This document shows positions 1-64,000 of a stretch of DNA of 64,000 nt, piece by piece. Positions within the stretch are counted from its first letter, which is position 1, and every line of letters starts with the position of its first letter. This DNA is from Zeimonas sediminis (GTDB lineage Bacteria; Pseudomonadota; Gammaproteobacteria; Burkholderiales; Burkholderiaceae_E), in the NCBI RefSeq assembly GCF_023721795.1, contig NZ_JAMQYE010000001.1:2391671-2455670 (forward strand), in the 5' to 3' direction. Made by a program: the position numbers and the translations under genes. The notes below the pieces were generated by a model. It made no database searches. It was not told where the DNA came from and saw only the letters and a list, made by a program, of their open reading frames with translations.

Positions 1-285
1 ATCGCCGGCGCAGACGAGATCGCCGGCCTTCGCACCCGCCGGTTCGCGGGCCGCTACGACGCCGACGGAAGGCCGGTGTTCACCGACGGCGAGCTTCAGC
101 TCGAGACGCTTTTCCGGTTCAAGGGCCAGGCCGCCGACTGCGTCGTGATCACCGAGATAGACTTCGACGACTGGACCGACGACGTGCGCCGGCGGCTGTT
201 CGTGGCGCTGACGCGGGCGCGGCTGAAGGTGGCCTTGGTGGCGTCGGCGCGGGCGGCGCAGGCGATTTCCGAGCGCCTTTCCTGA
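1..285 (+). CDS. UvrD/PcrA-like helicase, C-terminal end (partial)
   Basis: Only the last 94 codons are in the window; the reading frame is open from base 1 and stops with TGA at 283-285. The segment LFRFKGQAADCVVITEID matches the superfamily 1 motif that precedes motif VI, and LFVALTRARLKVALVAS is a good motif VI (VALTRAR), whose arginine contacts ATP in UvrD-type helicases. This fits the C-terminal 2A-like domain of an ATP-dependent DNA helicase or a nuclease-associated ATP-binding protein. The full domain set cannot be seen. It converges with the small leftward gene that ends at 316. Confidence 0.75.
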   Translation: MAGADEIAGLRTRRFAGRYDADGRPVFTDGELQLETLFRFKGQAADCVVITEIDFDDWTDDVRRRLFVALTRARLKVALVASARAAQAISERLS

Positions 286-315
286 TCGGACGCCACCCCT
301 GCGGCCACTCGCCGA

Positions 316-504
316 TCAGCGCTCCGGTTTGCGTGCCGTCGGCACCGGAAGGCGTCGTCCCTTGGCCCTGGCCCGTAGCCACTCCCGCATTTCTTGCCAC
401 GCAATCGTTTCGCCGCTGGCGAGGATCTCCGCAAACCGCCGGTCGGCTTCGCGGAGAAGATCCGCCCGACGTGCGACTGTCTCGTTGTTCCTCTGCGTGT
501 TCAC
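316..504 (-). CDS. Small antitoxin-like protein (62 aa)
   Basis: A 62-residue basic protein starting at GTG 504; the start overlaps the stop of the TRAP permease gene as GTGA. The central part (ADRRFAEILASGETIAWQEM followed by REWLRARAKG) resembles short antitoxins of RelE/ParE-type modules, in which a helical segment carries a G-x-x-(I/L)-x-x-x-E-(V/M) pattern before a W-L pair. No toxin-like gene lies beside it, because the next gene is a convergent helicase. The 4-bp overlap suggests translational coupling to the transporter operon. Function is inferred from resemblance only; it could instead be an unrelated small protein. Confidence 0.5.
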   Translation of the reverse strand: MNTQRNNETVARRADLLREADRRFAEILASGETIAWQEMREWLRARAKGRRLPVPTARKPER

Positions 505-2402
505 GGCTGCCACGAATTCACCGTCGCCGCCGCACCCGCCGGCCCCGCGCCCGCGCGCAGCCTGTCCCGCCGCAGCACCCACAGCCCCACCAGCGCCGCG
601 GTGGCCACGCCCAGCCCGTACCAGGTCGGGAACACCGACAGCGCGGCGATCGCCAGCAGCACGATCGCGTTGAGCACGCGCGAGTCGAACAGCCGCGCGC
701 CGCCGAACAGCATCGCGAAGGCCATCGTGAAGACCAGGCCCGACACGACCGCCTCGAAGATCTCCAGCCAGCCGCCCTCGGCCAGCATCCCCGGGTAGGC
801 GATGAACATGAACGGGATCACGTAGGTGACCGCGCCGAGCTTGACCGCCTCGACCGCCACCTCGGTCCATCTCGTCTGGGCAATGCCGGCGGCCACGAAT
901 ACCGCCACGCAGACCGGCGGCGTGATCACCGAGATGGTCGCGTAATAGAACACGAACATGTGCGCGACGATCGGCTCGATGCCGACCTTGGTCAGCGCCG
1001 GCGCCAGCACCGCGGCCACCAGCACGTAGGCCGCGGTGGTCGGCATGCCCATGCCGATCACCATGCAGACCAGGCCGGTGACCAGCGCGACCATCCACAC
1101 CGAGTTGGCGGCCAGCGCCACGATCATCGTGGACAGGGTCACGCCGAAGCCGGTGAGGTTCACCATGCTGACCAGGATCTGCGCGCCAGCCAGCAGCACG
1201 CCGATCATCACCAGCGCCTTGCCGGCGTCCTCGAGGCTGTCGAGGATCACCTTCAGCGAGCGCTTCAGGTCGGCCAGCGAGCGCACGTTCAGCAGCAGGA
1301 AGGGCACGAACAGCCCGATCACGCCGAAGAAGGCGGCGGTCTGCACCGAGCGGCCGGTGACGATGCCGGCGATCAGCGCCGCGAACGCGGCCACGATCGG
1401 CACGGTTCGCTTCGGCGCCATCACGCTGGCCCACGAGGGCATCTCGGACTCGGGCACCACCCTCAGGCCGCGGTTGACCGCGATGAAGTGGATCGTGGCG
1501 AAGCAGCCTAGGTAGTACAGGAAGGCGGGCAGGAAGGCCGCCTTCGCGATGTCGAAGTAGCTGCGGCCGATGATCTCGGCCATCACGAAGGCCGCCGCGC
1601 CCATCACCGGCGGCGCGATCTGCCCGCCGGTGGAGGCCACCGCCTCGATGCCGCCGGCCAGCGGCGCCGGATAGCCGAGCCGCTTCATCAGCGGGATCGT
1701 GAAGTTGCCGGTGGTGGCCACGTTGGCCACCGCGCTGCCGCTGATCGTGCCGAACAGGCCCGAGGCCACGGTGGCCATCTTGGCGGCGCCGCCGGGGCTG
1801 CGGCCGCTCACCCGGATCGCCAGGTCCATGAAGGTCTGGCCGCCGCCGGTGAACAGCAGCACGCTGCCGAACAGCACGAAGGCGCCGATCGTGGTGCTGG
1901 CCACGCCGACCAGCAGGCCCCAGATGCCGAGGTCGCCGAGCAGCAGGGTCTCGGTCACGAAGTACACGTCGAAGCCGCGGTGGCCGAGCGGCCCGGAGAT
2001 GTACTGGCCGAAGAACGCGTAGGCGATGCCGGCCAGCGCGATCACCGGGAAGATCGCGCCGATCGCGCGCCGGGACACCTCGAGCACGGTGAGCACCAGC
2101 CCGGCGGTCAGCGCGATGTCGAGCGCGGTGGCCGTGGGCAGGCTCTCCATGATCTCGTCGTAGTTGACGATCACGTAGCCGCAGGCGGCCAGCGTGACCG
2201 CCGCCATCGCGACGTCGGCCGCGATGCCCGCCGGGCGCCAGCGGCGACCCTCGCCCAGCGGAAACATCAGCAGGCCCAGGCAGACGACCAGCGCGAGGAA
2301 GATCGCGCGCTGGATCAGGCTCTCGAAGGCCCCGAAGGCCGAGGTGTAGAGGATGAACAGCCCCAGCAGGGCCGCGATCGTCTTGCTTGCCCAGGCGCGC
2401 AT
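501..2402 (-). CDS. TRAP transporter fused permease (4TM+12TM, TAXI-type)
   Basis: A 633-residue polytopic membrane protein that combines the small (DctQ-like) and large (DctM-like) TRAP permease subunits in one chain, as is usual for TAXI systems. The first ~120 residues hold about four hydrophobic segments. The rest has the DctM pattern, with glycine-rich re-entrant parts such as GLFGTISGSAVANVATTG (about residues 214-231) and TGGQIAPPVMGAAAF. It should import an organic anion using a sodium gradient, with substrate delivered by the periplasmic protein encoded just upstream (6 bp gap). It sits after the TAXI gene and before the small gene at 316-504. Confidence 0.93.
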   Translation of the reverse strand: MRAWASKTIAALLGLFILYTSAFGAFESLIQRAIFLALVVCLGLLMFPLGEGRRWRPAGIAADVAMAAVTLAACGYVIVNYDEIMESLPTATALDIALTAGLVLTVLEVSRRAIGAIFPVIALAGIAYAFFGQYISGPLGHRGFDVYFVTETLLLGDLGIWGLLVGVASTTIGAFVLFGSVLLFTGGGQTFMDLAIRVSGRSPGGAAKMATVASGLFGTISGSAVANVATTGNFTIPLMKRLGYPAPLAGGIEAVASTGGQIAPPVMGAAAFVMAEIIGRSYFDIAKAAFLPAFLYYLGCFATIHFIAVNRGLRVVPESEMPSWASVMAPKRTVPIVAAFAALIAGIVTGRSVQTAAFFGVIGLFVPFLLLNVRSLADLKRSLKVILDSLEDAGKALVMIGVLLAGAQILVSMVNLTGFGVTLSTMIVALAANSVWMVALVTGLVCMVIGMGMPTTAAYVLVAAVLAPALTKVGIEPIVAHMFVFYYATISVITPPVCVAVFVAAGIAQTRWTEVAVEAVKLGAVTYVIPFMFIAYPGMLAEGGWLEIFEAVVSGLVFTMAFAMLFGGARLFDSRVLNAIVLLAIAALSVFPTWYGLGVATAALVGLWVLRRDRLRAGAGPAGAAATVNSWQP

Positions 2403-2408
2403 CGCTGT

Positions 2409-3374
2409 TTACTTCGGCATCAGCTTGGCCGGGATCTGCACGCCCTTTTCCTTCATGTAGCGCGCCACGCCCGGGTGCAGCGGGATCGTGCCCTGCTCCA
2501 GCGTGAGCTTCATGATGTCGATGCCCTTCAGGCTGGACAGCGCGCCGACCTGCACCGTGGTGTCCTCGAACACGGCCTTGGCGATCTGGTAGGCGGTCTC
2601 CTCGGGGAAGTCCGGGCGAACCGACACGGCCAGGCCGAAGCTCCAGGTGCTGTAGGCCGGGATGCCCTCGCCGGCGCCGGCCGGGATGTCGACCACCGCG
2701 ATGTCGGGCATCTTCTCCTGCAGCAGCTTCTTCTGCTCGGGGCTCAGGCCGAGCACGCGCACCGGCGTGAAGGTGGCGATGTCGAGCGACGAGCCGTCGA
2801 GCTTGTTTCCGGCGCCCGACTTCACGTAGCCGATCACCCGGTTGTCCTTGATCGAGTTGACGATGTCGGTGGTGGAGCCGCGCACCCAGTCGGGCGCCGT
2901 GCCCAGCAGCTTGAACACCGCCTCGGCGGTCTTCTCGGTGGCCGAGCCCTTCAGGCCCGGGTTGAAGCGCTTTCCGGCCAGCTCGGCCAGCGACTTCACG
3001 TTGCTGTCGGCGCGCACCACCACGTTCTGCGGCGCCGGCGAATAGACGAACATCAGCCGGTTGTCGACCTTCTTGCCCTCGAAGGCCTGCTCGCCCACGT
3101 AGGCGTGGTAGCTGACGTTGGTGGTGACCAGGCCCAGGTCGACCTGCTTGCGGTCCATGCGGCGCAGGTTGTCGACGGTGGCGCCGGTCTCGACGACCGA
3201 GCTCTCCACGTTGGGCACCTTGGCGTTGATCAGCTGCGACAGCGCCACGAAGTAGCCGTACTGGCTCGACGAGGCCGAGGTGGAGCCGATCAGGATCTTG
3301 TCCTTGGCCAGGGCCGGGGTGGCGAGTGCGACGGTGGCGCAGGCGGCGAGGGCCGCGACGAGTTTGCGGTTCAT
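2409..3374 (-). CDS. TAXI family TRAP transporter solute-binding protein
   Basis: A 321-residue periplasmic protein with a clear signal peptide (MNRKLVAALAACATVALA, cleavage probably after ATPALA). The mature start, KDKILIGSTSASSSQYGYFV, and the early ETGATVDNLRRMDRKQVDLG segment are typical of the TAXI family, which binds small carboxylates or amino acids for TRAP permeases. It lies 6 bp upstream of the fused permease, in the same direction. The ligand is unknown; the AtuA-like enzymes encoded upstream in the same orientation suggest that the imported compound is an acyclic or branched carboxylate, but this is inference. Confidence 0.93.
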   Translation of the reverse strand: MNRKLVAALAACATVALATPALAKDKILIGSTSASSSQYGYFVALSQLINAKVPNVESSVVETGATVDNLRRMDRKQVDLGLVTTNVSYHAYVGEQAFEGKKVDNRLMFVYSPAPQNVVVRADSNVKSLAELAGKRFNPGLKGSATEKTAEAVFKLLGTAPDWVRGSTTDIVNSIKDNRVIGYVKSGAGNKLDGSSLDIATFTPVRVLGLSPEQKKLLQEKMPDIAVVDIPAGAGEGIPAYSTWSFGLAVSVRPDFPEETAYQIAKAVFEDTTVQVGALSSLKGIDIMKLTLEQGTIPLHPGVARYMKEKGVQIPAKLMPK

Positions 3375-3459
3375 GCTCCGGTTCCTTCCTTCTGGGTGCG
3401 GGGATTCATGGGCGCGAGGATTCGCGGGTGCTTGGGTCGTTGCGGATTCGGGCAGTGTG

Positions 3460-3831
3460 TCACTGCGCGGCGCCGGCCGCCAGATCGGCGCGGGGCACCC
3501 GCACCGTGAGCGACAGCAGCAGGAAAGAGTTCGACTTGCCGTGGCCGTCGAGGTTCAGCGCGTCGTTGACGCCGCCCTCGAGCACGTCGTCGATGACGAA
3601 GTTCAGCGCCCACAGGCGCGGCAGCTCGTGGCGCGCGACCGTGCTCGCACCGCGGTGCGCGAACAGCGCGTGCACCCGCTCGGCGCTGACCTGCTCGCGG
3701 ATCAGCGGGTAGTGCTCCTGCCGGTACGCGATCACGCTGACGTTCAGGCGGTCGCCCTTGTCGCCGGCGCGGCCGTGCGCGATGCGGTGCAGCGGCACCT
3801 CGACCAGGTCGGCTTCGGCGGTCGCGCTCAT
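3460..3831 (-). CDS. AtuA-associated small protein (detached AtuA C-terminal domain)
   Basis: A 123-residue protein whose core VPLHRIAHGRAGDKGDRLNV, followed by SVIAY, is the conserved beginning of the C-terminal domain found in AtuA-type (DUF1446) proteins. Further conserved pieces are FAHRGASTVARHELPRLWAL and LNLDGHGKSNSFLLLSL near the end. In some bacteria this domain is fused to AtuA; here it is a separate gene. Its ATG at 3831 overlaps the stop of the AtuA-like gene (ATGA), so the two should be made in a fixed ratio and probably form a complex. The biochemical role is not established. Confidence 0.85.
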   Translation of the reverse strand: MSATAEADLVEVPLHRIAHGRAGDKGDRLNVSVIAYRQEHYPLIREQVSAERVHALFAHRGASTVARHELPRLWALNFVIDDVLEGGVNDALNLDGHGKSNSFLLLSLTVRVPRADLAAGAAQ

Positions 3832-5195
3832 TCGATGATCTCCACTTTCGGCTGAACCAGCTCGCGGCGGATGTAGCCCGAGGTGGTCGAGATGCGCCGG
3901 CGCAGGCTGCTGCGCACGCCGCCGCCGCCGGCCGGCCCGCTGCAGTACAGCGCGAGCACTTCCTCGGGCGCGCGCGCTGCGGTGGCGCGATCGGGCGCGC
4001 TGATCGCGATGCGCACGCGCACGTCCTGCAGAAGGCTGGCGGCGTCGCTCGCGTCGGCGCGCCCGGCCAGGAAGTCGCCGCGGTCGTCGCCAAAGACGCT
4101 GGCCACGCCGATCAGGTCGCCGCGCACCCGGATGCCGGGCGGCAGGCGCTTGCGCACCACGTCTAGCGCGAGCCGGGCGCGCGCCAGCGCGTTGGGGCCG
4201 GCGTAGGAGATCTCGCCCTCGCCGAACCAGCCGGCCTCGTGACCGACCGTCACCTTGAGCCGCGCCGGCTTCTCGCGGCCGCGCGCGCCCTCGACCCGCA
4301 CCTGGTCGGGGCCGGCCTCGGCCAGCTCGATCTGCGTGATGTCGAGCGTGACGTCGGGCGTCAGGTACGCGGACGGGTCGTGGATCTCGTAGAGCAGCTG
4401 CTCGGTGACCGTGTGCCGGTTCACCAGCCCGCCGATGTCGTCGCCCTTGCCCACGGTGAAGCGGCCGTCGGCCTGCATGGCCACGACCGGGAAGGCGATG
4501 CGCTCGGGGTGCGGCACGTCCTTGAAGCCGGGGTCGGCGTAATAGCCGCCGGTGACCTGCGCGCCGCACTCGAGCAGGTGGCCGGCCGCGGTGCCGGCGG
4601 CGGCGAGCGTCGTGTCGTCGAGCGACCAGCCGTGGAAGTGCGCGAAGGGCGCCAGCGCGAGCGAGGGGTCGGCCACCCGGCCGGCCACGACCACGTCGGC
4701 CCCGGCCGCGAGCGCCTCGACCATCGGTGCGGCGCCCAGGTATGCGTTGGCGCAGATCACGTCGCCGAGCGGCCGCGGCGCGCCCTGCTCGTCTTCCAGG
4801 CCGGAGATCGCGCCGCTGGCGATCAGGTCGTCGCCGGTGACCACCGCGATCTTCATCGGGCGGCAGCCTAGCCGCTCGCCGAGCGCGCGGATCGCGAGGG
4901 CTGCCGCGCGGGGGTTGGCCTGGCCGAAGTTGCCGAGGATGCGGATGCCGTGGGCCAGGCAGGGCTCGAGGATCGGCTCGAGCATGCGCTCGAGCAGCGG
5001 CTCGTAGCCGAGTTCCGGGTTCTCCAGGCGGGCGAGCTGGGCCAGCGCCAGCGTGCGCTCGCCGAGCGTCTCGAACATGATCGCCGCCGGGCCGCCCGAG
5101 GCGATCAGGCTGCGCACCACCGGCAGCGGCGCGTCCAGCCGGTCGCCGGAAAAGCCGGCGCCGCAGCCCACCCTCACCGTTTCGTGCCCGGGCAC
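3828..5195 (-). CDS. AtuA-like protein (DUF1446), acyclic terpene/branched-acid utilisation
   Basis: A 455-residue protein of the AtuA/DUF1446 family. The start VRVGCGAGFSGDRLDAP, then GNFGQANPRAAALAIRALGE, GADVVVAGRVADPSLALAPF and the TVTEQLLYEIHDPSAYLTPD segment are the recognisable landmarks. AtuA was first linked to citronellol/geraniol catabolism in Pseudomonas, but relatives occur in many acyl-CoA pathways and its reaction is not settled. It is the first gene of the leftward operon that continues with the small partner and the TAXI transporter, and it faces a divergent LysR regulator across 195 bp, which is the expected arrangement for an inducible catabolic operon. Confidence 0.85.
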   Translation of the reverse strand: MPGHETVRVGCGAGFSGDRLDAPLPVVRSLIASGGPAAIMFETLGERTLALAQLARLENPELGYEPLLERMLEPILEPCLAHGIRILGNFGQANPRAAALAIRALGERLGCRPMKIAVVTGDDLIASGAISGLEDEQGAPRPLGDVICANAYLGAAPMVEALAAGADVVVAGRVADPSLALAPFAHFHGWSLDDTTLAAAGTAAGHLLECGAQVTGGYYADPGFKDVPHPERIAFPVVAMQADGRFTVGKGDDIGGLVNRHTVTEQLLYEIHDPSAYLTPDVTLDITQIELAEAGPDQVRVEGARGREKPARLKVTVGHEAGWFGEGEISYAGPNALARARLALDVVRKRLPPGIRVRGDLIGVASVFGDDRGDFLAGRADASDAASLLQDVRVRIAISAPDRATAARAPEEVLALYCSGPAGGGGVRSSLRRRISTTSGYIRRELVQPKVEIIE

Positions 5196-5239
5196 CTATC
5201 GTCTCCTCTTTCGTCGATCGTCGCCGATCCGGTCTCGTT

Positions 5240-5310
5240 CTCGAACCCGCAGGCGCGCTCGAACCCGCAGGCGGGCGGCTCGAAGCCGAGCGCCATCGAA
5301 CCCGCGGGCG
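5240..5310. repeat. Short direct repeats CTCGAACCCGCAGGCG
   Basis: Two perfect 16-bp copies of CTCGAACCCGCAGGCG lie at 5240-5255 and 5258-5273, giving an 18-bp period. A third, imperfect copy (ATCGAACCCGCGGGCG) is at 5295-5310. They fall between the AtuA-like gene and the divergent LysR gene, in the probable leader of the leftward operon. They may be a slippage product or a binding site; nothing more can be said from sequence. Confidence 0.7.
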
Positions 5311-5347
5311 CCAGACTGCCTCAGCGGACGCGGATCTGGCAAACTGA

Positions 5348-5368
5348 TTTATCCGATCGATTGATAAA
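5348..5368. promoter_or_regulatory. Putative LysR operator: TTTATC-N9-GATAAA dyad
   Basis: A perfect 6-bp inverted repeat, TTTATC at 5348-5353 and GATAAA at 5363-5368, stands in AT-rich sequence unlike the surroundings, 22 bp before the GTG of the LysR gene. It contains the T-N11-A pattern of LysR boxes. Its place between divergent genes suggests that it controls both the regulator and the AtuA/TAXI operon. Confidence 0.6.
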
Positions 5369-5390
5369 CGGTGTTTATGCAGGTGGAACC

Positions 5391-6341
5391 GTGCACCTGA
5401 GCATCCGGCAGATGCAGGCCTTCCGGACGGTGGCCGAGGCCGGCAGCTTCAGCGAGGCGGCCGAGCGGCTGCATCTTTCGCAGCCGGCGCTCAGCGCCGC
5501 GATCCGCAAGCTCGAGGAGACGCTCGGCGTGCGGCTGTTCGACCGGACCACCCGGCGGATCGCGCTCACACCCGAGGGGCAGGAGCTGCTGCGCCTGTCC
5601 GCGCGGCTGATCGACGAGTTCGAGGCGGTGACCGGCGACCTGAGCGACTACCTGGCCCGCCGGCGCGGCCGGGTCGTGGTGGCCGCCCTGCCCTCGCTGG
5701 CCGCGATCACGCTGCCGCCGGCGCTGGCGCGGCTGAAGGCCGCGCACCCCGGCATCGACGTGGCGATCCGGGACACGCTGCACGACGAGATCCAGGAGAT
5801 GGTGCGCAGCGGCGCCGCCGACTTCGGGCTGACCGTGGCGCCGGCGCCGGGTAGCGGGCTCGCCTTCCGGCCGCTGATCGTGGACCGCTTCGTGCTGGTC
5901 TGCCCGCCCGGCCACGAGCTCGCCGGCCGGCGGCAGGTGAGCTGGGCGCAGGTGGTGCGCTACCCGATCGTGGGCATGGCGAAGACCTCGAGCGTGCGCC
6001 AGCACATCGATGCCGCCTGCGCGCAGGCCGGCATCGAGCTGCGCAACGAGTACGACGCCGAGCACCTGGCCACCGTGGGCGCGCTGGTGCGCGAAGGCTT
6101 GGGCGTGGCGGCCCTGCCCTCGCTGACCACGCCGCTGCTGCGCTTCGCCGGGCTGGCCGAGGTGCCGATCGTGCGGCCGCGGGTGGAGCGCACGATGGGG
6201 ATCCTGACCCGGGCCGGGCGCAGCGCGTCGGTGGCGGCCAGCGCGCTGGTGGAGATGCTCATCGGGGGGGCTTTCGGCCAGGGCGCGCCCGCCGCTGGCG
6301 CTCGGCCGAATCCCCGAGCCGCGCAGCCGCGCTCCCGCTGA
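5391..6341 (+). CDS. LysR family transcriptional regulator
   Basis: A 316-residue LysR-type regulator. Residues 1-60 are the winged helix-turn-helix (AFRTVAEAGSFSEAAERLHL, then SQPALSAAIRKLE), followed by the substrate-binding domain (VVVAALPSLAAITLPPALAR to about residue 290). The GTG start at 5391 is preceded by AGGTGGA at 5381-5387. An in-frame TTG at 5361 lies inside the operator dyad and is less likely. The last ~20 residues are alanine/proline-rich and may be a frayed C-terminus, since a truncated toxin gene follows at once. It is divergent from the AtuA/TAXI operon, which is its probable target. Confidence 0.93.
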   Translation: MHLSIRQMQAFRTVAEAGSFSEAAERLHLSQPALSAAIRKLEETLGVRLFDRTTRRIALTPEGQELLRLSARLIDEFEAVTGDLSDYLARRRGRVVVAALPSLAAITLPPALARLKAAHPGIDVAIRDTLHDEIQEMVRSGAADFGLTVAPAPGSGLAFRPLIVDRFVLVCPPGHELAGRRQVSWAQVVRYPIVGMAKTSSVRQHIDAACAQAGIELRNEYDAEHLATVGALVREGLGVAALPSLTTPLLRFAGLAEVPIVRPRVERTMGILTRAGRSASVAASALVEMLIGGAFGQGAPAAGARPNPRAAQPRSR

Positions 6342-6372
6342 GCGCCCGCTCCATCTCCGCATCGAGCTCGCC

Positions 6373-6564
6373 TATCATCCCCGACACAGCGAGCGCGAAC
6401 CCAGGTTCCACGCGCTGGGCATGACCGACGAGGGGCGTGGCCTGCACATCGCATTCACTCTGCGCGGCTCTGGAACGAAGATCCGAGTCATCTCGGCGCG
6501 ACCCATGCACCGCAAGGAACGAGCCATCTATGAACAAGCATCCAAAAGCCAAAGCGGTTCCTGA
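6373..6564 (+). pseudogene. brnT: 5'-truncated BrnT-like toxin gene
   Basis: In this frame the translation reads HSEREPRFHALGMTDEGRG, then LHIAFTLRGSGTKIRVISAR and PMHRKERAIYEQ before TGA at 6562-6564. This is the second half of a BrnT RNase toxin (HSxxExRF, then RIISAR, then RRExxxYE). The N-terminal half, which normally holds the W-D-x-x-K-xx-xN-xxKH region and part of the catalytic face, is missing; upstream bases belong to the end of the LysR gene. No plausible start gives a full protein. The 3' end still overlaps the brnA start as in intact modules, so this is the remnant of a deleted toxin. Confidence 0.75.
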
Positions 6565-6802
6565 ATTCAAGTCCGAGCAGGAGGAGCGCGCTTTCTGGGA
6601 CAAGCACGACTCGTCCGAGTATCTCGACTGGTCGAAGGCACGGAACGTCGTCTTGCCCAACCTCAAGCCTACGACCCGGACGATTTCGCTTCGTCTTCCG
6701 CAGCATCTGCTCGACTCGATCAAGGCGGCCGCGAATGCGAGGGACGTTCCCTACCAGTCCCTGATCAAGATCTGGCTGCAAGAGAAAGTGCACGGCAACT
6801 GA
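6530..6802 (+). CDS. brnA: BrnA-like antitoxin (orphaned)
   Basis: A 90-residue protein starting at ATG 6530, inside the end of the brnT remnant. The N-terminal part (VPEFKSEQEERAFWDKHDSS, then EYLDWSKA) is the toxin-contacting region of BrnA/CopG-type antitoxins. The C-terminal part (TRTISLRLPQHLLDSIKAAA, ending YQSLIKIWLQEKV) is a ribbon-helix-helix DNA-binding domain. In intact modules BrnA neutralises the BrnT RNase and represses the operon. Here the toxin is truncated, so the antitoxin may persist as a plain DNA-binding repressor or as an anti-toxin against other copies in the genome. Confidence 0.85.
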   Translation: MNKHPKAKAVPEFKSEQEERAFWDKHDSSEYLDWSKARNVVLPNLKPTTRTISLRLPQHLLDSIKAAANARDVPYQSLIKIWLQEKVHGN

Positions 6803-6815
6803 GCGCCGCGCCCGG

Positions 6816-8023
<1,208 letters not shown>

Positions 8024-8024
<1 letters not shown>

Positions 8025-8866
8025 CAGGCGGCTCCCGAGGCGGCTGCCGCAGCCGACGCATCGCCGACCGGGGCCGCCTTCGCCGCGGTGCGCGCCGCAT
8101 CCTCGACGACGCCGGCCGGCTCCGGATTGACCGTGTCGTCCGACACCACGCCGTCGACGAAGCGTACGATGCGCCGGGCCCAGGCGGCCATGTCGGGCTC
8201 GTGCGTGACCATCAGCACCGTGATGCCGCGATCGACGTTGAGCCGCCACAGCAGCTCCATGATCTCGCGGCCGCGCTGCGTGTCGAGGTTGCCGGTGGGC
8301 TCGTCGGCGAGCAGCACCGCCGGCTCGGTGACGATCGCGCGGGCGATCGCCACCCGCTGCTGCTGGCCGCCGGACAGCTCGCCCGGCGTGTGGTGCTCCC
8401 AGCCCTTCAGGCCGACCGACTCGAGCGCTCGCGCGGCGGCCGCGTGGCGCGCCCGGGCCGGCTCGCCGCGGTAGAGCAGCGGCAGCTCGACGTTCTCCTG
8501 CGCCGAGGTGCGCGCGAGCAGGTTGAAGCCCTGGAACACGAAACCGAAGAAACGCCTGCGCAGGCGCGCGCGCTGGTCGCGGGTGAGCGACTCGACGTGC
8601 GCGCCCTTGAACAGGTACTGGCCCGCGCTGGGCGTGTCGAGGCAGCCGATCAGGTTCATCGCGGTGGACTTGCCCGAGCCGCTGGGCCCCATGATCGCGA
8701 CGAAGTCGCCCTCCTCGATGTCGAGGTCCACGCCCTTCAGGGCCTGGAAGGCGGTAGCGCCCTGGCCGTAGACCTTGGTGATGCCGCGCAGGCGGATCAG
8801 CGGGGCCGCTGCGCCCGGCCCGCCGGCGGCAACGGCCGCGCCCTCGACCCGCCCTTCGTCGTTCAC
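8024..8866 (-). CDS. MacB-like ABC transporter ATP-binding protein
   Basis: A 280-residue ATPase of the LolD/MacB group. Visible are Walker A GPSGSGKS, the Q-loop region FVFQGFNLLARTSAQENVEL, signature LSGGQQQRVAIARAI, Walker B AVLLADEPTGNLD and switch histidine VTHE. The start GTG at 8866 overlaps the stop of the adaptor gene (GTGA). About 25 extra residues at the N-terminus and a ~40-residue alanine-rich tail flank the domain. In classical MacB the ATPase and permease are one chain; here they are two genes whose ends overlap by one base, as is common in beta-proteobacterial homologues. Confidence 0.93.
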
Positions 8867-10161
8867 TTCGCCGCCCCGCCGGCGAGCTGGTCGACGATGA
8901 CCGCCATGCCGGGCCGCAGGTCGCCGCCGACGATCTCGGTCATGCGGCCGTCGCTGATACCGGTGAGCACCGCGACCCGCTGCGGCGCGCCGTCGCTCAG
9001 CACCCACACCTGCCGCGCGGGGCCGGCCGAGGCGTCGGGTCGGGCCGACCTGCCGCCGCCGGTGCGCGGCGGGCGCGGCATCAGCTTCGACACGATCCCG
9101 CCGCTCGACTGGGCCTGGCCGCCGCCCGCCGCTGCGCCGCCGGCCTGCGCGGGGCTGAAGCGCAGCGCGGTGTTCGGCACCAGCAGCGCGCCCTTGCGCT
9201 CGGCGGCGGTGATCGAGGCCGACACGGTCATGCCGGGGCGCAGGCTCAGGTCGGCGTTGTCGACCTCGAGCCGGGTCGCGTAGGTGACCACGTTCTCGGT
9301 CAGCGTGGAGCCGTAGGCCACGCGGGTCACGGTGGCCGGGTAGCGCCGCTGCGGATAGGCGCTCACGGTGAAGCTGGCCTTCTGGCCGACTTGCACCGCG
9401 CCTACGTCGGCCTCGTCGACGCTGACCTCGACCAGCAGCCGGGTCAGGTCCTCGGCGATGCTCATCAGCGTGACCGCCTGCAGCGTGGCGGCCACCGCAT
9501 TGCCGGGCTCGACGGTGCGCGACAGCACCATGCCGTCGATCGGCGACTTGATCGCGGCCTTGGACAGGCTGGTCTCGTCGTTGGACAGCGCGGCCTTCGC
9601 GTCCTGCACGTTGGCGCGCGCGCTGTTCTCGTCGGCGCGGGCGCGCTCGAGCGCGGCGCGGGCGGCGTCGAGCTCGGCGGCCGACGGCACCTTGCCGCCC
9701 GACAGACGCGACACCTCCTGCAGCCGTGCGAGGCTGGCCTCGGCCTCCTTGACCGTGGCGACCGTCTGCGCGAGCCGCGCCTGCGCGGCCGCCAGCGAGG
9801 CGCGCGAGCGGGCGACCTGCGCGGACAGCTTGGCGGTGTCGAGCTCGACCAGCACCTGGCCCTTCCTGACCCGGTCGTTGACGTCGACGTGGACCGCCCG
9901 CACGGTGCCCGAGAGCTCGCTGCCGATGTTCACGGTCCGCGTGGCCTGCAGCTTGCCGTTCGCGGTCACGGTGAGGGTCAGGTCGCCCAGGCGGGCCTCC
10001 TCTGTCACGTAGCGTGGAGCGGCGGCGGTCTGCTGCCGGCCCGCCCACCACCAGGCGCCGCCGGCGATCGCGGCCAGCAGCAGCACCGTGATCCACGGCG
10101 CGGGCCGCCTCCACCAGCGCGGGTTCGCGCCTTCGAGAAGCTCGTCCAGCTTCGCGTTCAT
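8863..10161 (-). CDS. MacA-like periplasmic adaptor (HlyD/MFP family)
   Basis: A 432-residue membrane fusion protein. After ~20 cytoplasmic residues comes a membrane anchor (~residues 22-40, APWITVLLLAAIAGGAWWWA), then a split lipoyl domain (IGSELSGTVRAVHVDVNDRV ... AAIKSPIDGMVLSRTVEPGN), a long alpha-hairpin (~95-200) and beta-barrel domains. The start ATG at 10161 has GGAGG six bases upstream; an in-frame ATG at 10167 sits too close to that site. A glycine/proline-rich insert of ~60 residues near 325-385 is unusual in the family. It bridges the inner-membrane MacB-like pump and the NodT-like channel. Confidence 0.93.
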   Translation of the reverse strand: MNAKLDELLEGANPRWWRRPAPWITVLLLAAIAGGAWWWAGRQQTAAAPRYVTEEARLGDLTLTVTANGKLQATRTVNIGSELSGTVRAVHVDVNDRVRKGQVLVELDTAKLSAQVARSRASLAAAQARLAQTVATVKEAEASLARLQEVSRLSGGKVPSAAELDAARAALERARADENSARANVQDAKAALSNDETSLSKAAIKSPIDGMVLSRTVEPGNAVAATLQAVTLMSIAEDLTRLLVEVSVDEADVGAVQVGQKASFTVSAYPQRRYPATVTRVAYGSTLTENVVTYATRLEVDNADLSLRPGMTVSASITAAERKGALLVPNTALRFSPAQAGGAAAGGGQAQSSGGIVSKLMPRPPRTGGGRSARPDASAGPARQVWVLSDGAPQRVAVLTGISDGRMTEIVGGDLRPGMAVIVDQLAGGAAK

Positions 10162-11615
10162 TTCCATCCTCCGCCGAGCGCCTTGTACAGGCGCACGTGA
10201 TCGGCGCTGACGCTGGCGGCCGTGATCGCCACGCCTTCCTGCGTGCTCAGCAGCGTGCGCTGGGTATCGAGCACGACCTGGAAATCGATCAGGCCGCTCG
10301 CGTACCGGTTCTGCGCGAGCAATGCCGCGTTGGCCGCCGCCTCGGCGGCATTCCGCAGGCGGGCGAGGCGCTCGCGGTCGCCGCGCAGCGCGACCAGCGA
10401 GTCCTCGACTTCCTTCAGCGCATTCAGCACCACTTCCTGGTAGGCGACGCGCGCCTGCTCGAGCGCGGCCTCCTGCACGCGGACCTGCGCACGGGCAGCG
10501 CCGCCGTCGAACAGCGGCACCGACACGGCGGCGAGCAGCGAATCGACGATCGCGGCGCTGCTGCCCAGCCCGCCCAGCGTGGGCGCGCTCAGGCCGAGCG
10601 TGCCGCCGAGCCGGAAGCTGGGGTAGCGGGCCGCGTCGGCCTGCGACACGCGGGCCAGCGCTGCGCCGATCCGTTCCTCGGCCCGGCGCACGTCCGGGCG
10701 CTGGCGCAGCGTCTCCGCGGGAATCGCGAGCGCCAGCTCGCCGGCCGGTTGCGGCACCTCGCGCGCGTCGTCCAGGGCGGACTGAAGGGCGCCGGGCGCC
10801 TGGCCGGTCAGGACGGCCAGCGCGTGCCGGGCCTGCGCGATGCCGTTCTCGAGCGCCGGCACCTGCGCCGCGGTCTGCTCGGCCGCCGCGCGCGCCTGCT
10901 CGACCTCGACCGAGGTGGTCAGGCCGGCCTGCGTGCGCCACTGCGCGAGCTGCAGCGTCTCGTTCTGCGTGGCCAGGTTGCGACGCGCGATCGCCAGCCG
11001 CGACTGGAGGCCGCGCAGCTCGATGTAGGCGAGCGCCGCTTCGGCCGCGAGCGAGACCTGCGCGTCGGCGAGGCTGGCCTGCGCGGCGCGGACGTCGGCC
11101 TCGGCGGCCTCGACCGCGCTGCGCCGGCCGCCGAACACGTCGAGCTCCCAGCTCGCGTCGAGACCAGCCTGGAAGCGGTTCGAGGTGTCGCCGCCGGCCG
11201 GGCGCGCGCGCTGCGCCGAGGCCGAGCCGTCGAGCGTGGGCCGCAGGCCGGCGGCCTGCACGTCGCGCAGCGCGCGGGCCTGGGCCAGCGCGGCCTGCGC
11301 GCCGCGGACGCTGGTGTTGGCCTCGAGCGCGCGCGCGACCAGCGCGGCCAGGTCGGGATCGTCGAAGTTGCGCCACCATTCGACGAGCGAAGCGGGACTG
11401 GCGGGCTGGCGGGCGCTCGTGTCCTCGACCGTCGCGCCGCCCGCGGTCGCGGCGGCCGAGGTCGAGGACCAGGCGGCCGGCACCGGCACGTCGGGCAGCG
11501 TTCGATCCGGGGACGCGACGGTCGCGCAGCCGGCCACGGCTGCGACGGCCAGCGCCGCCATCAGCGCCGGCGGCCTGCGCGGCGAGATCGTCGACGAGGG
11601 AGGAAAGAGGCTCAT
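10158..11615 (-). CDS. NodT family outer-membrane efflux lipoprotein
   Basis: A 485-residue TolC-type protein. The start at ATG 11615 gives a lipoprotein signal with lipobox AVAGC; longer in-frame starts up to 11714 would bury the signal. Two OEP repeats follow, each with the long alanine-rich helices of this family (VRGAQAALAQARALRDVQAA, EQARAAAEQTAAQVPALENG). The RLARLRNAAEAAANAALLAQ and YASGLIDFQVVLDTQRTLLS segments near the end are typical of NodT/OprM channels. It is the first gene of the efflux operon and overlaps the adaptor gene (ATGA). Confidence 0.94.
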   Translation of the reverse strand: MSLFPPSSTISPRRPPALMAALAVAAVAGCATVASPDRTLPDVPVPAAWSSTSAAATAGGATVEDTSARQPASPASLVEWWRNFDDPDLAALVARALEANTSVRGAQAALAQARALRDVQAAGLRPTLDGSASAQRARPAGGDTSNRFQAGLDASWELDVFGGRRSAVEAAEADVRAAQASLADAQVSLAAEAALAYIELRGLQSRLAIARRNLATQNETLQLAQWRTQAGLTTSVEVEQARAAAEQTAAQVPALENGIAQARHALAVLTGQAPGALQSALDDAREVPQPAGELALAIPAETLRQRPDVRRAEERIGAALARVSQADAARYPSFRLGGTLGLSAPTLGGLGSSAAIVDSLLAAVSVPLFDGGAARAQVRVQEAALEQARVAYQEVVLNALKEVEDSLVALRGDRERLARLRNAAEAAANAALLAQNRYASGLIDFQVVLDTQRTLLSTQEGVAITAASVSADHVRLYKALGGGWK

Positions 11616-11728
11616 GGCCCCAGGGATTCTGCCTTTCGGGGCTGCAAAGAACCTTGAGGCAGATGCAAGTTTGTGTAACGCGGCCGCGGCGCGCGGGACA
11701 CATCTGCGGGTCAACTAACATAGGGTTT

Positions 11729-13063
11729 ATGCCAAGCGACCGACGCACTCGCCTCCCGATGCCTTCTCGGACCGCGCTGCGCCCCGTTCTCGGGGCTGCG
11801 CTGCTGGCCACGGCCTTGCTCTCCGCGCCGGCCGGCGCCCAGCCCGGCAAGTCACCGGCAGCAGCCGGCTCCGCCGGCCAGCCTCGAGCCGCTTCGGCGA
11901 GCGGAGCGGATGCCGGCGCCGGGGTCCGCCCCGCCGACTTCGCCGCCTGCCTGGCCCGGTTGCGGCCCGAGGCGATCGAGAAGGGCATCAGCGGCGCCAC
12001 CTACGACCGCCACACCGCCTCGCTGGTCCCCGACATGGCGGTGATCGGCTTCCTGGACGCGCAACCCGAGTTCGTGACGCCGATCTGGGACTACCTGGCG
12101 GCGCTGGTCGACGACGAGCGGGTGGCCGACGGCCGCGCGATGCTCGAGCGCTGGCGCGAGGTGCTCGCCAAGGTCGAGGCCGAGTACGGCGTGGACCCGG
12201 CCACCGTGGTCGCGGTCTGGGGCGTGGAGAGCGACTTCGGCCGCCGCTTCGGCAAGCGGCCGCTGCTCGAGTCGCTGTCCACGCTGTCCTGCTACGGGCG
12301 CAGGCAGTCCTTCTTTCGCGGCGAGTTCTTCACCACGCTGCGGATCGTGCAGGAAGGCCACGTGGCGCCCGAGAAGCTGGCGGGCTCGTGGGCCGGAGCC
12401 TTCGGGCACACGCAGTTCATGCCGTCGACCTTCATGCGGCTGGCGGTCGACTTCGACGGCGACGGCCGGCGCGACCTGGTCGACAGCGTCCCCGACGCGC
12501 TCGCGTCGACCGCGAACTTCCTGAAGCGCGCGGGCTGGCGCAGCGACATTCCGTGGGGCTTCGAGGTGAAGCTGCCGGCGGGCTTCGACGCTTCGGCGGC
12601 CGGACGGCGCAACAAGCAGCCTGCGTCGGTGTGGGCCTCGCGCGGGGTGAAGCGCGTGGACGGCGGCGCGCTGAGCGCGGACACCCCGTCGGCGATCCTG
12701 CTGCCGGCAGGCCCGCAGGGCCCGGCCTTCCTGGTCACCCGCAACTTCGACGCGCTGTACTCGTACAACGCGGCCGAGAGCTACGCGCTGGCGATCGCCC
12801 ACCTGTCGGACCGGCTGCGCGGCGGCGGCGCGTTCGCGGCGCCCTGGCCGACCGACGACCCGGGGCTTTCGCGGGCCGAGCGGCGCGAGCTGCAGCGGCT
12901 GCTGATCGCGCGCGGCCACGACATCGGCGAGGCCGACGGCATGATCGGCTCGCGCACCCGCGAGGCGCTGAAGGCCGAACTGGCGATGCTGGGCATCGAG
13001 TCGGACGGCCGGGCCGGGCAGAAGGCGCTGGCCGCGCTGCGCAAGGCCGCCGAAAGACGCTAG
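11729..13063 (+). CDS. Lytic murein transglycosylase, MltB type
   Basis: A 444-residue exported enzyme that cleaves peptidoglycan glycan strands with formation of 1,6-anhydromuramic acid. A signal peptide (ALRPVLGAALLATALLSAPA) is followed by a low-complexity spacer and the SLT_2 domain (about residues 70-365). The catalytic glutamate is Glu167 in VVAVWGVESDFG; GAFGHTQFMPSTFMR and NFLKRAGWR are characteristic. A peptidoglycan-binding domain (SRAERRELQRLLIARGHDIG to GQKALAALRKA) closes the protein. No lipobox is seen, so it is likely soluble in the periplasm. It is divergent from the efflux operon (113 bp gap). Confidence 0.94.
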   Translation: MPSDRRTRLPMPSRTALRPVLGAALLATALLSAPAGAQPGKSPAAAGSAGQPRAASASGADAGAGVRPADFAACLARLRPEAIEKGISGATYDRHTASLVPDMAVIGFLDAQPEFVTPIWDYLAALVDDERVADGRAMLERWREVLAKVEAEYGVDPATVVAVWGVESDFGRRFGKRPLLESLSTLSCYGRRQSFFRGEFFTTLRIVQEGHVAPEKLAGSWAGAFGHTQFMPSTFMRLAVDFDGDGRRDLVDSVPDALASTANFLKRAGWRSDIPWGFEVKLPAGFDASAAGRRNKQPASVWASRGVKRVDGGALSADTPSAILLPAGPQGPAFLVTRNFDALYSYNAAESYALAIAHLSDRLRGGGAFAAPWPTDDPGLSRAERRELQRLLIARGHDIGEADGMIGSRTREALKAELAMLGIESDGRAGQKALAALRKAAERR

Positions 13064-13084
13064 CCCGCTCAGTGCCGTAGCCGC

Positions 13085-13526
13085 GGACGCCGGCCACCGG
13101 CCTGCTGTTCTGCCAGGAGAACGCGAGGCTGGCGCTGGTCGACCTGCCCGACGCGCCGCTGGCCGGCGCCACGGCCGAGTCCTGGCAGCGGATCCTGTCG
13201 GTGAACCCGCGCGCGGACATGGGTCGGTACGACGTGGCGAAGGCCGGCATCCTGTCGATGACCCGCACGCTGGCCTTCGAGGAGGCGGCCGGCGGCGTGC
13301 GGGTCAACGCGGTGTGCCCGGGGCTCACGCTGACGCCCTTCCACGTGCGGCGCTTCGCGCCGCAGGGCCTGACCGAGCAGGACCTGCGCGAGCAGACCGT
13401 CGACAACAAGCTGCAGCGCCGGCCGACCCGCGCGAAGTGGCATTCCCGATCCTGTGGCTGGCCTCGGACGAGGCCTCGTACGTGACGGCGGCCACGCTGA
13501 TGGTGGACGGCGGGCCGCGGGTGTAG
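13085..13526 (+). pseudogene. Decayed short-chain dehydrogenase pseudogene, paralogue of 40868-41641
   Basis: Pieces of an SDR can be read in order: LLFCQENARLALVDLPDAPL, then AESWQRILSVN, then RADMGRYDVAKAGILSMTRT and on to VNAVCPGLTLTPFHVRRFA. After LQRR the frame shifts, and WLASDEASYVTAATLMVDGG continues in another frame to TAG at 13524-13526. Compared with the intact SDR at 40868-41641, the first ~19 codons (with the TGGAGGIG cofactor loop), about codons 46-103 and about codons 117-149 are deleted, and 4 bases are lost near codon 219. The surviving stretches are highly similar to the intact gene, so this is a duplicated copy that has decayed. Confidence 0.85.
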
Positions 13527-13636
13527 GCGCTCGGGTTGCACGAACCTTCGAGCGACAGGGGCCATCGCTAGATCCCCGGGCATCGTTCGGCGTAGGTCAT
13601 CGATCCGATGGCGCAGCCGCGCGGTGGGGCGCAAGC

Positions 13637-13665
13637 TTGTCGAACATCGCACTCGCGCCTAGAAT
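13637..13665 (+). promoter_or_regulatory. Putative sigma-70 promoter of vapBC
   Basis: TTGTCG at 13637-13642 and TAGAAT at 13660-13665 are separated by exactly 17 bp, a good sigma-70 promoter for this GC-rich genome. Transcription would begin near 13672. The repeat TACACAC occurs at 13665-13671 and again at 13679-13685, straddling the start site, where an AbrB-type antitoxin could bind. Confidence 0.65.
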
Positions 13666-13702
13666 ACACACCAAAATGTACACACATGGGTCGATCAACT
13701 CG

Positions 13703-13957
13703 ATGACCAAGCTCGTCAGTCGCGTCTTCATGAACGGCAACAGCCAGGCGGTCCGGATTCCCCAGGAGTTCCGGCTCGATGCCACGCGCGTCGAGATCAC
13801 GCGCAACGAGCAGGGCGACCTGGTGATCCACCCGCTGCCGGTCGATCGTGGCGCGGCGCTGCTCGAGGCCCTTTCGAGCTTCGACGAGGAATTCGTGGCC
13901 CTGCTCGAGGAGGATCGCCGCGAGGCCGTGCCCTTGCAGGATCGGGAAGACCTGTGA
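13703..13957 (+). CDS. vapB: VapB-type antitoxin (AbrB/SpoVT fold)
   Basis: An 84-residue antitoxin. The first half (VSRVFMNGNSQAVRIPQEFR) is the swapped-hairpin AbrB DNA-binding domain of VapB proteins. The acidic C-terminus (FDEEFVALLEEDRREAVPLQ) would wrap the VapC toxin. An in-frame ATG at 13676 lies only ~4 bases after the predicted transcription start, so ATG 13703 is preferred. It overlaps vapC by 4 bp (GTGA). It is likely self-regulated through the TACACAC repeats just upstream. Confidence 0.9.
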   Translation: MTKLVSRVFMNGNSQAVRIPQEFRLDATRVEITRNEQGDLVIHPLPVDRGAALLEALSSFDEEFVALLEEDRREAVPLQDREDL

Positions 13958-14361
13958 AGTACATGCTCGACACGGACACGCTGATCTACCTGATCAAGCA
14001 CAGGCCGGCGTCGGTGGCCCGCCGGGTCGGCTCTCTGGCGGCCGATGCGCAGCTCTGCATGTCCTTCGTCACCTTCGCCGAGCTGCTGAAGGGCGCCGAA
14101 CGAAGCACGAAGAAGGACGAGGTCGTCCGCAAGCTGGAACGGCTGGCGCTGCAGGTGCCGGTGCTCTACTCGGTCGGCCGCGCGCTCTGCGAACACTACG
14201 CGGCGCAGTTCGCGCGCCTGAAGGCCGCAGGAACTCCGATCGGCGCGAACGATCTCTGGATCGCCTGCCATGCGCTGGCCGAGGGCGCGACGCTGGTCAC
14301 CCACAACCAGCGCGAGTTCTCGCGCGTGACCGGGCTGAGAACCGAGTCCTGGGCGACCTGA
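13954..14361 (+). CDS. vapC: VapC-type PIN-domain ribonuclease toxin
   Basis: A 135-residue PIN-domain protein with a GTG start overlapping vapB. The acidic metal-binding residues are visible: Asp6 in MLDTDTLIYLI, Glu43 in VTFAELLKGAE and the Asp in GANDLWIACHALA. VapC enzymes are magnesium-dependent endoribonucleases, often cutting initiator tRNA or 23S rRNA. The family's usual length is ~130 residues, so this toxin looks complete and active. Confidence 0.92.
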   Translation: MKYMLDTDTLIYLIKHRPASVARRVGSLAADAQLCMSFVTFAELLKGAERSTKKDEVVRKLERLALQVPVLYSVGRALCEHYAAQFARLKAAGTPIGANDLWIACHALAEGATLVTHNQREFSRVTGLRTESWAT

Positions 14362-14400
14362 CGGCGCATCCGCGGCTGCGCGCCGCGGAGCGGTAGCGCG

Positions 14401-15114
14401 TCAGCGGCCCTTCTCCAGCGCGGCCAGCATTTCCCTGAGTTCGGCGACTTCGCGCTCCAGTCGCGAGAGTCGCGCTTCGACGGACGCTGCCCCGGCGGAA
14501 GCCGCCATCGGCGCGCTTCCCGCAACCCACGTGCCCCCGGTCGCCGGCTCGACCCCGGCGGCGGCCACCCGCGCTTCGCCGGCCTGCGACTGCTCGTCGG
14601 GCGCGCCACCGAGCAGGTGCGCCCACCGCGCCTCGCGCGCGCCCGGTTGTCGCGGCAGCAGCCGAACCAGCGGGCCCTGGGGCCGCGCCGCCATCTCGTC
14701 GAGGAAGCCCTCGACCGACGAGGCGTCGGCGAAGCGCTCGAGCCGCTCGCAATTCGCGCGCAGCTCGGCAGCGGTCTGCGGCCCGCGCAGCGCCAGCATC
14801 GCCAGCAGTGCGACCGACTGCGAGGGCAGCCCGAACACCCGCTTCACGTTGTGCGAGTAGCGCATCGTGCGGCTGCCGCTCGACTCGATCACCAGCGAGT
14901 GCCGGCGCAGCGTATCCAGGGCAGCGAGCACCTGGGCCTCGGTCGCCTCGATCACCGGATTGCGGCTGGTCTTCTGGTTGCAGCCGGCGGTGAGCGCGTT
15001 GAGCGAAAGCGGATAGGTGTCGGGAACCGTGCGCTCCTTCTCGACCAGCACGCCGAGCACGCGCGACTCGAGCAGGGACAGCGGGGGCAGCGGGGACAGC
15101 GGGGAGTCGGACAT
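14401..15114 (-). CDS. YceH family protein (DUF480)
   Basis: A 237-residue protein. The first ~160 residues have two winged-helix units typical of Yce[21 protein letters not shown], then [20 protein letters not shown] and [20 protein letters not shown]. The alanine-rich linker (~180-215) is followed by a short coiled coil ([20 protein letters not shown]) at the very C-terminus. Its molecular role is unknown; the winged helices suggest nucleic-acid or protein binding. It converges with vapC (39 bp apart). Confidence 0.9.
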
Positions 15115-15180
15115 CGGGGCGTCGGCACTGAGGGTCGGCCCACCAGTCTAGCGCCCCGCGGCGCCCGCACCCTTCCCGGG

Positions 15181-15444
15181 CTAGGGCGTCAGGTCCAGCG
15201 CCTCGGTGATCCGGTCGAAGGGAATGCCCGCCTTCTCGTTCACGCGGCGGACCGCGTCCGCATCGTTCGCGTCGAACAGGCACATGCAGGCGCCGGTGCC
15301 CGGGACGAAGGTCGTGCGGATGTAGCGCACTGGCGTGCCGCCGGCGCTGAACTCCTGCGAGGTCTCGATCGCGCGCTTCTGCGCGGCGGCCAGATCCGAC
15401 ATCGCGATGCCTGCGAGCGAACGCTCGACCATGTACACGCTCAT
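15181..15444 (-). CDS. DUF4242 family small protein
   Basis: An 87-residue protein starting at ATG 15444, with AGGAGG well placed upstream. The pattern MSVYMVERSLAGI ... VRYIRTTFVPGTGACMCLFD, then ADAVRRVNEKAGIPFDRI matches DUF4242, a ferredoxin-like alpha/beta fold, some members of which bind nickel. The cysteines in ACMCLF are the only obvious ligands. It is divergent from a LysR regulator, with a 20-bp palindrome midway, so it is probably a regulated single-gene unit. Its function is unknown. Confidence 0.8.
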   Translation of the reverse strand: MSVYMVERSLAGIAMSDLAAAQKRAIETSQEFSAGGTPVRYIRTTFVPGTGACMCLFDANDADAVRRVNEKAGIPFDRITEALDLTP

Positions 15445-15605
15445 GGGTGCCTCCTGGGTTCGACATGAAGATCGGCGGGCGCACCACCACGGATGCGCCC
15501 CGCTGGGGCCGCGCGGCCGGAGCGACGCTGCAGGAGCGGCGCCTCCGGCGCGCGACGCCACGGGACTCAGCCTAGGGTCGTGCGCCCGCGCGCGGAAGCG
15601 CCCGA

Positions 15606-15625
15606 CGGTTATCGATCGATGACCG
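15606..15625. promoter_or_regulatory. Putative LysR operator: 20-bp near-perfect palindrome
   Basis: CGGTTATCGATCGATGACCG is palindromic except for one pair (T15610/G15621). It stands between the divergent DUF4242 and LysR genes, 81 bp before the LysR start. It contains the T-N11-A type spacing of LysR sites and is a good candidate for the operator of this pair. Confidence 0.6.
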
Positions 15626-15705
15626 CAGGTACCGGTGGAGGGGCTTCCCCACGGTCGCCGAGCCGCCTAGACTTCGCGGCAAGAAGAAGCATCGGGAGGA
15701 ACACG

Positions 15706-16581
15706 GTGGAACTTCGCCAGATCCGGTACTTCCTGGCCATTTGCGAGCACGGCAGCTTCTCGCGCGCGGCCGAGGCCTGCGGCCTGACCCAGCCCGCGCT
15801 GACCAAGGCGATCAAGGGGCTCGAGGACGAGGTCGGCGGCGCGGTGTTCCATCGCGAAGGCCGGCGGCTCGTGCTTTCCGAGCTCGGCCGGATGATCCGG
15901 CCGCACCTGGAGCGTCTCGCGAACGAGCAGGAAGCGGCGCTGACCGTGGCGAAGAACTTCCGGCTGCTGAAGCAGACGCCGCTGCGGGTCGGCATCCTGC
16001 CGACGATCGGCCCGGCGCGTATCGGCCGTTTCCTGCGCGAGTTCGGCGACGCCAACCCGGGCGTCGAGATGGCGATCTCCGAGGGCGCGGCCGACTCGCT
16101 GGCGCGGCGGCTCGAGGCGGCCGACCTGGACCTGGCGATCGCGAACCCGGCCGCCGGCTTCGGCGACTCCTACCGAAGCGAACCGCTGTACCGCGAGCGC
16201 TACGTGGTGGTCTTCGCGCCCGGCCACCCGTTCGCACGGCTCGACACGATCCGTCTGGCCGACGTCCATCAGGCCGACTACGTGGACCGGCTCGCCTGCG
16301 AGATGCGCGACACGGTGATGCAGGTGATCGGCGCCCGCGAGATCGAGCTCTACGCCAAGTTTCGCAGCGACCGGGAGGACTGGGTGCAGTCGATGGTGCT
16401 GTCGGGCCTTGGCTTCGCGTTCATGCCCGAGTACTCGATCACCGCCACCGGCCTGGTGTCGCGGCCGCTGGTCGAGCCGGACGTGGCTCGCGAGGTGCAC
16501 GCGATCGAGGTGCGCGGCCGGCCCCGCCCACCGGCCGCGTCGCTGTTCCTGAGGGCGCTGACCACGTACGGCTGGGAGTAG
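15706..16581 (+). CDS. LysR family transcriptional regulator
   Basis: A 291-residue LysR regulator. The N-terminal winged helix-turn-helix (FLAICEHGSFSRAAEACGLT, then QPALTKAIKGLEDEVG) is followed by an effector domain (PLRVGILPTIGPARIGRFLR onward). GTG 15706 has GGGAGGA at 15694-15700, which fixes the start. It is divergent from the DUF4242 gene and probably controls it. The effector is unknown. Confidence 0.93.
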   Translation: MELRQIRYFLAICEHGSFSRAAEACGLTQPALTKAIKGLEDEVGGAVFHREGRRLVLSELGRMIRPHLERLANEQEAALTVAKNFRLLKQTPLRVGILPTIGPARIGRFLREFGDANPGVEMAISEGAADSLARRLEAADLDLAIANPAAGFGDSYRSEPLYRERYVVVFAPGHPFARLDTIRLADVHQADYVDRLACEMRDTVMQVIGAREIELYAKFRSDREDWVQSMVLSGLGFAFMPEYSITATGLVSRPLVEPDVAREVHAIEVRGRPRPPAASLFLRALTTYGWE

Positions 16582-16635
16582 CCGCCGCGCCTCTTGCGCC
16601 GTTTACTCGCCCGTCGCGCGCCCCTCACTCGCCGC

Positions 16636-18681
16636 TCACACGGCCTTCACCGGCGCGAGCCTCGCGCCGAGGCCGGCACGCCTGCGCTCGTTCTCGGCCT
16701 GCAGTTCGGCGACCAGCCGGTCGATGCCCGAGAGCTGGCCATCGGCGGCCTGCAGCTCGCGGACCATCCTGAGCCGCACCTCGCCCTCGTCGCCGTTCGA
16801 GGACAGCGCGCCGATGTTCCGGCGCAGGTGCTCCTGACGCGCGATCAGCTTCTCGCGCTGCTCGCCGAGCTGGCGGATCCGCCTGTCGTTCTCCTGGATG
16901 GCGGAAAGCTCGTCGCGCAGGGCCTCGAGCGCGCGACGCGTGCCGGCCGCGAGGCCCTCGTCGGCCAGCCAGCGCGCGATCGCGTCGTAGCGAAGGTCGG
17001 CAAGCGCCTGGTGCCGCGCGATCACCCGGCGGGCGCTCACGCCGAAACGAGTCGTGCCTCCGGCCGGGCAGGCCACGTCCCAGCGGAGGACTCCCTCGCC
17101 GCGCGAAGCCGGCTGCGGCGTGTCGAACAGCTCGCCGGGCAGCGAGTCTGCGTCGCGCTCGATCGTGACCGTTCGGGGTTCGCCGGTGCGATTGACGATC
17201 TCGTAACCGAAGCGCCTGATCGTGGCGATCTCCTCGTGCAGCAGGCCGTCGGCCAGCCAGACCCGCTGCGTTTCGGCGCTGCGCTCGTCGTCGACGCGCA
17301 CCGAAATGCCGAGCTCCACCGCGTAGGGCAGGTACAGGCTGCCGTCGCGGCCGGTGAAGGGAACGATCGCCTCGCCGCGGTAGCGGCCGTCCTCGACCAG
17401 CGTGGCCGGCCCGCGCTCGAGGACCAGGCCCGAGCGGTTCACGCAGCGCAGCGCCGCGACCGGATGGTCCGGGTGCTTGTCCTCGTTGAACAACAGCTCG
17501 CGGCGGTAGTCGAGCGTGGCCTGCAGCACCGGCACCAGGGCGCTCGCGCCGCGCGGGATCGACACCGGGCGCAGCACCTCGTAGGCGAAGGTTTCGCGCT
17601 GGTCGGCGGTGCGGCTGGCGGGCGCGGCGGCCTCCAGCTCGGGGATGCTCGCCAGCCGGGCCGCCCGTTCGCTTCGCAGCGCGGCCGGGAGACGGCCGCC
17701 GGCGCGCGGCGGCTCGCTGTCGCAGGACATCATCACTCGACCGGCGCCTTCCTCCGGCTCGAGGTCGGCGTCGAAGCATGCGGCTGCGAGTGCGCCGTAC
17801 TCGACCGGGCCGGCGGCGCCCCTGGCCGCGTCTTCCACCTTCCGGCGCGCGGGGATCCGCGAGGTCTTCAGGTCGTAGACGAAGGAGATCGGCTGGCCCG
17901 CAACCAGCGAGATCTCGACGTTCTGCAGGTCTTCGTCGAAGCGGTTGTCGACCAGGCCCCAGCCTTGCAGGATCAGGCGGCCGGTGTCCGTCGTCGCGGA
18001 CGGCCGGACGCCACAGGTCGGCGCGGTCGCCTTCGGCTCGGGCCCGCCGCAGTGCGACTCCGCGATCACCCGGTAGCTGACCCGCCAGGCCGGCGCGGGC
18101 ACCAGGCAGGAAACGGCCAGGTCGTGCTCGCCGGGCGCGAGCCGCAGCGAGACCGCCTGCATGCCCCCGGCGCGCCTTCCGGCATCGAGGAAGCGGCCAA
18201 GGTCCTGCCCGGCCCGCGCATCGAGCGGCACGAGCCGCGCGACCTCGGCCGCCGGCAGCGCCCGCACCCCGCCGCCGGCCTCGTCGGCAAGCATCAGCGT
18301 GGCGCCCTTCAGGCGTCGCCGCTCCTTCGCGTACTGCAAGCCGGCGATCCGGCCCTCGACCGGCTCGCCGCGGCCCGCCAGCTCGGCGCGAACCTGGCAG
18401 CCGACCAGGCTCTCCATCAGGTCGAGCATGCCGGTGCCTGCCCGCAGCGACAGCGGGTTGGCCTCGCTGCGGGCACCGGCCGGAATGTCGTAGTCGATGC
18501 AGGCAACCTGGCCACCGGAACGGTCGAGCACGGTCAGGCTCTTCAGCGCGTCGTCGAGGTCTTCGTCCCGGAAGGCCAGGCGCAGGGAGTCTCCCTGAAC
18601 GCGGCCCTCGCGCTCGACCATTGCGACACCGTGCTTGTAGAAGGTGATGCGGCGGACGGGAAGCGGGGAGGAAGAGTTCAT
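16636..18681 (-). CDS. DUF4139 domain protein (681 aa)
   Basis: A large soluble-looking protein with the DUF4139 hallmark features: an N-terminal beta-rich part (RRITFYKHGVAMVEREGRVQ), a central WRVSYRVIAES segment followed by LILQGWGLVDNRFDEDLQNV and EISLVAGQPISF, and a C-terminal coiled-coil region (AIQENDRRIRQLGEQREKLI, then ARQEHL ... ELQAADGQLSGIDRLVAELQ). No signal peptide is visible. The start at ATG 18681 has AAGGAG seven bases upstream. DUF4139 proteins have no agreed function; the mixture of beta domains and a helical hairpin suggests a structural or scaffold role. It is transcribed alone, divergent from vapBC. Confidence 0.85.
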   Translation of the reverse strand: MNSSSPLPVRRITFYKHGVAMVEREGRVQGDSLRLAFRDEDLDDALKSLTVLDRSGGQVACIDYDIPAGARSEANPLSLRAGTGMLDLMESLVGCQVRAELAGRGEPVEGRIAGLQYAKERRRLKGATLMLADEAGGGVRALPAAEVARLVPLDARAGQDLGRFLDAGRRAGGMQAVSLRLAPGEHDLAVSCLVPAPAWRVSYRVIAESHCGGPEPKATAPTCGVRPSATTDTGRLILQGWGLVDNRFDEDLQNVEISLVAGQPISFVYDLKTSRIPARRKVEDAARGAAGPVEYGALAAACFDADLEPEEGAGRVMMSCDSEPPRAGGRLPAALRSERAARLASIPELEAAAPASRTADQRETFAYEVLRPVSIPRGASALVPVLQATLDYRRELLFNEDKHPDHPVAALRCVNRSGLVLERGPATLVEDGRYRGEAIVPFTGRDGSLYLPYAVELGISVRVDDERSAETQRVWLADGLLHEEIATIRRFGYEIVNRTGEPRTVTIERDADSLPGELFDTPQPASRGEGVLRWDVACPAGGTTRFGVSARRVIARHQALADLRYDAIARWLADEGLAAGTRRALEALRDELSAIQENDRRIRQLGEQREKLIARQEHLRRNIGALSSNGDEGEVRLRMVRELQAADGQLSGIDRLVAELQAENERRRAGLGARLAPVKAV

Positions 18682-18910
18682 TCGGCGGCTCCTTCGAGGC
18701 CGTTCGGGTCGGGTTGCCCGATCGGTGCGAACGAGTATCCGGGGCGCGGGGCTCATGGCGTGAGCCTGGTTCGCGAGACCTCGAACGGGATCGTCCGGAT
18801 GGCCTCGGCCGCCTGGCGGATTGCCTGCGGGGACGCGCCGCGGGACGATCGCGCCAGGGGGACGAGCAGGCGAGCGCGGTTGCTTGCCGAGCGGACGGCT
18901 CGGGAGGACA

Positions 18911-18940
18911 ATGTGTATGTGAAAGGCATTGCATACACAT
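18911..18940. promoter_or_regulatory. VapB operator: perfect inverted repeat ATGTGTATG-N12-CATACACAT
   Basis: Two 9-bp arms, 18911-18919 and 18932-18940, are exact reverse complements with a 12-bp spacer. The right arm ends one base before the ATG of the second vapB gene, so a bound antitoxin would cover the start region. The half-site resembles the TACACAC repeats at the first vapBC locus. Confidence 0.8.
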
Positions 18941-18941
18941 C

Positions 18942-19136
18942 ATGCGAACGAACATCGTGATCGACGACGAGCTGATGAAGCAGGTGCTGAAGGCAACCGG
19001 CCTGAGGACCAAGCGCGAGGCGGTCGAACTCGGCTTGCGGACCCTGCTACGCCTGCGCCGGCAGCAGGAGATCCGCAAGTTCCGCGGCAAGCTGCACTGG
19101 GAAGGAGACCTGGATGCGATGAGGACCGACCGTTGA
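18942..19136 (+). CDS. vapB: VapB-type antitoxin (type II, ribbon-helix-helix)
   Basis: A 64-residue antitoxin starting MRTNIVIDDELMKQVLKATG, then LRTKREAVELGLRTLLRL, the standard N-terminal ribbon-helix-helix of the MRTNI(V)IDD VapB subgroup. The C-terminal FRGKLHWEGDLDAMRTDR is the short toxin-binding tail containing the conserved W-x-G-D-L motif. No Shine-Dalgarno site is seen; the operator palindrome abuts the ATG, so the mRNA may be nearly leaderless. It is from a different VapB subgroup than the one at 13703. Confidence 0.92.
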   Translation: MRTNIVIDDELMKQVLKATGLRTKREAVELGLRTLLRLRRQQEIRKFRGKLHWEGDLDAMRTDR

Positions 19137-19522
19137 TCCTCGTCGACTCGAGCGTCTGGATCGACTACTTCCGGGGCGCTCGCACGCCCGAGGCGGACCG
19201 CCTGGACGCCCTCCTCGACACCGAGTTGCTCGCCACCGGCGACCTGATCCTCGCCGAGGTGCTGCAGGGCTTCCGCAGCGACCGCGAGTTCGAGCAGGCG
19301 CGCAGGCTGCTGTCGCGGCTCGAGATCGTGGCCCTGGGTGGGGCGGAGATCGCGGTGCAGGCGGCGAGGAACTTCCGTGCGCTGCGGGAGCGGGGCGTCA
19401 CGCCGCGCAAGACGATCGACACGGTGATCGCCACCCGCTGCATCGCCGGCGGTTACGCGCTGCTCTACAGCGACCGCGACTTCGACCCCTTCGTCGAGCA
19501 CCTCGGCCTGCGCGCGGCGTAG
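19133..19522 (+). CDS. vapC: VapC-type PIN-domain ribonuclease toxin
   Basis: A 129-residue PIN protein. It begins at TTG 19133, which overlaps the vapB stop as TTGA and gives the expected N-terminus ILVDSSVWIDYFRG with Asp5. Glu42 (LILAEVLQGF), the Asp in RKTIDTVIATRCI and the Asp residues in YSDRDFDPF complete the acidic active site. It should be a magnesium-dependent RNase held in check by the upstream antitoxin. Length and motifs are normal. Confidence 0.92.
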   Translation: MILVDSSVWIDYFRGARTPEADRLDALLDTELLATGDLILAEVLQGFRSDREFEQARRLLSRLEIVALGGAEIAVQAARNFRALRERGVTPRKTIDTVIATRCIAGGYALLYSDRDFDPFVEHLGLRAA

Positions 19523-19606
19523 CGCCGGCGCTTTACGCCGCGACCGTCCAGCGCATAAGGTTGCGTATCGCGCAGATCGCGCACGCCTCCCACAGAGGAA
19601 ACGCCC

Positions 19607-20170
19607 ATGACCTGGATCGTCGTTCTCGTCGTCGTCGCCGTCGTGGCCGGCTGGCTGGTCGCGACCTACAACGGCCTGGTCAGGCGCCGCAACATGGCCG
19701 AGGAAGGCTGGAGCGGCATCGACGTGCAGCTCAAGCGCCGCGCCGACCTGATCCCGAACCTGGTCGAGGCGGTGAAGGGCTACGCCACGCACGAGCGCGC
19801 GCTGCTCGAGAACGTGACCGCGCTGCGCAACCAGGCGCGGGCCGCGCCCGCCGAAGACGTGGCCGCGCGCGGCCAGATCGAGGGCATGCTGTCGGGCGCG
19901 CTCGGCCGTCTGCTCGCGATCGTCGAGAACTACCCCGAGCTGAAGGCCAACCAGAACTTCCTGGAGCTGCAGCAGTCGCTGCAGGCGGTCGAGCACGACA
20001 TCCAGATGTCGCGTCGCTACTACAACGGCGCGGTGCGCGACCTGAACGTGATGATCGAATCCTTCCCGAGCAACCTGGTGGCCGGCTGGTTCCGGTTCGC
20101 GAAGAAGGCCTTCTTCGAGGTCGGCAGCGAGGCCGAGCGCGAAGCGCCGAAGGTGTCGTTCCCGCAGTGA
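19607..20170 (+). CDS. lemA: LemA family protein
   Basis: A 187-residue protein with an N-terminal membrane anchor (residues 3-20, WIVVLVVVAVVAGWLVAT) and an antiparallel helical bundle. YNGLVRRRNMAEEGWSGIDV, then QLKRRADLIPNLVEAVKGYA is the LemA signature; SRRYYNGAVRDLNVMIESFP is the second. LemA proteins are inner-membrane helical proteins of unclear role, often beside DUF2207 or TPM-domain genes, and a DUF2207 gene follows here after ~30 bp. Confidence 0.95.
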   Translation: MTWIVVLVVVAVVAGWLVATYNGLVRRRNMAEEGWSGIDVQLKRRADLIPNLVEAVKGYATHERALLENVTALRNQARAAPAEDVAARGQIEGMLSGALGRLLAIVENYPELKANQNFLELQQSLQAVEHDIQMSRRYYNGAVRDLNVMIESFPSNLVAGWFRFAKKAFFEVGSEAEREAPKVSFPQ

Positions 20171-20201
20171 GCGGCGGGCGCGAGTGAATCCGGACGGCAA
20201 C

Positions 20202-22184
20202 ATGCGGCGCGTGGCGCACGCACTTCTCGTCGCGCTGCTGCTGCTCGCCTCGCCCTACGCGCTCGCCGAAGAGACGATCGAGCGCTGGCTCTCGACGATC
20301 GAGGTGCAGGCGGACGGCGACCTGCTGGTCATCGAGTCGATCACGGTGCGCGCCGAGGGCCGCCGGATCCGCCGCGGCATCTACCGCGACTTCCCGCTGC
20401 AGTTCGAGGACGACCAGGGCAGGCTGCGCTCGGTGTCCTTCGAGCTGGTCGCGGTCACGCGCGACGGCCGCGCCGAGCCGCACTTCACCCGCAGCAGCGC
20501 GCGCGGCGTGCGGATCTACGCCGGCGACGAGAACCGGCTGCTCGAGCCCGGCGTGTACCGCTACGAGCTGCGCTACCGCACCGGCAGGCAGATCCGCTTC
20601 GTGGACGGACGCGCCGAGCTGTACTGGAACGTGACCGGCAACGAGTGGGCCTTCCCGATCGCGTCGGCGCGCGCGCTGGTGCGCCTGCCGGGCGATGCGG
20701 CGCCGGTGCGCTGGACCGGCTACACCGGCCGCTTCGGCGAGCGCGGCGCGGACTTCCGGGCCCGGCTTCGCGACGACGGCCAGCTCGAGTTCGAGACCAC
20801 CCGCCGGCTGTCGCCCGGCGAGGGGCTGACGCTGGTGGCGGAACTGCCGCAGGGCGCGGTCGCGCCGCCGTCGCAGGCCCAGCAGCTGCACTATGCCTTC
20901 CTGGACAACCGGCGCTACGTGCTGAGCGGCCTGGGGCTGCTGGTCGTGGCGGCCTTCTACCTGATCGTCTGGCGCGCGGTGGGCCGCGATCCGCCGAAGG
21001 GAACGATCATCCCGCTTTTCCATCCGCCGGAGGGCATCTCGCCGGCGCTGGCCGGCTACATCCGGGAGTGGGGCTGGAGCGGCGCCTGGCGCGAGTTCAC
21101 CGCGGCGGCGGTCTCGCTGGCGGTGAAGGGGCTGGTGCAGTTCGACGACAGCGGCGGCGGGCTGATCCTCAAGCGCGCGGGACCGCCGGTGCCGGGCCCG
21201 CAGGCGCGCCCCGAGTACCACGCGCTGCCGCCCGGCGAGCGCACGCTGCTGTCGTGGATCGACGGCAGCGGCGGGGTCGCCTTCGTGGACCGCGCGAACG
21301 GCGAGAGCCTGGCGAAGGCCTTCGCGAGCTTCAAGGCCTCGATCGAGAAGGAGAACCGGCATCGCTTCTTCAAGCGCAACCTGGGCTGGTTCGGCGCCGG
21401 CGTCTTCCTGACCGGGCTCGCGATCGGCGCGGTGCTGGTGTTCGGGCAGCTTCGGGAGGCGGAGATCGGGCTGCTGATAGGCTCGGCGGTCGGCGGCGCC
21501 TTCGTCGGCGTGTTCGTCGTGCAGGCGGTGCGCGCGCTGCTCGGCGGCAGCCGGCTGCGGGTAGTGATCGCGTCGGCGATCCACCTGACCGCGCTGGCCT
21601 ACATGGCGACCATGTTCGTGACCCAGGTCGCCGGGCCCGACGGCCCGCTGTCGGCCTCGTTCCGGCAGACGCTGCTCGAGGGCATCGCCGACAACGCGTT
21701 CCCGCTGGTGCTGGTGGGCGGCTTCGCCGCGCTGAACGGGCTGTTCTACTACCTGCTGCGCGCGCCGACCGCGGCGGGCCGGCCGGTCATGGACCAGATC
21801 GAGGGGCTGGAGCTCTACCTGCGCACCGCCGAGACCGAGCGGCTGAACCTGCAGGGCGCGCCGGAGATCACCGCCGAACGCTTCGAGCGGCTGCTGCCCT
21901 ACGCGATCGCGCTGGACGCCGAGAAGCCCTGGTCGGAGGCCTTCGAGGCGGCCTTCGCGCGCGCGCACCCCGGGCAGGACGTGAGCGCTTCGTATCGCCC
22001 GGGGTGGCGCACCGGGCCGAGCTGGTCGGGCCGCGGCTTCGCGCGGGCGATGACCGGCGCGGTGGCCGCCGCGCAGGGAGCCTTCGCCAGCGCGATGCCG
22101 GCGCCGAAGTCCTCGTCGTCGGGCTTCTCGGGCGGCGGGGGGTCCGGAGGCGGCGGCGGCGGCGGCGGCGGGGGCGGCTGGTAG
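20202..22184 (+). CDS. DUF2207 membrane protein
   Basis: A 660-residue exported membrane protein. From ATG 20202 the signal peptide reads MRRVAHALLVALLLLASPYA; a GTG at 20184 would add six residues ahead of it. The DUF2207 domain occupies ~25-255 (EETIERWLSTIEVQADGDLL, then YRDFPLQFEDDQGR, LYWNVTGNEWAFPIASA). Membrane helices follow near 240-260, 395-440, 455-480 and 500-525, and then a cytoplasmic part. The C-terminus is a serine/glycine run (SSSGFSGGGGSGGGG), common in this family. It is co-oriented with lemA and probably acts with it; function unknown. Confidence 0.9.
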   Translation: MRRVAHALLVALLLLASPYALAEETIERWLSTIEVQADGDLLVIESITVRAEGRRIRRGIYRDFPLQFEDDQGRLRSVSFELVAVTRDGRAEPHFTRSSARGVRIYAGDENRLLEPGVYRYELRYRTGRQIRFVDGRAELYWNVTGNEWAFPIASARALVRLPGDAAPVRWTGYTGRFGERGADFRARLRDDGQLEFETTRRLSPGEGLTLVAELPQGAVAPPSQAQQLHYAFLDNRRYVLSGLGLLVVAAFYLIVWRAVGRDPPKGTIIPLFHPPEGISPALAGYIREWGWSGAWREFTAAAVSLAVKGLVQFDDSGGGLILKRAGPPVPGPQARPEYHALPPGERTLLSWIDGSGGVAFVDRANGESLAKAFASFKASIEKENRHRFFKRNLGWFGAGVFLTGLAIGAVLVFGQLREAEIGLLIGSAVGGAFVGVFVVQAVRALLGGSRLRVVIASAIHLTALAYMATMFVTQVAGPDGPLSASFRQTLLEGIADNAFPLVLVGGFAALNGLFYYLLRAPTAAGRPVMDQIEGLELYLRTAETERLNLQGAPEITAERFERLLPYAIALDAEKPWSEAFEAAFARAHPGQDVSASYRPGWRTGPSWSGRGFARAMTGAVAAAQGAFASAMPAPKSSSSGFSGGGGSGGGGGGGGGGGW

Positions 22185-22191
22185 CCGGCGC

Positions 22192-23568
22192 TCAGGCGCT
22201 GCGAGGGGCCTGTGCGGCGGATGGCGCCGGGAAGGCCACCGTCACCCGCAGGCCCCTGCCCCCGGCGCCCGGGGCCAACGACAAGCGCGCATGATGCGCG
22301 GCCGCGATCTCCTTGACGATGGCCAGGCCCAGGCCCGACCCCGGTCCCGGCGTGTCGGCGATCCGGTAGAAGCGTTCGAGCACCCGCTCGCGCTCGGCCG
22401 GCGGGATCCCGGGCCCCTCGTCCTCCACCTCGAGCACCGCCTCGGTCCCCTGCACGAAGGTGCGGACCGTGACCCGGCATCCGTGCCAGCAGTAGCGCAC
22501 CGCGTTGTCGACCAGGTTCGCGGCCAGTTCGCGGAGCAGCGTCGCATCCCCGAGGGTCGGCGCCGGCGCCAGCTCGAAGCCGAGGTCGACGTCGCGCGCC
22601 AGCGCGGCATGGACGTAGGGGTCGACCAGCTCGCCGATCACGCCGGCCAGGTCCACCTGCATCCGCGCAGCCGCGGCCTCGCCCGGCTCGGCGCGCGCCA
22701 GCGCGAGCATCTGGTTGGCCATCCGGGCGATCCGGTCGGTCGCCTCGCGCGCTCGCCGCACCAGGCCCTCGGTGTTCGCCGGCAACGGCTGCTCCAGGAC
22801 CAGCTCGAGCTGCGTCTTCAGGCCCGCGAGCGGCGTGCGCAGCTGGTGCGCCGCATTGGCGACGAAGCGGTTCTGCGTGGCGACCGCCTGGCCGAGCCGG
22901 TCCAGCAGTGAGTTGATCTCGCGGATGATCGGCTCGAGCTCGGACGGCGCGCCTTTGGCCGCCAGCGGCCTCAGGTCGGCGTGCGAGCGGGCCATCAGCT
23001 CGCGGCGCAGCTCGGCGAGCGGACGCAGGCCCAGGCGAACGCCGAACCAGACCGCCAGGCCCACGGCCGCGATCAGGCCCAGGTTCGTGACGACCAGGCT
23101 GCGCACCAGCTCGCGCTGCATCCGGTCGCGCTTGCGCCGCGTTTCGCCGACCACGAACAACAGCTCGCCGGCCGCCGTGGGCAGCCTGACGCCGGCGACG
23201 CGCACCCGCTCTCCGGCATAGATCGCGTCGAGGTAGACCGGGATCCACCCCTGCGGCTGGACATCGGGCAGCGACCGGTCGCCGGCCACGTGGTGGCCGT
23301 CGAGCGTTCGGACGGCGAACCAGAGCCGGTCGAAGCTGTCGGTGCGCAGCGCGTCCTCGAGCGCCGGCGGAAGGTTCAGGCGCGGGCCGGCGGCGTCGCC
23401 GATCGCGTACGGGCCGATCGCGAGCGCCGTGCTCAGCAGCGCCTGGTCGTAGGCCAGCGTGGCGGGCCGCGACGCGGTCACGTAGTCGTAGACGCTGAAG
23501 GCCGAGAGCACGACGGCGGCCGGCAGCGCCGTCCAGACGAGGATCCGCTGCCTCAGGCTCGCGATCAT
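22192..23568 (-). CDS. TctE-like sensor histidine kinase
   Basis: A 458-residue kinase with two membrane helices (~residues 9-28 and 158-178) around a ~125-residue periplasmic sensor. The sensor start (ASRPATLAYDQALLSTALAI) is like the 2CSK_N domain of TctE. A HAMP-like segment precedes the dimerisation helix with His241 in NRFVANAAHQLRTPLAGLKT, a box close to that of TctE/QseC kinases. The ATP-binding domain has LAANLVDNAVRYCWHGCRV, VEDEGPGIPP and GSGLGLAIVKEI. It overlaps the response regulator by 4 bp (ATGA). TctDE pairs usually sense tricarboxylates, so a metal-sensing role is not assured despite the neighbouring RND operon. Confidence 0.93.
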   Translation of the reverse strand: MIASLRQRILVWTALPAAVVLSAFSVYDYVTASRPATLAYDQALLSTALAIGPYAIGDAAGPRLNLPPALEDALRTDSFDRLWFAVRTLDGHHVAGDRSLPDVQPQGWIPVYLDAIYAGERVRVAGVRLPTAAGELLFVVGETRRKRDRMQRELVRSLVVTNLGLIAAVGLAVWFGVRLGLRPLAELRRELMARSHADLRPLAAKGAPSELEPIIREINSLLDRLGQAVATQNRFVANAAHQLRTPLAGLKTQLELVLEQPLPANTEGLVRRAREATDRIARMANQMLALARAEPGEAAAARMQVDLAGVIGELVDPYVHAALARDVDLGFELAPAPTLGDATLLRELAANLVDNAVRYCWHGCRVTVRTFVQGTEAVLEVEDEGPGIPPAERERVLERFYRIADTPGPGSGLGLAIVKEIAAAHHARLSLAPGAGGRGLRVTVAFPAPSAAQAPRSA

Positions 23569-24242
23569 CGGGCGGGCGCCGCCGCCTGCAGCATGTAGCC
23601 GAACCCGCGCACGGTGCGGATCCGCACGTCGTGCGGCTCGAGCTTGGCGCGCAGGCGCGACACGTAGACCTCGATCGCGTTTCCGCTCATGTCCTCGTCC
23701 CAGCGGCACACCGCGGCGACGATCTGGTCCTTGGTCACCACGCGCTCGACGTTGCGCAGCAGGTACTCGAGCAGCAGCCACTCGCGCGGCGGCAGGTCCA
23801 GCGGATCGCCGTCGACGAAGCAGCGTCGCGCGGCGAGGTCCATGACCAGCGGCCCGTGGACGATCGTGTCGGCCCGCTGCGCGCGGCTGCGCCGCACCAG
23901 CGCATTGGCCCGCGCGAGCAGCTCCTCCTTGTCGAACGGCTTCTGCAGGTAGTCGTCGGCGCCGACGTTCAGGCCGTGCACGCGGTCCTGCACCGCGTCG
24001 CGCGCGGTGAGCATCAGGATCGGGATCGCCATGCCGCGGGCGCGGGCCCGCCTCGCCACCTCGAAGCCGTCGATGCCCGGCAGGTTCACGTCGAGCACCA
24101 GCAGGTCGAAGGTGTCGCGCCGCAGCAGGTCGTCGGCCCGCCGGCCGTCGCCGACCGCGTCGGCGACGTGGCCGTGACCGTTGAAGGTGCGGGTCAGCCC
24201 GTCGGCCAGCAACGGGTCGTCTTCCGCGATCAGCACTCTCAT
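23565..24242 (-). CDS. OmpR/PhoB family response regulator
   Basis: A 225-residue response regulator. The receiver domain has the acidic pair in LIAEDDPLLADGL, phospho-acceptor Asp51 in FDLLVLDVNLPGIDG, the TAR motif and Lys in YLQKPFDKEEL. The C-terminal winged helix runs from ~125 (PLDLPPREWLLLEYLLRNVE, then IEVYVSRLRAKLEPHDVRIR, TVRGFGYML). Start ATG 24242 is 68 bp downstream of the czcA-like stop, so the pair may be read through from the efflux operon. It activates or represses targets, perhaps via the 11-bp-spaced direct repeats at 29982-30000. Confidence 0.94.
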   Translation of the reverse strand: MRVLIAEDDPLLADGLTRTFNGHGHVADAVGDGRRADDLLRRDTFDLLVLDVNLPGIDGFEVARRARARGMAIPILMLTARDAVQDRVHGLNVGADDYLQKPFDKEELLARANALVRRSRAQRADTIVHGPLVMDLAARRCFVDGDPLDLPPREWLLLEYLLRNVERVVTKDQIVAAVCRWDEDMSGNAIEVYVSRLRAKLEPHDVRIRTVRGFGYMLQAAAPAR

Positions 24243-24310
24243 CAGCCTTGCACTCCGCACCTGGTGGGGCGGCGCCGGCGGGCTGGCACCGCCGGGCCGC
24301 GCCGCCAATC

Positions 24311-27300
24311 CTACCCCCGCCGGGTGCGCGTGGCGTAGTACAGCGTGGGCAGGACCAGCAGGGTCAGCAGGGTGGCGCTGATCAGCCCGCCGATCACCAC
24401 GATCGCCAGCGGCTTCTGCGTCTCCGCGCCGATGCCGTGCGACAGGGCCATCGGCAGCAGGCCGAGCATCGCGAGCAGGGCGGTCATCAGCACCGTGCGC
24501 AGCCTGTCGAGCGAGCCGTGGGCGACCGAATCGCGCACGGACATGCCGGCATCCTGCAACTGACCGAAGTAGGTCAGCATGACCACGCCGTTGAGCACTG
24601 CCTGCCCGAACAGCGCGATGAAGCCGATCGCCGCCGAGACCGACAGCGGCGTGTCGGTCACGAGCAGCGCGACGATGCCGCCGATCATCGCGAACGGGAT
24701 ATTCGCGACGATAAGCGCCGCATCCTTCAGCGACTTGAACGCGTCGAACAGGAACAGGAAGATGATCAGGATCGAGAGCGGCATCACCCAGGCCAGCCGG
24801 CCCATCGCCCGCTCCTGGTTCTCGAACTCGCCGGACCAGGTCACCGTGTAGCCCTCGTCGAGCTTCAGCGCGGAGGCGGTGCGGGCCTGCATCTCGGCCA
24901 CCGCGCTGCCCATGTCGCGGTCCTTGATGAACACGCCGATCGACAGCACCCGGCGCCCGCCTTCGCGGGCGATGTTCATCGCGCCGCTGGTCACCCGGAA
25001 GGTGGCCACCTCCGACAGCGGCACGAAGTGGCCCGACGGCGTCGAGAGCTGGATGTCGCGCAGCCGGGCGAGCTCACGGTCGGCCTCGCGCAGGCGCAGC
25101 ACGACCGCGAACCGGCGCTCGCCCTCCCAGATGTGCGTGGCCTCGTAGCCGGCGAGCGCCGACTCGATCACCGTGTCGATGTCGCCCGCCGACAGGCCGA
25201 AGCGGGCGGCGCGGGCCCGGTCCACCTCGATCCGGTACTGCGGCAGCTGGCCGGCGCGATCGATGAACGCGCGCGACACGCCCTGAACGTCGCGGATCGC
25301 CTTCAGCACCCGATCGCCGTAGCCGCGCAGCTTGTCGAGGTCGTCGCCGGAGATCTTGATGACGATCTGTCCGTCGATCTGCGAGATGCTCTCGAGCACG
25401 TTGTCGCGGATCGGCTGCGAGAAGCTGTACTGCACGCCGGGGATCGTGGCGAGCGCCGCATCGAGCTCGGCCAGCACTTCGCGCTTGCCCAGGCCCCGCT
25501 GCCACTGCTCCTCGGGATACAGGTCGACCAGCGCCTCGATCTGGCTGGCGATCTTCGGGTCGGTGCCGTCTTCCGGGCGGCCGAGCTTGGACACCACGCT
25601 TCGCACCTCGGGCGAGCGGCGCAGCAGGTCGCGCACCTGGCGCGCCTGCGCCTGGGCGGCGCTGATCGAGGTGGAGGGCTCGAGCGTGACGTTCACCCAG
25701 ACGCTGCCCTCGTTGAGCTCGGGGAGGAACTCGGTGCCCAGCTGCGGCGCCAGCGCGGCCGTGGCGACCAGCGCGGCCACGGCCATGCCGATGACCGCGC
25801 GGCGGTGGTCCAGGGCCCACTCCAGCGCCGGCCTGTAGACCTGCTTGGCCCGGCGGATCAGCGGGTTCTCCTCGTGCGGCAGCTTGCGGCGCAGCAGCCA
25901 CAGGCACAGCAGCGGCACCAGGGTCAGCGACAGCACCAGCGAGGTGACCAGCGCGGAGCTCACCGACCAGGCCATCGGCGCGAAGATCCTGCCCTCGTGG
26001 CGCTGCAGCGTGAAGATCGGGATGTGGGCGGCGATGATGATCAGCATCGAGAACAGCGTGGGCCGCCCGACCTCGACCGCTGCGTCGAGGACCGCGCGGC
26101 GACGATCCTCCATCGGGCTGCCCTCGCGCATCTGCGCGAGCCTGTGGAAGATGTGCTCGACCACGATGACCGCGCCGTCCACGATGATCCCGAAGTCCAT
26201 CGCGCCCAGCGACAGCAGGTTGGCCGGGATGCCGACGAAGGTCAGGCCGAGGAAGGTGCCCAGCAGCGCGAGCGGGATGATCGACGCGACGATCGCCGCC
26301 GCCCGGAAGTTCGACAGGAACAGGTAGAGCACCACGCAGACCAACAGCGCGCCCTCGACCAGGTTCGTGAACACGGTCTTCATCGTGCGGGCGATCAGCC
26401 AGCTGCGATCGTAGAAGGGCACGATCTCGGTGCCCGCCGGCAGCTGCGTGCGCTGGATCTCGTCGAGCTTCTCCTTCAGCGCGTCGAGCACCTTCGACGG
26501 GTTCTCGCCCTTGCGCATCAGCACCATGCCGGCGACCACGTCGTCGTCGTCGTCCTGGCCCATGACGCCCTGCCGGGGGACGGCGCCGAGCGCGACCCGC
26601 GCCACGTCGCGCACCATGACCGGCGCGCCCTGCCGCTCGGCGACCACGACGTCCTCGAGCTCGGCCGCGTCGCGCAGCAGGCCGATGCCGCGAATCAGGT
26701 ACTGCTGGCGGCCGTGCTCGACATAGCCGCCGCCCGCGTTGCGGTTCGACTTCTCCAGCGCGTCGATCAGCTGCTGCAGCGAGACGTCGAGGCTGCGCAT
26801 CCGGGCGAAGTCGGGCTGGACCTCGTAGGTCTTGATCAGGCCACCGAAACTCACCACGTCGGCGACCCCGGGCACCGTCTTGAGCTGGCGCTCCATCACC
26901 CAGTTCTGGATCTCGCGCAGCTGCGTGGGGTTCCTGTCGGCCGCCTTGAGCCGGTACCGGTAGACCTCGCTGATCGCCGAGGTCATCGCGGCGAGCTCCG
27001 GCCGCACGCCCTCGGGCAGGTCGGCGCCGCGAAGCCGCTCGAGCACCTGCTGGCGGGCGAAGTAGCCGCTGACCTCGTCGTCGAAGGTCACGACCAGGTA
27101 GGACAGGCCGAACTGCGTGTGCGAGAACACGCGGATCGCGTTGGGCACCCCGGAAAGCGCCACCTCGATCGGCATCGTGACCTGGCGCTCCACCTCCTCC
27201 GCGGCCCGGCCCGGATAGAGCGTGATCACGGTGACCTGCGTGTCGGTGACGTCGGGGAAGGCCTCGACCGGCAGGTTCTTGAACGCGATCAGCCCGCCGC

Positions 27301-27373
27301 CCACCAGCAGGCACACGCCCAGCACGACGAACAGCGGCTGGCGCAGCGCGAACTCGACCAGTCGCCTGATCAT
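24311..27373 (-). CDS. CzcA-like RND efflux pump (heavy-metal type)
   Basis: A 1020-residue proton-driven inner-membrane pump. The start at ATG 27373 gives MIRRLVEFALRQPLFVVLGV, the first helix; the ORF's longer starts run into the adaptor gene. AFPDVTDTQVTVITLYPGRA, then AEEVERQVTMPIE is typical of the HME branch. In the fourth helix, LGAMDFGIIVDGAVIVVEHI keeps the Asp/Asp/Glu proton-relay positions of CzcA. The second half repeats the fold (TEFLPELNEGSVWVNVTLEP; GFIALFGQAVLNGVVMLTYF). The likely substrates are divalent cations such as Co, Zn or Cd, but the specificity cannot be read. It overlaps the adaptor by 4 bp. Confidence 0.93.
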   Translation of the reverse strand: MIRRLVEFALRQPLFVVLGVCLLVGGGLIAFKNLPVEAFPDVTDTQVTVITLYPGRAAEEVERQVTMPIEVALSGVPNAIRVFSHTQFGLSYLVVTFDDEVSGYFARQQVLERLRGADLPEGVRPELAAMTSAISEVYRYRLKAADRNPTQLREIQNWVMERQLKTVPGVADVVSFGGLIKTYEVQPDFARMRSLDVSLQQLIDALEKSNRNAGGGYVEHGRQQYLIRGIGLLRDAAELEDVVVAERQGAPVMVRDVARVALGAVPRQGVMGQDDDDDVVAGMVLMRKGENPSKVLDALKEKLDEIQRTQLPAGTEIVPFYDRSWLIARTMKTVFTNLVEGALLVCVVLYLFLSNFRAAAIVASIIPLALLGTFLGLTFVGIPANLLSLGAMDFGIIVDGAVIVVEHIFHRLAQMREGSPMEDRRRAVLDAAVEVGRPTLFSMLIIIAAHIPIFTLQRHEGRIFAPMAWSVSSALVTSLVLSLTLVPLLCLWLLRRKLPHEENPLIRRAKQVYRPALEWALDHRRAVIGMAVAALVATAALAPQLGTEFLPELNEGSVWVNVTLEPSTSISAAQAQARQVRDLLRRSPEVRSVVSKLGRPEDGTDPKIASQIEALVDLYPEEQWQRGLGKREVLAELDAALATIPGVQYSFSQPIRDNVLESISQIDGQIVIKISGDDLDKLRGYGDRVLKAIRDVQGVSRAFIDRAGQLPQYRIEVDRARAARFGLSAGDIDTVIESALAGYEATHIWEGERRFAVVLRLREADRELARLRDIQLSTPSGHFVPLSEVATFRVTSGAMNIAREGGRRVLSIGVFIKDRDMGSAVAEMQARTASALKLDEGYTVTWSGEFENQERAMGRLAWVMPLSILIIFLFLFDAFKSLKDAALIVANIPFAMIGGIVALLVTDTPLSVSAAIGFIALFGQAVLNGVVMLTYFGQLQDAGMSVRDSVAHGSLDRLRTVLMTALLAMLGLLPMALSHGIGAETQKPLAIVVIGGLISATLLTLLVLPTLYYATRTRRG

Positions 27374-28536
27374 CGCCGGGCACCGATCAGCTGTTCGAGC
27401 AGCAGCACGCCGTCGACCACGACGCGCTCGCCGGGCGCCAGGCCCTCGAGCACCCGCATGGTCCCGAAGCCGCCCTCCTCGGCGCGCAGCGGGCGGCGCT
27501 CGTAGCGGCCCTCGCCCTCGTCGATGAAGGCGTAGTAGCGGTCGCCCGACAGCAGCAGGGCGCTGGCCGGCACCGTCGACACGCTGCGCGCGGGCACCGA
27601 CAGCTCGCCGGCCAGGTACATCTCGGCCTTCAGGCCGCGGTCCTCGTTGGCGACCTCCGCCCTGACCGCCAGCGTGCGAGTGGCCGGGTCGATGAAGTCG
27701 GCGACGTGCGTGATCCGCGCGGTGATCAGGCGGTCGGGCGCCGCGTTGGGCCGGAGCGCGACCGACTGGCCCGGCGCGACCAGCGCCGCCAGGCGCTCGG
27801 GGATCGCGAGCCTCGCCCACAGCCTGGTCGGGTCGCTGATCACGAACAGGGCCGGCTGACCCGGCTGCGCCTGGTCCGGGCGCACCTCCAGCCCCGGCGT
27901 GGCCGAGCGCTCGACCACGACGCCGCCGATCGGCGCGCGCAGCGCGAAGCTCTGGTCGATGTCGCCGGCCACGCCCAGCAGGGCCCGGCGCGCCTGCGCC
28001 CGCTGGCGCTCCGCCTGCGCGCGGGCGCGCTCGGCCTCGGCCGCCTCGAGCTCGCGAGCGGGCGCAACGCCCGCCTCGTGCAGCTCGCGGATGCGGGCGA
28101 GGTTCTTCGTCGCCGCGGCCAGGTCGACCTCGGCCCGGCGGGCGTCGGCCTGCGCCTGGCCGACGTCGGGCGAGGCGATCAGCGCCAGCGGCTGGCCGGC
28201 CGCGACGCTGTCGCCGGGCGCGGCGAGGACGCGCACGATTCGACCGGCCACCGGGGGATCGACCCTCGTGGTGCGGGTCTCGTCCCAGACCAGCCGGCCC
28301 TGGATCCGCACCGCCTCGCCCTCGCCGCCGCGCACCTCGATCGAGCGCAGGGACGCGAGTTGCGGGCTCCCCATGGGAAAGCGGATTCGCTCGCCCTCCA
28401 CGATCGGCCGGGGCTGCGGCGGCGCCGGCGGCTCGTGGCGGGAACAGGCGGCCGTCAGCGCCGCGAGCAGCGCCACGGCGGCGGCGCGGGCGGGAAGGTT
28501 CGGCGAAATTCGGATCATCGTGGGAAGCCTGGACAT
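27370..28536 (-). CDS. CzcB-like efflux periplasmic adaptor lipoprotein
   Basis: A 388-residue RND adaptor. The N-terminus carries a lipoprotein signal, AAAVALLAALTAACSRHEPP, with lipobox LTAAC; an ATG at 28518 (MIRISPNLPARA) would also serve as start. The split lipoyl domain (VDPPVAGRIVRVLAAPGDSV ... ALRAPIGGVVVERSATPGLE) encloses a short hairpin (~120-190), then beta domains (IPERLAALVAPGQSVALRPN) and a membrane-proximal end. No histidine-rich metal-binding N-terminus as in classical CzcB is visible. It links the CzcA-like pump to the CzcC-like channel. Confidence 0.92.
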   Translation of the reverse strand: MSRLPTMIRISPNLPARAAAVALLAALTAACSRHEPPAPPQPRPIVEGERIRFPMGSPQLASLRSIEVRGGEGEAVRIQGRLVWDETRTTRVDPPVAGRIVRVLAAPGDSVAAGQPLALIASPDVGQAQADARRAEVDLAAATKNLARIRELHEAGVAPARELEAAEAERARAQAERQRAQARRALLGVAGDIDQSFALRAPIGGVVVERSATPGLEVRPDQAQPGQPALFVISDPTRLWARLAIPERLAALVAPGQSVALRPNAAPDRLITARITHVADFIDPATRTLAVRAEVANEDRGLKAEMYLAGELSVPARSVSTVPASALLLSGDRYYAFIDEGEGRYERRPLRAEEGGFGTMRVLEGLAPGERVVVDGVLLLEQLIGARR

Positions 28537-28570
28537 CGGAAAGCTGGGAGAGCGGCGAGGCTCCCCCGGT

Positions 28571-29923
28571 TCAGCGGCGCGCGGGTTCGGCGCCCGCCTC
28601 GGAAAGGCTGGCCTCGAGCTCGGCGCGCGCGATCGCGTGGTCGACGCGGGCCTCGGCCAGGTCGCGCGCGCTGGCCTGCAGCCGGCGCCGCGCGTCGAGC
28701 AGGTCGGTCAGCGGCAACGCGCCCCGCTCGTAGGCGAATTCGGTGGCGCGGGCGGCTTCCTCGGCGCTGGGCATGATCTGCCGCTCGATCCGCGCAAGCC
28801 GGTCGGCGCTGGCGGCCGCCCGGACCCGGGCGGCGCGCAGCTCGAGCAGCGCGTCCGCGCGCGCCTGCTCGAGGGCGACTCGCGCGCCGTCGAGCTGGGC
28901 CTCGGCCTGGCGGATGTCGCCGCTCAGGTCGTTGTTCACGAACAGGGGCACGGTGACCGACACGCCGAAGGTCGTGCCGCCGTTGCCCAGGCGGTTGCGG
29001 TCGGCGAACAGGCCGACGCTCACGTCGCGGGTGCGCTGGGCGCGCGCTTCGTCGAACCGGGCCTGCGCCGCGGCAAGGCGCTGCGCGGCGGCGAGCACGT
29101 CGGGCCGGCGCTCGACCGCGGCCATCAGGCGCTCCGGGGCCGGCTCGCCCGCGTCGAGCCCGGGCCAGTCGTCGGCGGCGACGAATCGCACGGCGTCGGC
29201 CTCGCGCGCCATCACCCGGGCGAGCGCGAGCCGGGCGGCCTCGCGCTGCGCGAGCGCGAAGCGCAGCGCGTTGTCCGCCTGGCCCGCCTCGACTTCGATC
29301 CGGGCCACGTCGGCCCGGGCGATGTCACCGGCCCGGAGCCGGCGCCGCGCCGCGTCGAGGCTGCGCGCGAGCGACTGCGCGTCGCGCTCGGCGAACGCGA
29401 CCCCGTCCTGCGCCGACTTCAGCGCGTAGTAGGCACGGGCGAGCGCCAGCCGCAACTGGCGCAGCGTGTCCTCCAGGTCGAGCTGCGCGGCCTGCACGGT
29501 TCGCGAGGCGGCCTCGGTGCGCAAGGCCCGCTTGTTGCCGCGCTCGATCAACTGCTCGAGTCGAGCGTACGCGTCGAGGTCGCGCGGGCTGTAGGCGCCC
29601 TGCTGCGCGGTGCCGGTGCCCAGGCTCAGGGTCGGGTTGGGCTTGCGGCTGGCGCTGTCCAGCGCGCCGCGGGCGGCCTCGAGCGCCAGGCGGGCGGCCT
29701 CGAGGCTGCGGCTGCCGGCCGCCACTGCGGCCTGCGCATCGGCCAGGCTGAGCGCCTCGGGCCGGACATCGCCGGCCGCCCCGGCCGCGCCGCCTTCGGC
29801 CGCAGGGGCCGGCTGGCCGGCTGCGCAGGGCGCGGCGAAGGCCGCAGCAAGGCAGAGAACGAGGCAGGCGGCACCGGCCAGGCCGGGCCGTCGCCGGGAA
29901 GCGGCGGTTTCCAGGATGCTCAC
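28571..29923 (-). CDS. CzcC-like outer-membrane efflux protein
   Basis: A 450-residue TolC-family protein with a signal peptide (GLAGAACLVLCLAAAFAAPC). The two coiled-coil repeats begin at LSLADAQAAVAAGSRSLEAA and near PERLMAAVERRPDVLAAAQR. NGGTTFGVSVTVPLFVNNDL and the FAYERGALPLTDLLDARRRL region match CzcC/CusC-like proteins of the HME class. It is the first gene of the efflux operon; the CzcB-like gene follows after 34 bp. A TAGATT promoter element and direct repeats lie just upstream. Confidence 0.92.
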   Translation of the reverse strand: MSILETAASRRRPGLAGAACLVLCLAAAFAAPCAAGQPAPAAEGGAAGAAGDVRPEALSLADAQAAVAAGSRSLEAARLALEAARGALDSASRKPNPTLSLGTGTAQQGAYSPRDLDAYARLEQLIERGNKRALRTEAASRTVQAAQLDLEDTLRQLRLALARAYYALKSAQDGVAFAERDAQSLARSLDAARRRLRAGDIARADVARIEVEAGQADNALRFALAQREAARLALARVMAREADAVRFVAADDWPGLDAGEPAPERLMAAVERRPDVLAAAQRLAAAQARFDEARAQRTRDVSVGLFADRNRLGNGGTTFGVSVTVPLFVNNDLSGDIRQAEAQLDGARVALEQARADALLELRAARVRAAASADRLARIERQIMPSAEEAARATEFAYERGALPLTDLLDARRRLQASARDLAEARVDHAIARAELEASLSEAGAEPARR

Positions 29924-29946
29924 GCTCGGGGATCCGAAAACGCGGC

Positions 29947-30000
29947 AATCTAGGCCAGCGTCCCAACGCGAGGCTTACGGCAAGCTTGCGCGAAGCTTGC
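29947..30000 (-). promoter_or_regulatory. Putative promoter and response-regulator site of the czc-like operon
   Basis: Read on the minus strand, a -10-like TAGATT occurs at 29952-29947. About 30 bp upstream is a direct repeat GCAAGCTT at 30000-29993 and 29989-29982, an 11-bp period. OmpR-family regulators bind direct repeats with this spacing, so the regulator encoded at 23565-24242 could act here. No convincing -35 box is present, as is usual for activated promoters. Confidence 0.45.
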
Positions 30001-30052
30001 AGCGCAGGGGACGGGCCGCGCGAGCCGGGAACCGGGGACCGGAAGCGGCGGA

Positions 30053-32161
30053 TCAGAAGCGGCGGCTCGCCTTCACCCCGGCGAACCAGGCGCGGCCCGG
30101 CGCCGGCTCGTAGTAGCGGCCGCTGGCCGCGTTCACGATCACCGAGCCCACGTAGCGCGCGTCGAACAGGTTGTCGATCCGGGCGTACGGCAGGATCCGC
30201 CAACCGGCCACGCGCCAGTCGTAGCCGAAGCGCCAGTTCGCCACCGCGTACGAGGCGGCGCTCGCCGAATTGGCGTCGTCGACCCAGACCTTCGCGGCCC
30301 ACTGCGCCTCGAGCGCGGTCGCGAAGCCCGAGGGCGCATGCCGCCACGCGAGCTCGGCCTGCAGCAGGTGCTTCGGCACGCCGGGCAGCGCCCTGCCCGA
30401 CAGGTCCTCGCCGGCGAGGCTGACGTAGTCGCGGAACTCGGCGTCGATCCAGGTCCACGCGAGCCAGGCCTCGAAGCCGCGGCCCAGCGCAGTCTCCATG
30501 CCCAGCTCGACGCCGCGCCGCGCGGTGCGCGCCGCATTGCGGAAGGTGGTCCGGCCCGCGACGTTCGCGTCGGGCACGATGTCGTTGCGGGTGCTGGCGC
30601 GGAACAGCGCGAGGTTCAAGCGGCTGGCCGCGCTCGGCCGCGCCTTCAGGCCGAGCTCCAGGTTCGTGCTGGTGCTCGCCTCGAGCGCGAAGTTCACCCC
30701 CGGCTGCCCGTCGGGCCGATAGGCCAGCTCCGCGAAGGTCGGCGTCTCGAAGCCGCGACCGGCCGAAGCGTAGAGATTCACCGAGTCGCTGGCCGCGTAG
30801 AGCAGGCCGAGCACCGGGCGTGTCGCGGAGTAGTCGCGCCGGCCCGAGTCGTCGGGATTGACCGCGGTCACGTAGTCGTCGTCGACCCGGAAGCTCACGC
30901 TCGAGTGCCTGACGCCGCCGGCGAGCCGCCAGCGGTCGGCGAACCACCACTCGGCGATCGCGTACTGGTCGAAGTTCCAGACCGTGTCGCGCTCGTTGCG
31001 GCGCAGCTCGCCGGCCACGCCCGACTGGTTGACGAAGCCGCGCCTGCGCTCGCTCATCCGGTCGTAGTCGACGCCCAGCGAGAACGACAGCGGCCCGCCG
31101 GCCAGCCGCGCCTCGCGCGTCCACTGCAACCCCAGCCCGCCGAAGCCCCGGTCGAGGTCGACCACGCCGCCCGACGAGCCGGCCGCCGCCCCGCTGAAGG
31201 CGAGGAACTGCACCACGCGGCGATCGCCGCCGTAGCCGCGCAGCACCAGCCTGTCCGAGTCGCCGAGCCGGCGCGACCATTCGATGCCAGCCTGCCGATG
31301 GTCGACGCTCTTGCGGGTGTCGAAGGCGATCGCGCCGGCGCCGGCCTGCGTGGGGTCCTGATCGAGCTGCTCGCGGGTCAGGCCGAGCGGGTCCTGGGTG
31401 TCGGGCTGGTCCAGGGCGGTCGCGCTCAGCATGAAGCGGCCGTCGTCGCGCTCGTCGCCCCAGGCGAGCTTCGCGCCGAACAGGTCGCGCCGCGCCCGGC
31501 TGTGATCGCGATAGCCGTCGGTGGCGAAGCGCGAGGCGTTGAAGACCGCTCCGCCCGCCGCCACTGCGCCGAGCGGCGCGCCGTAACCGAGCCCCATCTT
31601 CCAGGCGCCGAAGCTGCCGGCGCCGCCGTTGAGCCGAAGCGTCGGCGCGGCGGGCGGGTCCTCGGTGAACAGCGACACCACGCCGCCGGAAGAGTTGCCG
31701 TACAGCGCGGCGAAGGGGCCGCGCAGCACCTCGATTCGTGAGGCCGCGTCGAGGTCGAACAGCCCGGTCTGGCCCTGGCCGTCGGGCATCGTCAGCGGAA
31801 CGCCGTCCTGCAGCAGCCGCACGCCGCGCACGCCGAAGCTCGCGCGCGCGCCGAAGCCGCGGCTCGACACCTGCAGGTCCTGCGCGAAGTTCTGCCGGTC
31901 GCGCACCACGATGCCCGGCACCCGACCGAGCGACTCGGACAGGTTCACGCCGGGCCGCTGCGCGGCGAGCGGATCCAGCCCGAAGGAATCGACCGAGGCC
32001 GGCAGCTCGAAGCCCGACCGCTCGACGCGAGTGGCGGTGACCGTGACCGGGTCCATCGACCGCGCCTGAGCCTGCGCGGTCGCCGGGGCCGGGGCGACCA
32101 GCGCGAGCAGGCAGGCGCCGACCCCGCCGGCTGCGGCCTTTCGGCTCACGCCGCCGCCCAA
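30053..32161 (-). CDS. TonB-dependent outer-membrane receptor
   Basis: A 702-residue receptor. A signal peptide (VGACLLALVAPAPATAQA) leads to a TonB-box-like start (DPVTVTATRVERSGFELPAS). The plug domain (~50-155) contains RVPGIVVRDRQNFAQDLQVS, then SRGFGARASFGVRGVRLLQD and IEVLRGPFAALYGNSSGGVV. The 22-strand barrel ends with the aromatic terminal residue of YYEPAPGRAWFAGVKASRRF. It starts 19 bp after the gamma-glutamyltransferase stop, so it is probably in that operon, while the metal efflux operon downstream has its own promoter. The ligand could be a metal chelate or an organic molecule. Confidence 0.93.
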   Translation of the reverse strand: MGGGVSRKAAAGGVGACLLALVAPAPATAQAQARSMDPVTVTATRVERSGFELPASVDSFGLDPLAAQRPGVNLSESLGRVPGIVVRDRQNFAQDLQVSSRGFGARASFGVRGVRLLQDGVPLTMPDGQGQTGLFDLDAASRIEVLRGPFAALYGNSSGGVVSLFTEDPPAAPTLRLNGGAGSFGAWKMGLGYGAPLGAVAAGGAVFNASRFATDGYRDHSRARRDLFGAKLAWGDERDDGRFMLSATALDQPDTQDPLGLTREQLDQDPTQAGAGAIAFDTRKSVDHRQAGIEWSRRLGDSDRLVLRGYGGDRRVVQFLAFSGAAAGSSGGVVDLDRGFGGLGLQWTREARLAGGPLSFSLGVDYDRMSERRRGFVNQSGVAGELRRNERDTVWNFDQYAIAEWWFADRWRLAGGVRHSSVSFRVDDDYVTAVNPDDSGRRDYSATRPVLGLLYAASDSVNLYASAGRGFETPTFAELAYRPDGQPGVNFALEASTSTNLELGLKARPSAASRLNLALFRASTRNDIVPDANVAGRTTFRNAARTARRGVELGMETALGRGFEAWLAWTWIDAEFRDYVSLAGEDLSGRALPGVPKHLLQAELAWRHAPSGFATALEAQWAAKVWVDDANSASAASYAVANWRFGYDWRVAGWRILPYARIDNLFDARYVGSVIVNAASGRYYEPAPGRAWFAGVKASRRF

Positions 32162-32180
32162 CGCCGGCTCGAACCCAGGC

Positions 32181-33767
32181 TCAGACCCCGGCCGCCGCGC
32201 CGTCGCTGCGCGGATCGGACGCGCCCTCGATCAGGCCGTCCGGATGCCGCACCAGCGCGCCGGCATGGCCCATCGTGTCGCTGAAGCCCTCCGCGAGCAG
32301 CTCGACCTGGTGGCCGGCCGCGCGCAGCGACTCGACCAGCTCCGCGTCGAAGCGGCTCTCCAGCTTCAGGCTGGTGCTGACGTCGCCCCAGGTGCGGCCG
32401 AGCAGCCAGCGCGGCGCGCTGACCGCCTGCTGCAGCGTCTGGCCGAAGCGCGCGTAGCGGGTGAACACCGCGGCCTGGGTCTGCGGCTGGCCCTCGCCGC
32501 CCATCGTGCCGTAGGGCATGACCCGGCCGTCGTCGAACAGCGCGAGCGCCGGGTTCAGCGTGTGGAAGGGCTTGCGGCCCGGCTCGAGCGCGTTCAGCGC
32601 GGCCGGGTCGAGCGAGAAGCTGGTGCCGCGGTTCTGCCAGCAGATGCCGGTGCCGGGCACCACGACGCCGGAGCCGAACTCCCAGTAAACGCTCTGGATG
32701 AAGCTGACCGCCCTGCCCTCGCGGTCGATCGCGCCCATCCAGATCGTGTCGCCGGGCGCGGCCGGCTCGGGCCAGGCCAGCGCACGGGCCATGTCGATCT
32801 CCTCGGCCAGCCGGTCGAGCACTTCGTCGGCCAGGAAGGACGCGGGCGGCTCGGGCACGCGGCCCGGGTCGGTCACGATCCGCTCGCGCACGCGGAAGGC
32901 GCGCTTGGTCGATTCGACCAGCCCGTGCAGGTGCGCGAAGCCCTCGCCCTCGGTGACCGCGAGCCGGTCGAAGATGCCGAGGATCATCAGCGCGGCGAGC
33001 CCCTGCGTGGGCGGCGGCAGGTTGTAGACGGTGGCGTCGGCCAGCCGAACCGACAACGGCTCCACGATGCGCGCCTGGTGCGCGGCCAGGTCGGCCGCGC
33101 GCAGCGGGCTGCCGAGCCGCTCGAGCCCGGCGGCGATCTTCGCGGCCAGGCCACCGCGGTAGAAGTCGTCGAGCCCGCGCTCGGCCAGCGTCTGCAGCGT
33201 CTGCGCGAGCGCCGGCTGGCGCAGTAGGTGGCCGCGCGCCGGCGGCTCGCCGTCGACCAGGTAAGCGTCGGCGAAGCCGGGCGCGTCCTTCAGGCCGTCG
33301 AGCTTCTGCCGGGTGAGCGCCGCCTGGCTGGCGGTGACCGCCACGCCGTCGCGGCCGTGCCGGATCGCGTCGGCGAGCAGCCGCGACAGCGGCAGCGGCT
33401 TGCCCCAGCCTTGCGCCACCTCCAGCGCCTTGGCCCAGCCGCTGATGGTTCCAGCGACAGTGAGCGCTGCCTTCGGTCCGCGCGACGGGATCGCGTCGAG
33501 TCCGGCGTAGAAGCTCCGGTCGGCCAGCCCGGCGGCAGCGCCGCAGGCGTCGATCGCCACCGGCGGCTTGCCCGGCTCGTGGATCAGCCAGAAGCCGTCG
33601 CCGCCGATCGCGTTCATGTGCGGATAGACGACGGCGATCGCGGCGGCCGCGGCCACCATCGCCTCGACCGCGTTGCCGCCGTCACGGAGCACGTCGCGGC
33701 CGGCCTGGGCGGCCAGGTGGTGGGGCGCGACGATCATGCCGCCCAGGGCGGCGGGGGTCTGGATCAA
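32181..33767 (-). CDS. Gamma-glutamyltransferase family protein
   Basis: A 528-residue Ntn-hydrolase of the GGT family, which transfers or hydrolyses gamma-glutamyl groups. The N-terminus (AALGGMIVAPHHLAAQAGRD, then VLRDGGNAVEAMVAAAAA) and IGGDGFWLIH are conserved. The catalytic nucleophile is probably Thr341 in APGDTIWMGAIDREGRAVS, where autocleavage would give ~340- and ~188-residue chains. YGTMGGEGQPQTQAAVFTRY, near residue 430, is the conserved GG loop. No signal peptide is visible, so it may be cytoplasmic like YwrD-type members. It lies 69 bp after the dctM gene and 19 bp before the TonB receptor, implying import of a substrate with a gamma-glutamyl or related amide bond. Confidence 0.9.
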   Translation of the reverse strand: MIQTPAALGGMIVAPHHLAAQAGRDVLRDGGNAVEAMVAAAAAIAVVYPHMNAIGGDGFWLIHEPGKPPVAIDACGAAAGLADRSFYAGLDAIPSRGPKAALTVAGTISGWAKALEVAQGWGKPLPLSRLLADAIRHGRDGVAVTASQAALTRQKLDGLKDAPGFADAYLVDGEPPARGHLLRQPALAQTLQTLAERGLDDFYRGGLAAKIAAGLERLGSPLRAADLAAHQARIVEPLSVRLADATVYNLPPPTQGLAALMILGIFDRLAVTEGEGFAHLHGLVESTKRAFRVRERIVTDPGRVPEPPASFLADEVLDRLAEEIDMARALAWPEPAAPGDTIWMGAIDREGRAVSFIQSVYWEFGSGVVVPGTGICWQNRGTSFSLDPAALNALEPGRKPFHTLNPALALFDDGRVMPYGTMGGEGQPQTQAAVFTRYARFGQTLQQAVSAPRWLLGRTWGDVSTSLKLESRFDAELVESLRAAGHQVELLAEGFSDTMGHAGALVRHPDGLIEGASDPRSDGAAAGV

Positions 33768-33836
33768 GAGGGATCTCCTTGGCTGTCTGCCGGCGCCGCC
33801 GTCCGATTGCGGTCGCCGGCTACTCTCGAATGCCGG

Positions 33837-35162
33837 CTACCACCCGATCGCCTTGGGCAGCCAGGTGGCAACGCCCGGGAACAGGAACAGGATCGCGACG
33901 GCGAGCATCTGCAGCAGCACGAAGGGTAGCGCGCCCAGGTAGATGTGCCGGGTGGTGACCCCGGCCGGCGCCACCCCTTTCAGGAAGAACAGCGCCCAGC
34001 CGAAGGGCGGCGTTAGGAAGGACATCTGCAGGTTCAGCGCGACCAGCGTGGCGAGCCAGACCATGTCGGTGCCGTAGTTCTGGAAGACCGGCAGGAACAT
34101 CGGCAGCGCGATGTACGAGATCTCGATCCACTCGAGGAAGAAGCCGAGCACGAACAACAGCGCCATCAGGAAGAGCAGCGCGCCGGTCTCGCCGCCGGGC
34201 ACCATCGAGAACAGGCCGTGCACCATGCCCTCGCCGCCCAGCCCGCGAAAGGCGAGCGCGAAGGGCTGCGCGCACAGCAGGATGAAGAAGACCATCGCGG
34301 TGATCGTCAGCGTGCCGTGCAGCGTTTCGCGCAGCAGCTTGCCGTTCATCCGCCGCGCGCCGATCGCGATCAGCGCGCTGCCCAGCGCGCCCATCGACGC
34401 GGCCTCGGTGGGCGCGGCGACGCCGCCGATGATCGAGCCGAGAACCGCCACCACCAGCAGAAGCGGCGGCACCACGGTGCGCAGCAGGTCGCGCGCGAGC
34501 GAGCCCGCAGCGTGCGCGGCGCGCTCGTCGGCCGGGATCGCCGGCACCGCGGACGGCCGCAGCCAGCCCATCGCCAGCAGGTAGACCACGTAGATGGCCG
34601 CCAGCGCGAGCCCCGGCAGGAAGGCCGCCGCGAACAGCGTGCCGACCGACTCGCCGACGATCTCGGACAGCAGGATCAGCACCAGGCTGGGCGGGATGAT
34701 CTGCCCGAGCGTGCCCGATGCGCAGATCGTGCCGCAGGCGATGCCCGGCGAATAACCTCGCCGCAGCAAGGTGGGCAGGGTCAGCATCGCCACCGTGACC
34801 ACGGTCGCGCCGACGATGCCGGTCGAGGCGCCCATCAGCACGCCGACCAGCACGATCGCGATGCCCATGCCCCCGTTCACGCCGCCCATCGCGCGACCGA
34901 TCGTCTCGAGCATGTCCTCGGCCACGCGCGACTTCTCGAGCATCACGCCCATGAACACGAACAGCGGGATCGCCAGCATCGTGTAGTTGGTGACGACGCC
35001 GTAGAGGCGGGCAGGCAGCAGCGAGAACAGCGTGTCGCCGAAGCCAAGCCAGCCGAACACGAAGCCCGACACGGCCAGCGCGATCGCGACCGGGATGCCG
35101 AGCATCATCATGACCAGGAAGCCCGCGATCAGGCCGATCGCGAGCCATTCGTTGAGGCTCAC
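33837..35162 (-). CDS. dctM: TRAP transporter large permease subunit (DctM)
   Basis: A 441-residue protein with about 12 membrane segments. Characteristic DctM pieces are AMLTLPTLLRRGYSPGIACG, then TICASGTLGQIIPPSLVLIL and IIGGVAAPTEAASMGALGSA. GTG 35162 overlaps the dctQ stop (GTGA). It forms the sodium-coupled translocation unit with the small subunit and takes substrate from the DctP-type protein encoded at 35757-36839. Confidence 0.95.
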   Translation of the reverse strand: MSLNEWLAIGLIAGFLVMMMLGIPVAIALAVSGFVFGWLGFGDTLFSLLPARLYGVVTNYTMLAIPLFVFMGVMLEKSRVAEDMLETIGRAMGGVNGGMGIAIVLVGVLMGASTGIVGATVVTVAMLTLPTLLRRGYSPGIACGTICASGTLGQIIPPSLVLILLSEIVGESVGTLFAAAFLPGLALAAIYVVYLLAMGWLRPSAVPAIPADERAAHAAGSLARDLLRTVVPPLLLVVAVLGSIIGGVAAPTEAASMGALGSALIAIGARRMNGKLLRETLHGTLTITAMVFFILLCAQPFALAFRGLGGEGMVHGLFSMVPGGETGALLFLMALLFVLGFFLEWIEISYIALPMFLPVFQNYGTDMVWLATLVALNLQMSFLTPPFGWALFFLKGVAPAGVTTRHIYLGALPFVLLQMLAVAILFLFPGVATWLPKAIGW

Positions 35163-35698
35163 GCGTGCACCCTGGCCGGCGCTTTGGCCGGAACCGCGGC
35201 CTGCGCGACCGCGAGCAGCCGCGACACCGCGCGCAGCGTGTCGACCAGCCCCTGCAGCGCGAGCGCCGAGAAGCCGAGCGGGATGAAGGCCTTCAGCAGG
35301 AAGCGCAAGGGCAGGCCGCCGGGGTCGGGCGAGCCCTCGCCGATCTCGTAGGCCTGCATCACGTACGGGATCGCGAGCCAGGCGATCGCCACGCCGACGG
35401 CCAGCGTCAGCAGGCCGCTCGCCACGTCGACCAGCGCGCGACCGCGCTCGCCGAAGCCGTCGTACAGGAAGTCGACCCGAACGTCGGCCCGGTGGTGCAC
35501 CGCGTAGGCCATGCCGAGCAGCGCGATCGGCGAGACCAGGTGCCACTCGAACTCCTGCAGCCCGACCGGGCTCCACGAGAACGCGTAGCGAAGCAGCACG
35601 TTGGCGGCCACCAGCAGCACCAGCGCGAGCACCGAGGCGCGCGCCACCCAGCCGAGCGCCAGGACGACGCGCTCGAGCGAGGCATTGAATGCATTCAT
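35159..35698 (-). CDS. dctQ: TRAP transporter small permease subunit (DctQ)
   Basis: A 179-residue protein with four predicted membrane helices (~15-37, 55-75, 93-115, 135-160). FSWSPVGLQEFEWHLVSPIA and HHRADVRVDFLYDGF are typical of the small subunit that supports DctM. It follows dctP after 58 bp and overlaps dctM by 4 bp, so the order is P-Q-M. Confidence 0.94.
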   Translation of the reverse strand: MNAFNASLERVVLALGWVARASVLALVLLVAANVLLRYAFSWSPVGLQEFEWHLVSPIALLGMAYAVHHRADVRVDFLYDGFGERGRALVDVASGLLTLAVGVAIAWLAIPYVMQAYEIGEGSPDPGGLPLRFLLKAFIPLGFSALALQGLVDTLRAVSRLLAVAQAAVPAKAPARVHA

Positions 35699-35756
35699 CT
35701 CGATACCTCGAGGCGGGAGGGCCGCCGCATCGGCAGGACGCAGCGGCCCGTGTCGC

Positions 35757-36839
35757 TCAGAGCGACAGGAAGGTCTTCTCGCTGACCCCGGCCCACGACT
35801 CGTGCTTCTTGCGGAAGGCCATGAACGCGTCGTGCACCTTGCGGGTGGCCGGGTCGGCCTTCGCCAGGCCCTCGAGCGTGTCGGCGGTGACCGTCTTGAG
35901 CTTCGCGATCACGTCCGCGGGCAAGGGCTGCGCCTTCACGCCGTGGTTGGCGACCAGGTCGGCCAGCGCGTCGGCGTTGACCGCCTCGCACCAGGCGTGA
36001 CTCTCGGTGTTGCAGGCCATCGCGGCGGCCTGAACCACGGCCTGCAGGTCCTTGGGCAGGCTGTCCCAGGCCTTCTTGTTGATCATCAGCTCGGTCACGT
36101 TGGTCGGCTCGTGCCAGCCGGTGGTGTAGTAGTACTTCGCGGCCTTCTGCAGGCCCAGCCGGCGATCCTGGTAGGGGCCGACGAATTCGGCCGCGTCGAT
36201 CACGCCGCGCTCGAGCGCCGGGAAGATCTCGCCGCCCGGCAGCAGCCGCACCGCGACGCCGAGCTCGCTGTAGACCTTGCCGGCCAGACCGGGGATGCGC
36301 ATCTTCAGGCCGTCGAAGTCCTTGATGCTCTCGATCGGCTTGCGGAACCAGCCGGTCATCTGCACACCGGTATTGCCCATCGGGAAGGCGATCAGGCCGC
36401 GCTCGGCGTACAGCTCGTGCCACAGCTTCAGGCCGCCGCCGTGATAGAGCCACGCGTTCATGCCCTGCGTGTTCATGCCGAAGGGCACCGTGGTGAAGTA
36501 CTGGGCGGCGGGCACCTTGCCGGCCCAGAAGTAGGCATTGGCCGCGTTCATCTCGACCGTGCCCTTGGACACCGCGTCGAAGCCCTCGAGCGCCGGAATC
36601 AGCTCGCCGGCGGCGAAGTGCTGGATCTTCAGCCGCCCGCCCGACATCTCCTCGACCTTCTTGCAGAAGTCGGTCGGGCTGCCCGGGCCCTGCACGTAGA
36701 ACGGCGAGCCGGGCCCGTAGGCGTTGGTCATCTTCCAGGAGAAGGTCTTCGGCTGGGCGCGGACCACGGCGGGCGCGCCGAGGATCAGGCCGGAGGCGGC
36801 GGCAGCGCCGGAGATCAGCGAACGGCGGGTGGGGATCAT
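35757..36839 (-). CDS. dctP: TRAP transporter solute-binding protein (DctP type)
   Basis: A 360-residue periplasmic protein. The N-terminus MIPTRRSLISGAAAASGLIL has the look of a Tat signal (TRRSL). The domain includes FSWKMTNAYGPGSPFYVQGP, FRKPIESIKDFDGLKMRIPG and the conserved ligand region ALERGVIDAAEFVGPYQDRR. These match the TakP/DctP7 branch, which binds 2-oxo acids or similar organic acids as dimers. An ATG at 36848 lies only one base from AAGGAG, so ATG 36839 (10 bases) is preferred. It is the first gene of the operon facing the GntR regulator. Confidence 0.94.
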   Translation of the reverse strand: MIPTRRSLISGAAAASGLILGAPAVVRAQPKTFSWKMTNAYGPGSPFYVQGPGSPTDFCKKVEEMSGGRLKIQHFAAGELIPALEGFDAVSKGTVEMNAANAYFWAGKVPAAQYFTTVPFGMNTQGMNAWLYHGGGLKLWHELYAERGLIAFPMGNTGVQMTGWFRKPIESIKDFDGLKMRIPGLAGKVYSELGVAVRLLPGGEIFPALERGVIDAAEFVGPYQDRRLGLQKAAKYYYTTGWHEPTNVTELMINKKAWDSLPKDLQAVVQAAAMACNTESHAWCEAVNADALADLVANHGVKAQPLPADVIAKLKTVTADTLEGLAKADPATRKVHDAFMAFRKKHESWAGVSEKTFLSL

Positions 36840-36841
36840 GG

Positions 36842-36850
36842 CTTGCATGC
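36842..36850. promoter_or_regulatory. Possible partial GntR half-site CTTGCATGC
   Basis: The nine bases CTTGCATGC repeat the first nine of the 12-bp core CTTGCATGCAAG shared by the two palindromes around the GntR gene. The site sits just ahead of the dctP start on the minus strand and overlaps its ribosome-binding region. It could be chance, since it also encodes part of the leader. Confidence 0.35.
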
Positions 36851-37079
36851 TCCTTGTCGGGTATCGAGGTGGAGGCGTCGGAGATTGACCCGACAGGTCT
36901 AGCAACTGGCGTGCCAGCAAGGATTCGCGCCGGCGGAACCGGCTCGCGCACCAGCGCGGCGCACGGGGCCGGCGGCAATGCGGCGCGAGCGCGCCCGATC
37001 CCGGTGCCCGCCGCCAGCGAACGCGCCGAAGTGGCGCGCATCGCGTCCAGTCGGGCGCCGCACCGCGCTTGCGCCGAAG

Positions 37080-37095
37080 TTCTTGCATGCAAGAA
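37080..37095. promoter_or_regulatory. GntR operator 1: 16-bp perfect palindrome TTCTTGCATGCAAGAA
   Basis: A perfect 16-bp palindrome lies 28 bp before the GntR start, in the 284-bp gap between the divergent dctP and GntR genes. The same 12-bp core recurs at 37856-37871. Size and symmetry fit a FadR/VanR-type GntR dimer site. Confidence 0.8.
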
Positions 37096-37123
37096 TCGGG
37101 GCGTGTGAACATCGGGCGTCGAG

Positions 37124-37846
37124 ATGCCCGAGAGCGAGATGCCGAGCCCCCGATCCACTGCGACGAATCGAAGCGGCGCGGCGCAGCGGCGCCGCAAGGG
37201 CGAGCTGCACGGCAGCACCGTCGCGATGCTGCGCGACCTGATCATCACCGGCGCGCTGGCGCCCGGCGAGCGGCTGAACGAGCGCGAGCTCTGCGAGCGG
37301 CTCGGTGTGTCGCGCACGCCGGTGCGCGAGGCGATCAAGACGCTTCTGCAGGAGGGCCTGCTGCACGCCCGGCCGAACCGATCGCCGGTGGTCGTGGCGC
37401 TCGAAGCCGGCGAGATCTCGGCGCTGATCGAAGTGCTGGCTGCGATCGAGGGGCTCGCCGGCGAACTCGCAGCGCCACGTGCCACCGACGCGTTCGTCGC
37501 CGAACTGGACGCGCTGCACGACGCGATGCGGCGCAATCACGCCCGCAAGGCGCTGCCCGACTACTTCGCGGCCAACAAGGCCTTTCACCGGCGCATCGTC
37601 GAGCAGTCGGGCAACCCGGTGCTTCTCTGGGTCTGGGACATGCTGGCGCCGCGCGTCGATCGGGCCCGCTACGCGTCGAACCTGTGGCCCCGGCGCTGGA
37701 GCACGGCGATCGACGAGCACGGCGGGATCCTGGACCGGCTCAGGGCCCGCGATGCGCAGGGCCTCGGCGACTCGATGCGGAACCACGTCCGCAACGGGCT
37801 GACGGCGCTGGCCGCCGCGCTGGAAAGCGAACCCGGGCGACCTTGA
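37124..37846 (+). CDS. GntR family regulator (FadR subfamily, FCD domain)
   Basis: A 240-residue regulator. Residues ~30-95 are the winged helix (MLRDLIITGALAPGERLNER, then ELCERLGVSRTPVREAIKTL) and ~105-225 the all-helical FCD ligand domain. FAANKAFHRRIVEQSGNPVL and the later DEHGGILDRLRARDAQGL carry the histidines that usually bind a metal and the carboxylate effector. A second in-frame ATG at 37139 is possible. Perfect palindromes stand on both sides of the gene, so it likely represses its own operon, the TRAP operon behind it and perhaps the divergent TRAP-GGT-TonB operon until an organic acid is present. Confidence 0.95.
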   Translation: MPESEMPSPRSTATNRSGAAQRRRKGELHGSTVAMLRDLIITGALAPGERLNERELCERLGVSRTPVREAIKTLLQEGLLHARPNRSPVVVALEAGEISALIEVLAAIEGLAGELAAPRATDAFVAELDALHDAMRRNHARKALPDYFAANKAFHRRIVEQSGNPVLLWVWDMLAPRVDRARYASNLWPRRWSTAIDEHGGILDRLRARDAQGLGDSMRNHVRNGLTALAAALESEPGRP

Positions 37847-37855
37847 CGCCCCGAA

Positions 37856-37871
37856 ATCTTGCATGCAAGAT
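37856..37871. promoter_or_regulatory. GntR operator 2: 16-bp perfect palindrome ATCTTGCATGCAAGAT
   Basis: A perfect 16-bp palindrome begins 10 bp after the GntR stop and ends 57 bp before the start of the second dctP. It shares the core CTTGCATGCAAG with operator 1. Its place implies a separate, GntR-controlled promoter for the rightward TRAP-SDR operon. Confidence 0.8.
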
Positions 37872-37928
37872 CGATCGACCAGGATCGATCCACGATCCGG
37901 CACGCCGAACGAGAACTGGAGGAGACCG

Positions 37929-38948
37929 ATGGCTTCGCGCAACAGTCCGCTTCGTCGCAGGATCCTGAAGGCCGGCGCAGCCGCCACGGCCGTCGCCGGA
38001 AGCGCATGGGTGATCCCGGCGCGCGCCGCGGTGGAGCTCAAGCTGACCCACCCGGCGGACACGTCGCACCCGGTGCACATCGAGGCCGACAAGATGGCCA
38101 AGCGGATTGCCGAGCGCACCAACGGTGAGGTGAAGATCACGCTGTTCCCGAACAACGCGCTCGGCTCGCCGGTCGAGACCGCGCAGCAGACCCGGCTCGG
38201 CGCGATCGACATGATCCTGATGAACCCGGCCAACATCGAGTCGATCTCGAAGTCGGTCGGCGTCATCAACATCCCCTACCAGTTCGACGGCTACGAGCAC
38301 GCGCACCGCACGCTCGACGTCACCGCGCGCGACTGGATCACGCAGCAGCTCGCAGCCGCCGGCTTCGCCTGGATCGCGAACTTCGAGTGGGGCTTCCGCG
38401 CCCTTTCGAACAGCCGCCGCCCGGTCAACACCCCCGACGACGTCAAGGGGCTGAAGATCCGGGTACCGCCAGAGCTGGCGATCAAGGCCGCCTTCGAGGC
38501 GCTGGGCGCCAGCACGCAGACGGTGGCCTTCCAGGAGGTCTACCTGGCGCTGGCGAACAAGGCGGTCGACGGCCAGGACAATCCGGTGGGCACCACCTAC
38601 GCCGCGAAGTTCTTCGAGGTGCAGAGCCACATCGCGCTGACCAGGCACATCTACGCGTCGATCATGTTCGCGGCCAACCCCCGCTCGTGGCAGGGCAAGC
38701 TGAACGACGCGCAGCGCAAGATCGTCATCGAGGAGGCCACGACGGCCGGCGCGGCGGCGCGCAAGGGCGTGCGCGACCTCGAGGAGGACTTCCTCGCGCG
38801 GATGCAGAAGGCCGGCGTGGCGGTCACCCGGCCCGACGTCGCGCCGTTCCGCGAGAAGATGGCGCCGGCCTACGAGGTGCTCAGAAAGAACCTCGGCGAC
38901 GACACCTGGAACGCCTGGGCGAAGCTGGTGGCCGCGGCGCGCGGCTGA
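37929..38948 (+). CDS. dctP: TRAP transporter solute-binding protein (DctP type)
   Basis: A 339-residue periplasmic protein with a Tat-like signal (SPLRRRILKAGAAATAVAGS, cleavage near ARA). VELKLTHPADTSHPVHIEAD, then LGSPVETAQQTRLGAIDMIL and KIRVPPELAIKAAFEALGAS belong to the classical DctP family that binds C4-dicarboxylates, sugar acids and related anions. ATG 37929 is preceded by GGAGGAG. It differs clearly from the DctP-type protein at 35757, so the two TRAP systems are not recent duplicates. The M and Q genes follow. Confidence 0.95.
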   Translation: MASRNSPLRRRILKAGAAATAVAGSAWVIPARAAVELKLTHPADTSHPVHIEADKMAKRIAERTNGEVKITLFPNNALGSPVETAQQTRLGAIDMILMNPANIESISKSVGVINIPYQFDGYEHAHRTLDVTARDWITQQLAAAGFAWIANFEWGFRALSNSRRPVNTPDDVKGLKIRVPPELAIKAAFEALGASTQTVAFQEVYLALANKAVDGQDNPVGTTYAAKFFEVQSHIALTRHIYASIMFAANPRSWQGKLNDAQRKIVIEEATTAGAAARKGVRDLEEDFLARMQKAGVAVTRPDVAPFREKMAPAYEVLRKNLGDDTWNAWAKLVAAARG

Positions 38949-39018
38949 TGGCACGGCGGGACGCGCGCTGCGGGCGCGGGCGGCGCGCGGGTCCCGCGCG
39001 GAGGCGGGGCTCGCCCCG

Positions 39019-40317
39019 ATGCTGATCGCCGGCATCCTGATCTCGGTCTGCCTGACCATCCTGATCGGCATGCCGATCGCCGGCGCGCTGGCGATCATCG
39101 CGATCGGCACGATGGTGGCCACCGCCGGCACCGACCTGCTCGCGATCTTCATCCAGCGCACCTACGCGGGCACCACCTCCTTCCCGCTGCTGGCGATCCC
39201 CTTCTTCATCCTGGCCGGCAACCTCATGAACGCCGGCGGCACCACCGAGCGGATCTTCGCGGTGGCGCGGCTGTTCGTCGGCAGCATCCGCGGCGGGCTG
39301 GCCCATGTGAACGTGGTCGGGAGCCTGATCTTCGGCGGCATGTCGGGCTCGGCGGTGGCCGACGCGGCCGGCATGGGGGTGATCGAGATCCGCGCGATGG
39401 TCCGCGAGGGCTACAGCCCGCGATTCGCAGCCACGATCACCGCGGTCTCGTCGACGATCGGCCCGATCATCCCGCCGAGCATTCCCTTCGTGATCTACGG
39501 CAGCCTGGCCAACGTGTCGGTCGGCGCGCTGTTCCTGGCCGGCGTCGTGCCCGGCCTGCTGATGAGCCTGGGCCTGATCCTGGCGATCGCGGTGGCGGCC
39601 TGGCGCAACGACCTGCCCCGATCGCCCGGATTCCCGCCGCTGGCCGAAGCGGCCCGGACCTTCCTGCGCGCCGCGCCCGCGCTGGCCTTGCCGCCGCTGA
39701 TCCTGCTGGTGATCTTCGCCGGCGTGGCCACCCCGACCGAGGCGGCAGTCGTCGCCTCGGCCTATGCCTTCCTGCTCGGGCGCTTCGTGTATCGCGAACT
39801 CGGGCTGAGCGACTTCTGGCGCACCGTCTGGGAGAGCGGCCGGCAGACCGCGCAGGTGATGCTGATCATCGCGGTGTCGGCGCCGTTCGGCTGGGTGCTG
39901 ATCCAGCAGCAGGTCCCGAACGCGATCCTGAAGGCGCTGCTGGGGCTGTCGAGCGAGCCCTGGGTGATCCTGCTGGTCGTCAACCTGGCGCTGCTGATCC
40001 TCGGGATGTTCCTCGAGACGATCGCGATCCTGATCATCGCCTATCCGATCCTGGCGCCAGCCATGGCGCAGATCGGCATCGACCCGGTGCACTTCGGCGT
40101 GATCATCGTGCTGAACATGATGATCGGACTGATCACGCCGCCGGTGGGGCTCTGCCTGTACGTGGTCTCGGGCATCGCCAGGGTGCCGATCGCCGGGATC
40201 GCACGCGAGCTCGCGCCCTACCTGGTCGCCCTGCTGGCGGTGCTCGGCCTGGTCACCTACGTGCCGGCGATCTCGACCTGGCTGCCCAATGCGCTGGGCT
40301 TCGGGGTGGTCCGGTGA
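39019..40317 (+). CDS. dctM: TRAP transporter large permease subunit (DctM)
   Basis: A 432-residue membrane protein of ~12 helices. FGGMSGSAVADAAGMGVIEI, then SSTIGPIIPPSIPFVIYGSL and FAGVATPTEAAVVASAYAFL are classical DctM motifs. The gene follows dctP after 70 bp and precedes dctQ, an order (P-M-Q) seen in some TRAP operons. It forms the transport channel for the substrate delivered by the DctP-type protein. Confidence 0.95.
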   Translation: MLIAGILISVCLTILIGMPIAGALAIIAIGTMVATAGTDLLAIFIQRTYAGTTSFPLLAIPFFILAGNLMNAGGTTERIFAVARLFVGSIRGGLAHVNVVGSLIFGGMSGSAVADAAGMGVIEIRAMVREGYSPRFAATITAVSSTIGPIIPPSIPFVIYGSLANVSVGALFLAGVVPGLLMSLGLILAIAVAAWRNDLPRSPGFPPLAEAARTFLRAAPALALPPLILLVIFAGVATPTEAAVVASAYAFLLGRFVYRELGLSDFWRTVWESGRQTAQVMLIIAVSAPFGWVLIQQQVPNAILKALLGLSSEPWVILLVVNLALLILGMFLETIAILIIAYPILAPAMAQIGIDPVHFGVIIVLNMMIGLITPPVGLCLYVVSGIARVPIAGIARELAPYLVALLAVLGLVTYVPAISTWLPNALGFGVVR

Positions 40318-40823
40318 TCGGCCGCACGCTCGAGCGCCTGGACCTCGGCCTGGCCTTCGCCTGCCGCTGGATCGTCATCGGCTGCTTCCTCGGCCTGTTC
40401 GTGCTGCTGTCGCTGGGCATCGTCCAGCGCTTCGTGCCGCAGGTGAAGCTGTCGGGCTACGACGAGCTGGTCGAGCTGCTGTTCGGCTGGATGACCTTCG
40501 TCGGCGCGCTGGCGCTGTGGCGCGAGGGCGCGCTCTACCGGGTGGCGATGATCGATCGCCTGCTCTCGCCGCGCCTGCGCACCGCGGTCGCCGCCCTGAT
40601 CCACCTGACGATGCTCGCGGTGGCGCTGACCTTCACGATCAAGGGCCAGGAGTTCATGGCGATGTCGGGCGAGACGACGCCCTTCCTTCAGCTGGACAAG
40701 GCCTGGTGGTACGCGGCGATCCCGGTGTGCGGCAGCCTGATGGCGGTCTACAGCGCCGCCGCGCTCTGGCGCGCGCTGCGCGGCCAGGCGAGCCTGGAGG
40801 CGTCGAGCGGCGCGCTGAGCTGA
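40314..40823 (+). CDS. dctQ: TRAP transporter small permease subunit (DctQ)
   Basis: A 169-residue protein with four membrane helices and the DctQ pattern GYDELVELLFGWMTFVGALA, then LWREGALYRVAMI. GTG 40314 overlaps the dctM stop (GTGA). It completes the second TRAP transporter; the SDR gene follows after 44 bp and probably belongs to the same transcript. Confidence 0.93.
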   Translation: MIGRTLERLDLGLAFACRWIVIGCFLGLFVLLSLGIVQRFVPQVKLSGYDELVELLFGWMTFVGALALWREGALYRVAMIDRLLSPRLRTAVAALIHLTMLAVALTFTIKGQEFMAMSGETTPFLQLDKAWWYAAIPVCGSLMAVYSAAALWRALRGQASLEASSGALS

Positions 40824-40867
40824 GCGGCGCGCCGCCGAAGCGACAACGAACGATCGGAGAAGAAGCG

Positions 40868-41641
40868 ATGCGAAGACTCGAAGGCAAGGTAGCGATCGTC
40901 ACCGGCGGCGCGGGCGGCATCGGCGCGGCCACCGGCCGGCTGTTCTGCGAGGAAGGCGCGAAGACGGTGCTGGTCGACCTGGCCGACTCGCCGCTGGCCG
41001 AAGTGGCGCAGCGCATCCGCGACGAAGTGCCCGGCGCCGAGGTGACGACGATCGCCGCCGACGTCGGCCTCGAGGCCTCGGCGGACACGATCGTCGCCGG
41101 CACCCTGGAGCGCCACGGCCGGCTCGACGTGCTGGTCAACAACGCCGGCATCCGCGCCTACGAGCCGCTGGCCGAGGCGAAGGCCGAGACCTGGCAGAAG
41201 ATCCTGTCGGTCAACCTGCTCAGCTACGCCTGGCTCGCGCGCGCGGCCCTGCCGGCACTGCGCGCGAGCGGCCGCGGCGCGATCGTCAACATCTCGTCCA
41301 CCCACGCGATGAATCCGCGCGCCGGCATGGGGCAATACGACGTGGCGAAGGCCGGCATCCTGTCGATGACCCGCACGCTCGCTTTCGAGGAGGCGGCACA
41401 CGGGGTGCGGGTCAACGCGGTCTGCCCGGGGCTCACGCTGACCCCCTTCCACGTGCGGCGGTTCGCGGCGGAGGGCCGGACCGAGCAGGACCTGCGCAAC
41501 GAGAGGGCCGAGAACAACCTGCAGCGGCGCTGGGCCGACCCGCGCGAGGTGGCGTACCCGATCCTGTGGCTCGCCTCGGACGAGGCCTCGTACATGACCG
41601 CTGCCACGCTGATGGTCGACGGCGGGCAGCGGGTGCTGTAG
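40868..41641 (+). CDS. Short-chain dehydrogenase/reductase (classical SDR)
   Basis: A 257-residue NAD(P)-dependent oxidoreductase. The cofactor loop TGGAGGIG is at residues 12-19, NNAG at 91-94, the catalytic serine at 143-144 (VNISSTHAMNP), and Tyr157 with Lys161 in GQYDVAKAG. VNAVCPGLTLTPFHVRRF and ATLMVDGGQRVL are the usual C-terminal features. It probably oxidises or reduces a hydroxy or oxo group of the compound imported by the TRAP system encoded upstream. A broken copy of a very similar gene lies at 13085-13526. Confidence 0.94.
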   Translation: MRRLEGKVAIVTGGAGGIGAATGRLFCEEGAKTVLVDLADSPLAEVAQRIRDEVPGAEVTTIAADVGLEASADTIVAGTLERHGRLDVLVNNAGIRAYEPLAEAKAETWQKILSVNLLSYAWLARAALPALRASGRGAIVNISSTHAMNPRAGMGQYDVAKAGILSMTRTLAFEEAAHGVRVNAVCPGLTLTPFHVRRFAAEGRTEQDLRNERAENNLQRRWADPREVAYPILWLASDEASYMTAATLMVDGGQRVL

Positions 41642-41695
41642 CCCGGCAACCGGACGCGGCGAGAGCGGGGCGAGCCCGGCCGCCGCCCGGGCCGG

Positions 41696-43012
41696 CTAGC
41701 CGGCCTGCCGGGGCCGGCCGTCCCCGGCGCGCGCGCCCCGGCCCGCCAGCAGCGCCGCGATCGCGCCGGCCTGCACCAGCGCGGCGGCCAGGAACAGCGG
41801 AGCTGCGCCCCGTCCGACCGCCGGCGCGGCGACGCCGGCGAACGCGATCACCGCGCCGAATACCGCCGGCGCGAACGCATAGGTCGCCTGGCTGATCGCG
41901 ATCATCAACGCGACCGCGCGCGGCTGGTCCGCTTCGGCGAACTCGCGCTGCGCGATCAGCGGCGGCAAGGTGTTCGCATTGCCCAGCCCCAGGCCGAACA
42001 GCACGACGCCCGCCAGGACCAGCCAGCCCGCATCTGCCGGGGCGGCCATCAGCGCCAGCGAGCCGAGCAGCTGCACCGCGTAGGCCGCTGCCGCCACGCG
42101 CCGGCGGTCGGCGTGCGGCGGCATCGCGCGCGCCACCGCGGTTCGGCCGGCCACGGCGCAGGCGGTCGCCAGGCCCATCGCGAAGCCGGCGCCGCGCACG
42201 CCCAGCACCGGCACCATCAGCGAATAGAGGTGCGCGATCAGGCCCATCTGCGCGAACAGCCCCATCGCCATGCCGGCGGTGAGCGTGAGGAAGGCACGGT
42301 CGCGCCAGAGTGCCCCGATCGGCGCCGCCGGCGCGGCGGGCTCGGCAGCGTCGGCCCGCATCACCGCATCGGCGGCGAGCCCGTCGGCCCGCTGCCCCAT
42401 CGACTCGGGCGTGCGCGAAAACACGGCGCGCGCCAGCCAGGCGATCGCCATCACGCTGGCCAGTCCGACCAAGGCAGCGGCGGCCACGAAGCCGATGCGC
42501 GCGATCAGCATCGCCCACAAGGGCGAGAACACTACGCCGCCGATCGTGGCGCCGTTGTAGGCGGTGCTCAGCGCGCGCGGCCGCCGGGCCGAGTACCACG
42601 GCGACACCACCGCGTTGATCGCGGCCGAGCCCATCGTCACCCATCCGCCGCCGCTTGCCAGCGCCGCCGCGAAGAGCTGCCAGGGTTCGGCGGCCAGCGA
42701 CCAGCCGAGCACCCCGACCGAAGCCAGCGCCGCGCCGCCGACCGTGGTGGCGGGAAGACCGAAGCGGCCGTGAAGCCGGGGCAGGCCCGCGATCACCAGC
42801 GCGCCGGCCAGGAAGTGCACGGTGATCGCCGACGACACCAGCGACACCGGCCAGCCGGTTCGCTCGACCACCGCATGCAGGTAGACCGGCAGGCCATATA
42901 CGCCGAGCCCCCAGCCGAGCATCGCCATGACGAAGGCGCCACGGACCGCCGCAGGGCCGAAGAAAGGCGCGTGAAGGCTGGGCGCCGCGGAGCGCCGGAA
43001 ATCGGGTTTCAT
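41696..43012 (-). CDS. MFS transporter
   Basis: A 438-residue major facilitator protein with 12 predicted helices in two bundles and an ~45-residue alanine-rich cytoplasmic loop in the middle (about 210-250). LGWGLGVYGLPVYLHAVVER and the NGATIGGVVFSPLWAMLIAR segment resemble monocarboxylate/OFA-type MFS permeases. It converges with the SDR gene (54 bp apart) and is transcribed alone. The substrate is unknown. Confidence 0.9.
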   Translation of the reverse strand: MKPDFRRSAAPSLHAPFFGPAAVRGAFVMAMLGWGLGVYGLPVYLHAVVERTGWPVSLVSSAITVHFLAGALVIAGLPRLHGRFGLPATTVGGAALASVGVLGWSLAAEPWQLFAAALASGGGWVTMGSAAINAVVSPWYSARRPRALSTAYNGATIGGVVFSPLWAMLIARIGFVAAAALVGLASVMAIAWLARAVFSRTPESMGQRADGLAADAVMRADAAEPAAPAAPIGALWRDRAFLTLTAGMAMGLFAQMGLIAHLYSLMVPVLGVRGAGFAMGLATACAVAGRTAVARAMPPHADRRRVAAAAYAVQLLGSLALMAAPADAGWLVLAGVVLFGLGLGNANTLPPLIAQREFAEADQPRAVALMIAISQATYAFAPAVFGAVIAFAGVAAPAVGRGAAPLFLAAALVQAGAIAALLAGRGARAGDGRPRQAG

Positions 43013-43106
43013 GCGAGACGGGGAGCCGCCCGCCGCCTGCGGGCTCGGCGAGAGACTACTACCGCTTCGGGCCGGCCGAGAAACTCCGGGCCGCCGCGAC
43101 GGTCGC

Positions 43107-43637
43107 CTACTGCTCGGCGAGCAGGGCGCTCCCGCCGCCGCGCGCCAGGTTCCAGCTCGCCCAGCCGAGCCAGCCGGCGACGAGGCCGGTTGCGATGCAG
43201 GGCAGCGCCGGCGACGTGGCCCGCGCCGCCGCGAATGCCAGGGCCGCGAGCACGACGAGCGCGACCCAATGACCGGCCTCTTGCCGGCGGTCGCGAGGAT
43301 GGCGCCGCACCGAAGCGACCAGCACGGCGGCCGCGGCGATCAGCGCCACCGACAGCACGGGATGCGGGTGCTCCGTGCGCAGCACGCCGAGGAGCATGAA
43401 GCCGACCAGCACGAACAGGGCAAACGCGGCCGCCAGGCCGGCGAGCCCCGCCGCGCAGCAGCGGATGCCGGCGCGCCAACCGGACCATGGCGCGTCCAGA
43501 TCCATGCGCCACAGGAACAGGCGGTGGCCGGCCGCTGCGGCGGCGGCGAGCAGCAGGCACTCGCGCCAGGCGACGCCCGCGACGATCAGCGAGGCGACGA
43601 CGGCGAAGCCGAGGTTGCGTGGGGCGGCGACTTTCAT
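43107..43637 (-). CDS. Hypothetical membrane protein (176 aa)
   Basis: Not recognised as a named family. About five hydrophobic stretches can be seen: residues ~10-35, 62-85, 92-110, 122-140 and 145-165. The loop RRHPRDRRQEAGH separates the third and fourth. Base use is like that of the neighbours. It stands alone between an MFS gene and a periplasmic protein gene, all in the same direction, so a shared transcript is possible but the gaps (~95 bp) are large. Confidence 0.65.
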   Translation of the reverse strand: MKVAAPRNLGFAVVASLIVAGVAWRECLLLAAAAAAGHRLFLWRMDLDAPWSGWRAGIRCCAAGLAGLAAAFALFVLVGFMLLGVLRTEHPHPVLSVALIAAAAVLVASVRRHPRDRRQEAGHWVALVVLAALAFAAARATSPALPCIATGLVAGWLGWASWNLARGGGSALLAEQ

Positions 43638-43736
43638 CCGGCGTTGGCGATCTTCGGGATCGGGCCGCTGCTAAGCGGGGGAGCCGAGCCAATATAGTCG
43701 CGCAAGCCAGGGCTGGCAACGATCGGGGCGGCGCGA

Positions 43737-44549
43737 TCAACCCCCGGAGATCACCGCCTCCGGAACCTGGTAGTGCTCGTAGTCGTTGACCTCGATCGTC
43801 CAGAGACCCCCGGACTTCGACGCCTTGACCTTCTCGTTGCCGCTGGTCACCGAGTCGCCCCTGAAGCTCAGCACGCGTTCCAGGCCGCCCGCGGGCTTGA
43901 CGTGCACCTCGGCGTTGCCCGGCTTGCCGCGGACGACGCCGAACTCGCACTGCGAAGAACCTACTGGCGCGTTGCCCATCCAGCAGGGCAAGGGCCCGGT
44001 CGCGTGATACGGCGTGCCCTTGACCCTGGCGTCGCCGGACGGCGCCTTGCCCAGCGCTGACGCCGCTGCGCCCGCGCTGCCGGTCACGGCCACCGTGAGC
44101 GCATACCGTGCGGACTCGTTGCGCCGCGCCGCGCTGCGCATCAGGTACACGCGCACCGTGTACTCGCCGTCGGACGGCAGCGCGCCCGACCACTCGTTGC
44201 CGCCGGAGGATCCGACAAAGAGGGCGACGTCGCTGGATCCGGGCGGCAGCACGTTGAAGTAGTTCGCGCCGTGACCGGTGGCGAGCTTCACGCTCATGGT
44301 CTGCCCGGCCCGGGCGCGCAGTTTGTAGTCGACGGTCTGGTCACCCTTGATCGTTCCCTTCACCGTCGCCGACGACGCGCCCTTGGCGAAATGGATCGGC
44401 CGGGTCTCGATCGGCGCGGCCGCCGCCGCCCACGCGATGCCGGCGACCAGCACGCCGGCCGCCAGCCGGCGCAGCGATTGCGAGAACCGTTGGCCGGCGC
44501 GGTCGACGGCCGGGATCGCGCTCGCGCGCGGCATCGAACGATTGAACAT
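43737..44549 (-). CDS. Periplasmic protein, possibly PliG-like lysozyme inhibitor
   Basis: A 270-residue exported protein. AGGAGG is well placed before ATG 44549, and a signal peptide (LRRLAAGVLVAGIAWAAAAA) follows. The first domain contains GDQTVDYKLRARAGQTMSVK, then NYFNVLPPGSSDVALFVGSS and GEYTVRVYLMRSAARRNESA; the S-G ... Y-x-V-R-V-Y-x(4)-A-R pattern is like that of PliG, the g-type lysozyme inhibitor. The second domain (~165-270) has two cysteines (LPCWMGNAPVGSSQCEFGVV) that may form a disulphide. The assignment to PliG is from memory of the motif and should be treated as tentative. Confidence 0.6.
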   Translation of the reverse strand: MFNRSMPRASAIPAVDRAGQRFSQSLRRLAAGVLVAGIAWAAAAAPIETRPIHFAKGASSATVKGTIKGDQTVDYKLRARAGQTMSVKLATGHGANYFNVLPPGSSDVALFVGSSGGNEWSGALPSDGEYTVRVYLMRSAARRNESARYALTVAVTGSAGAAASALGKAPSGDARVKGTPYHATGPLPCWMGNAPVGSSQCEFGVVRGKPGNAEVHVKPAGGLERVLSFRGDSVTSGNEKVKASKSGGLWTIEVNDYEHYQVPEAVISGG

Positions 44550-44773
44550 CGAGGACCTCCTGTCTGACCGAGCCGCGACGCAAGCACACGCTCCCGCGCT
44601 CGGGTCGAGCATTCTTTTCCGGATGGCGCCGGACTGCCAGCATCCAGTTGACAGTTGAGGGCTGGCGGACCAGCGGCGGCGGCCGGACTTGCGGCGACGA
44701 TGGCGTTCGCGACGCGGACGCCCGCAGCCCGGCAGATCGGGCGACCGCCGCATGCGCCGCTCTCGCGAGGCCC

Positions 44774-44808
44774 GAAAAGACGAAGGCCCCGACGAATCGG
44801 GGCCTTCC
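44774..44808 (-). terminator. Rho-independent terminator after tRNA-Arg
   Basis: A perfect 10-bp stem (AAGGCCCCGA at 44783-44792 with TCGGGGCCTT at 44797-44806) has a four-base loop. On the minus strand it is followed by CGTCTTTT. It begins 8 bases beyond the tRNA 3' end and should end tRNA transcription. Confidence 0.85.
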
Positions 44809-44813
44809 GGAGA

Positions 44814-44889
44814 TGGCGCGCCCGGCTGGGATCGAACCAGCGACCCCTGGCTTCGGAGGCCAGTACTCTATCCACTGAGCTACGGGCGC
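44814..44889 (-). tRNA. tRNA-Arg (anticodon CCG)
   Basis: Read on the minus strand, the sequence folds as a full tRNA. The acceptor GCGCCCG pairs with CGGGCGC, followed by discriminator G and an encoded CCA. The D-arm is GCTCAGTGGATAGAGT. The anticodon arm CTGGC-CTCCGAA-GCCAG gives anticodon CCG (arginine codon CGG). The T-arm CGCTGGTTCGATCCCAGC contains the invariant GGTTCGA. Confidence 0.97.
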
Positions 44890-44898
44890 GAAGCCGCG

Positions 44899-44904
44899 AT
44901 TGTA
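44899..44904 (-). promoter_or_regulatory. -10 element of the tRNA-Arg promoter
   Basis: TACAAT on the minus strand, ten bases before the 5' end of the tRNA, is a near-consensus -10 box. A clear -35 box at the correct distance was not found. Confidence 0.6.
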
Positions 44905-44958
44905 CCCGAGCGCGAGGCCGGGTCGCGAGGGGATCGGAACGAAACAGTAGCGACCGGC

Positions 44959-44964
44959 TATAAT
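44959..44964 (+). promoter_or_regulatory. -10 element TATAAT before the cytochrome c gene
   Basis: A perfect consensus TATAAT in otherwise GC-rich DNA, 33 bp before the ATG of the cytochrome gene. Transcription would start near 44971. The -35 region is weak, which suggests an activator or an extended promoter. Confidence 0.65.
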
Positions 44965-44997
44965 CCTCGGCTTTGAATCCAACCGGCTGGCGTCAGC

Positions 44998-45849
44998 ATG
45001 AGCGACGAACACGAAGCATTCATCAAGACCCCCAAGCAGCTGATCACCGTCGTGGTGCTGGCCTTCGTGGTGCCCATCCTCGTGATCGTGCTCCTGGTCA
45101 AGTACGTGGGCACCAGCACGCGCGTCGGCGCCGGCGCCGACGCGATGACCGCCGAGGCGATCGAGGCCCGGATCCGGCCGGTGGCGGGCTTCGAGCTGGC
45201 CGGCGCGAGTGGCCCGCGGGCGGCCCGCTCGGGCGAGGAGGTCTACAAGGCGCAGTGCGCGACCTGTCACGCCGCGGGCGTGGCGGGCGCGCCGAAACTC
45301 GCCGACAACGCCGCCTGGGCCGACCGGATCAAGACCGGCCTGCAGGCCCTGGTCAACTCGGCGCTCAAGGGCAAGGGCGCGATGGGCGCTCAGGGCGGCG
45401 GCGACTACTCCGACCTGGAGATCACCCGCGCGGTCGTCTACATGGCCAACGCGGCCGGCGGCAAGTTCGAGGAGCCTAAGGCCGATGCGGCACCCAAGGC
45501 GGCCGAGGCCGCCCCGGCTGCTGCGGCGCCCGCTCCGGCTGCACCGGCGCCCGCCGCCGCGGCGCCCGCCCCCGCGGCTCCCGCTGCCGCCCCGGCCCAG
45601 ACCGCCTCGGTCGACGGCAAGAAGATCTACGACAGCACCTGCATGGTCTGCCATGCCACCGGCGTGGCCGGCGCCCCCAAGATGGGCGACAAGGCCGCGT
45701 GGGCGGATCGGGTCAAGGCCGGCATGGACACGCTGGTCTCGCACTCGATCAACGGCCTGCGGGCAATGCCCCCGCGCGGCGGCAACGCCAAGCTGTCCGA
45801 CGCGGAAGTCCGCGCGGCGGTCGAGTACATGGTGGCCGCGGTGCAGTGA
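44998..45849 (+). CDS. Membrane-anchored diheme cytochrome c (c5-like)
   Basis: A 283-residue protein with an N-terminal membrane anchor (residues ~17-36, VVVLAFVVPILVIVLLVKYV) and two similar cytochrome c domains in the periplasm. Heme motifs are CATCH at 87-91 and CMVCH at 215-219, each followed by AxGVAGAPK. Both domains share AAWADRIKTGLQALVNSAL or AAWADRVKAGMDTLVSHSI and a later methionine ligand. They are joined by an alanine/proline linker of ~35 residues. It probably shuttles electrons between the bc1 complex or quinol oxidation and a terminal oxidase. Confidence 0.94.
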   Translation: MSDEHEAFIKTPKQLITVVVLAFVVPILVIVLLVKYVGTSTRVGAGADAMTAEAIEARIRPVAGFELAGASGPRAARSGEEVYKAQCATCHAAGVAGAPKLADNAAWADRIKTGLQALVNSALKGKGAMGAQGGGDYSDLEITRAVVYMANAAGGKFEEPKADAAPKAAEAAPAAAAPAPAAPAPAAAAPAPAAPAAAPAQTASVDGKKIYDSTCMVCHATGVAGAPKMGDKAAWADRVKAGMDTLVSHSINGLRAMPPRGGNAKLSDAEVRAAVEYMVAAVQ

Positions 45850-45887
45850 TCGCGGCAGGCGGGCCTCGAGGCTCGCCACGAAGAAGA

Positions 45888-45917
45888 AAGCCCCGGTGCG
45901 CGAGCCCGGGGCTTTTT
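45888..45917 (+). terminator. Rho-independent terminator after the cytochrome c gene
   Basis: AAGCCCCGG and CCGGGGCTT form a GC-rich stem with a loop of about nine bases, followed by TTT at the end of GGGGCTTTTT. It starts ~40 bp after the cytochrome stop. Confidence 0.8.
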
Positions 45918-45938
45918 CGTTGATGCCGCGTCGAGCGC

Positions 45939-46010
45939 TCAGGCAAACGCCGGCATCGACACCGCCAGCACGGCGGCAAGGGCGAGAAGGGCTAGAAGCA
46001 GTCGGCGCAT
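45939..46010 (-). CDS. 23-residue signal-peptide-only ORF
   Basis: The minus strand encodes a 23-codon peptide that begins MRRLLLALLALAAVLAVSM and ends PAFA-stop. It is a textbook Sec signal peptide (two arginines, a leucine/alanine core, an A-F-A cleavage motif) with no mature part. GGAG lies six bases before the ATG, so translation is credible. It may be the remnant of a deleted exported protein, a leader peptide, or a real tiny membrane peptide. The 190 bp further upstream, as far as the gene at 46201, show nothing else of note. Confidence 0.5.
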   Translation of the reverse strand: MRRLLLALLALAAVLAVSMPAFA

Positions 46011-46200
46011 TCAGCGCTCCATCGAGTCGGTCACGGGCGGGAGCTTAGCGGCCCTCTGTCGCCCGAAATGTGAGGAATTGCCACCGGCCGTCGGCGGCGC
46101 GGGTGCCGGCCGACAGGCGGCCTGCGGCGGGACTCCGGGCGGTCGATAATGCGGACACGGCGGGCAGGCCCGACGCCGCGCGCACAAGCCACCTGGAGCC

Positions 46201-47496
46201 ATGAATCCCGTCGTCCTGTTCGGCGCGTTCGACCGGCACAACTTCGGCGACCTGCTGTTCCCGCACATCGCCGCGGCGATGCTGCCGGACGTCGAGCCGC
46301 TGTTCGCGGGACTGGTGGAGCGGGACATGCGGGCCTTGGGCGGACATCGGGTGCGGCCGCTGGCCGGGGTGCCGGCGGCACTCGCCACGGCCGCGGCCTT
46401 GACCGCCGGGGGCGACAGGCCGGGCGCGACGCTCGTGCACGTCGGCGGCGAGATCCTGACCTGCGATGCCTGGCAGGCCGCGGTGATGCTGCTGCCGCCC
46501 GAGCTGGTGCAGCCGACGATCGGGCGGCTGGACGCGCAGCCTGCTCAGCGCATCGCGTGGGCGCGCAGCTTCCTGGGCGGCACCGGCCTCGCGCCTTACG
46601 TGGCGTCTCGCGAGGGCCTGCCGGGAATCGAGCGGGTGGTGTACCTGGGCGCGGGCGGCACCGGGCTTGCCGACTGCGAGCCCGCGCTTCGCGCCGAGGT
46701 GATCGCCAAGCTGTCGAGCGCCGATGAGGTGGGCGTGCGCGACCGGCACACGCTCGCGCAGCTCCGGGCCGCGGGCATCGCCGCGCGGCTGATGCCCGAC
46801 CCCGCAGTGATGGCGGCGGAGCTGTTCGGCGATGCGATCCGAACCCGCTCCGGACCTGCCGGCATCGCGGGCCGGTTCGCCGACGGCTATCTGGCGGTGC
46901 AGTTCAGCGCCGACTTCGGCGACGACGACACGCTGGACCGGCTCGCGGCGCAGCTGGATCGGCTCGCTGCCTCGACCGGCCTCGGCGTGGCGCTGTTCCG
47001 CGCCGGCGCGGCGCCCTGGCACGACGACCTCGGGGTGCTGCGCAGGACGGCGGCGCGGCTGCGACCCGGATCGGCCGCCGTCTTCGAGTCGCTGGACCTG
47101 TGGGACATCTGCGCGCTGCTCGCCGGCAGCCGCGGGTATTGCGGCAGCAGCCTGCACGGCAGGATCGTCGCGACGGCCTTCGGGCTGCCGCGGGTGAACC
47201 TGCTTCATCCGTCGACCCGGCCGCGTCGCGCGGGCGTCGCCGGCGGCTACGGAGGCGACGGCGACAACGGGGGCGACCGATGCGATGGCGGCGAAGCCCC
47301 CACCGTCGGCAAGCAGGCCGCCTACGCCGAAACCTGGGAGCTGCCGGGGCTGCCGACCGTGGCCGGCGTCGACGACGTCGCCGAGGCGGTTGGGGAGGCG
47401 CTCGCCGCGGATCCCGCGGCGCTGGCCGCACATGCGGCCTCGCTGGCTGCGCGATACCGCAGGACGTTCGCCGAGATCATGGGCGGCGGAACATGA
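46201..47496 (+). CDS. Polysaccharide pyruvyl transferase-like protein
   Basis: A 431-residue protein of the polysaccharide pyruvyl transferase family, whose members add ketal pyruvate to cell-surface sugars. VVLFGAFDRHNFGDLLFPHI is the conserved N-terminal GDxLxP motif, GVRDRHTLAQLRAAGIAARL, then MPDPAV marks the middle domain, and LAGSRGYCGSSLHGRIVATA, then FGLPRV is the family's sugar-nucleotide region. A glycine-rich insert (~345-365) is unusual. It overlaps an MFS gene by 4 bp (ATGA), so the two products probably act together; no glycan gene cluster surrounds them. Confidence 0.85.
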   Translation: MNPVVLFGAFDRHNFGDLLFPHIAAAMLPDVEPLFAGLVERDMRALGGHRVRPLAGVPAALATAAALTAGGDRPGATLVHVGGEILTCDAWQAAVMLLPPELVQPTIGRLDAQPAQRIAWARSFLGGTGLAPYVASREGLPGIERVVYLGAGGTGLADCEPALRAEVIAKLSSADEVGVRDRHTLAQLRAAGIAARLMPDPAVMAAELFGDAIRTRSGPAGIAGRFADGYLAVQFSADFGDDDTLDRLAAQLDRLAASTGLGVALFRAGAAPWHDDLGVLRRTAARLRPGSAAVFESLDLWDICALLAGSRGYCGSSLHGRIVATAFGLPRVNLLHPSTRPRRAGVAGGYGGDGDNGGDRCDGGEAPTVGKQAAYAETWELPGLPTVAGVDDVAEAVGEALAADPAALAAHAASLAARYRRTFAEIMGGGT

Positions 47497-48896
47497 GCGA
47501 AGCGCGCGGGGGCGGAACGAAGAGCGGGCAAGGCACGGCGGTCGGGGGCGGCTCGGCGGGCGCGGGCGCTCCGACGAGGGCTGGCACGCTCGATCGCCTG
47601 CTGTTGCCCGCCGGCGTCGCGCCTGCGGCCGCGCCGGTGCTGCTCGCGCGGGCCCTGCGCGCCTTCGCCGACGGCTACGTCGCGGTGCTGCTGCCTGCCT
47701 ACCTGCTGGCGCTGGGCCTGGGCACGCTGGAGGTCGGCATCGCCAGCACCGCCACGATGCTCGGCTCGGCATTCGCCACGCTGGCGGTCGGCACCTGGGG
47801 ACATCGATTCGCCCGCCACCGGCTGCTGCGTGCGGCCGCGCTGCTGATGCTCGTCACCGGCATCGGGTTCGCGAGCGCATCGTCGTTCTGGCCGCTGCTG
47901 CTGGTGGCCTTCGTGGGCACGCTGAACCCGAGTTCGGGCGACGTCAGCGTGTTCCTGCCGCTCGAGCACGCGACGCTGGCCGGCACCGCGCGCGGCGACG
48001 CGCGCACCGCGCTGTTCGCGCGCTACAGCGTGCTGGGCGCGCTGTGCGCGGCGGTCGGCGCGCTGGCCTCGGGCATGCCCGACTGGATCGCGGGTAGCCT
48101 GGGCGTCTCGCCGCTCGACGCGATGCGCGCGATGTTCGTCGGCTACGGCGCGATCGGCGCGATCGTCTGGTGGCTGTACCGGCGGCTGCCGGGTCGGACG
48201 GGAGCCGCCGAAAGCGACGGCGCGGCGCCTGCCCTCCCCGGCCAGGCGGCCCTCGTGGACCGGGAAGCGGATGCGACGCGCGCGGCGGCCACCGGCACCG
48301 AGCCCGAAGCGGCCGCGCCGCTCGGCCCGTCGCGCGCGATCGTGGTGAGGCTCGCGGTTCTGTTCAGCGTCGACAACTTCGCGAGCGGGCTGGTCGTGCA
48401 CTCGCTGCTGTCGCTTTGGCTGTTCGAGAAGTTCGACCTGTCGCTCGCGCAGGCCGGACAGTTCTTCTTCCTGGCCGGCCTGCTGAGCGCCGCGTCGCAA
48501 CTGCTGAGCCCGGTCGTCGCGCGGCGCATCGGGCTGCTGAACACGATGGTGTTCACGCACATGCCGGCCAACGTGTTCATGATCCTCGCCGCCTTCGCGC
48601 CCACGATGCCGCTCGCGCTGGGCCTGCTGCTCGCGCGCAGCGCGCTGTCGCAGATGGACGTGCCGCCGCGCACCGCCTACGTGATGGGCGTGGTCACGCC
48701 CGCCGAGCGCGCGGCCGCGGCGAGCTTCACCGCCGTGCCCAAGAGCCTGGCCGCGGCGGTGAGCCCGTCGCTGGCCGGGGCGATGCTGGCTGCCGGATGG
48801 CTGGCCGCGCCGCTGCTGGCCTGCGGAACGCTGAAGCTGGCCTACGACCTCACGCTCTGGCGGATGTTCAGGTCGCATCCGCCACGGGGGGACTGA
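47493..48896 (+). CDS. MFS family membrane protein
   Basis: A 467-residue protein with 12 predicted helices. After ~45 low-complexity residues come LLARALRAFADGYVAVLLPA, then YLLALGLGTLEVGIASTATM, and a long middle loop (~225-280) with few hydrophobic residues. SQMDVPPRTAYVMGVVTPAE, then RAAAASFTAVPK is shared with a group of MFS proteins of unknown substrate. ATG 47493 overlaps the stop of the pyruvyl-transferase-like gene (ATGA), so the pair forms one operon. Confidence 0.88.
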   Translation: MSEARGGGTKSGQGTAVGGGSAGAGAPTRAGTLDRLLLPAGVAPAAAPVLLARALRAFADGYVAVLLPAYLLALGLGTLEVGIASTATMLGSAFATLAVGTWGHRFARHRLLRAAALLMLVTGIGFASASSFWPLLLVAFVGTLNPSSGDVSVFLPLEHATLAGTARGDARTALFARYSVLGALCAAVGALASGMPDWIAGSLGVSPLDAMRAMFVGYGAIGAIVWWLYRRLPGRTGAAESDGAAPALPGQAALVDREADATRAAATGTEPEAAAPLGPSRAIVVRLAVLFSVDNFASGLVVHSLLSLWLFEKFDLSLAQAGQFFFLAGLLSAASQLLSPVVARRIGLLNTMVFTHMPANVFMILAAFAPTMPLALGLLLARSALSQMDVPPRTAYVMGVVTPAERAAAASFTAVPKSLAAAVSPSLAGAMLAAGWLAAPLLACGTLKLAYDLTLWRMFRSHPPRGD

Positions 48897-48995
48897 GGAC
48901 GCTGGTCCGAGCGGCCGGTCGACGTGTTCCCGCACGGCGCTTGCCGCCATGCCGACCCGGGCGGATGATTGCGCCTTTCGAATGATCCGGCCAAC

Positions 48996-51035
48996 GTGAC
49001 CCGCTCCCTCCTCCAACCCGAACACCTTGCGCTGATCGAGGGCGGCGTCGGCGTGTCGGTGGCCTCGCGCGACCGCGCGCTGATGCCCGACCTGGTGCGC
49101 GCGCTGGCCGCGCGAATCGAACCCTCGGGCGAGCTCACCGTGTTCCTGTCGGGCGCCGACGGGGCCTCGGTGCTGGCGAACCTGCGCGACAGCGACGCGG
49201 TCGCGGTCGTCTTCAGCCAGCCTTCCACGCACCGCACGCTGCAGCTGAAGGGGCGCGCCCTGTCGGCGGCGCCGGCCGCGCCGGCCGATCTCGCGCTGGT
49301 GCGGCAGCGCCGCGACGCGATGTTTCGCGACCTGGCGAAGATCGGCTTCGACGAGCGCTTCGCGCAGGGGCTGCTGCACTTCGACCCGCAGGACCTGGTC
49401 GCGCTGCGCCTCGCTGCGGACAGCGCCTTCGAGCAGACGCCCGGACCGCGCGCCGGGGCCGCCATCGCTACGGCAGGACCGCGGCCCGTCGGCGCTCCGC
49501 GCCGGGACGCGAACGGCGGGCCCGCGCCCGGCGCGCGGGTGCCCGCGCTGGAGTCGGTGCCTGCGTCCGCGCCCGGCCTGCCGGCATCGGTCCCGGCCGC
49601 CGCCGCTTCCGCGACGCCCGCCCGCGGCCCCCGCCCCGCCCCGAGCCTCGGCGCGATCCGCCACTGCCTGGAAGGCGCGACGCCGGGCGTGATCGCGACC
49701 TGCGCGCCCGACGGCACGCCGAACGTGAGCTACCTGTCTCAGGTGCAGTACGTGGACGAAGGGCACGTGGCGCTGTCCTTCCAGTTCTTCAACAAGACCC
49801 GCGCCAACGTGCTGGCCAATCCGCGCGCGCGGCTGATCGTGATCGACCCCGCGCACGGCGCGATGTACCGGTTGACGCTGCGCTACCTGCGCACCGAGAC
49901 AGCGGGGCCGCTGTTCGAGCACATGCGGGCGATGCTCGAGAGCGTCGCCTCGCACGCCGGCATGGCCGACGTGTTCCGCCTGCTGGGCGCCGACGTCTAC
50001 CGGGTCGAGGCGCTGGCGGTGGCGCACGGCGAGCCGACCGGCCTGGCCGAGGGCCCGAGCCGCCTGGCCGCGCTACGGGCCGCCGCGGCGCGGATCGTGG
50101 CCTGCGCCGACCTGCACGCGCTGCTCGACGAGACGCTCGCCGCGCTGCACGAGCACCTGCGGATCGAGCACTCGATGCTGCTGCTGCTCGACCGCGCGGC
50201 CGGCCGGCTGTACACGGTCGCGAGCCGCGGCTACCCGGCCTCGGGCGTCGGCTCCGAGGTGCCGCTCGGGGCGGGCGTGGTCGGCGTGGCGGTGAAGGAG
50301 GGCACGCCGATCCGGCTGTCGCGCCTGACCTCGGCCTATGCCTACGGCCGCGCGATCCGCGAAGCGGCCGCCCGCGAGGGCCTGGCCGGCGCCTTCGAGA
50401 CCGAGATCCCCTTCCCCGGCCTGGTCGCGCCGCGCAGCCAGCTGGCGGTGCCGATCCGGATGGCCGGCGACACGGTGGGCGCGCTGCTGGTCGAGAGCAC
50501 CGAGGACCTGCGCTTCGGCTACGACGACGAGGACGCGCTGGCCACTCTGGCCGCGCTGGTCGGCCAGACGATGCACGTGCTGCAGCAGCGCGACGACCTC
50601 GACGCGGCCCACGGCCCGGCGGCACAGCCGGGTCCGGCCTCTCCCGACCGCGCGGCCGCCGGACGCGACGGCACGGCCAGCGCCGCCTGCGAGCCGGCCG
50701 CGGCCACAGGCGAGCCGGTCACCGTGCGCCACTACCCCGCCGACCACAGCGTGTTCCTCGACGGCGACTACCTGATCAAGGGCGTGGCCGGGGCGATCCT
50801 GTGGGCGCTGGTGTCCGAGCACACGGTCACCGGCCGGACCGCCTTCAGCAACCGCGAGCTGCGGCTCGACCCGCGCATCCCGTTGCCCGAGATCGGCGAC
50901 AACCTGGAGGCGCGGCTGGTGCTGCTGCAGCGCCGGCTCGTCGAGCGCAAGGCCTGCGTGCGGATCGAGAAGAGCGGGCGCGGGCGCTTCTGCCTGCGCG
51001 TGGAGCGGCCGCTCGTGCTGCAACAGGTCGGCTGA
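48996..51035 (+). CDS. Multidomain PNPOx-like / GAF / winged-helix-like protein
   Basis: A 679-residue soluble protein. Two flavin/FMN-barrel-like PNPOx domains come first: ~5-140 (IEGGVGVSVASRDRALMPDL) and ~215-340 (EGATPGVIATCAPDGTPNVS, then NKTRANVLANPRARLIVIDP). A GAF domain (~355-530, EHLRIEHSMLLLLDRAAGRL, VPLGAGVVGVAVKEGTPIRL) follows. The C-terminal ~100 residues (HSVFLDGDYLIKGVAGAILW, then FSNRELRLDPRIPLPEIGDN) look like a winged-helix domain. GTG 48996 gives MTRSLLQPEHL; TTG 48969 is an alternative. It resembles a redox or nitrosative stress sensor-regulator, an idea supported by the hemerythrin-like gene facing it. The precise role is unknown. Confidence 0.82.
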   Translation: MTRSLLQPEHLALIEGGVGVSVASRDRALMPDLVRALAARIEPSGELTVFLSGADGASVLANLRDSDAVAVVFSQPSTHRTLQLKGRALSAAPAAPADLALVRQRRDAMFRDLAKIGFDERFAQGLLHFDPQDLVALRLAADSAFEQTPGPRAGAAIATAGPRPVGAPRRDANGGPAPGARVPALESVPASAPGLPASVPAAAASATPARGPRPAPSLGAIRHCLEGATPGVIATCAPDGTPNVSYLSQVQYVDEGHVALSFQFFNKTRANVLANPRARLIVIDPAHGAMYRLTLRYLRTETAGPLFEHMRAMLESVASHAGMADVFRLLGADVYRVEALAVAHGEPTGLAEGPSRLAALRAAAARIVACADLHALLDETLAALHEHLRIEHSMLLLLDRAAGRLYTVASRGYPASGVGSEVPLGAGVVGVAVKEGTPIRLSRLTSAYAYGRAIREAAAREGLAGAFETEIPFPGLVAPRSQLAVPIRMAGDTVGALLVESTEDLRFGYDDEDALATLAALVGQTMHVLQQRDDLDAAHGPAAQPGPASPDRAAAGRDGTASAACEPAAATGEPVTVRHYPADHSVFLDGDYLIKGVAGAILWALVSEHTVTGRTAFSNRELRLDPRIPLPEIGDNLEARLVLLQRRLVERKACVRIEKSGRGRFCLRVERPLVLQQVG

Positions 51036-51097
51036 ACCCGTCGCGCGCCGGCACCGGGCGGCGGCGCGCGGCCATGCAGGCACGCGCCGCCGCGGGC

Positions 51098-51856
51098 TCA
51101 CCAGCGCTCGGCGAGCCGCAGCCCCGGATGCGCGCCGACCGGCGCCGACGGCAGGCCGAGCGCCGCCGCGAGCCGCGTCCAGTCGCCGGCGGGAAGCCGG
51201 TCGCGCGCGATCGCGAGCGCGCCCTCGAAGGCCTCGCGCGGGGCGCCCTCGCGCATGCCCGACAGCATCGCCACGCGATCGCCGTGCGGCAGCGCGGGCA
51301 TGAACCAGTTCAGCGCGCGCGCCATCAGCATCGGCGGGATCGACGCGACGATCGCGTGCTCGATCCCGAGCAGCTCGGCGTCGGAGTACTCGGCCCACAG
51401 GATCGGCATCAGCCGCGTTTCCTCGTAGTGCATGTGCTCGAGGTTCTCGGCCACGAACAGCGCGAGCCGGCGGTACAGCGCCAGCGCCGCCTGCGCGCGA
51501 TCGGCCGGGCCGGCCTGCTCGAGCACCGCGGCGTCGCGGCGCAGCGCGGCGATCGCCTGGCCGTGCGACACGTGGTCGTCGGCGTTGTGCGCAGCGCTGC
51601 CGGGCCTGCGCGCCTCGAGCGCGGTGTGCACGAATCGGTTCTCGTCCTCGATGTGCAGGTCGCAGATCTCGAGCAGGTCGCGCAGCTGCCCGATCGCGCC
51701 GGCGCGCTCGCCGTCGTCGGCGGGGTCCATCCGCCCCACGCGGGCCAGCGTGTCGGTCATGTACAGGCGGAGCGCCTTGTGGATGTTCACGTAGAGGTCG
51801 AAGCGCCCGGCCTGCGACGCATCGGCGAGGGCGGGTTCGAAAGCGGCCTGGTCCAT
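51098..51856 (-). CDS. Hemerythrin-like domain protein
   Basis: A 252-residue helical protein starting at ATG 51856, with AAGGAAG upstream; an in-frame ATG at 51898 is less likely. Conserved iron-ligand candidates are the His in LYVNIHKALRLYMTDTLARV, ICDLHIEDENRFVHTALEAR, and HMHYEETRLMPILWAEYSDA (H-x-x-x-E-E pattern). Hemerythrin-like proteins bind oxygen or nitric oxide at a di-iron site. It is convergent with the PNPOx-GAF gene (62 bp), a pairing that suggests a shared role in NO or oxygen stress, though no operon links them. Confidence 0.85.
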   Translation of the reverse strand: MDQAAFEPALADASQAGRFDLYVNIHKALRLYMTDTLARVGRMDPADDGERAGAIGQLRDLLEICDLHIEDENRFVHTALEARRPGSAAHNADDHVSHGQAIAALRRDAAVLEQAGPADRAQAALALYRRLALFVAENLEHMHYEETRLMPILWAEYSDAELLGIEHAIVASIPPMLMARALNWFMPALPHGDRVAMLSGMREGAPREAFEGALAIARDRLPAGDWTRLAAALGLPSAPVGAHPGLRLAERW

Positions 51857-51974
51857 TTGTGTCTTCCTTCGTTGATCGTTGGGATCGTGATCGCGCAATC
51901 GCGATGGAAGGAAGTCTAGGAAGACGCGCGCGGCGCCGCTCTTAAGAATTGGCTCAGCGCTTCGTAAGAGTTCC

Positions 51975-53717
<1,743 letters not shown>

Positions 53718-53721
53718 CGGC

Positions 53722-54603
53722 TCAGCCCGTTCCCTCGATCGGCGCCCCTCGGCCGGCGGAGCCGCCCGCGCCGGCCGCAAGCCTCGCGGCCCGGCCGGGG
53801 CGATCGTCGGGGTAGCCGCCGAAGCTGCGCAGGAAGCCGGCGACGCCCTGGTGCGCTGCCGGCTCGCCGATCGCGGCGACGAAGCGCTGGCGCTCTTCCT
53901 CGAGCGCGGCCTCGATGCCGGCGAGCGCCGCCTCGGGGCCGCGCAGCAGGCGCTTGGACTCGCGCATCGTGACGACCGGCGCGCCGGCCACCCTCTCGGC
54001 GAGCCGCCGGGCGGCATCGGGCACCTCGGCCGCCGGCGCCAACTCGTTGACGATGCCCCAGTCCAGCGCCTGCGGCGCGCTCACGCTGCGGTTCAGCAGC
54101 AGGCAGGCGGCGGCGCGGCGCGCGCCCACCAGCCGGGGCAGCAGCGCGGTCCAGCCGCCGTCGGGCGTGAAGCCGGCGGTCGCGTAGTGCGCCTTGAAGA
54201 CCGCGTGCTCGGCCATCACCGCCAGGTCGCAGGCCAGCACCAGCCCCAGCGAGCCGCCGGTGACGTGGCCGTGCACCGCGGCCACCACCGGCTGCGGCAG
54301 CTTCAGCAGCGCGAGCACCGCCTGGTTCAGAAGGCCCACCAGCTCGGCAGCGTAGGTCTGCAGCGAGGGACCGGCCATCTCGGCGGCGAAGCGGCGCATG
54401 TCTCCACCGATCGAGAAGGCCTCGCCCTCGGCGGCGAGCACCACGGCGCGCGTGTCGGCGCGTCGCCCTGTCTGCTCGAGCGCCACGCACAGGTCGAGCA
54501 GCAGGTCGGGCACCAGCGCGTTGTGCATCGCGGGCCGGGCCAGCGTGAGCGTGGCGACCGGGCCGGCGTGCTCGACCCTGACCAGCGCTCGGCGGGCGCT
54601 CAC
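53722..54603 (-). CDS. Enoyl-CoA hydratase/isomerase family protein (isomerase-like)
   Basis: A 293-residue crotonase-fold enzyme starting at GTG 54603, which overlaps the LivM stop (GTGA). AFSIGGDMRRFA and VHGHVTGGSLGLVLACDLAV provide the CoA and oxyanion features. The two glutamates of hydratases appear to be missing: the GGGCE position reads GGSLG, and the PE position reads HYATAGFTPDGG. The PDGG aspartate matches the position used by enoyl-CoA isomerases such as PaaG. It therefore looks like a double-bond isomerase or a hydrolase-type member rather than a hydratase. It is translationally coupled to the transporter. Confidence 0.88.
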   Translation of the reverse strand: MSARRALVRVEHAGPVATLTLARPAMHNALVPDLLLDLCVALEQTGRRADTRAVVLAAEGEAFSIGGDMRRFAAEMAGPSLQTYAAELVGLLNQAVLALLKLPQPVVAAVHGHVTGGSLGLVLACDLAVMAEHAVFKAHYATAGFTPDGGWTALLPRLVGARRAAACLLLNRSVSAPQALDWGIVNELAPAAEVPDAARRLAERVAGAPVVTMRESKRLLRGPEAALAGIEAALEEERQRFVAAIGEPAAHQGVAGFLRSFGGYPDDRPGRAARLAAGAGGSAGRGAPIEGTG

Positions 54604-55772
54604 GCTTCGCTCCGTCCCGGCGCGGCCGGTCCCGCCCCGCCATCGCCCGGTCCCGCCCCGCCACCGCCCGGTCCCGCCCCGCCATCGCCCGCGCCCGCGC
54701 GGACCGCGCGCTCGATCGCGCGCGCCCGCAGCCGGCCCACGATTCCGGTCGGGAAGTGGTAGACCGACAGCACGAACAGCAGGCCCAGCCACAGCAGCCA
54801 GCGGTCGGGCGAGAACAGCGCGGCCAGCAGCGGCACGCCCTCGAGGCCGCCGGCGATCCAGGCCATGAAGTCCTGCAGGTAACTCTGCGCGAACACGAAC
54901 AGCGCGCTGCCGATCACCGCGCCGTACATCGTGCCCATGCCGCCGATCACCACGATCAGCAGCGTGTCGAGCATGATCTCGAAAGACAGCGAGGTGTCGG
55001 GGCCGTTGTAGCGCAGCCAGATCGCGAGCAGCGCGCCGGCCAGCGTGGCGAACAGCGCGGCCAGCACGTTGGACACGGTGCGGAAGACCACGGTTCGATA
55101 GCCGATCGCCTCGGCGCGGAAGTCGTTCTCGCGGATCGCCTGCAGCACGCGGCCGAACGGCGAGTTCACGATCCGCAGCAGCATCAGGAACAGCGCCAGC
55201 ACCGCGAAGAACAGCAGGTAGTAGGTGATGACGCGGCCGTCGACGTCGAGCCCCAGGATCGGGTTCTCGAAGGGCTCGAACGAGGGCCGCAGCATGCGCG
55301 GCACCCTGAAGCTCAGGCCGTCCTCGCCGCCGGTGATCTCGGACAGCTGCGAGGCCAGCGTCTGGAACGCGCTCGCCACCGCCAGCGTGATCATCGCGAA
55401 GAAGATCGCCTTGACCCGCAGGCTGAACAGGCCGATCACCAGCGCGAGCAGCGCCGACAGCGCCAGCGCGCAGAGGATGCCGACGCCCAGCGCGCCCCAG
55501 CTGGCGTCGAGCCGGGTGCTGGCGATCGCCACGCCGTAGGCGCCGATGCCGAAGAACATCGTGTGCGCGAAGGACACGATGCCGGTGTAGCCCAACAGCA
55601 GGTCGTAGCTGGCCACCAGCAGCACGAAGACCAGGATCTTCGCGGCCACCGACATCGAGCGCGCGCCGGGGAACACGAAGGGCACCAGCGCGAGCAGCAC
55701 CACGATGGCCAGCAGCATCGCGGCCACGATGCGGCTGCGCGGATAGTCGGCCGACAGCAGGCTGCGGATCAT
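54600..55772 (-). CDS. livM: Branched-chain amino acid-type ABC permease (LivM)
   Basis: A 390-residue permease with ~10 helices. YDLLLGYTGIVSFAHTMFFG and YNGPDTSLSFEIMLDTLLIV, then VIGGMGTMYGAVIGSALFVF are typical LivM motifs. The C-terminus carries a glycine-rich tail (GDGGAGP, GGGGAGP, GDGGAGP) encoded by a 21-bp triplicate. ATG 55772 overlaps livH (ATGA). Systems of this type import branched amino acids, urea, or aromatic and other organic acids. Confidence 0.94.
   Translation of the reverse strand: MIRSLLSADYPRSRIVAAMLLAIVVLLALVPFVFPGARSMSVAAKILVFVLLVASYDLLLGYTGIVSFAHTMFFGIGAYGVAIASTRLDASWGALGVGILCALALSALLALVIGLFSLRVKAIFFAMITLAVASAFQTLASQLSEITGGEDGLSFRVPRMLRPSFEPFENPILGLDVDGRVITYYLLFFAVLALFLMLLRIVNSPFGRVLQAIRENDFRAEAIGYRTVVFRTVSNVLAALFATLAGALLAIWLRYNGPDTSLSFEIMLDTLLIVVIGGMGTMYGAVIGSALFVFAQSYLQDFMAWIAGGLEGVPLLAALFSPDRWLLWLGLLFVLSVYHFPTGIVGRLRARAIERAVRAGAGDGGAGPGGGGAGPGDGGAGPAAPGRSEA
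54627..54689. repeat. 21-bp tandem repeat at the livM 3' end
   Basis: Three 21-bp units occupy 54627-54647, 54648-54668 and 54669-54689; they begin CGGTCCCGCCCCGCC and differ only at one base (ATC or ACC in the last part). They encode three in-frame heptapeptides in the LivM tail. Confidence 0.9.
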
Positions 55773-56791
55773 TGCTTGCCCCCGGCGTACAGGCCCTGCG
55801 GGCGCCACAGCAGGATCAGCACCATCAGCAGGATGTTCGAGAACAGCGCGACCTTGGGCGCCAGGAAGCCGGTGTAGTTGGCCATCAGCCCGACCAGCAG
55901 CGCGCCGAGAAAGCAGCCCCCCACCGAGCCCAGGCCGCCGATGATGATCACGATGAAGATCAGGATGTTCACCTGCGCGCCCATCTGCGGCACCAGGTTC
56001 TGCTGGTAGAGGCCCCACATCACGCCGCCCAGGCCGGCCAGCGCCGAGCCGGCCACGAACACGCCGACGAACATCCGGCGGATCCGGTAGCCGAGGCTCT
56101 CGACCATCTCGCGGTCCTGCACGCCGGCGCGGATCAGCAGGCCGATCTTGGTGCGGGCCAGCACCCACAGCATCGCCGCGAACACGGCCAGGCCCACGCC
56201 GACCGCGATGACGCGGTACTTCTCGATCGCCGCGTCGCCGACCAGCCAGGCGCCGCGCAGGCCCTCGGGCAGCGGCAGCGGGATCTGCTGCGGGCCCCAG
56301 ATCGCCTTGATCAGCTCCTCGCCGATGATCATGCCGCCCATCGTGATCAGGATCTGCTTCAGGTGCTGGCCGTAGACCGGCCGCACGATCGCCCGCTCGA
56401 AGACCCAGCCGATCGCGCCAGCTACCGACATCGCGACGACCATCGCGATCGCGATCGCGACCAGGTTCAGCAGCATCGAGTCGGCGGTGGTCAGCGCAGC
56501 CATCGGGCCGAGCACCGACATCGCCACGAAGGCGCCCAGCGCGATGAACAGTCCGTGGCCGAAGTTCAGCACGTCCATCAGGCCGAAGATCAGCGTGAGG
56601 CCCGACGCGATGATGAAGACGATCATGCCCATGGCCAGGCCGGCCACGGTCAGCGTGGCCCAGCTCGACAGGCTGCCGACCAGCGGCAGCGCGGCCAGCG
56701 CCAGCGCCGGCGCGAGCAGCAGCGGCAGGCGCTCGCGAAGCGCGGCGCTCGCGGTCAGGCTCGCGCTCGGTTGATTCGCGCCGGCGCTCAT
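55769..56791 (-). CDS. livH: Branched-chain amino acid-type ABC permease (LivH)
   Basis: A 340-residue permease with ~8-9 helices. ASGLTLIFGLMDVLNFGHGL and RAGVQDREMVESLGYRIRRM, then FIVIIIGGLGSVGGCFLGAL are the LivH hallmarks. It overlaps livF upstream and livM downstream by 4 bp each, which ties the four transporter genes into one translational unit. Confidence 0.95.
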   Translation of the reverse strand: MSAGANQPSASLTASAALRERLPLLLAPALALAALPLVGSLSSWATLTVAGLAMGMIVFIIASGLTLIFGLMDVLNFGHGLFIALGAFVAMSVLGPMAALTTADSMLLNLVAIAIAMVVAMSVAGAIGWVFERAIVRPVYGQHLKQILITMGGMIIGEELIKAIWGPQQIPLPLPEGLRGAWLVGDAAIEKYRVIAVGVGLAVFAAMLWVLARTKIGLLIRAGVQDREMVESLGYRIRRMFVGVFVAGSALAGLGGVMWGLYQQNLVPQMGAQVNILIFIVIIIGGLGSVGGCFLGALLVGLMANYTGFLAPKVALFSNILLMVLILLWRPQGLYAGGKQ

Positions 56792-57579
56792 TGGTGCGCT
56801 CCCAGTGAAAGGCCCAGCAGGCGCGACTGCAGCGCCTCGTCCCCGGCCAGTTCGGCCATCGGCCCGCGGTGCACGACGCGGCCGTCGTCCATCACCGCCA
56901 CCGTGTCGCCGAGCTGGCTCGCGAACGCGAAGTTCTGCTCGACCAGCAGGATCGTCGCGCCGTCGGCCTTCAGCTCGCGAAAGGCCGACAACATGTTGCG
57001 GATGATGGACGGAGCCAGGCCCTTGCTCGGCTCGTCGATCAGGATCAGCTTGCGCGGCTCGACGATCGCGCGCGACACGGCCAGCATCTGCTTCTGGCCG
57101 CCCGACAAGAGACCGGCCGGATGGTTCCAGAACTTCTGCATCGCGGGGAACAGGCCGAAGATCCAGCGCAGCCGCGCCGGGTCGATGTCGGCCTCGCGGC
57201 GCGCGCCGCGCGCGGCCAGCACCATGTTCTCGCGCACGGAGAGCTCGCCGAAGATGCCCATGTTCTCGGGCACGTAGGCGATGCCCCGCTGCGAGATGTC
57301 GGGGGTGGCGAGCTTCGAGATGTCCTCGCCGGCGAAGGCGATCCCGCCGGCGGAGGCCTGCCACAAGCCCATGATCGTGCGCAGCGTGGTGGTCTTGCCG
57401 GCGCCGTTGCGGCCGAGCAGCAGCGTGGTCTGGCCGGCCGGCACGTCCAGGTCGACGCCGTGCAGGATGTGGTACGCGCCGATGTGCGTGTGCACGCCGG
57501 CGAGCGAGAGCAGCGGCGCGGCGGCGGTGGCCGCGGCGCTGCCCGCCGCGCCCGGCGCGGTCTGCATCGCATCGCTCAT
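56788..57579 (-). CDS. livF: ABC transporter ATP-binding protein (LivF)
   Basis: A 263-residue ATPase. Walker A GRNGAGKT, PENMGIFGELSVRENM, signature LLSGGQKQMLAVSRAI, Walker B KLILIDEPSKGLAPSI and VEQNFAFASQLGD are the LivF pattern. The ATG at 57579 is favoured because it overlaps the livG stop; a short alanine-rich leader precedes the domain. It drives import with LivG. Confidence 0.95.
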   Translation of the reverse strand: MSDAMQTAPGAAGSAAATAAAPLLSLAGVHTHIGAYHILHGVDLDVPAGQTTLLLGRNGAGKTTTLRTIMGLWQASAGGIAFAGEDISKLATPDISQRGIAYVPENMGIFGELSVRENMVLAARGARREADIDPARLRWIFGLFPAMQKFWNHPAGLLSGGQKQMLAVSRAIVEPRKLILIDEPSKGLAPSIIRNMLSAFRELKADGATILLVEQNFAFASQLGDTVAVMDDGRVVHRGPMAELAGDEALQSRLLGLSLGAHQ

Positions 57580-58358
57580 CGCGCGGCCTCCGCTTCTTCC
57601 TCGTCCTCGGCGGCCATGCCGAGATAGGCCTGCTGCACCACCGGCGAGGCGATCACCTCGGCGGGCTCGCCGTCGGCCGCCAGCTTGCCGTTGTGCAGCA
57701 CGATGATCCGGTCCGACAGCTCGCGCACCACGTCCATCTTGTGCTCGACCAGCAGGATGGTCTTCGTGGTGTCGCGCTTGATCTCGCGGATCAGGTCGAG
57801 GATCACCGGCACCTCGTCCACGCTCATGCCCGCGGTCGGCTCGTCGAACATGAACACGGTGGGCTCGAGCGCGATCAGGATGCCGACCTCGAGCTTGCGC
57901 TGGTCGCCGTGCGGCAGGCTGGCCGCCGGCGCATCGCGGCGCGCGGTCAGCGAGATCCGCTCCAGGATCGCCTCGGCCTCGGCGATCAGCGCGCGGTGGT
58001 TCGACCAGATCGACCACAGGTTCAGCCCCATGCCGCGCCGTGCCTGGATCGCCAAGCGCACGTTCTCCATGACCGACAGGTTCGGGAACAGGTTGGTCAG
58101 CTGGAAGGCACGGCCGAGGCCGCGCGCGGTGCGCTCGGGCGCCGGCAAGGAAGTGATGTCGTCGCCGCCCACGAACACGCGCCCGGAGCTGGCCTTCAAC
58201 TGCCCCGAGATCAAGTTGAAGTAGGTCGTCTTGCCCGCCCCGTTCGGTCCGACGATCGCCGTCAACGTGCCGGGCCGGAACGCGCACGACACCGAATCGA
58301 CGGCCACGTGGCCGCCGAAACGTATGGTCAGATCGCGAGTCTCGAGTGAGAAGGTCAT
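57576..58358 (-). CDS. livG: ABC transporter ATP-binding protein (LivG)
   Basis: A 260-residue ATPase with Walker A GPNGAGKT, GLGRAFQLTNLFPNLSVMEN, signature LPHGDQRKLEVGILIALEP (a slightly modified SGGQ motif), Walker B FMFDEPTAGMSVDEV and switch VEHKMDVVRELSD. The modified signature reads P-H-G-D-Q, as in several LivG-like ATPases of aromatic-acid transporters. It is the first gene of the GFHM block. Confidence 0.95.
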   Translation of the reverse strand: MTFSLETRDLTIRFGGHVAVDSVSCAFRPGTLTAIVGPNGAGKTTYFNLISGQLKASSGRVFVGGDDITSLPAPERTARGLGRAFQLTNLFPNLSVMENVRLAIQARRGMGLNLWSIWSNHRALIAEAEAILERISLTARRDAPAASLPHGDQRKLEVGILIALEPTVFMFDEPTAGMSVDEVPVILDLIREIKRDTTKTILLVEHKMDVVRELSDRIIVLHNGKLAADGEPAEVIASPVVQQAYLGMAAEDEEEAEAAR

Positions 58359-58764
58359 GAGATCGGCGTTCGATTGAGATCAGCGGGCAAATGAGATCCG
58401 AAGGCGCTAGAGATGAAGCTGCGGCGCAGTAACGGCTTGGAAGTCATTCAGCCGGAAGGCGAGGGGTGATTGCGATCGAATGGCGACCCACGCTTCGCAG
58501 GGCTGGTGCGTGGACTCGCGCTTCGGCGAGGCTTTCGAGCCGCCGAGCAGCACAGCCCTCGCGGGGGCAGTCGGCGAGCACTGTTCGAGCTCCGAGGCGC
58601 AAGGTCCGCAGGACCGCCGCGACGAGGGCGAGTTGCGCAGCCGCCCGCGAGGGCGAGCAGCGCAGGGCAGCCGAAGGCCGGCTCGACCGCCCCGCCGAAG
58701 CGCGGCCCCGCCCGCCGGCCCCGCCACGCCCAACCGCATGCGACGAAGCGTCAACCCGAGCGCG
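58359..58764. other. 406-bp intergenic region, no gene recognised
   Basis: This gap separates livG from the binding-protein gene in the same direction. No convincing coding sequence is seen on either strand. Around 58620-58660 the motif GCGAGGGCGAG occurs twice (in GACGAGGGCGAGTTGCGCAG and CGCGAGGGCGAGCAGCGCAG), and GAGCCGCCGAGCAGCACAGC lies nearby. It probably contains the promoter of livG and perhaps a processed leader. Confidence 0.6.
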
Positions 58765-59964
58765 TCACCGCTTGTTGCGGATCGGCACCTGCATCTCCTC
58801 CGGCTTGATCTCGCGCACGAGCTCGGGCACCGCCCAGGTGAACGCCGGGTCGACCTTGATCTTGAAGTGATACATCGACTGCATCGCCTGGTGATCCTCC
58901 TTGCGGAAGGTCATCCTGCCCTTGGGCGTGTCGAAGCTCATCCCTTCCATCGTCTTGATCAGGGTGTCGGTCTTCGTGTTGCCGTTGGTCTTCTTCAGCG
59001 CCTCGACGATCGCCATGCCGGCCGACATGCCGCCCGCGGTGAAGAAATCCGGCGGGCTCTTGAAGCGCTTGTAGTGCTCGGTGATCAGCCAGTTGTTGGC
59101 CGGGTTCTTCGGGATGTCGAAGTAGTAGTAGGTGGCGCCTTCCATGCCTGGGAAGTTCTTGTACGCGGCCATCGCCGGCAGGATGTTCCCGCCGGTCGAG
59201 ATCTCGATGCCGTAGCGCTTGGGGTCGAGGTCGGCGATCTTGAACGGGTTGCCGGCGCCGGCCCAGATGATCCAGATGACCTTGCGGCCCGGCTTGTCCT
59301 TCAGCGCGTCGAACAGCCGCTGCGCGCCGGCGGTGAAGTCGGTGGTGTTGGTCGGCAGGTACTCCTCATGGACGATCTTCGCCTTCTTGATCGCGTCCTT
59401 GAAGGCCTTCACACCGTCACGCCCGAACGCGTAGTCCTGGGCCAGCGTGGCGATGTGCACGTTCTCGTGGTCGAGCGCCACCGCGTTGGAGATCGCGTCC
59501 TGCGACGAGTTGCGGCCGGTGCGGAACACGTACTTGTTCCACTTCTCGCCGGTGATCGAGTCGGCCACCGCCGGCTCCACCAGCAGGACCTTCTCGTACT
59601 CCTCGGCCACCGGCAGCATGGCCAGCGCCACGCCCGAGCTGGTCGGGCCCACGGCCAGGTCGACCTTGTCGTCACCGTAGGCCGCCTGCAGCAGCGACTT
59701 GCCCACGTCGGGCTTGCCCTGGTCGTCCTTCTCGATGACCACGATCTTGCGGCCGTTGACCGTCATCGTGCCGCCGGTCGCGTACTCCAGGCCCAGCATC
59801 AGGCCGGTGGCGGTCTGCTTGCCGTAGGCCTCCAGCGGGCCGGTCTTCGAGTAGATGTGGGCGATCTTGATGTCCTTGGCCACGGCAGGGCCGGCCAGCA
59901 TCGCGCCGGCGACCAGCGGCAGCGCGATTCGCGCGGCCTGCTTCAGGAAGGAATGGGGATTCAT
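58765..59964 (-). CDS. ABC transporter substrate-binding protein (LivJ type)
   Basis: A 399-residue periplasmic binding protein. The signal peptide (LPLVAGAMLAGPAVA) precedes KDIKIAHIYSKTGPLEAYGK, then QTATGLMLGLEYATGG, the usual Leu/Ile/Val-binding (peripla_BP_6) start. LAVGPTSSGVALAMLPVAEE and YVFRTGRNSSQDAISNAVAL form the ligand pocket region. It should deliver an amino or organic acid to LivHMGF. It is separated from livG by 406 bp, so the binding protein may be expressed to a higher level than the membrane parts. Confidence 0.94.
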   Translation of the reverse strand: MNPHSFLKQAARIALPLVAGAMLAGPAVAKDIKIAHIYSKTGPLEAYGKQTATGLMLGLEYATGGTMTVNGRKIVVIEKDDQGKPDVGKSLLQAAYGDDKVDLAVGPTSSGVALAMLPVAEEYEKVLLVEPAVADSITGEKWNKYVFRTGRNSSQDAISNAVALDHENVHIATLAQDYAFGRDGVKAFKDAIKKAKIVHEEYLPTNTTDFTAGAQRLFDALKDKPGRKVIWIIWAGAGNPFKIADLDPKRYGIEISTGGNILPAMAAYKNFPGMEGATYYYFDIPKNPANNWLITEHYKRFKSPPDFFTAGGMSAGMAIVEALKKTNGNTKTDTLIKTMEGMSFDTPKGRMTFRKEDHQAMQSMYHFKIKVDPAFTWAVPELVREIKPEEMQVPIRNKR

Positions 59965-60120
59965 CTCGGCTGTCTCCTCTGGATGATCGGGCGGCCCGCA
60001 CGAGACGAGCCGTTGGCCGTGATCAAGCAGGGTTCGTGCCTATCGCCGATCCATCCGCAAGCCGTTGATCGACAAGAAACACGGAAGAGAAGCCCGCGAT
60101 CATGCGGCGAAACCGTACGA

Positions 60121-60193
60121 TTTCCGGACACAATACATCGCGCGATCTGGATGTTTTCCGGACACTCTTCCCCCGACCTTCAGAATGTCCGGA
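60121..60193. repeat. Repeats of TTTCCGGACAC and its inverse
   Basis: TTTCCGGACAC is found at 60121-60131 and 60155-60165 (34 bp apart), and the inverted TGTCCGGA at 60186-60193. They lie in the 289-bp gap between the LivJ-like gene and the Bug-type gene, and no gene was recognised there. They could be operator sites or the end of a lost mobile element. Confidence 0.65.
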
Positions 60194-60253
60194 TTGTGGT
60201 CAGCGACGGCACGGCAAAGGCCGGGGACACCAGGTCGGTCGCCCGACCTCCCC

Positions 60254-61246
60254 TCAGTTCTTCTCGACCCCGACCTGCTCCGCGACGCGCCCCCAGGTTT
60301 CGTAGTCGGACACGATGATCCGTGCGAACTCTTCGGCACTCGTCGGGGCCAGCGTCATCGACATGCTCGCCAATCGCTCCTCCATGCCGGGCTCTCTGGC
60401 CGCTTGGGCAAGCGCCTGCTCGAGCCGTTCCACGACCGGTTTAGGCGTGCCGGCCGGCGCAACGATGCCGAACCACCCGTCCATCCCGAAGGGGATTCCG
60501 GCTTCGCGGAAAGTGGGCGCATCGGGAAAGTGTGGCGATCGCTTCGTGGCCGGCACGGCCAGGACACGCACCTTGCCTGCGCGAGACTGGGACACGGCCA
60601 TGGCATAGCCGGTGAAAGCCATGTCGAGTTCGCCGCCGATCAAGGCGACGATCGCCGCGGGGGTCCCTTTGTAGGGAACGTGAACGATGTCCACCCCGGC
60701 CGCGGCCTTGAGCGCCTCGCCGTTGAGGTGCCCCCCCGAGCCGATGCCCCAGGAGCCGAAGGTCATCTTGCCGGGCGACGCCTTCGCACGCTCCAGCAGG
60801 TCGCCGAGAGTGCGATACGGAGAATCGGCGGCGACCAGCAAAGCGTTGCCGGTGGTCGCGAAACGACCGATGGCGGTGAAATCCTTGCCGGGGTGATAGG
60901 GCGGCTTCTTTCGGAGATGGGGCACCAGGGCAATCGCAGCCTGAAACGTCAGGCTGATGGTGTAGCCATCGGGCTTGGCGGCGGCCACTTGCTGCATGGC
61001 GATCTGCCCTCCTGCGCCCGGCTTGTTGTCAACCACTACCGGTTGCTTGAGAGCCTGCGACATCGCGTCGGCAAGCCGCCTGGCCACGACGTCGGTGTCT
61101 CCTCCGGGCGGCGTCGGCACCACCATGGTGATTGCCCTTGCCGGATAGCTTTCCTCTGCCTGTAGTGCCGGCCCCCAGAGCAGCGCCGTCAGCGGCAGCA
61201 ACAAGGCGAGACGGCGGGAACGCCGCAGGTTCGTGGATTTGTGCAT
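60254..61246 (-). CDS. Bug/TTT family tripartite tricarboxylate-type binding protein
   Basis: A 330-residue periplasmic protein with a signal peptide (RRSRRLALLLPLTALLWGPA). The mature start YPARAITMVVPTPPGGDTDV, then VVDNKPGAGGQIAMQQVAAA and the VHVPYKGTPAAIVALIGGEL stretch define the Bug (TctC) family. ATG 61246 has GGAGGAG upstream; an ATG at 61261 would put the site inside the coding region. No TctA/TctB permease genes are nearby, as is common for Bug proteins. It is the last gene of a leftward operon with a GMC oxidoreductase and TPP-enzyme genes, and probably senses or binds the substrate. Confidence 0.94.
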   Translation of the reverse strand: MHKSTNLRRSRRLALLLPLTALLWGPALQAEESYPARAITMVVPTPPGGDTDVVARRLADAMSQALKQPVVVDNKPGAGGQIAMQQVAAAKPDGYTISLTFQAAIALVPHLRKKPPYHPGKDFTAIGRFATTGNALLVAADSPYRTLGDLLERAKASPGKMTFGSWGIGSGGHLNGEALKAAAGVDIVHVPYKGTPAAIVALIGGELDMAFTGYAMAVSQSRAGKVRVLAVPATKRSPHFPDAPTFREAGIPFGMDGWFGIVAPAGTPKPVVERLEQALAQAAREPGMEERLASMSMTLAPTSAEEFARIIVSDYETWGRVAEQVGVEKN

Positions 61247-61282
61247 TGATGTCTCCTCCATGTATCGCGCGAAACAGTCAAC

Positions 61283-62911
61283 TCAGTGCGTAACGCGCAG
61301 GTCTTCCGCGATCAGCGCGGCCGCCTTCTCCCCGACCGCCATCGCCGGAGCATTCGTGTTGGATGAGCACATGGTGGGAAAGACCGAGGCATCCGCCACG
61401 CGCAATCCGCCGACGCCGCGCACGCGAAGCCGCGCGTCCACGACCGACCCGGCATCGCCGCCCATGCGACAGGACCCGACCGGGTGATACGAGGTCTGGC
61501 CGATCTCCCGGACGTAAGCCAGCAGGTCCTCGGCACTGAGCCTTTCCGGGCCGGGGCGCGTCTCCCGCACCAGAAAGCGCGCGAGTTGCGGCTGGCTCGC
61601 GACCTTGCGAGCCAGTTCGATCGCGGCGACCGTGGCGCGCCGATCCTCCTCGCAGCCGAGATAGTTGGCGTTTATCGCAGGCGCCTCGGCTGGATCGGTC
61701 GAGCGGACATGCACCCAGCCCCTGGACAGGGGGCGGAGTGGGAAGGTGCCGATGGAGATCCCCGGGAAGTCGTCCAGGATCAGCTTGTTGGGATCCCGCG
61801 CATCCGGACTCGATAGCCAGTGCAGCTGCAGTTTCACGTCGGGCTGGCGCAGCTCGGGCGAAGTGCGCGCCAGAGCGTGGATGATCTGTCCGGAACAGCT
61901 CATCAGCCCGTTGCCCTGCATCGCCAGCCTGGCAGCCATGCCCGCCTTGCGCAGCGGGTTGCGCATGATCTGGTTGAGCGTCACCGCGCCGCGGCACTCG
62001 TAGGTCACGCGCGTGTGCAGATGGTCGTGCAGGTTCTCGCCCACGGCGGGCGCGTGGTGCACGACCGGAATACCGAGCGCCTGCAGGATCTCGGCGTTGC
62101 CGATGCCAGACAGTTCCAGGAGCTGCGGCGACTGGATGGCCCCGGCCGCAAGGATCACCTCCCGCCTAGCGCCCGCACGCCGTGTCTGACCGCCGCGCCG
62201 ATACTCGACGCCCACCGCCTTCGCACCTTCGAACAGGACACGCGTCGCCAGTGCGCCGGTACGAACATCGAGATTGCGCGCCCGCCGCAGCGGCCGAAGA
62301 TAGGCCTCGCGGCCGCCCCAGCGCAGGCCTCGCCTGGTGTTGAACTGCAGGTAGCCGACACCTTCGTACGATTTGCCGTTGTAGTCCGGGTTGTGCGGAA
62401 TGCCAGCGGCCACGCAGGCCTCCAGGAACGCGTCCATCAGCGGCTGATTTGGTGAGAACTCGGTCACCGGAACCGGCCCCGAGTGGCCGCGATCCGGCGA
62501 GGCATCCCCCAGGTAGTTCTCGATATCCTGGAAGATCGGCTTGAGCTCGGCGCTGCCCCAACCCGGAAGATCGAATTCGTCGCGCCAGCGGTCGTACTCC
62601 GCCGGGTCGCCGTGCACCCAGATCATGCCGTTGACGGACGAGGACCCGCCCATCACCTTCCCGCGCGGCCAGAAGATGGTCCGCCCGTTCATGCCCGACT
62701 CCGGCTCGGTGAAGAAGCGCCGCAGCGCACGTTCGCCCCGCAGGATGTAGGCGACGCCTGCGGGGATCCGGATCCAGATCCACCGATCGTCCTCTCCGGC
62801 CTCCAGGAGCATCACGGAGTGGCCCTGCTCCGCCAACCGCGCTGCGAGTGCGCAGCCGCCGGATCCCGCGCCGACGACCACGAAGTCAGCGCTTTCGTCG
62901 AACTCGCTCAT
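61283..62911 (-). CDS. GMC family FAD-dependent oxidoreductase
   Basis: A 542-residue flavoprotein of the glucose-methanol-choline family, which oxidises alcohols with FAD. The Rossmann motif VVVGAGSGGCALAARLAE lies at residues 11-28, with GKVMGGSSSVNGMIWVHGDP and EVILAAGAIQSPQLLELSGI, then GNAEIL as GMC signatures. The catalytic histidine is probably His476 in YHPVGSCRMGGD, followed by TMCSSNTNAPAMAVGEKAA. ATG 62911 overlaps the TPP-enzyme beta gene (ATGA). It may oxidise the alcohol end of the substrate whose oxo acid is then handled by the TPP enzyme. Confidence 0.94.
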   Translation of the reverse strand: MSEFDESADFVVVGAGSGGCALAARLAEQGHSVMLLEAGEDDRWIWIRIPAGVAYILRGERALRRFFTEPESGMNGRTIFWPRGKVMGGSSSVNGMIWVHGDPAEYDRWRDEFDLPGWGSAELKPIFQDIENYLGDASPDRGHSGPVPVTEFSPNQPLMDAFLEACVAAGIPHNPDYNGKSYEGVGYLQFNTRRGLRWGGREAYLRPLRRARNLDVRTGALATRVLFEGAKAVGVEYRRGGQTRRAGARREVILAAGAIQSPQLLELSGIGNAEILQALGIPVVHHAPAVGENLHDHLHTRVTYECRGAVTLNQIMRNPLRKAGMAARLAMQGNGLMSCSGQIIHALARTSPELRQPDVKLQLHWLSSPDARDPNKLILDDFPGISIGTFPLRPLSRGWVHVRSTDPAEAPAINANYLGCEEDRRATVAAIELARKVASQPQLARFLVRETRPGPERLSAEDLLAYVREIGQTSYHPVGSCRMGGDAGSVVDARLRVRGVGGLRVADASVFPTMCSSNTNAPAMAVGEKAAALIAEDLRVTH

Positions 62912-63513
62912 TTCCTTGCCCCCAGTGCTGCGATCAACGCGCGCGCCTCGTCACCCATCCGGGCGAAGCGCTTGTCGGGCTGCTCGGGGCCGGGATTGCC
63001 TGGCCCGAGCGAAGCCGGCGAGGGCTCGATCGCCAGCTCCACGAGCGCTGGCGCGGGCCCCGCGAGAATGGCGGCGATCTCTTGCTCCAGCTTCTCCACG
63101 CTGCCGATCCGCACCCCGAGTGCATAGCCGCTGGCTCGCGCCGCCGCGGCGAAATCGACCTTGCCGTTTCCGGCGATGCCAAGCGGAAAGTTGCCGTTGA
63201 ACTGCACGCCGTTGGCGAAGACGAAGTGGAAGAAGTTGCGGGGCGCAGCACCCGCCACGGTCGCGAGCACGCCCATTTCCATGAGCAGGCTCGCATCGCC
63301 ATCCAGGACGATCACCTTTCGCCCGGGGCAGGTCTGGGCGAGGCCCAGGGCCAGCCCCGCCGCGCCTCCCATCAGCGGCACCGACGAGAGGGACAGGGGC
63401 GCGGAAGGGGCGATTTCGTCCATGGCCTTCATGGCGCTCATCGTGGAAACGACGATCGCATCGCCGCGGACGCGCTGCACGACACGACAGGCCTGTTGGG
63501 TGGTCATGGTCAT
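62908..63513 (-). CDS. TPP-dependent enzyme, C-terminal/beta subunit
   Basis: A 201-residue protein resembling the beta subunit of sulfopyruvate/phosphonopyruvate decarboxylases. The TPP-binding stretch VIVLDGDASLLMEMGVLATV and the following NFFHFVFANGVQFNGNFP give the G-D-G ... N pattern of the family. The N-terminal part (LSSVPLMGGAAGLALGLAQT) forms the substrate side. It works with the alpha-like subunit encoded 12 bp upstream. The substrate is probably a 2-oxo acid with a small charged group, but this cannot be read from sequence. Confidence 0.85.
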   Translation of the reverse strand: MTMTTQQACRVVQRVRGDAIVVSTMSAMKAMDEIAPSAPLSLSSVPLMGGAAGLALGLAQTCPGRKVIVLDGDASLLMEMGVLATVAGAAPRNFFHFVFANGVQFNGNFPLGIAGNGKVDFAAAARASGYALGVRIGSVEKLEQEIAAILAGPAPALVELAIEPSPASLGPGNPGPEQPDKRFARMGDEARALIAALGARK

Positions 63514-63525
63514 GATCGGGCCCCC

Positions 63526-64000
63526 TCAGTCCCACAGTGTGTAGTTGCCGATGATCACGGCGCTTGGCTGCATGCGCTGCACGGCGGAGCGCCAGGCGAC
63601 TTCGATCGCAGGCACGTCGTCGTCGCACTCGACCTTCCAGCTCGGAACACCCAGTGCGTCGAGCACGGGTTCCAGGAGGCTGACTATCCGTCGCCCCGAC
63701 TTGCGCGCGTCACGTCCCACATTGGCGAACTCCCGACCGAACTGACCGATGACGAAGAGCAGGGGCATTCCGGCATCCAGGCCGCAGGCGCGCAGCGAGT
63801 TCACGCAGTTGTGAAGCCCCTGGTTCTGCATCAGAACCGCCGGGTTGCGTCCGCCTATGTACTGGCCCATTGCCACGTGCACGGCCTGGTTCTCGTTCGC
63901 GCAGTACGTGACCATGAACCGCTGTGGATCGCGATCCAGGTGGGCATGAACCGAAAGCTGCACGAAGTCCGGCACCGTGGTGATCGAATCGATACCGCAG
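63526..64000 (-). CDS. TPP-dependent enzyme, N-terminal/alpha subunit (partial)
   Basis: The frame is open to the window edge, so the N-terminus is missing. The visible 157 codons include CGIDSITTVPDFVQLSVHAH, then YCANENQAVHVAMGQYIGGR and NPAVLMQNQGLHNCVNSLRA, which match the PYR-domain (alpha) subunit of sulfopyruvate/phosphonopyruvate decarboxylase; the glutamate in NENQ occupies the cofactor-activating position (usually a Glu). GTG 63975 is not the start because coding continues upstream in frame. It is the upstream partner of the beta subunit. Confidence 0.85.
   Translation of the reverse strand, partial: CGIDSITTVPDFVQLSVHAHLDRDPQRFMVTYCANENQAVHVAMGQYIGGRNPAVLMQNQGLHNCVNSLRACGLDAGMPLLFVIGQFGREFANVGRDARKSGRRIVSLLEPVLDALGVPSWKVECDDDVPAIEVAWRSAVQRMQPSAVIIGNYTLWD

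Follow-up and report, generated by a model that had tools for sequence, protein, structure and literature searches.

The regulator gene and its flanking palindromes

The gntR gene of the window, by which we mean the whole 64-kb stretch of DNA that was analysed, lies between a leftward and a rightward TRAP operon and is flanked by two palindromes, with the following features at the locus.

30053–36839, minus strand: left operon, control by the GntR protein uncertain
36842–36850, no strand: nine-base partial copy CTTGCATGC, judged a chance match
37080–37095, no strand: candidate operator 1, TTCTTGCATGCAAGAA, 28 nt 5' of the gntR ATG, matrix score 30.2
37124–37846, plus strand: GntR-type regulator with FCD effector domain, 240 amino acids (Pfam, structure model, alignment and PDB matches)
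37856–37871, no strand: candidate operator 2, ATCTTGCATGCAAGAT, 9 nt past the gntR stop codon, matrix score 32.0
37929–41641, plus strand: predicted rightward target operon, conserved in gene order at 12 of 15 orthologous loci
37929–38948, plus strand: TRAP binding protein
39019–40317, plus strand: DctM
40314–40823, plus strand: DctQ
40871–41641, plus strand: SDR dehydrogenase

The regulator has an N-terminal GntR winged helix (Pfam GntR, 66.8 bits against a cut-off of 27) and a C-terminal FCD domain (101.4 bits against a cut-off of 24.3). In the structure model (mean pLDDT 86.6) the FCD domain has six helices, spanning residues 95–119, 122–140, 144–161, 165–185, 189–207 and 211–235; six FCD helices are typical of the VanR group and seven of the FadR group. 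N151, H155 and H199 are present in all 41 aligned sequences and H221 in 40 of the 41, the remaining sequence having a gap, and we take these four to be the metal-site residues (a pattern of D/N plus three H). By its domains, its six helices and its metal residues the protein is an FCD (VanR-group) member of the GntR family. Named NCBIfam GntR regulators (PhnR_burk, NanR, LldR, PdhR and others) gave 22 matches, none of which reached its curated cut-off, the top one being PhnR_burk with 105.9 bits against 271.5. Residues of the DNA-binding domain set the clade apart from its relatives, e.g. V/I67 against L67, Q76 and S87.

The preliminary description had reported perfect palindromes at both positions with an identical core, and both are indeed exact, with TCTTGCATGCAAGA in common. 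Being palindromic is nothing unusual in this window of 72% GC, which holds 74 perfect ones of at least 12 bases and 10 of at least 16, operators 1 and 2 and three longer ones included, and it is the AT-rich sequence common to both sites that is special. When up to two mismatches were allowed, CTTGCATGCAAG had two matches in the window, both perfect, a count that is uninformative by itself because 64 of 100 shuffled windows gave at least two matches at two mismatches. In the whole genome TCTTGCATGCAAGA occurs at two places and its reversed control at none, and a search with up to three mismatches returned two places with none, no place with one or two and 21 with three (control, 11). TTGYATRCAA is found at just three places in the 3.86-Mb genome, i.e. 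both operators and a site beside the nearest GntR paralogue, the last being one of the 21 places with three mismatches, and this rarity agrees with the earlier proposal that the palindromes are operators of the GntR protein. Using a scoring matrix built without the window, the best score in the 64 kb after the two operators was 0.8, and the top scores of 20 simulated 64-kb sequences ranged from −2.6 to 9.9.

Sites and operons beside orthologous gntR genes

Fifteen orthologues (56–70% identity) were picked by protein alone, the motif being unused, and a TTGNATNCAA site was present in the fetched locus of all 15. In 13 of these loci a site lies upstream of gntR, at most 300 bp away, and in 12 there is one downstream within 200 bp (11 exact, and L033 with one change), and the presence of a downstream site agrees with that of downstream TRAP genes in 15/15 (both in 12, neither in three). 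L037 and L038, the loci without a strong upstream site, have weak ones there (scores 8.0 and 15.0), and in both, which have no TRAP genes downstream, strong sites instead precede lactonase-like and oxidoreductase genes. L035 has a site (score 23.6) that looks unlinked, ahead of another gene and 1275 bp past gntR on its downstream side. The genome under study has a lactonase-like (65%) and oxidoreductase (42%) gene pair about 0.69 Mb away, in a 12-kb stretch without a site scoring above 5.7.

The motif accompanies orthologues across the Burkholderiales and Hyphomicrobiales, and related motifs were found at 50 of 55 loci examined in more distant relatives. The search of related genomes suggested in the preliminary description thus found the motif conserved beside orthologous gntR genes, and its retention upstream and downstream of genes chosen by protein strongly supports the reading of the palindromes as operators of the regulator encoded between them; judged from sequence comparison, they are very probably its docking sites. 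TTGYATRCAA occurs at 2 to 16 places in each of the 15 relatives' genomes (reversed control, 0 to 2) and there extends beyond the gntR-TRAP regulon. Of 16 stretches retrieved from the relatives around unlinked TTGCATGCAA-type sites, five hold a GntR paralogue of 35–50% and two another TRAP operon, one lies just past L039 and eight are without a clear reading. No relative on a viral contig was confirmed among 79 candidate stretches, and all 1169 matching plasmid records are below 60% identity.

The regulator likely controls the rightward TRAP-SDR operon, since a downstream site is present in 12/12 loci in which TRAP genes follow and in 0/3 others. The 12 loci that keep the gene order include L034, in which the binding protein is missing. 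Searches of the literature on apionate oxidoisomerase and on GntR/TRAP/L-fuconolactonase operons found no matching system among the entries listed, and within the literature searches made the gntR-TRAP regulon was not found in print.

The two-way TRAP regulon proposed earlier is supported in its rightward half only, and the comparisons speak against its leftward half. The left operon encodes a keto-acid-type TRAP binding protein, DctQ, DctM, a gamma-glutamyltranspeptidase and a PqqU-like TonB receptor, and was found beside gntR in 0/15 relatives (L034 is not assessable, its contig ending 326 bp leftward). Five orthologues of the left binding protein (63–67%) had neither a TTGNATNCAA site (0/5) nor a hit of GntR alongside in stretches of 10–11 kb reaching about 2 kb upstream; one of the five genomes, G020, also has gntR, on another contig. 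In favour of leftward control, operator 1 keeps the leftward −35/−10 layout described below, and control of the TRAP-GGT-TonB operon by the regulator is possible. The nine-base copy, previously put forward as operator evidence, is present in the gap that separates the left gene's ribosome-binding sequence from its ATG, but with a score of −2.4, sixth in the window, it is at chance level. It is absent among the genomic 14-mer matches with up to three mismatches and, by eye, has no counterpart at the start of the five left-gene orthologues, and was rejected as a third site.

Predicted promoters facing away from gntR

Adding to the preliminary description, both operators appear to lie inside predicted outward promoters of the form TTGACR-17/18-CAAGAW, in which a half-site is the −10 position.

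37080–37109, minus strand: predicted leftward promoter, −35 TTCACA (37109–37104), 18-bp spacer, −10 position CAAGAA (37085–37080)
37843–37871, plus strand: predicted rightward promoter, −35 TTGACG (37843–37848), 17-bp spacer, −10 position CAAGAT (37866–37871)

The rightward −35 overlaps the gntR stop codon and the rightward −10 position is the right half of operator 2, with 57 nt between that operator and the start codon of the TRAP binding-protein gene. The leftward −10 position is half of operator 1, and 240 nt separate the leftward promoter from the start codon of the left TRAP gene. The rightward geometry is common to the relatives, and the leftward layout there faces a divergent oxidoreductase gene. 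This gene is DXR-like, its ATG comes close after the −10 position, and the messenger would be near-leaderless.

Outward and inward −35 matches were compared at 19 sites, with the window left out and three near-duplicate loci dropped. At least 5/6 matches to TTGACA at 16–18 bp were found outward at 12/19 and inward at 0/19 (Wilcoxon p = 0.00018, a value that overstates independence because the loci are related by descent), and 0.8% of random positions reach a −35 match of 5. The −10 hexamers CAAGAT and CAAGAA match TATAAT poorly, and a consensus promoter scan of 36700–38100 returned no promoter. Three of nine de-duplicated downstream sites have a −35 match of just 3/6; in two of the three, L033 and L043, a TTGACG-17-CATGAT promoter lies immediately ahead of the operator, by eye. 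L037 and L038 did not show the outward layout at their displaced sites (1 to 4 matches). The layout was also rejected as a general trait of the wider family, because at 83 upstream sites of the 50/55 distant-relative loci, near-duplicates kept, the mean −35 match, 2.75 in the direction of gntR and 2.49 in the opposite one, was close to the 2.27 of random positions.

A proposed operator-promoter switch

The sequence, rarity and conservation of the sites, their promoter geometry and the family of the protein are direct observations. The reading that we favour, with a probability of roughly 0.8, is that the FCD/VanR-type GntR protein has the two palindromes flanking its gene as operators, each inside an outward promoter, and that operator 2 acts on the TRAP-SDR operon. 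We infer binding, repression rather than activation, an effector and transcription into either operon. Each operator would overlap a promoter directed away from gntR, covering its spacer and −10 element, and because of this overlap a bound dimer should bar RNA polymerase until it is released by the effector, probably an acid that the pathway produces or takes up. Operator 2 would govern the TRAP-SDR operon; operator 1 would sit over the leftward promoter, which faces a divergent catabolic gene in the relatives and the unrelated TRAP-GGT-TonB operon here, and may act on gntR too. The system would be an operator-in-promoter switch governed by a GntR regulator of the FCD/VanR type, a new member of a common class of genetic switch, here with unusually strong genome-comparison support.

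Known regulators resemble the system in part. Ms0535 of Mycobacterium smegmatis, a VanR-like GntR protein, has a published footprint, CCTTGCATGCATTCTTGCATGCAAGG, which holds the exact CTTGCATGCAAG core just upstream of the regulator gene, whereas it differs from the window's sites in its 26-bp double motif and MFS permease target and in being a reported activator, which speaks against the repression reading (PMC4609117); it also belongs to another phylum and pathway. Atu1419 of Agrobacterium fabrum (VanR group, FCD; PDB 6za3) has the same domain architecture and a closely matching fold, but only 27–28% identity and a different operator sequence. Its report (PMC7797058) describes a repressor controlling hydroxycinnamate degradation, with a short even palindrome, ATGTATACAT, over the target −10 boxes and more than one palindrome, some ahead of its own gene, and a tetramer that forms a DNA loop between palindromes separated by 190 bp; tetramer and looping are not indicated for the window's GntR. 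AlkR of Pseudomonas aeruginosa (VanR; PDB 9isw) shares the six-helix FCD domain (TM-score 0.90 by target length) at 23% identity and, in its report (PMC12042122), which names six additional helices, is a repressor with an operator over −10 regions, released by a pathway metabolite; unlike here, its operator ATTGTCAGACAAT has odd spacing and serves an alkane pathway. These two VanR relatives favour repression. In Suvorova et al. (2015; PMC4494728), FadR-subfamily GntR divergons likewise have single or double palindromes adjoining the regulator gene and structural operons, some groups with even two-base spacing as here, whereas the consensus boxes are TKGT/ACMA against TTGC-AT-GCAA here, so that the GT/AC pair of the consensus is GC/GC in the window's sites.

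We give about even odds to a narrower reading, in which gntR and the rightward TRAP-SDR operon are the regulator's sole targets, operator 1 serves autoregulation and the left operon is unrelated and under its own control. The comparisons of left operons described above fit this reading, as does the position of operator 1, whose centre is about 248 bp distant from the left start and 36 bp from that of gntR; in divergons, by contrast, a single shared site tends to lie centrally (PMC4494728). However, the leftward −35 at operator 1 matches 5/6 at the relatives' spacing, no −35 facing gntR was found there (2/6 matches), so that autoregulation is without direct promoter support, and no terminator-like site towards the left operon was found in 36700–38100. 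It is a tentative proposal, at somewhat under even odds, that a mobile regulator cassette with two outward operator-promoters exchanged its left partner and now drives the keto-acid TRAP-GGT-TonB operon.

An Atu1419-like tetramer that bridges both operators and loops out gntR, making the pair one unit, is unlikely. Atu1419, which is described as looping over 190 bp (PMC7797058), is among the nearest folds, and the two-site arrangement is kept in 12/15 loci. However, in the window and 11 loci the centre-to-centre spacing takes eight distinct values between 776 and 937 bp with no helical phasing (p about 0.25 to 0.86, periods 10.4–10.6 bp), for which reason looping via phased sites was rejected, and each site has its own predicted promoter, which would explain the pair without looping. 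Binding of another regulator, or a repeat or structural element, is highly improbable, since beyond the frequency of palindromes as such no direct evidence for it was found, whilst the motif tracks GntR orthologues, has related forms beside distant ones and elsewhere in its own genome lies only at the nearest paralogue.

With the palindromes read as operators of the intervening protein, the regulator acquires a candidate operator, a pair of candidate promoters and a conserved target operon. Transcript starts would be predictable within a few bases, given that the geometry is fixed and places a half-site at the −10 position. A pathway, possibly a sugar-acid one, would be tied to one switch, comprising the TRAP transporter and the SDR, to which the relatives add a lactonase-like amidohydrolase and the DXR-like oxidoreductase. 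If the left-partner swap is true, a second uptake system would answer to the same signal. Apart from these points the switch is routine bacterial regulation.

Probable paired operators around gntR and in orthologous loci

Both 16-bp palindromes, at 37080-37095 before gntR (probable operator 1) and at 37856-37871 after it (probable operator 2), were confirmed in the window sequence as exact and perfect. Palindromy by itself is unremarkable, since the window (72% GC) holds 74 perfect palindromes of at least 12 bases; the remarkable feature is the AT-rich 14-mer common to both. This 14-mer has two copies in the 3.86-Mb genome (reversed control, 0), and a search allowing up to three mismatches found two places with none, no place with one or two and 21 with three (control, 11). 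In the same genome the degenerate core TTGYATRCAA is confined to three places, operators 1 and 2 and one before the nearest GntR paralogue. A matrix trained on 28 sites, with the window excluded, scored the two operators at 30.2 and 32.0 and the rest of the 64 kb at 0.8 or less, the best score over 20 simulated sequences being 9.9. The nine-base partial copy at 36842-36850, noted in the preliminary description at the start of the divergent operon, contributes nothing as evidence for leftward control, whether judged by the three-mismatch search, the matrix or reading of the sequence.

37124-37846, + strand: GntR regulator, 240 aa, with GntR and FCD domains

The regulator scored under the cut-off in each NCBIfam regulator family that it matched. 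Its AlphaFold model (mean pLDDT 86.6) shows six helices in the FCD domain, and among the closest folds in the PDB are a Brucella GntR (7u5q), Atu1419 (6za3) and AlkR (9isw). The metal-site residues are conserved in an alignment of 41 sequences.

Relatives were picked by protein alone in a contig scan, which gave 42, of which 15 are 56-70% identical and were taken as orthologues. Sites of the form TTGNATNCAA are present at all 15 loci, within 300 bp upstream of gntR in 13 and within 200 bp downstream in 11; a downstream site with one change at locus L033 brings the latter to 12. These are precisely the 12 loci where TRAP genes come after gntR, an agreement that supports the proposed link of operator 2 to the rightward TRAP-SDR operon (37929-41641). 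The gene order binding protein, DctM, DctQ, SDR is found in 11 of them, and in the twelfth, L034, the binding-protein gene is absent between the downstream operator and DctM (L034:965-1254). At L035 only one further site is strong, ATCCTGCATGCAAGAT, which scores 23.6 and stands 1275 bp downstream of gntR in front of another, leftward, non-TRAP gene. At L037 and L038 strong sites precede lactonase-like and oxidoreductase genes, with weak ones only (8.0 and 15.0) near gntR. The genomes of L037 and L038, in which gntR has no adjoining TRAP genes, also carry an unlinked site, AAGTTGCATGCAAGAA, upstream of a different TRAP operon (stretches L146 and L147).

Predicted outward promoters and the probable mode of control

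When read in the direction away from gntR, most sites have a -35-like hexamer at a fixed distance before them (TTGACR, 17 or 18 bp, CAAGAW), so that the far half-site occupies the -10 position. With the window included, the mean match to TTGACA was 4.93 leftward vs 2.79 facing gntR for upstream sites (n = 14) and 4.54 rightward vs 2.38 in the opposite direction for downstream sites (n = 13); random positions gave 2.27, with five or more matches in 0.8%. After the window and three near-duplicate loci were dropped, five or more matches were found outward at 12 of the remaining 19 sites and inward at none, the outward value being higher in 16 and tied in three (Wilcoxon p = 0.00018, which is optimistic because the loci share descent). 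This layout is not seen at the four displaced sites (L037 and L038). Two promoters are predicted in the window:

+ strand: predicted rightward promoter, TTGACG-17-CAAGAT, -35 match 5/6, overlapping the gntR stop codon
minus strand: predicted leftward promoter, TTCACA-18-CAAGAA, -35 match 5/6

The gntR-facing side of site 1 matches at 2/6. A general promoter scanner reported none around the gntR operators in the window, because their -10 hexamers are far from TATAAT. Read by eye, seven loci (L033, L036, L042, L043, L044, L046 and L047) have the ATG of a divergent oxidoreductase a few bases past the operator and its -10 position, so that its messenger would be nearly leaderless.

A dimer bound over the spacer and -10 would exclude RNA polymerase, and a pathway acid may then release repression. 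Repression is the likelier mode by analogy, since Atu1419 (PMC7797058) and AlkR (PMC12042122), both of VanR type, are reported to be repressors whose palindromes cover -10 boxes. Counting against it, Ms0535, the VanR-like GntR of Mycobacterium smegmatis, protects the same core and yet is described as an activator (PMC4609117). Among the papers searched, three contained the exact core CTTGCATGCAAG: this one, on a bacterial regulator, and two others, listed as concerning animals. Looping between the operators gains no support from the spacing of the sites. The divergon rules for GntR sites used here follow PMC4494728. Operators and regulators of this type, and their arrangement, are already known.

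The left operon

The preliminary description had drawn a two-way TRAP regulon, in which the same regulator also controls the divergent operon at 30053-36839. That operon comprises a keto-acid-type TRAP system followed by:

30053-33767, - strand: gamma-glutamyltranspeptidase (GGT) and PqqU-like TonB receptor, the latter at 638 bits and so below the PqqU cut-off of 1200 bits

Conservation gives this left half no support. The operon was found beside this gntR in 0 of 15 relatives, L034 being uninformative and L042 and L043 offering only about 2 kb on the left, occupied by other genes. Its binding protein has orthologues (63-67%) with DctQ and DctM in five of 60 kin genomes; the 10-11 kb around these five contain no detectable GGT or TonB genes, no TTGNATNCAA site and no copy of this GntR. 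Left of gntR the relatives instead carry a divergent oxidoreductase (Pfam DRL_cat, a name that we read as DXR-like), immediately in seven of 15 and behind a cyclase-family gene in two, and a lactonase-like amidohydrolase is also frequent. A pair of such genes, oxidoreductase (42%) and amidohydrolase (65%), lies far from gntR in the window's own genome (L116, G000:C1:3109000-3121000) without an operator-like site.

In favour of leftward control, the predicted leftward promoter is retained and no terminator-like site was found in the region around gntR and its operators. Leftward -35 matches at site 1 number 4 to 6 in the nine relatives with a divergent pathway gene, 3 or 4 in L040, L041 and L045, where the upstream neighbour is not divergent, and 6 in L034, at a contig edge; on these small numbers the window's value of 5 resembles the group with a divergent pathway gene. 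On balance we give GntR control of the left operon a little short of an even chance. RNA searches of the whole window (Rfam gathering thresholds and ARAGORN) returned one gene and no other:

44814-44889, - strand: tRNA-Arg (ccg)

Paralogues, wider family and distribution

Before the gntR genes of more distant relatives stand variants such as TTTTGCATACAAAAT, often paired, with 83 sites counted at 50 of 55 loci. Each of the 15 orthologue genomes has TTGYATRCAA at 2 to 16 places, against 0 to 2 for the reversed control, and the motif is therefore not restricted there to this regulon; GntR paralogues were found in five of 16 other stretches fetched from these genomes. The nearest paralogue (41%) is in the window's own genome:

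L115 (G000:C1:1497000-1508000): GntR at 4131-4826, with site CTTTTGCATACAAAAT at 4860

This site precedes the paralogue's aligned start by about 40 bp, and a weaker second site and a divergent TRAP-like system are nearby. In the Bosea genomes of L041 and L040 (stretches L155 and L156), a second GntR, 49-50% identical and with several TTGNATNCAA sites, has a cyclase gene and a further TRAP system next to it, a putative sister regulon.

The 15 orthologues come from two orders, Burkholderiales, with genera such as Ramlibacter, Lautropia and Rubrivivax, and Hyphomicrobiales, mostly Bosea. In a set of 101 genomes, 100 kin plus the window's own, one other genome, G020, has a comparable orthologue (65%), which by its contig and position is the same locus as L036, and no other reaches 55%. 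This patchy distribution suggests horizontal transfer.
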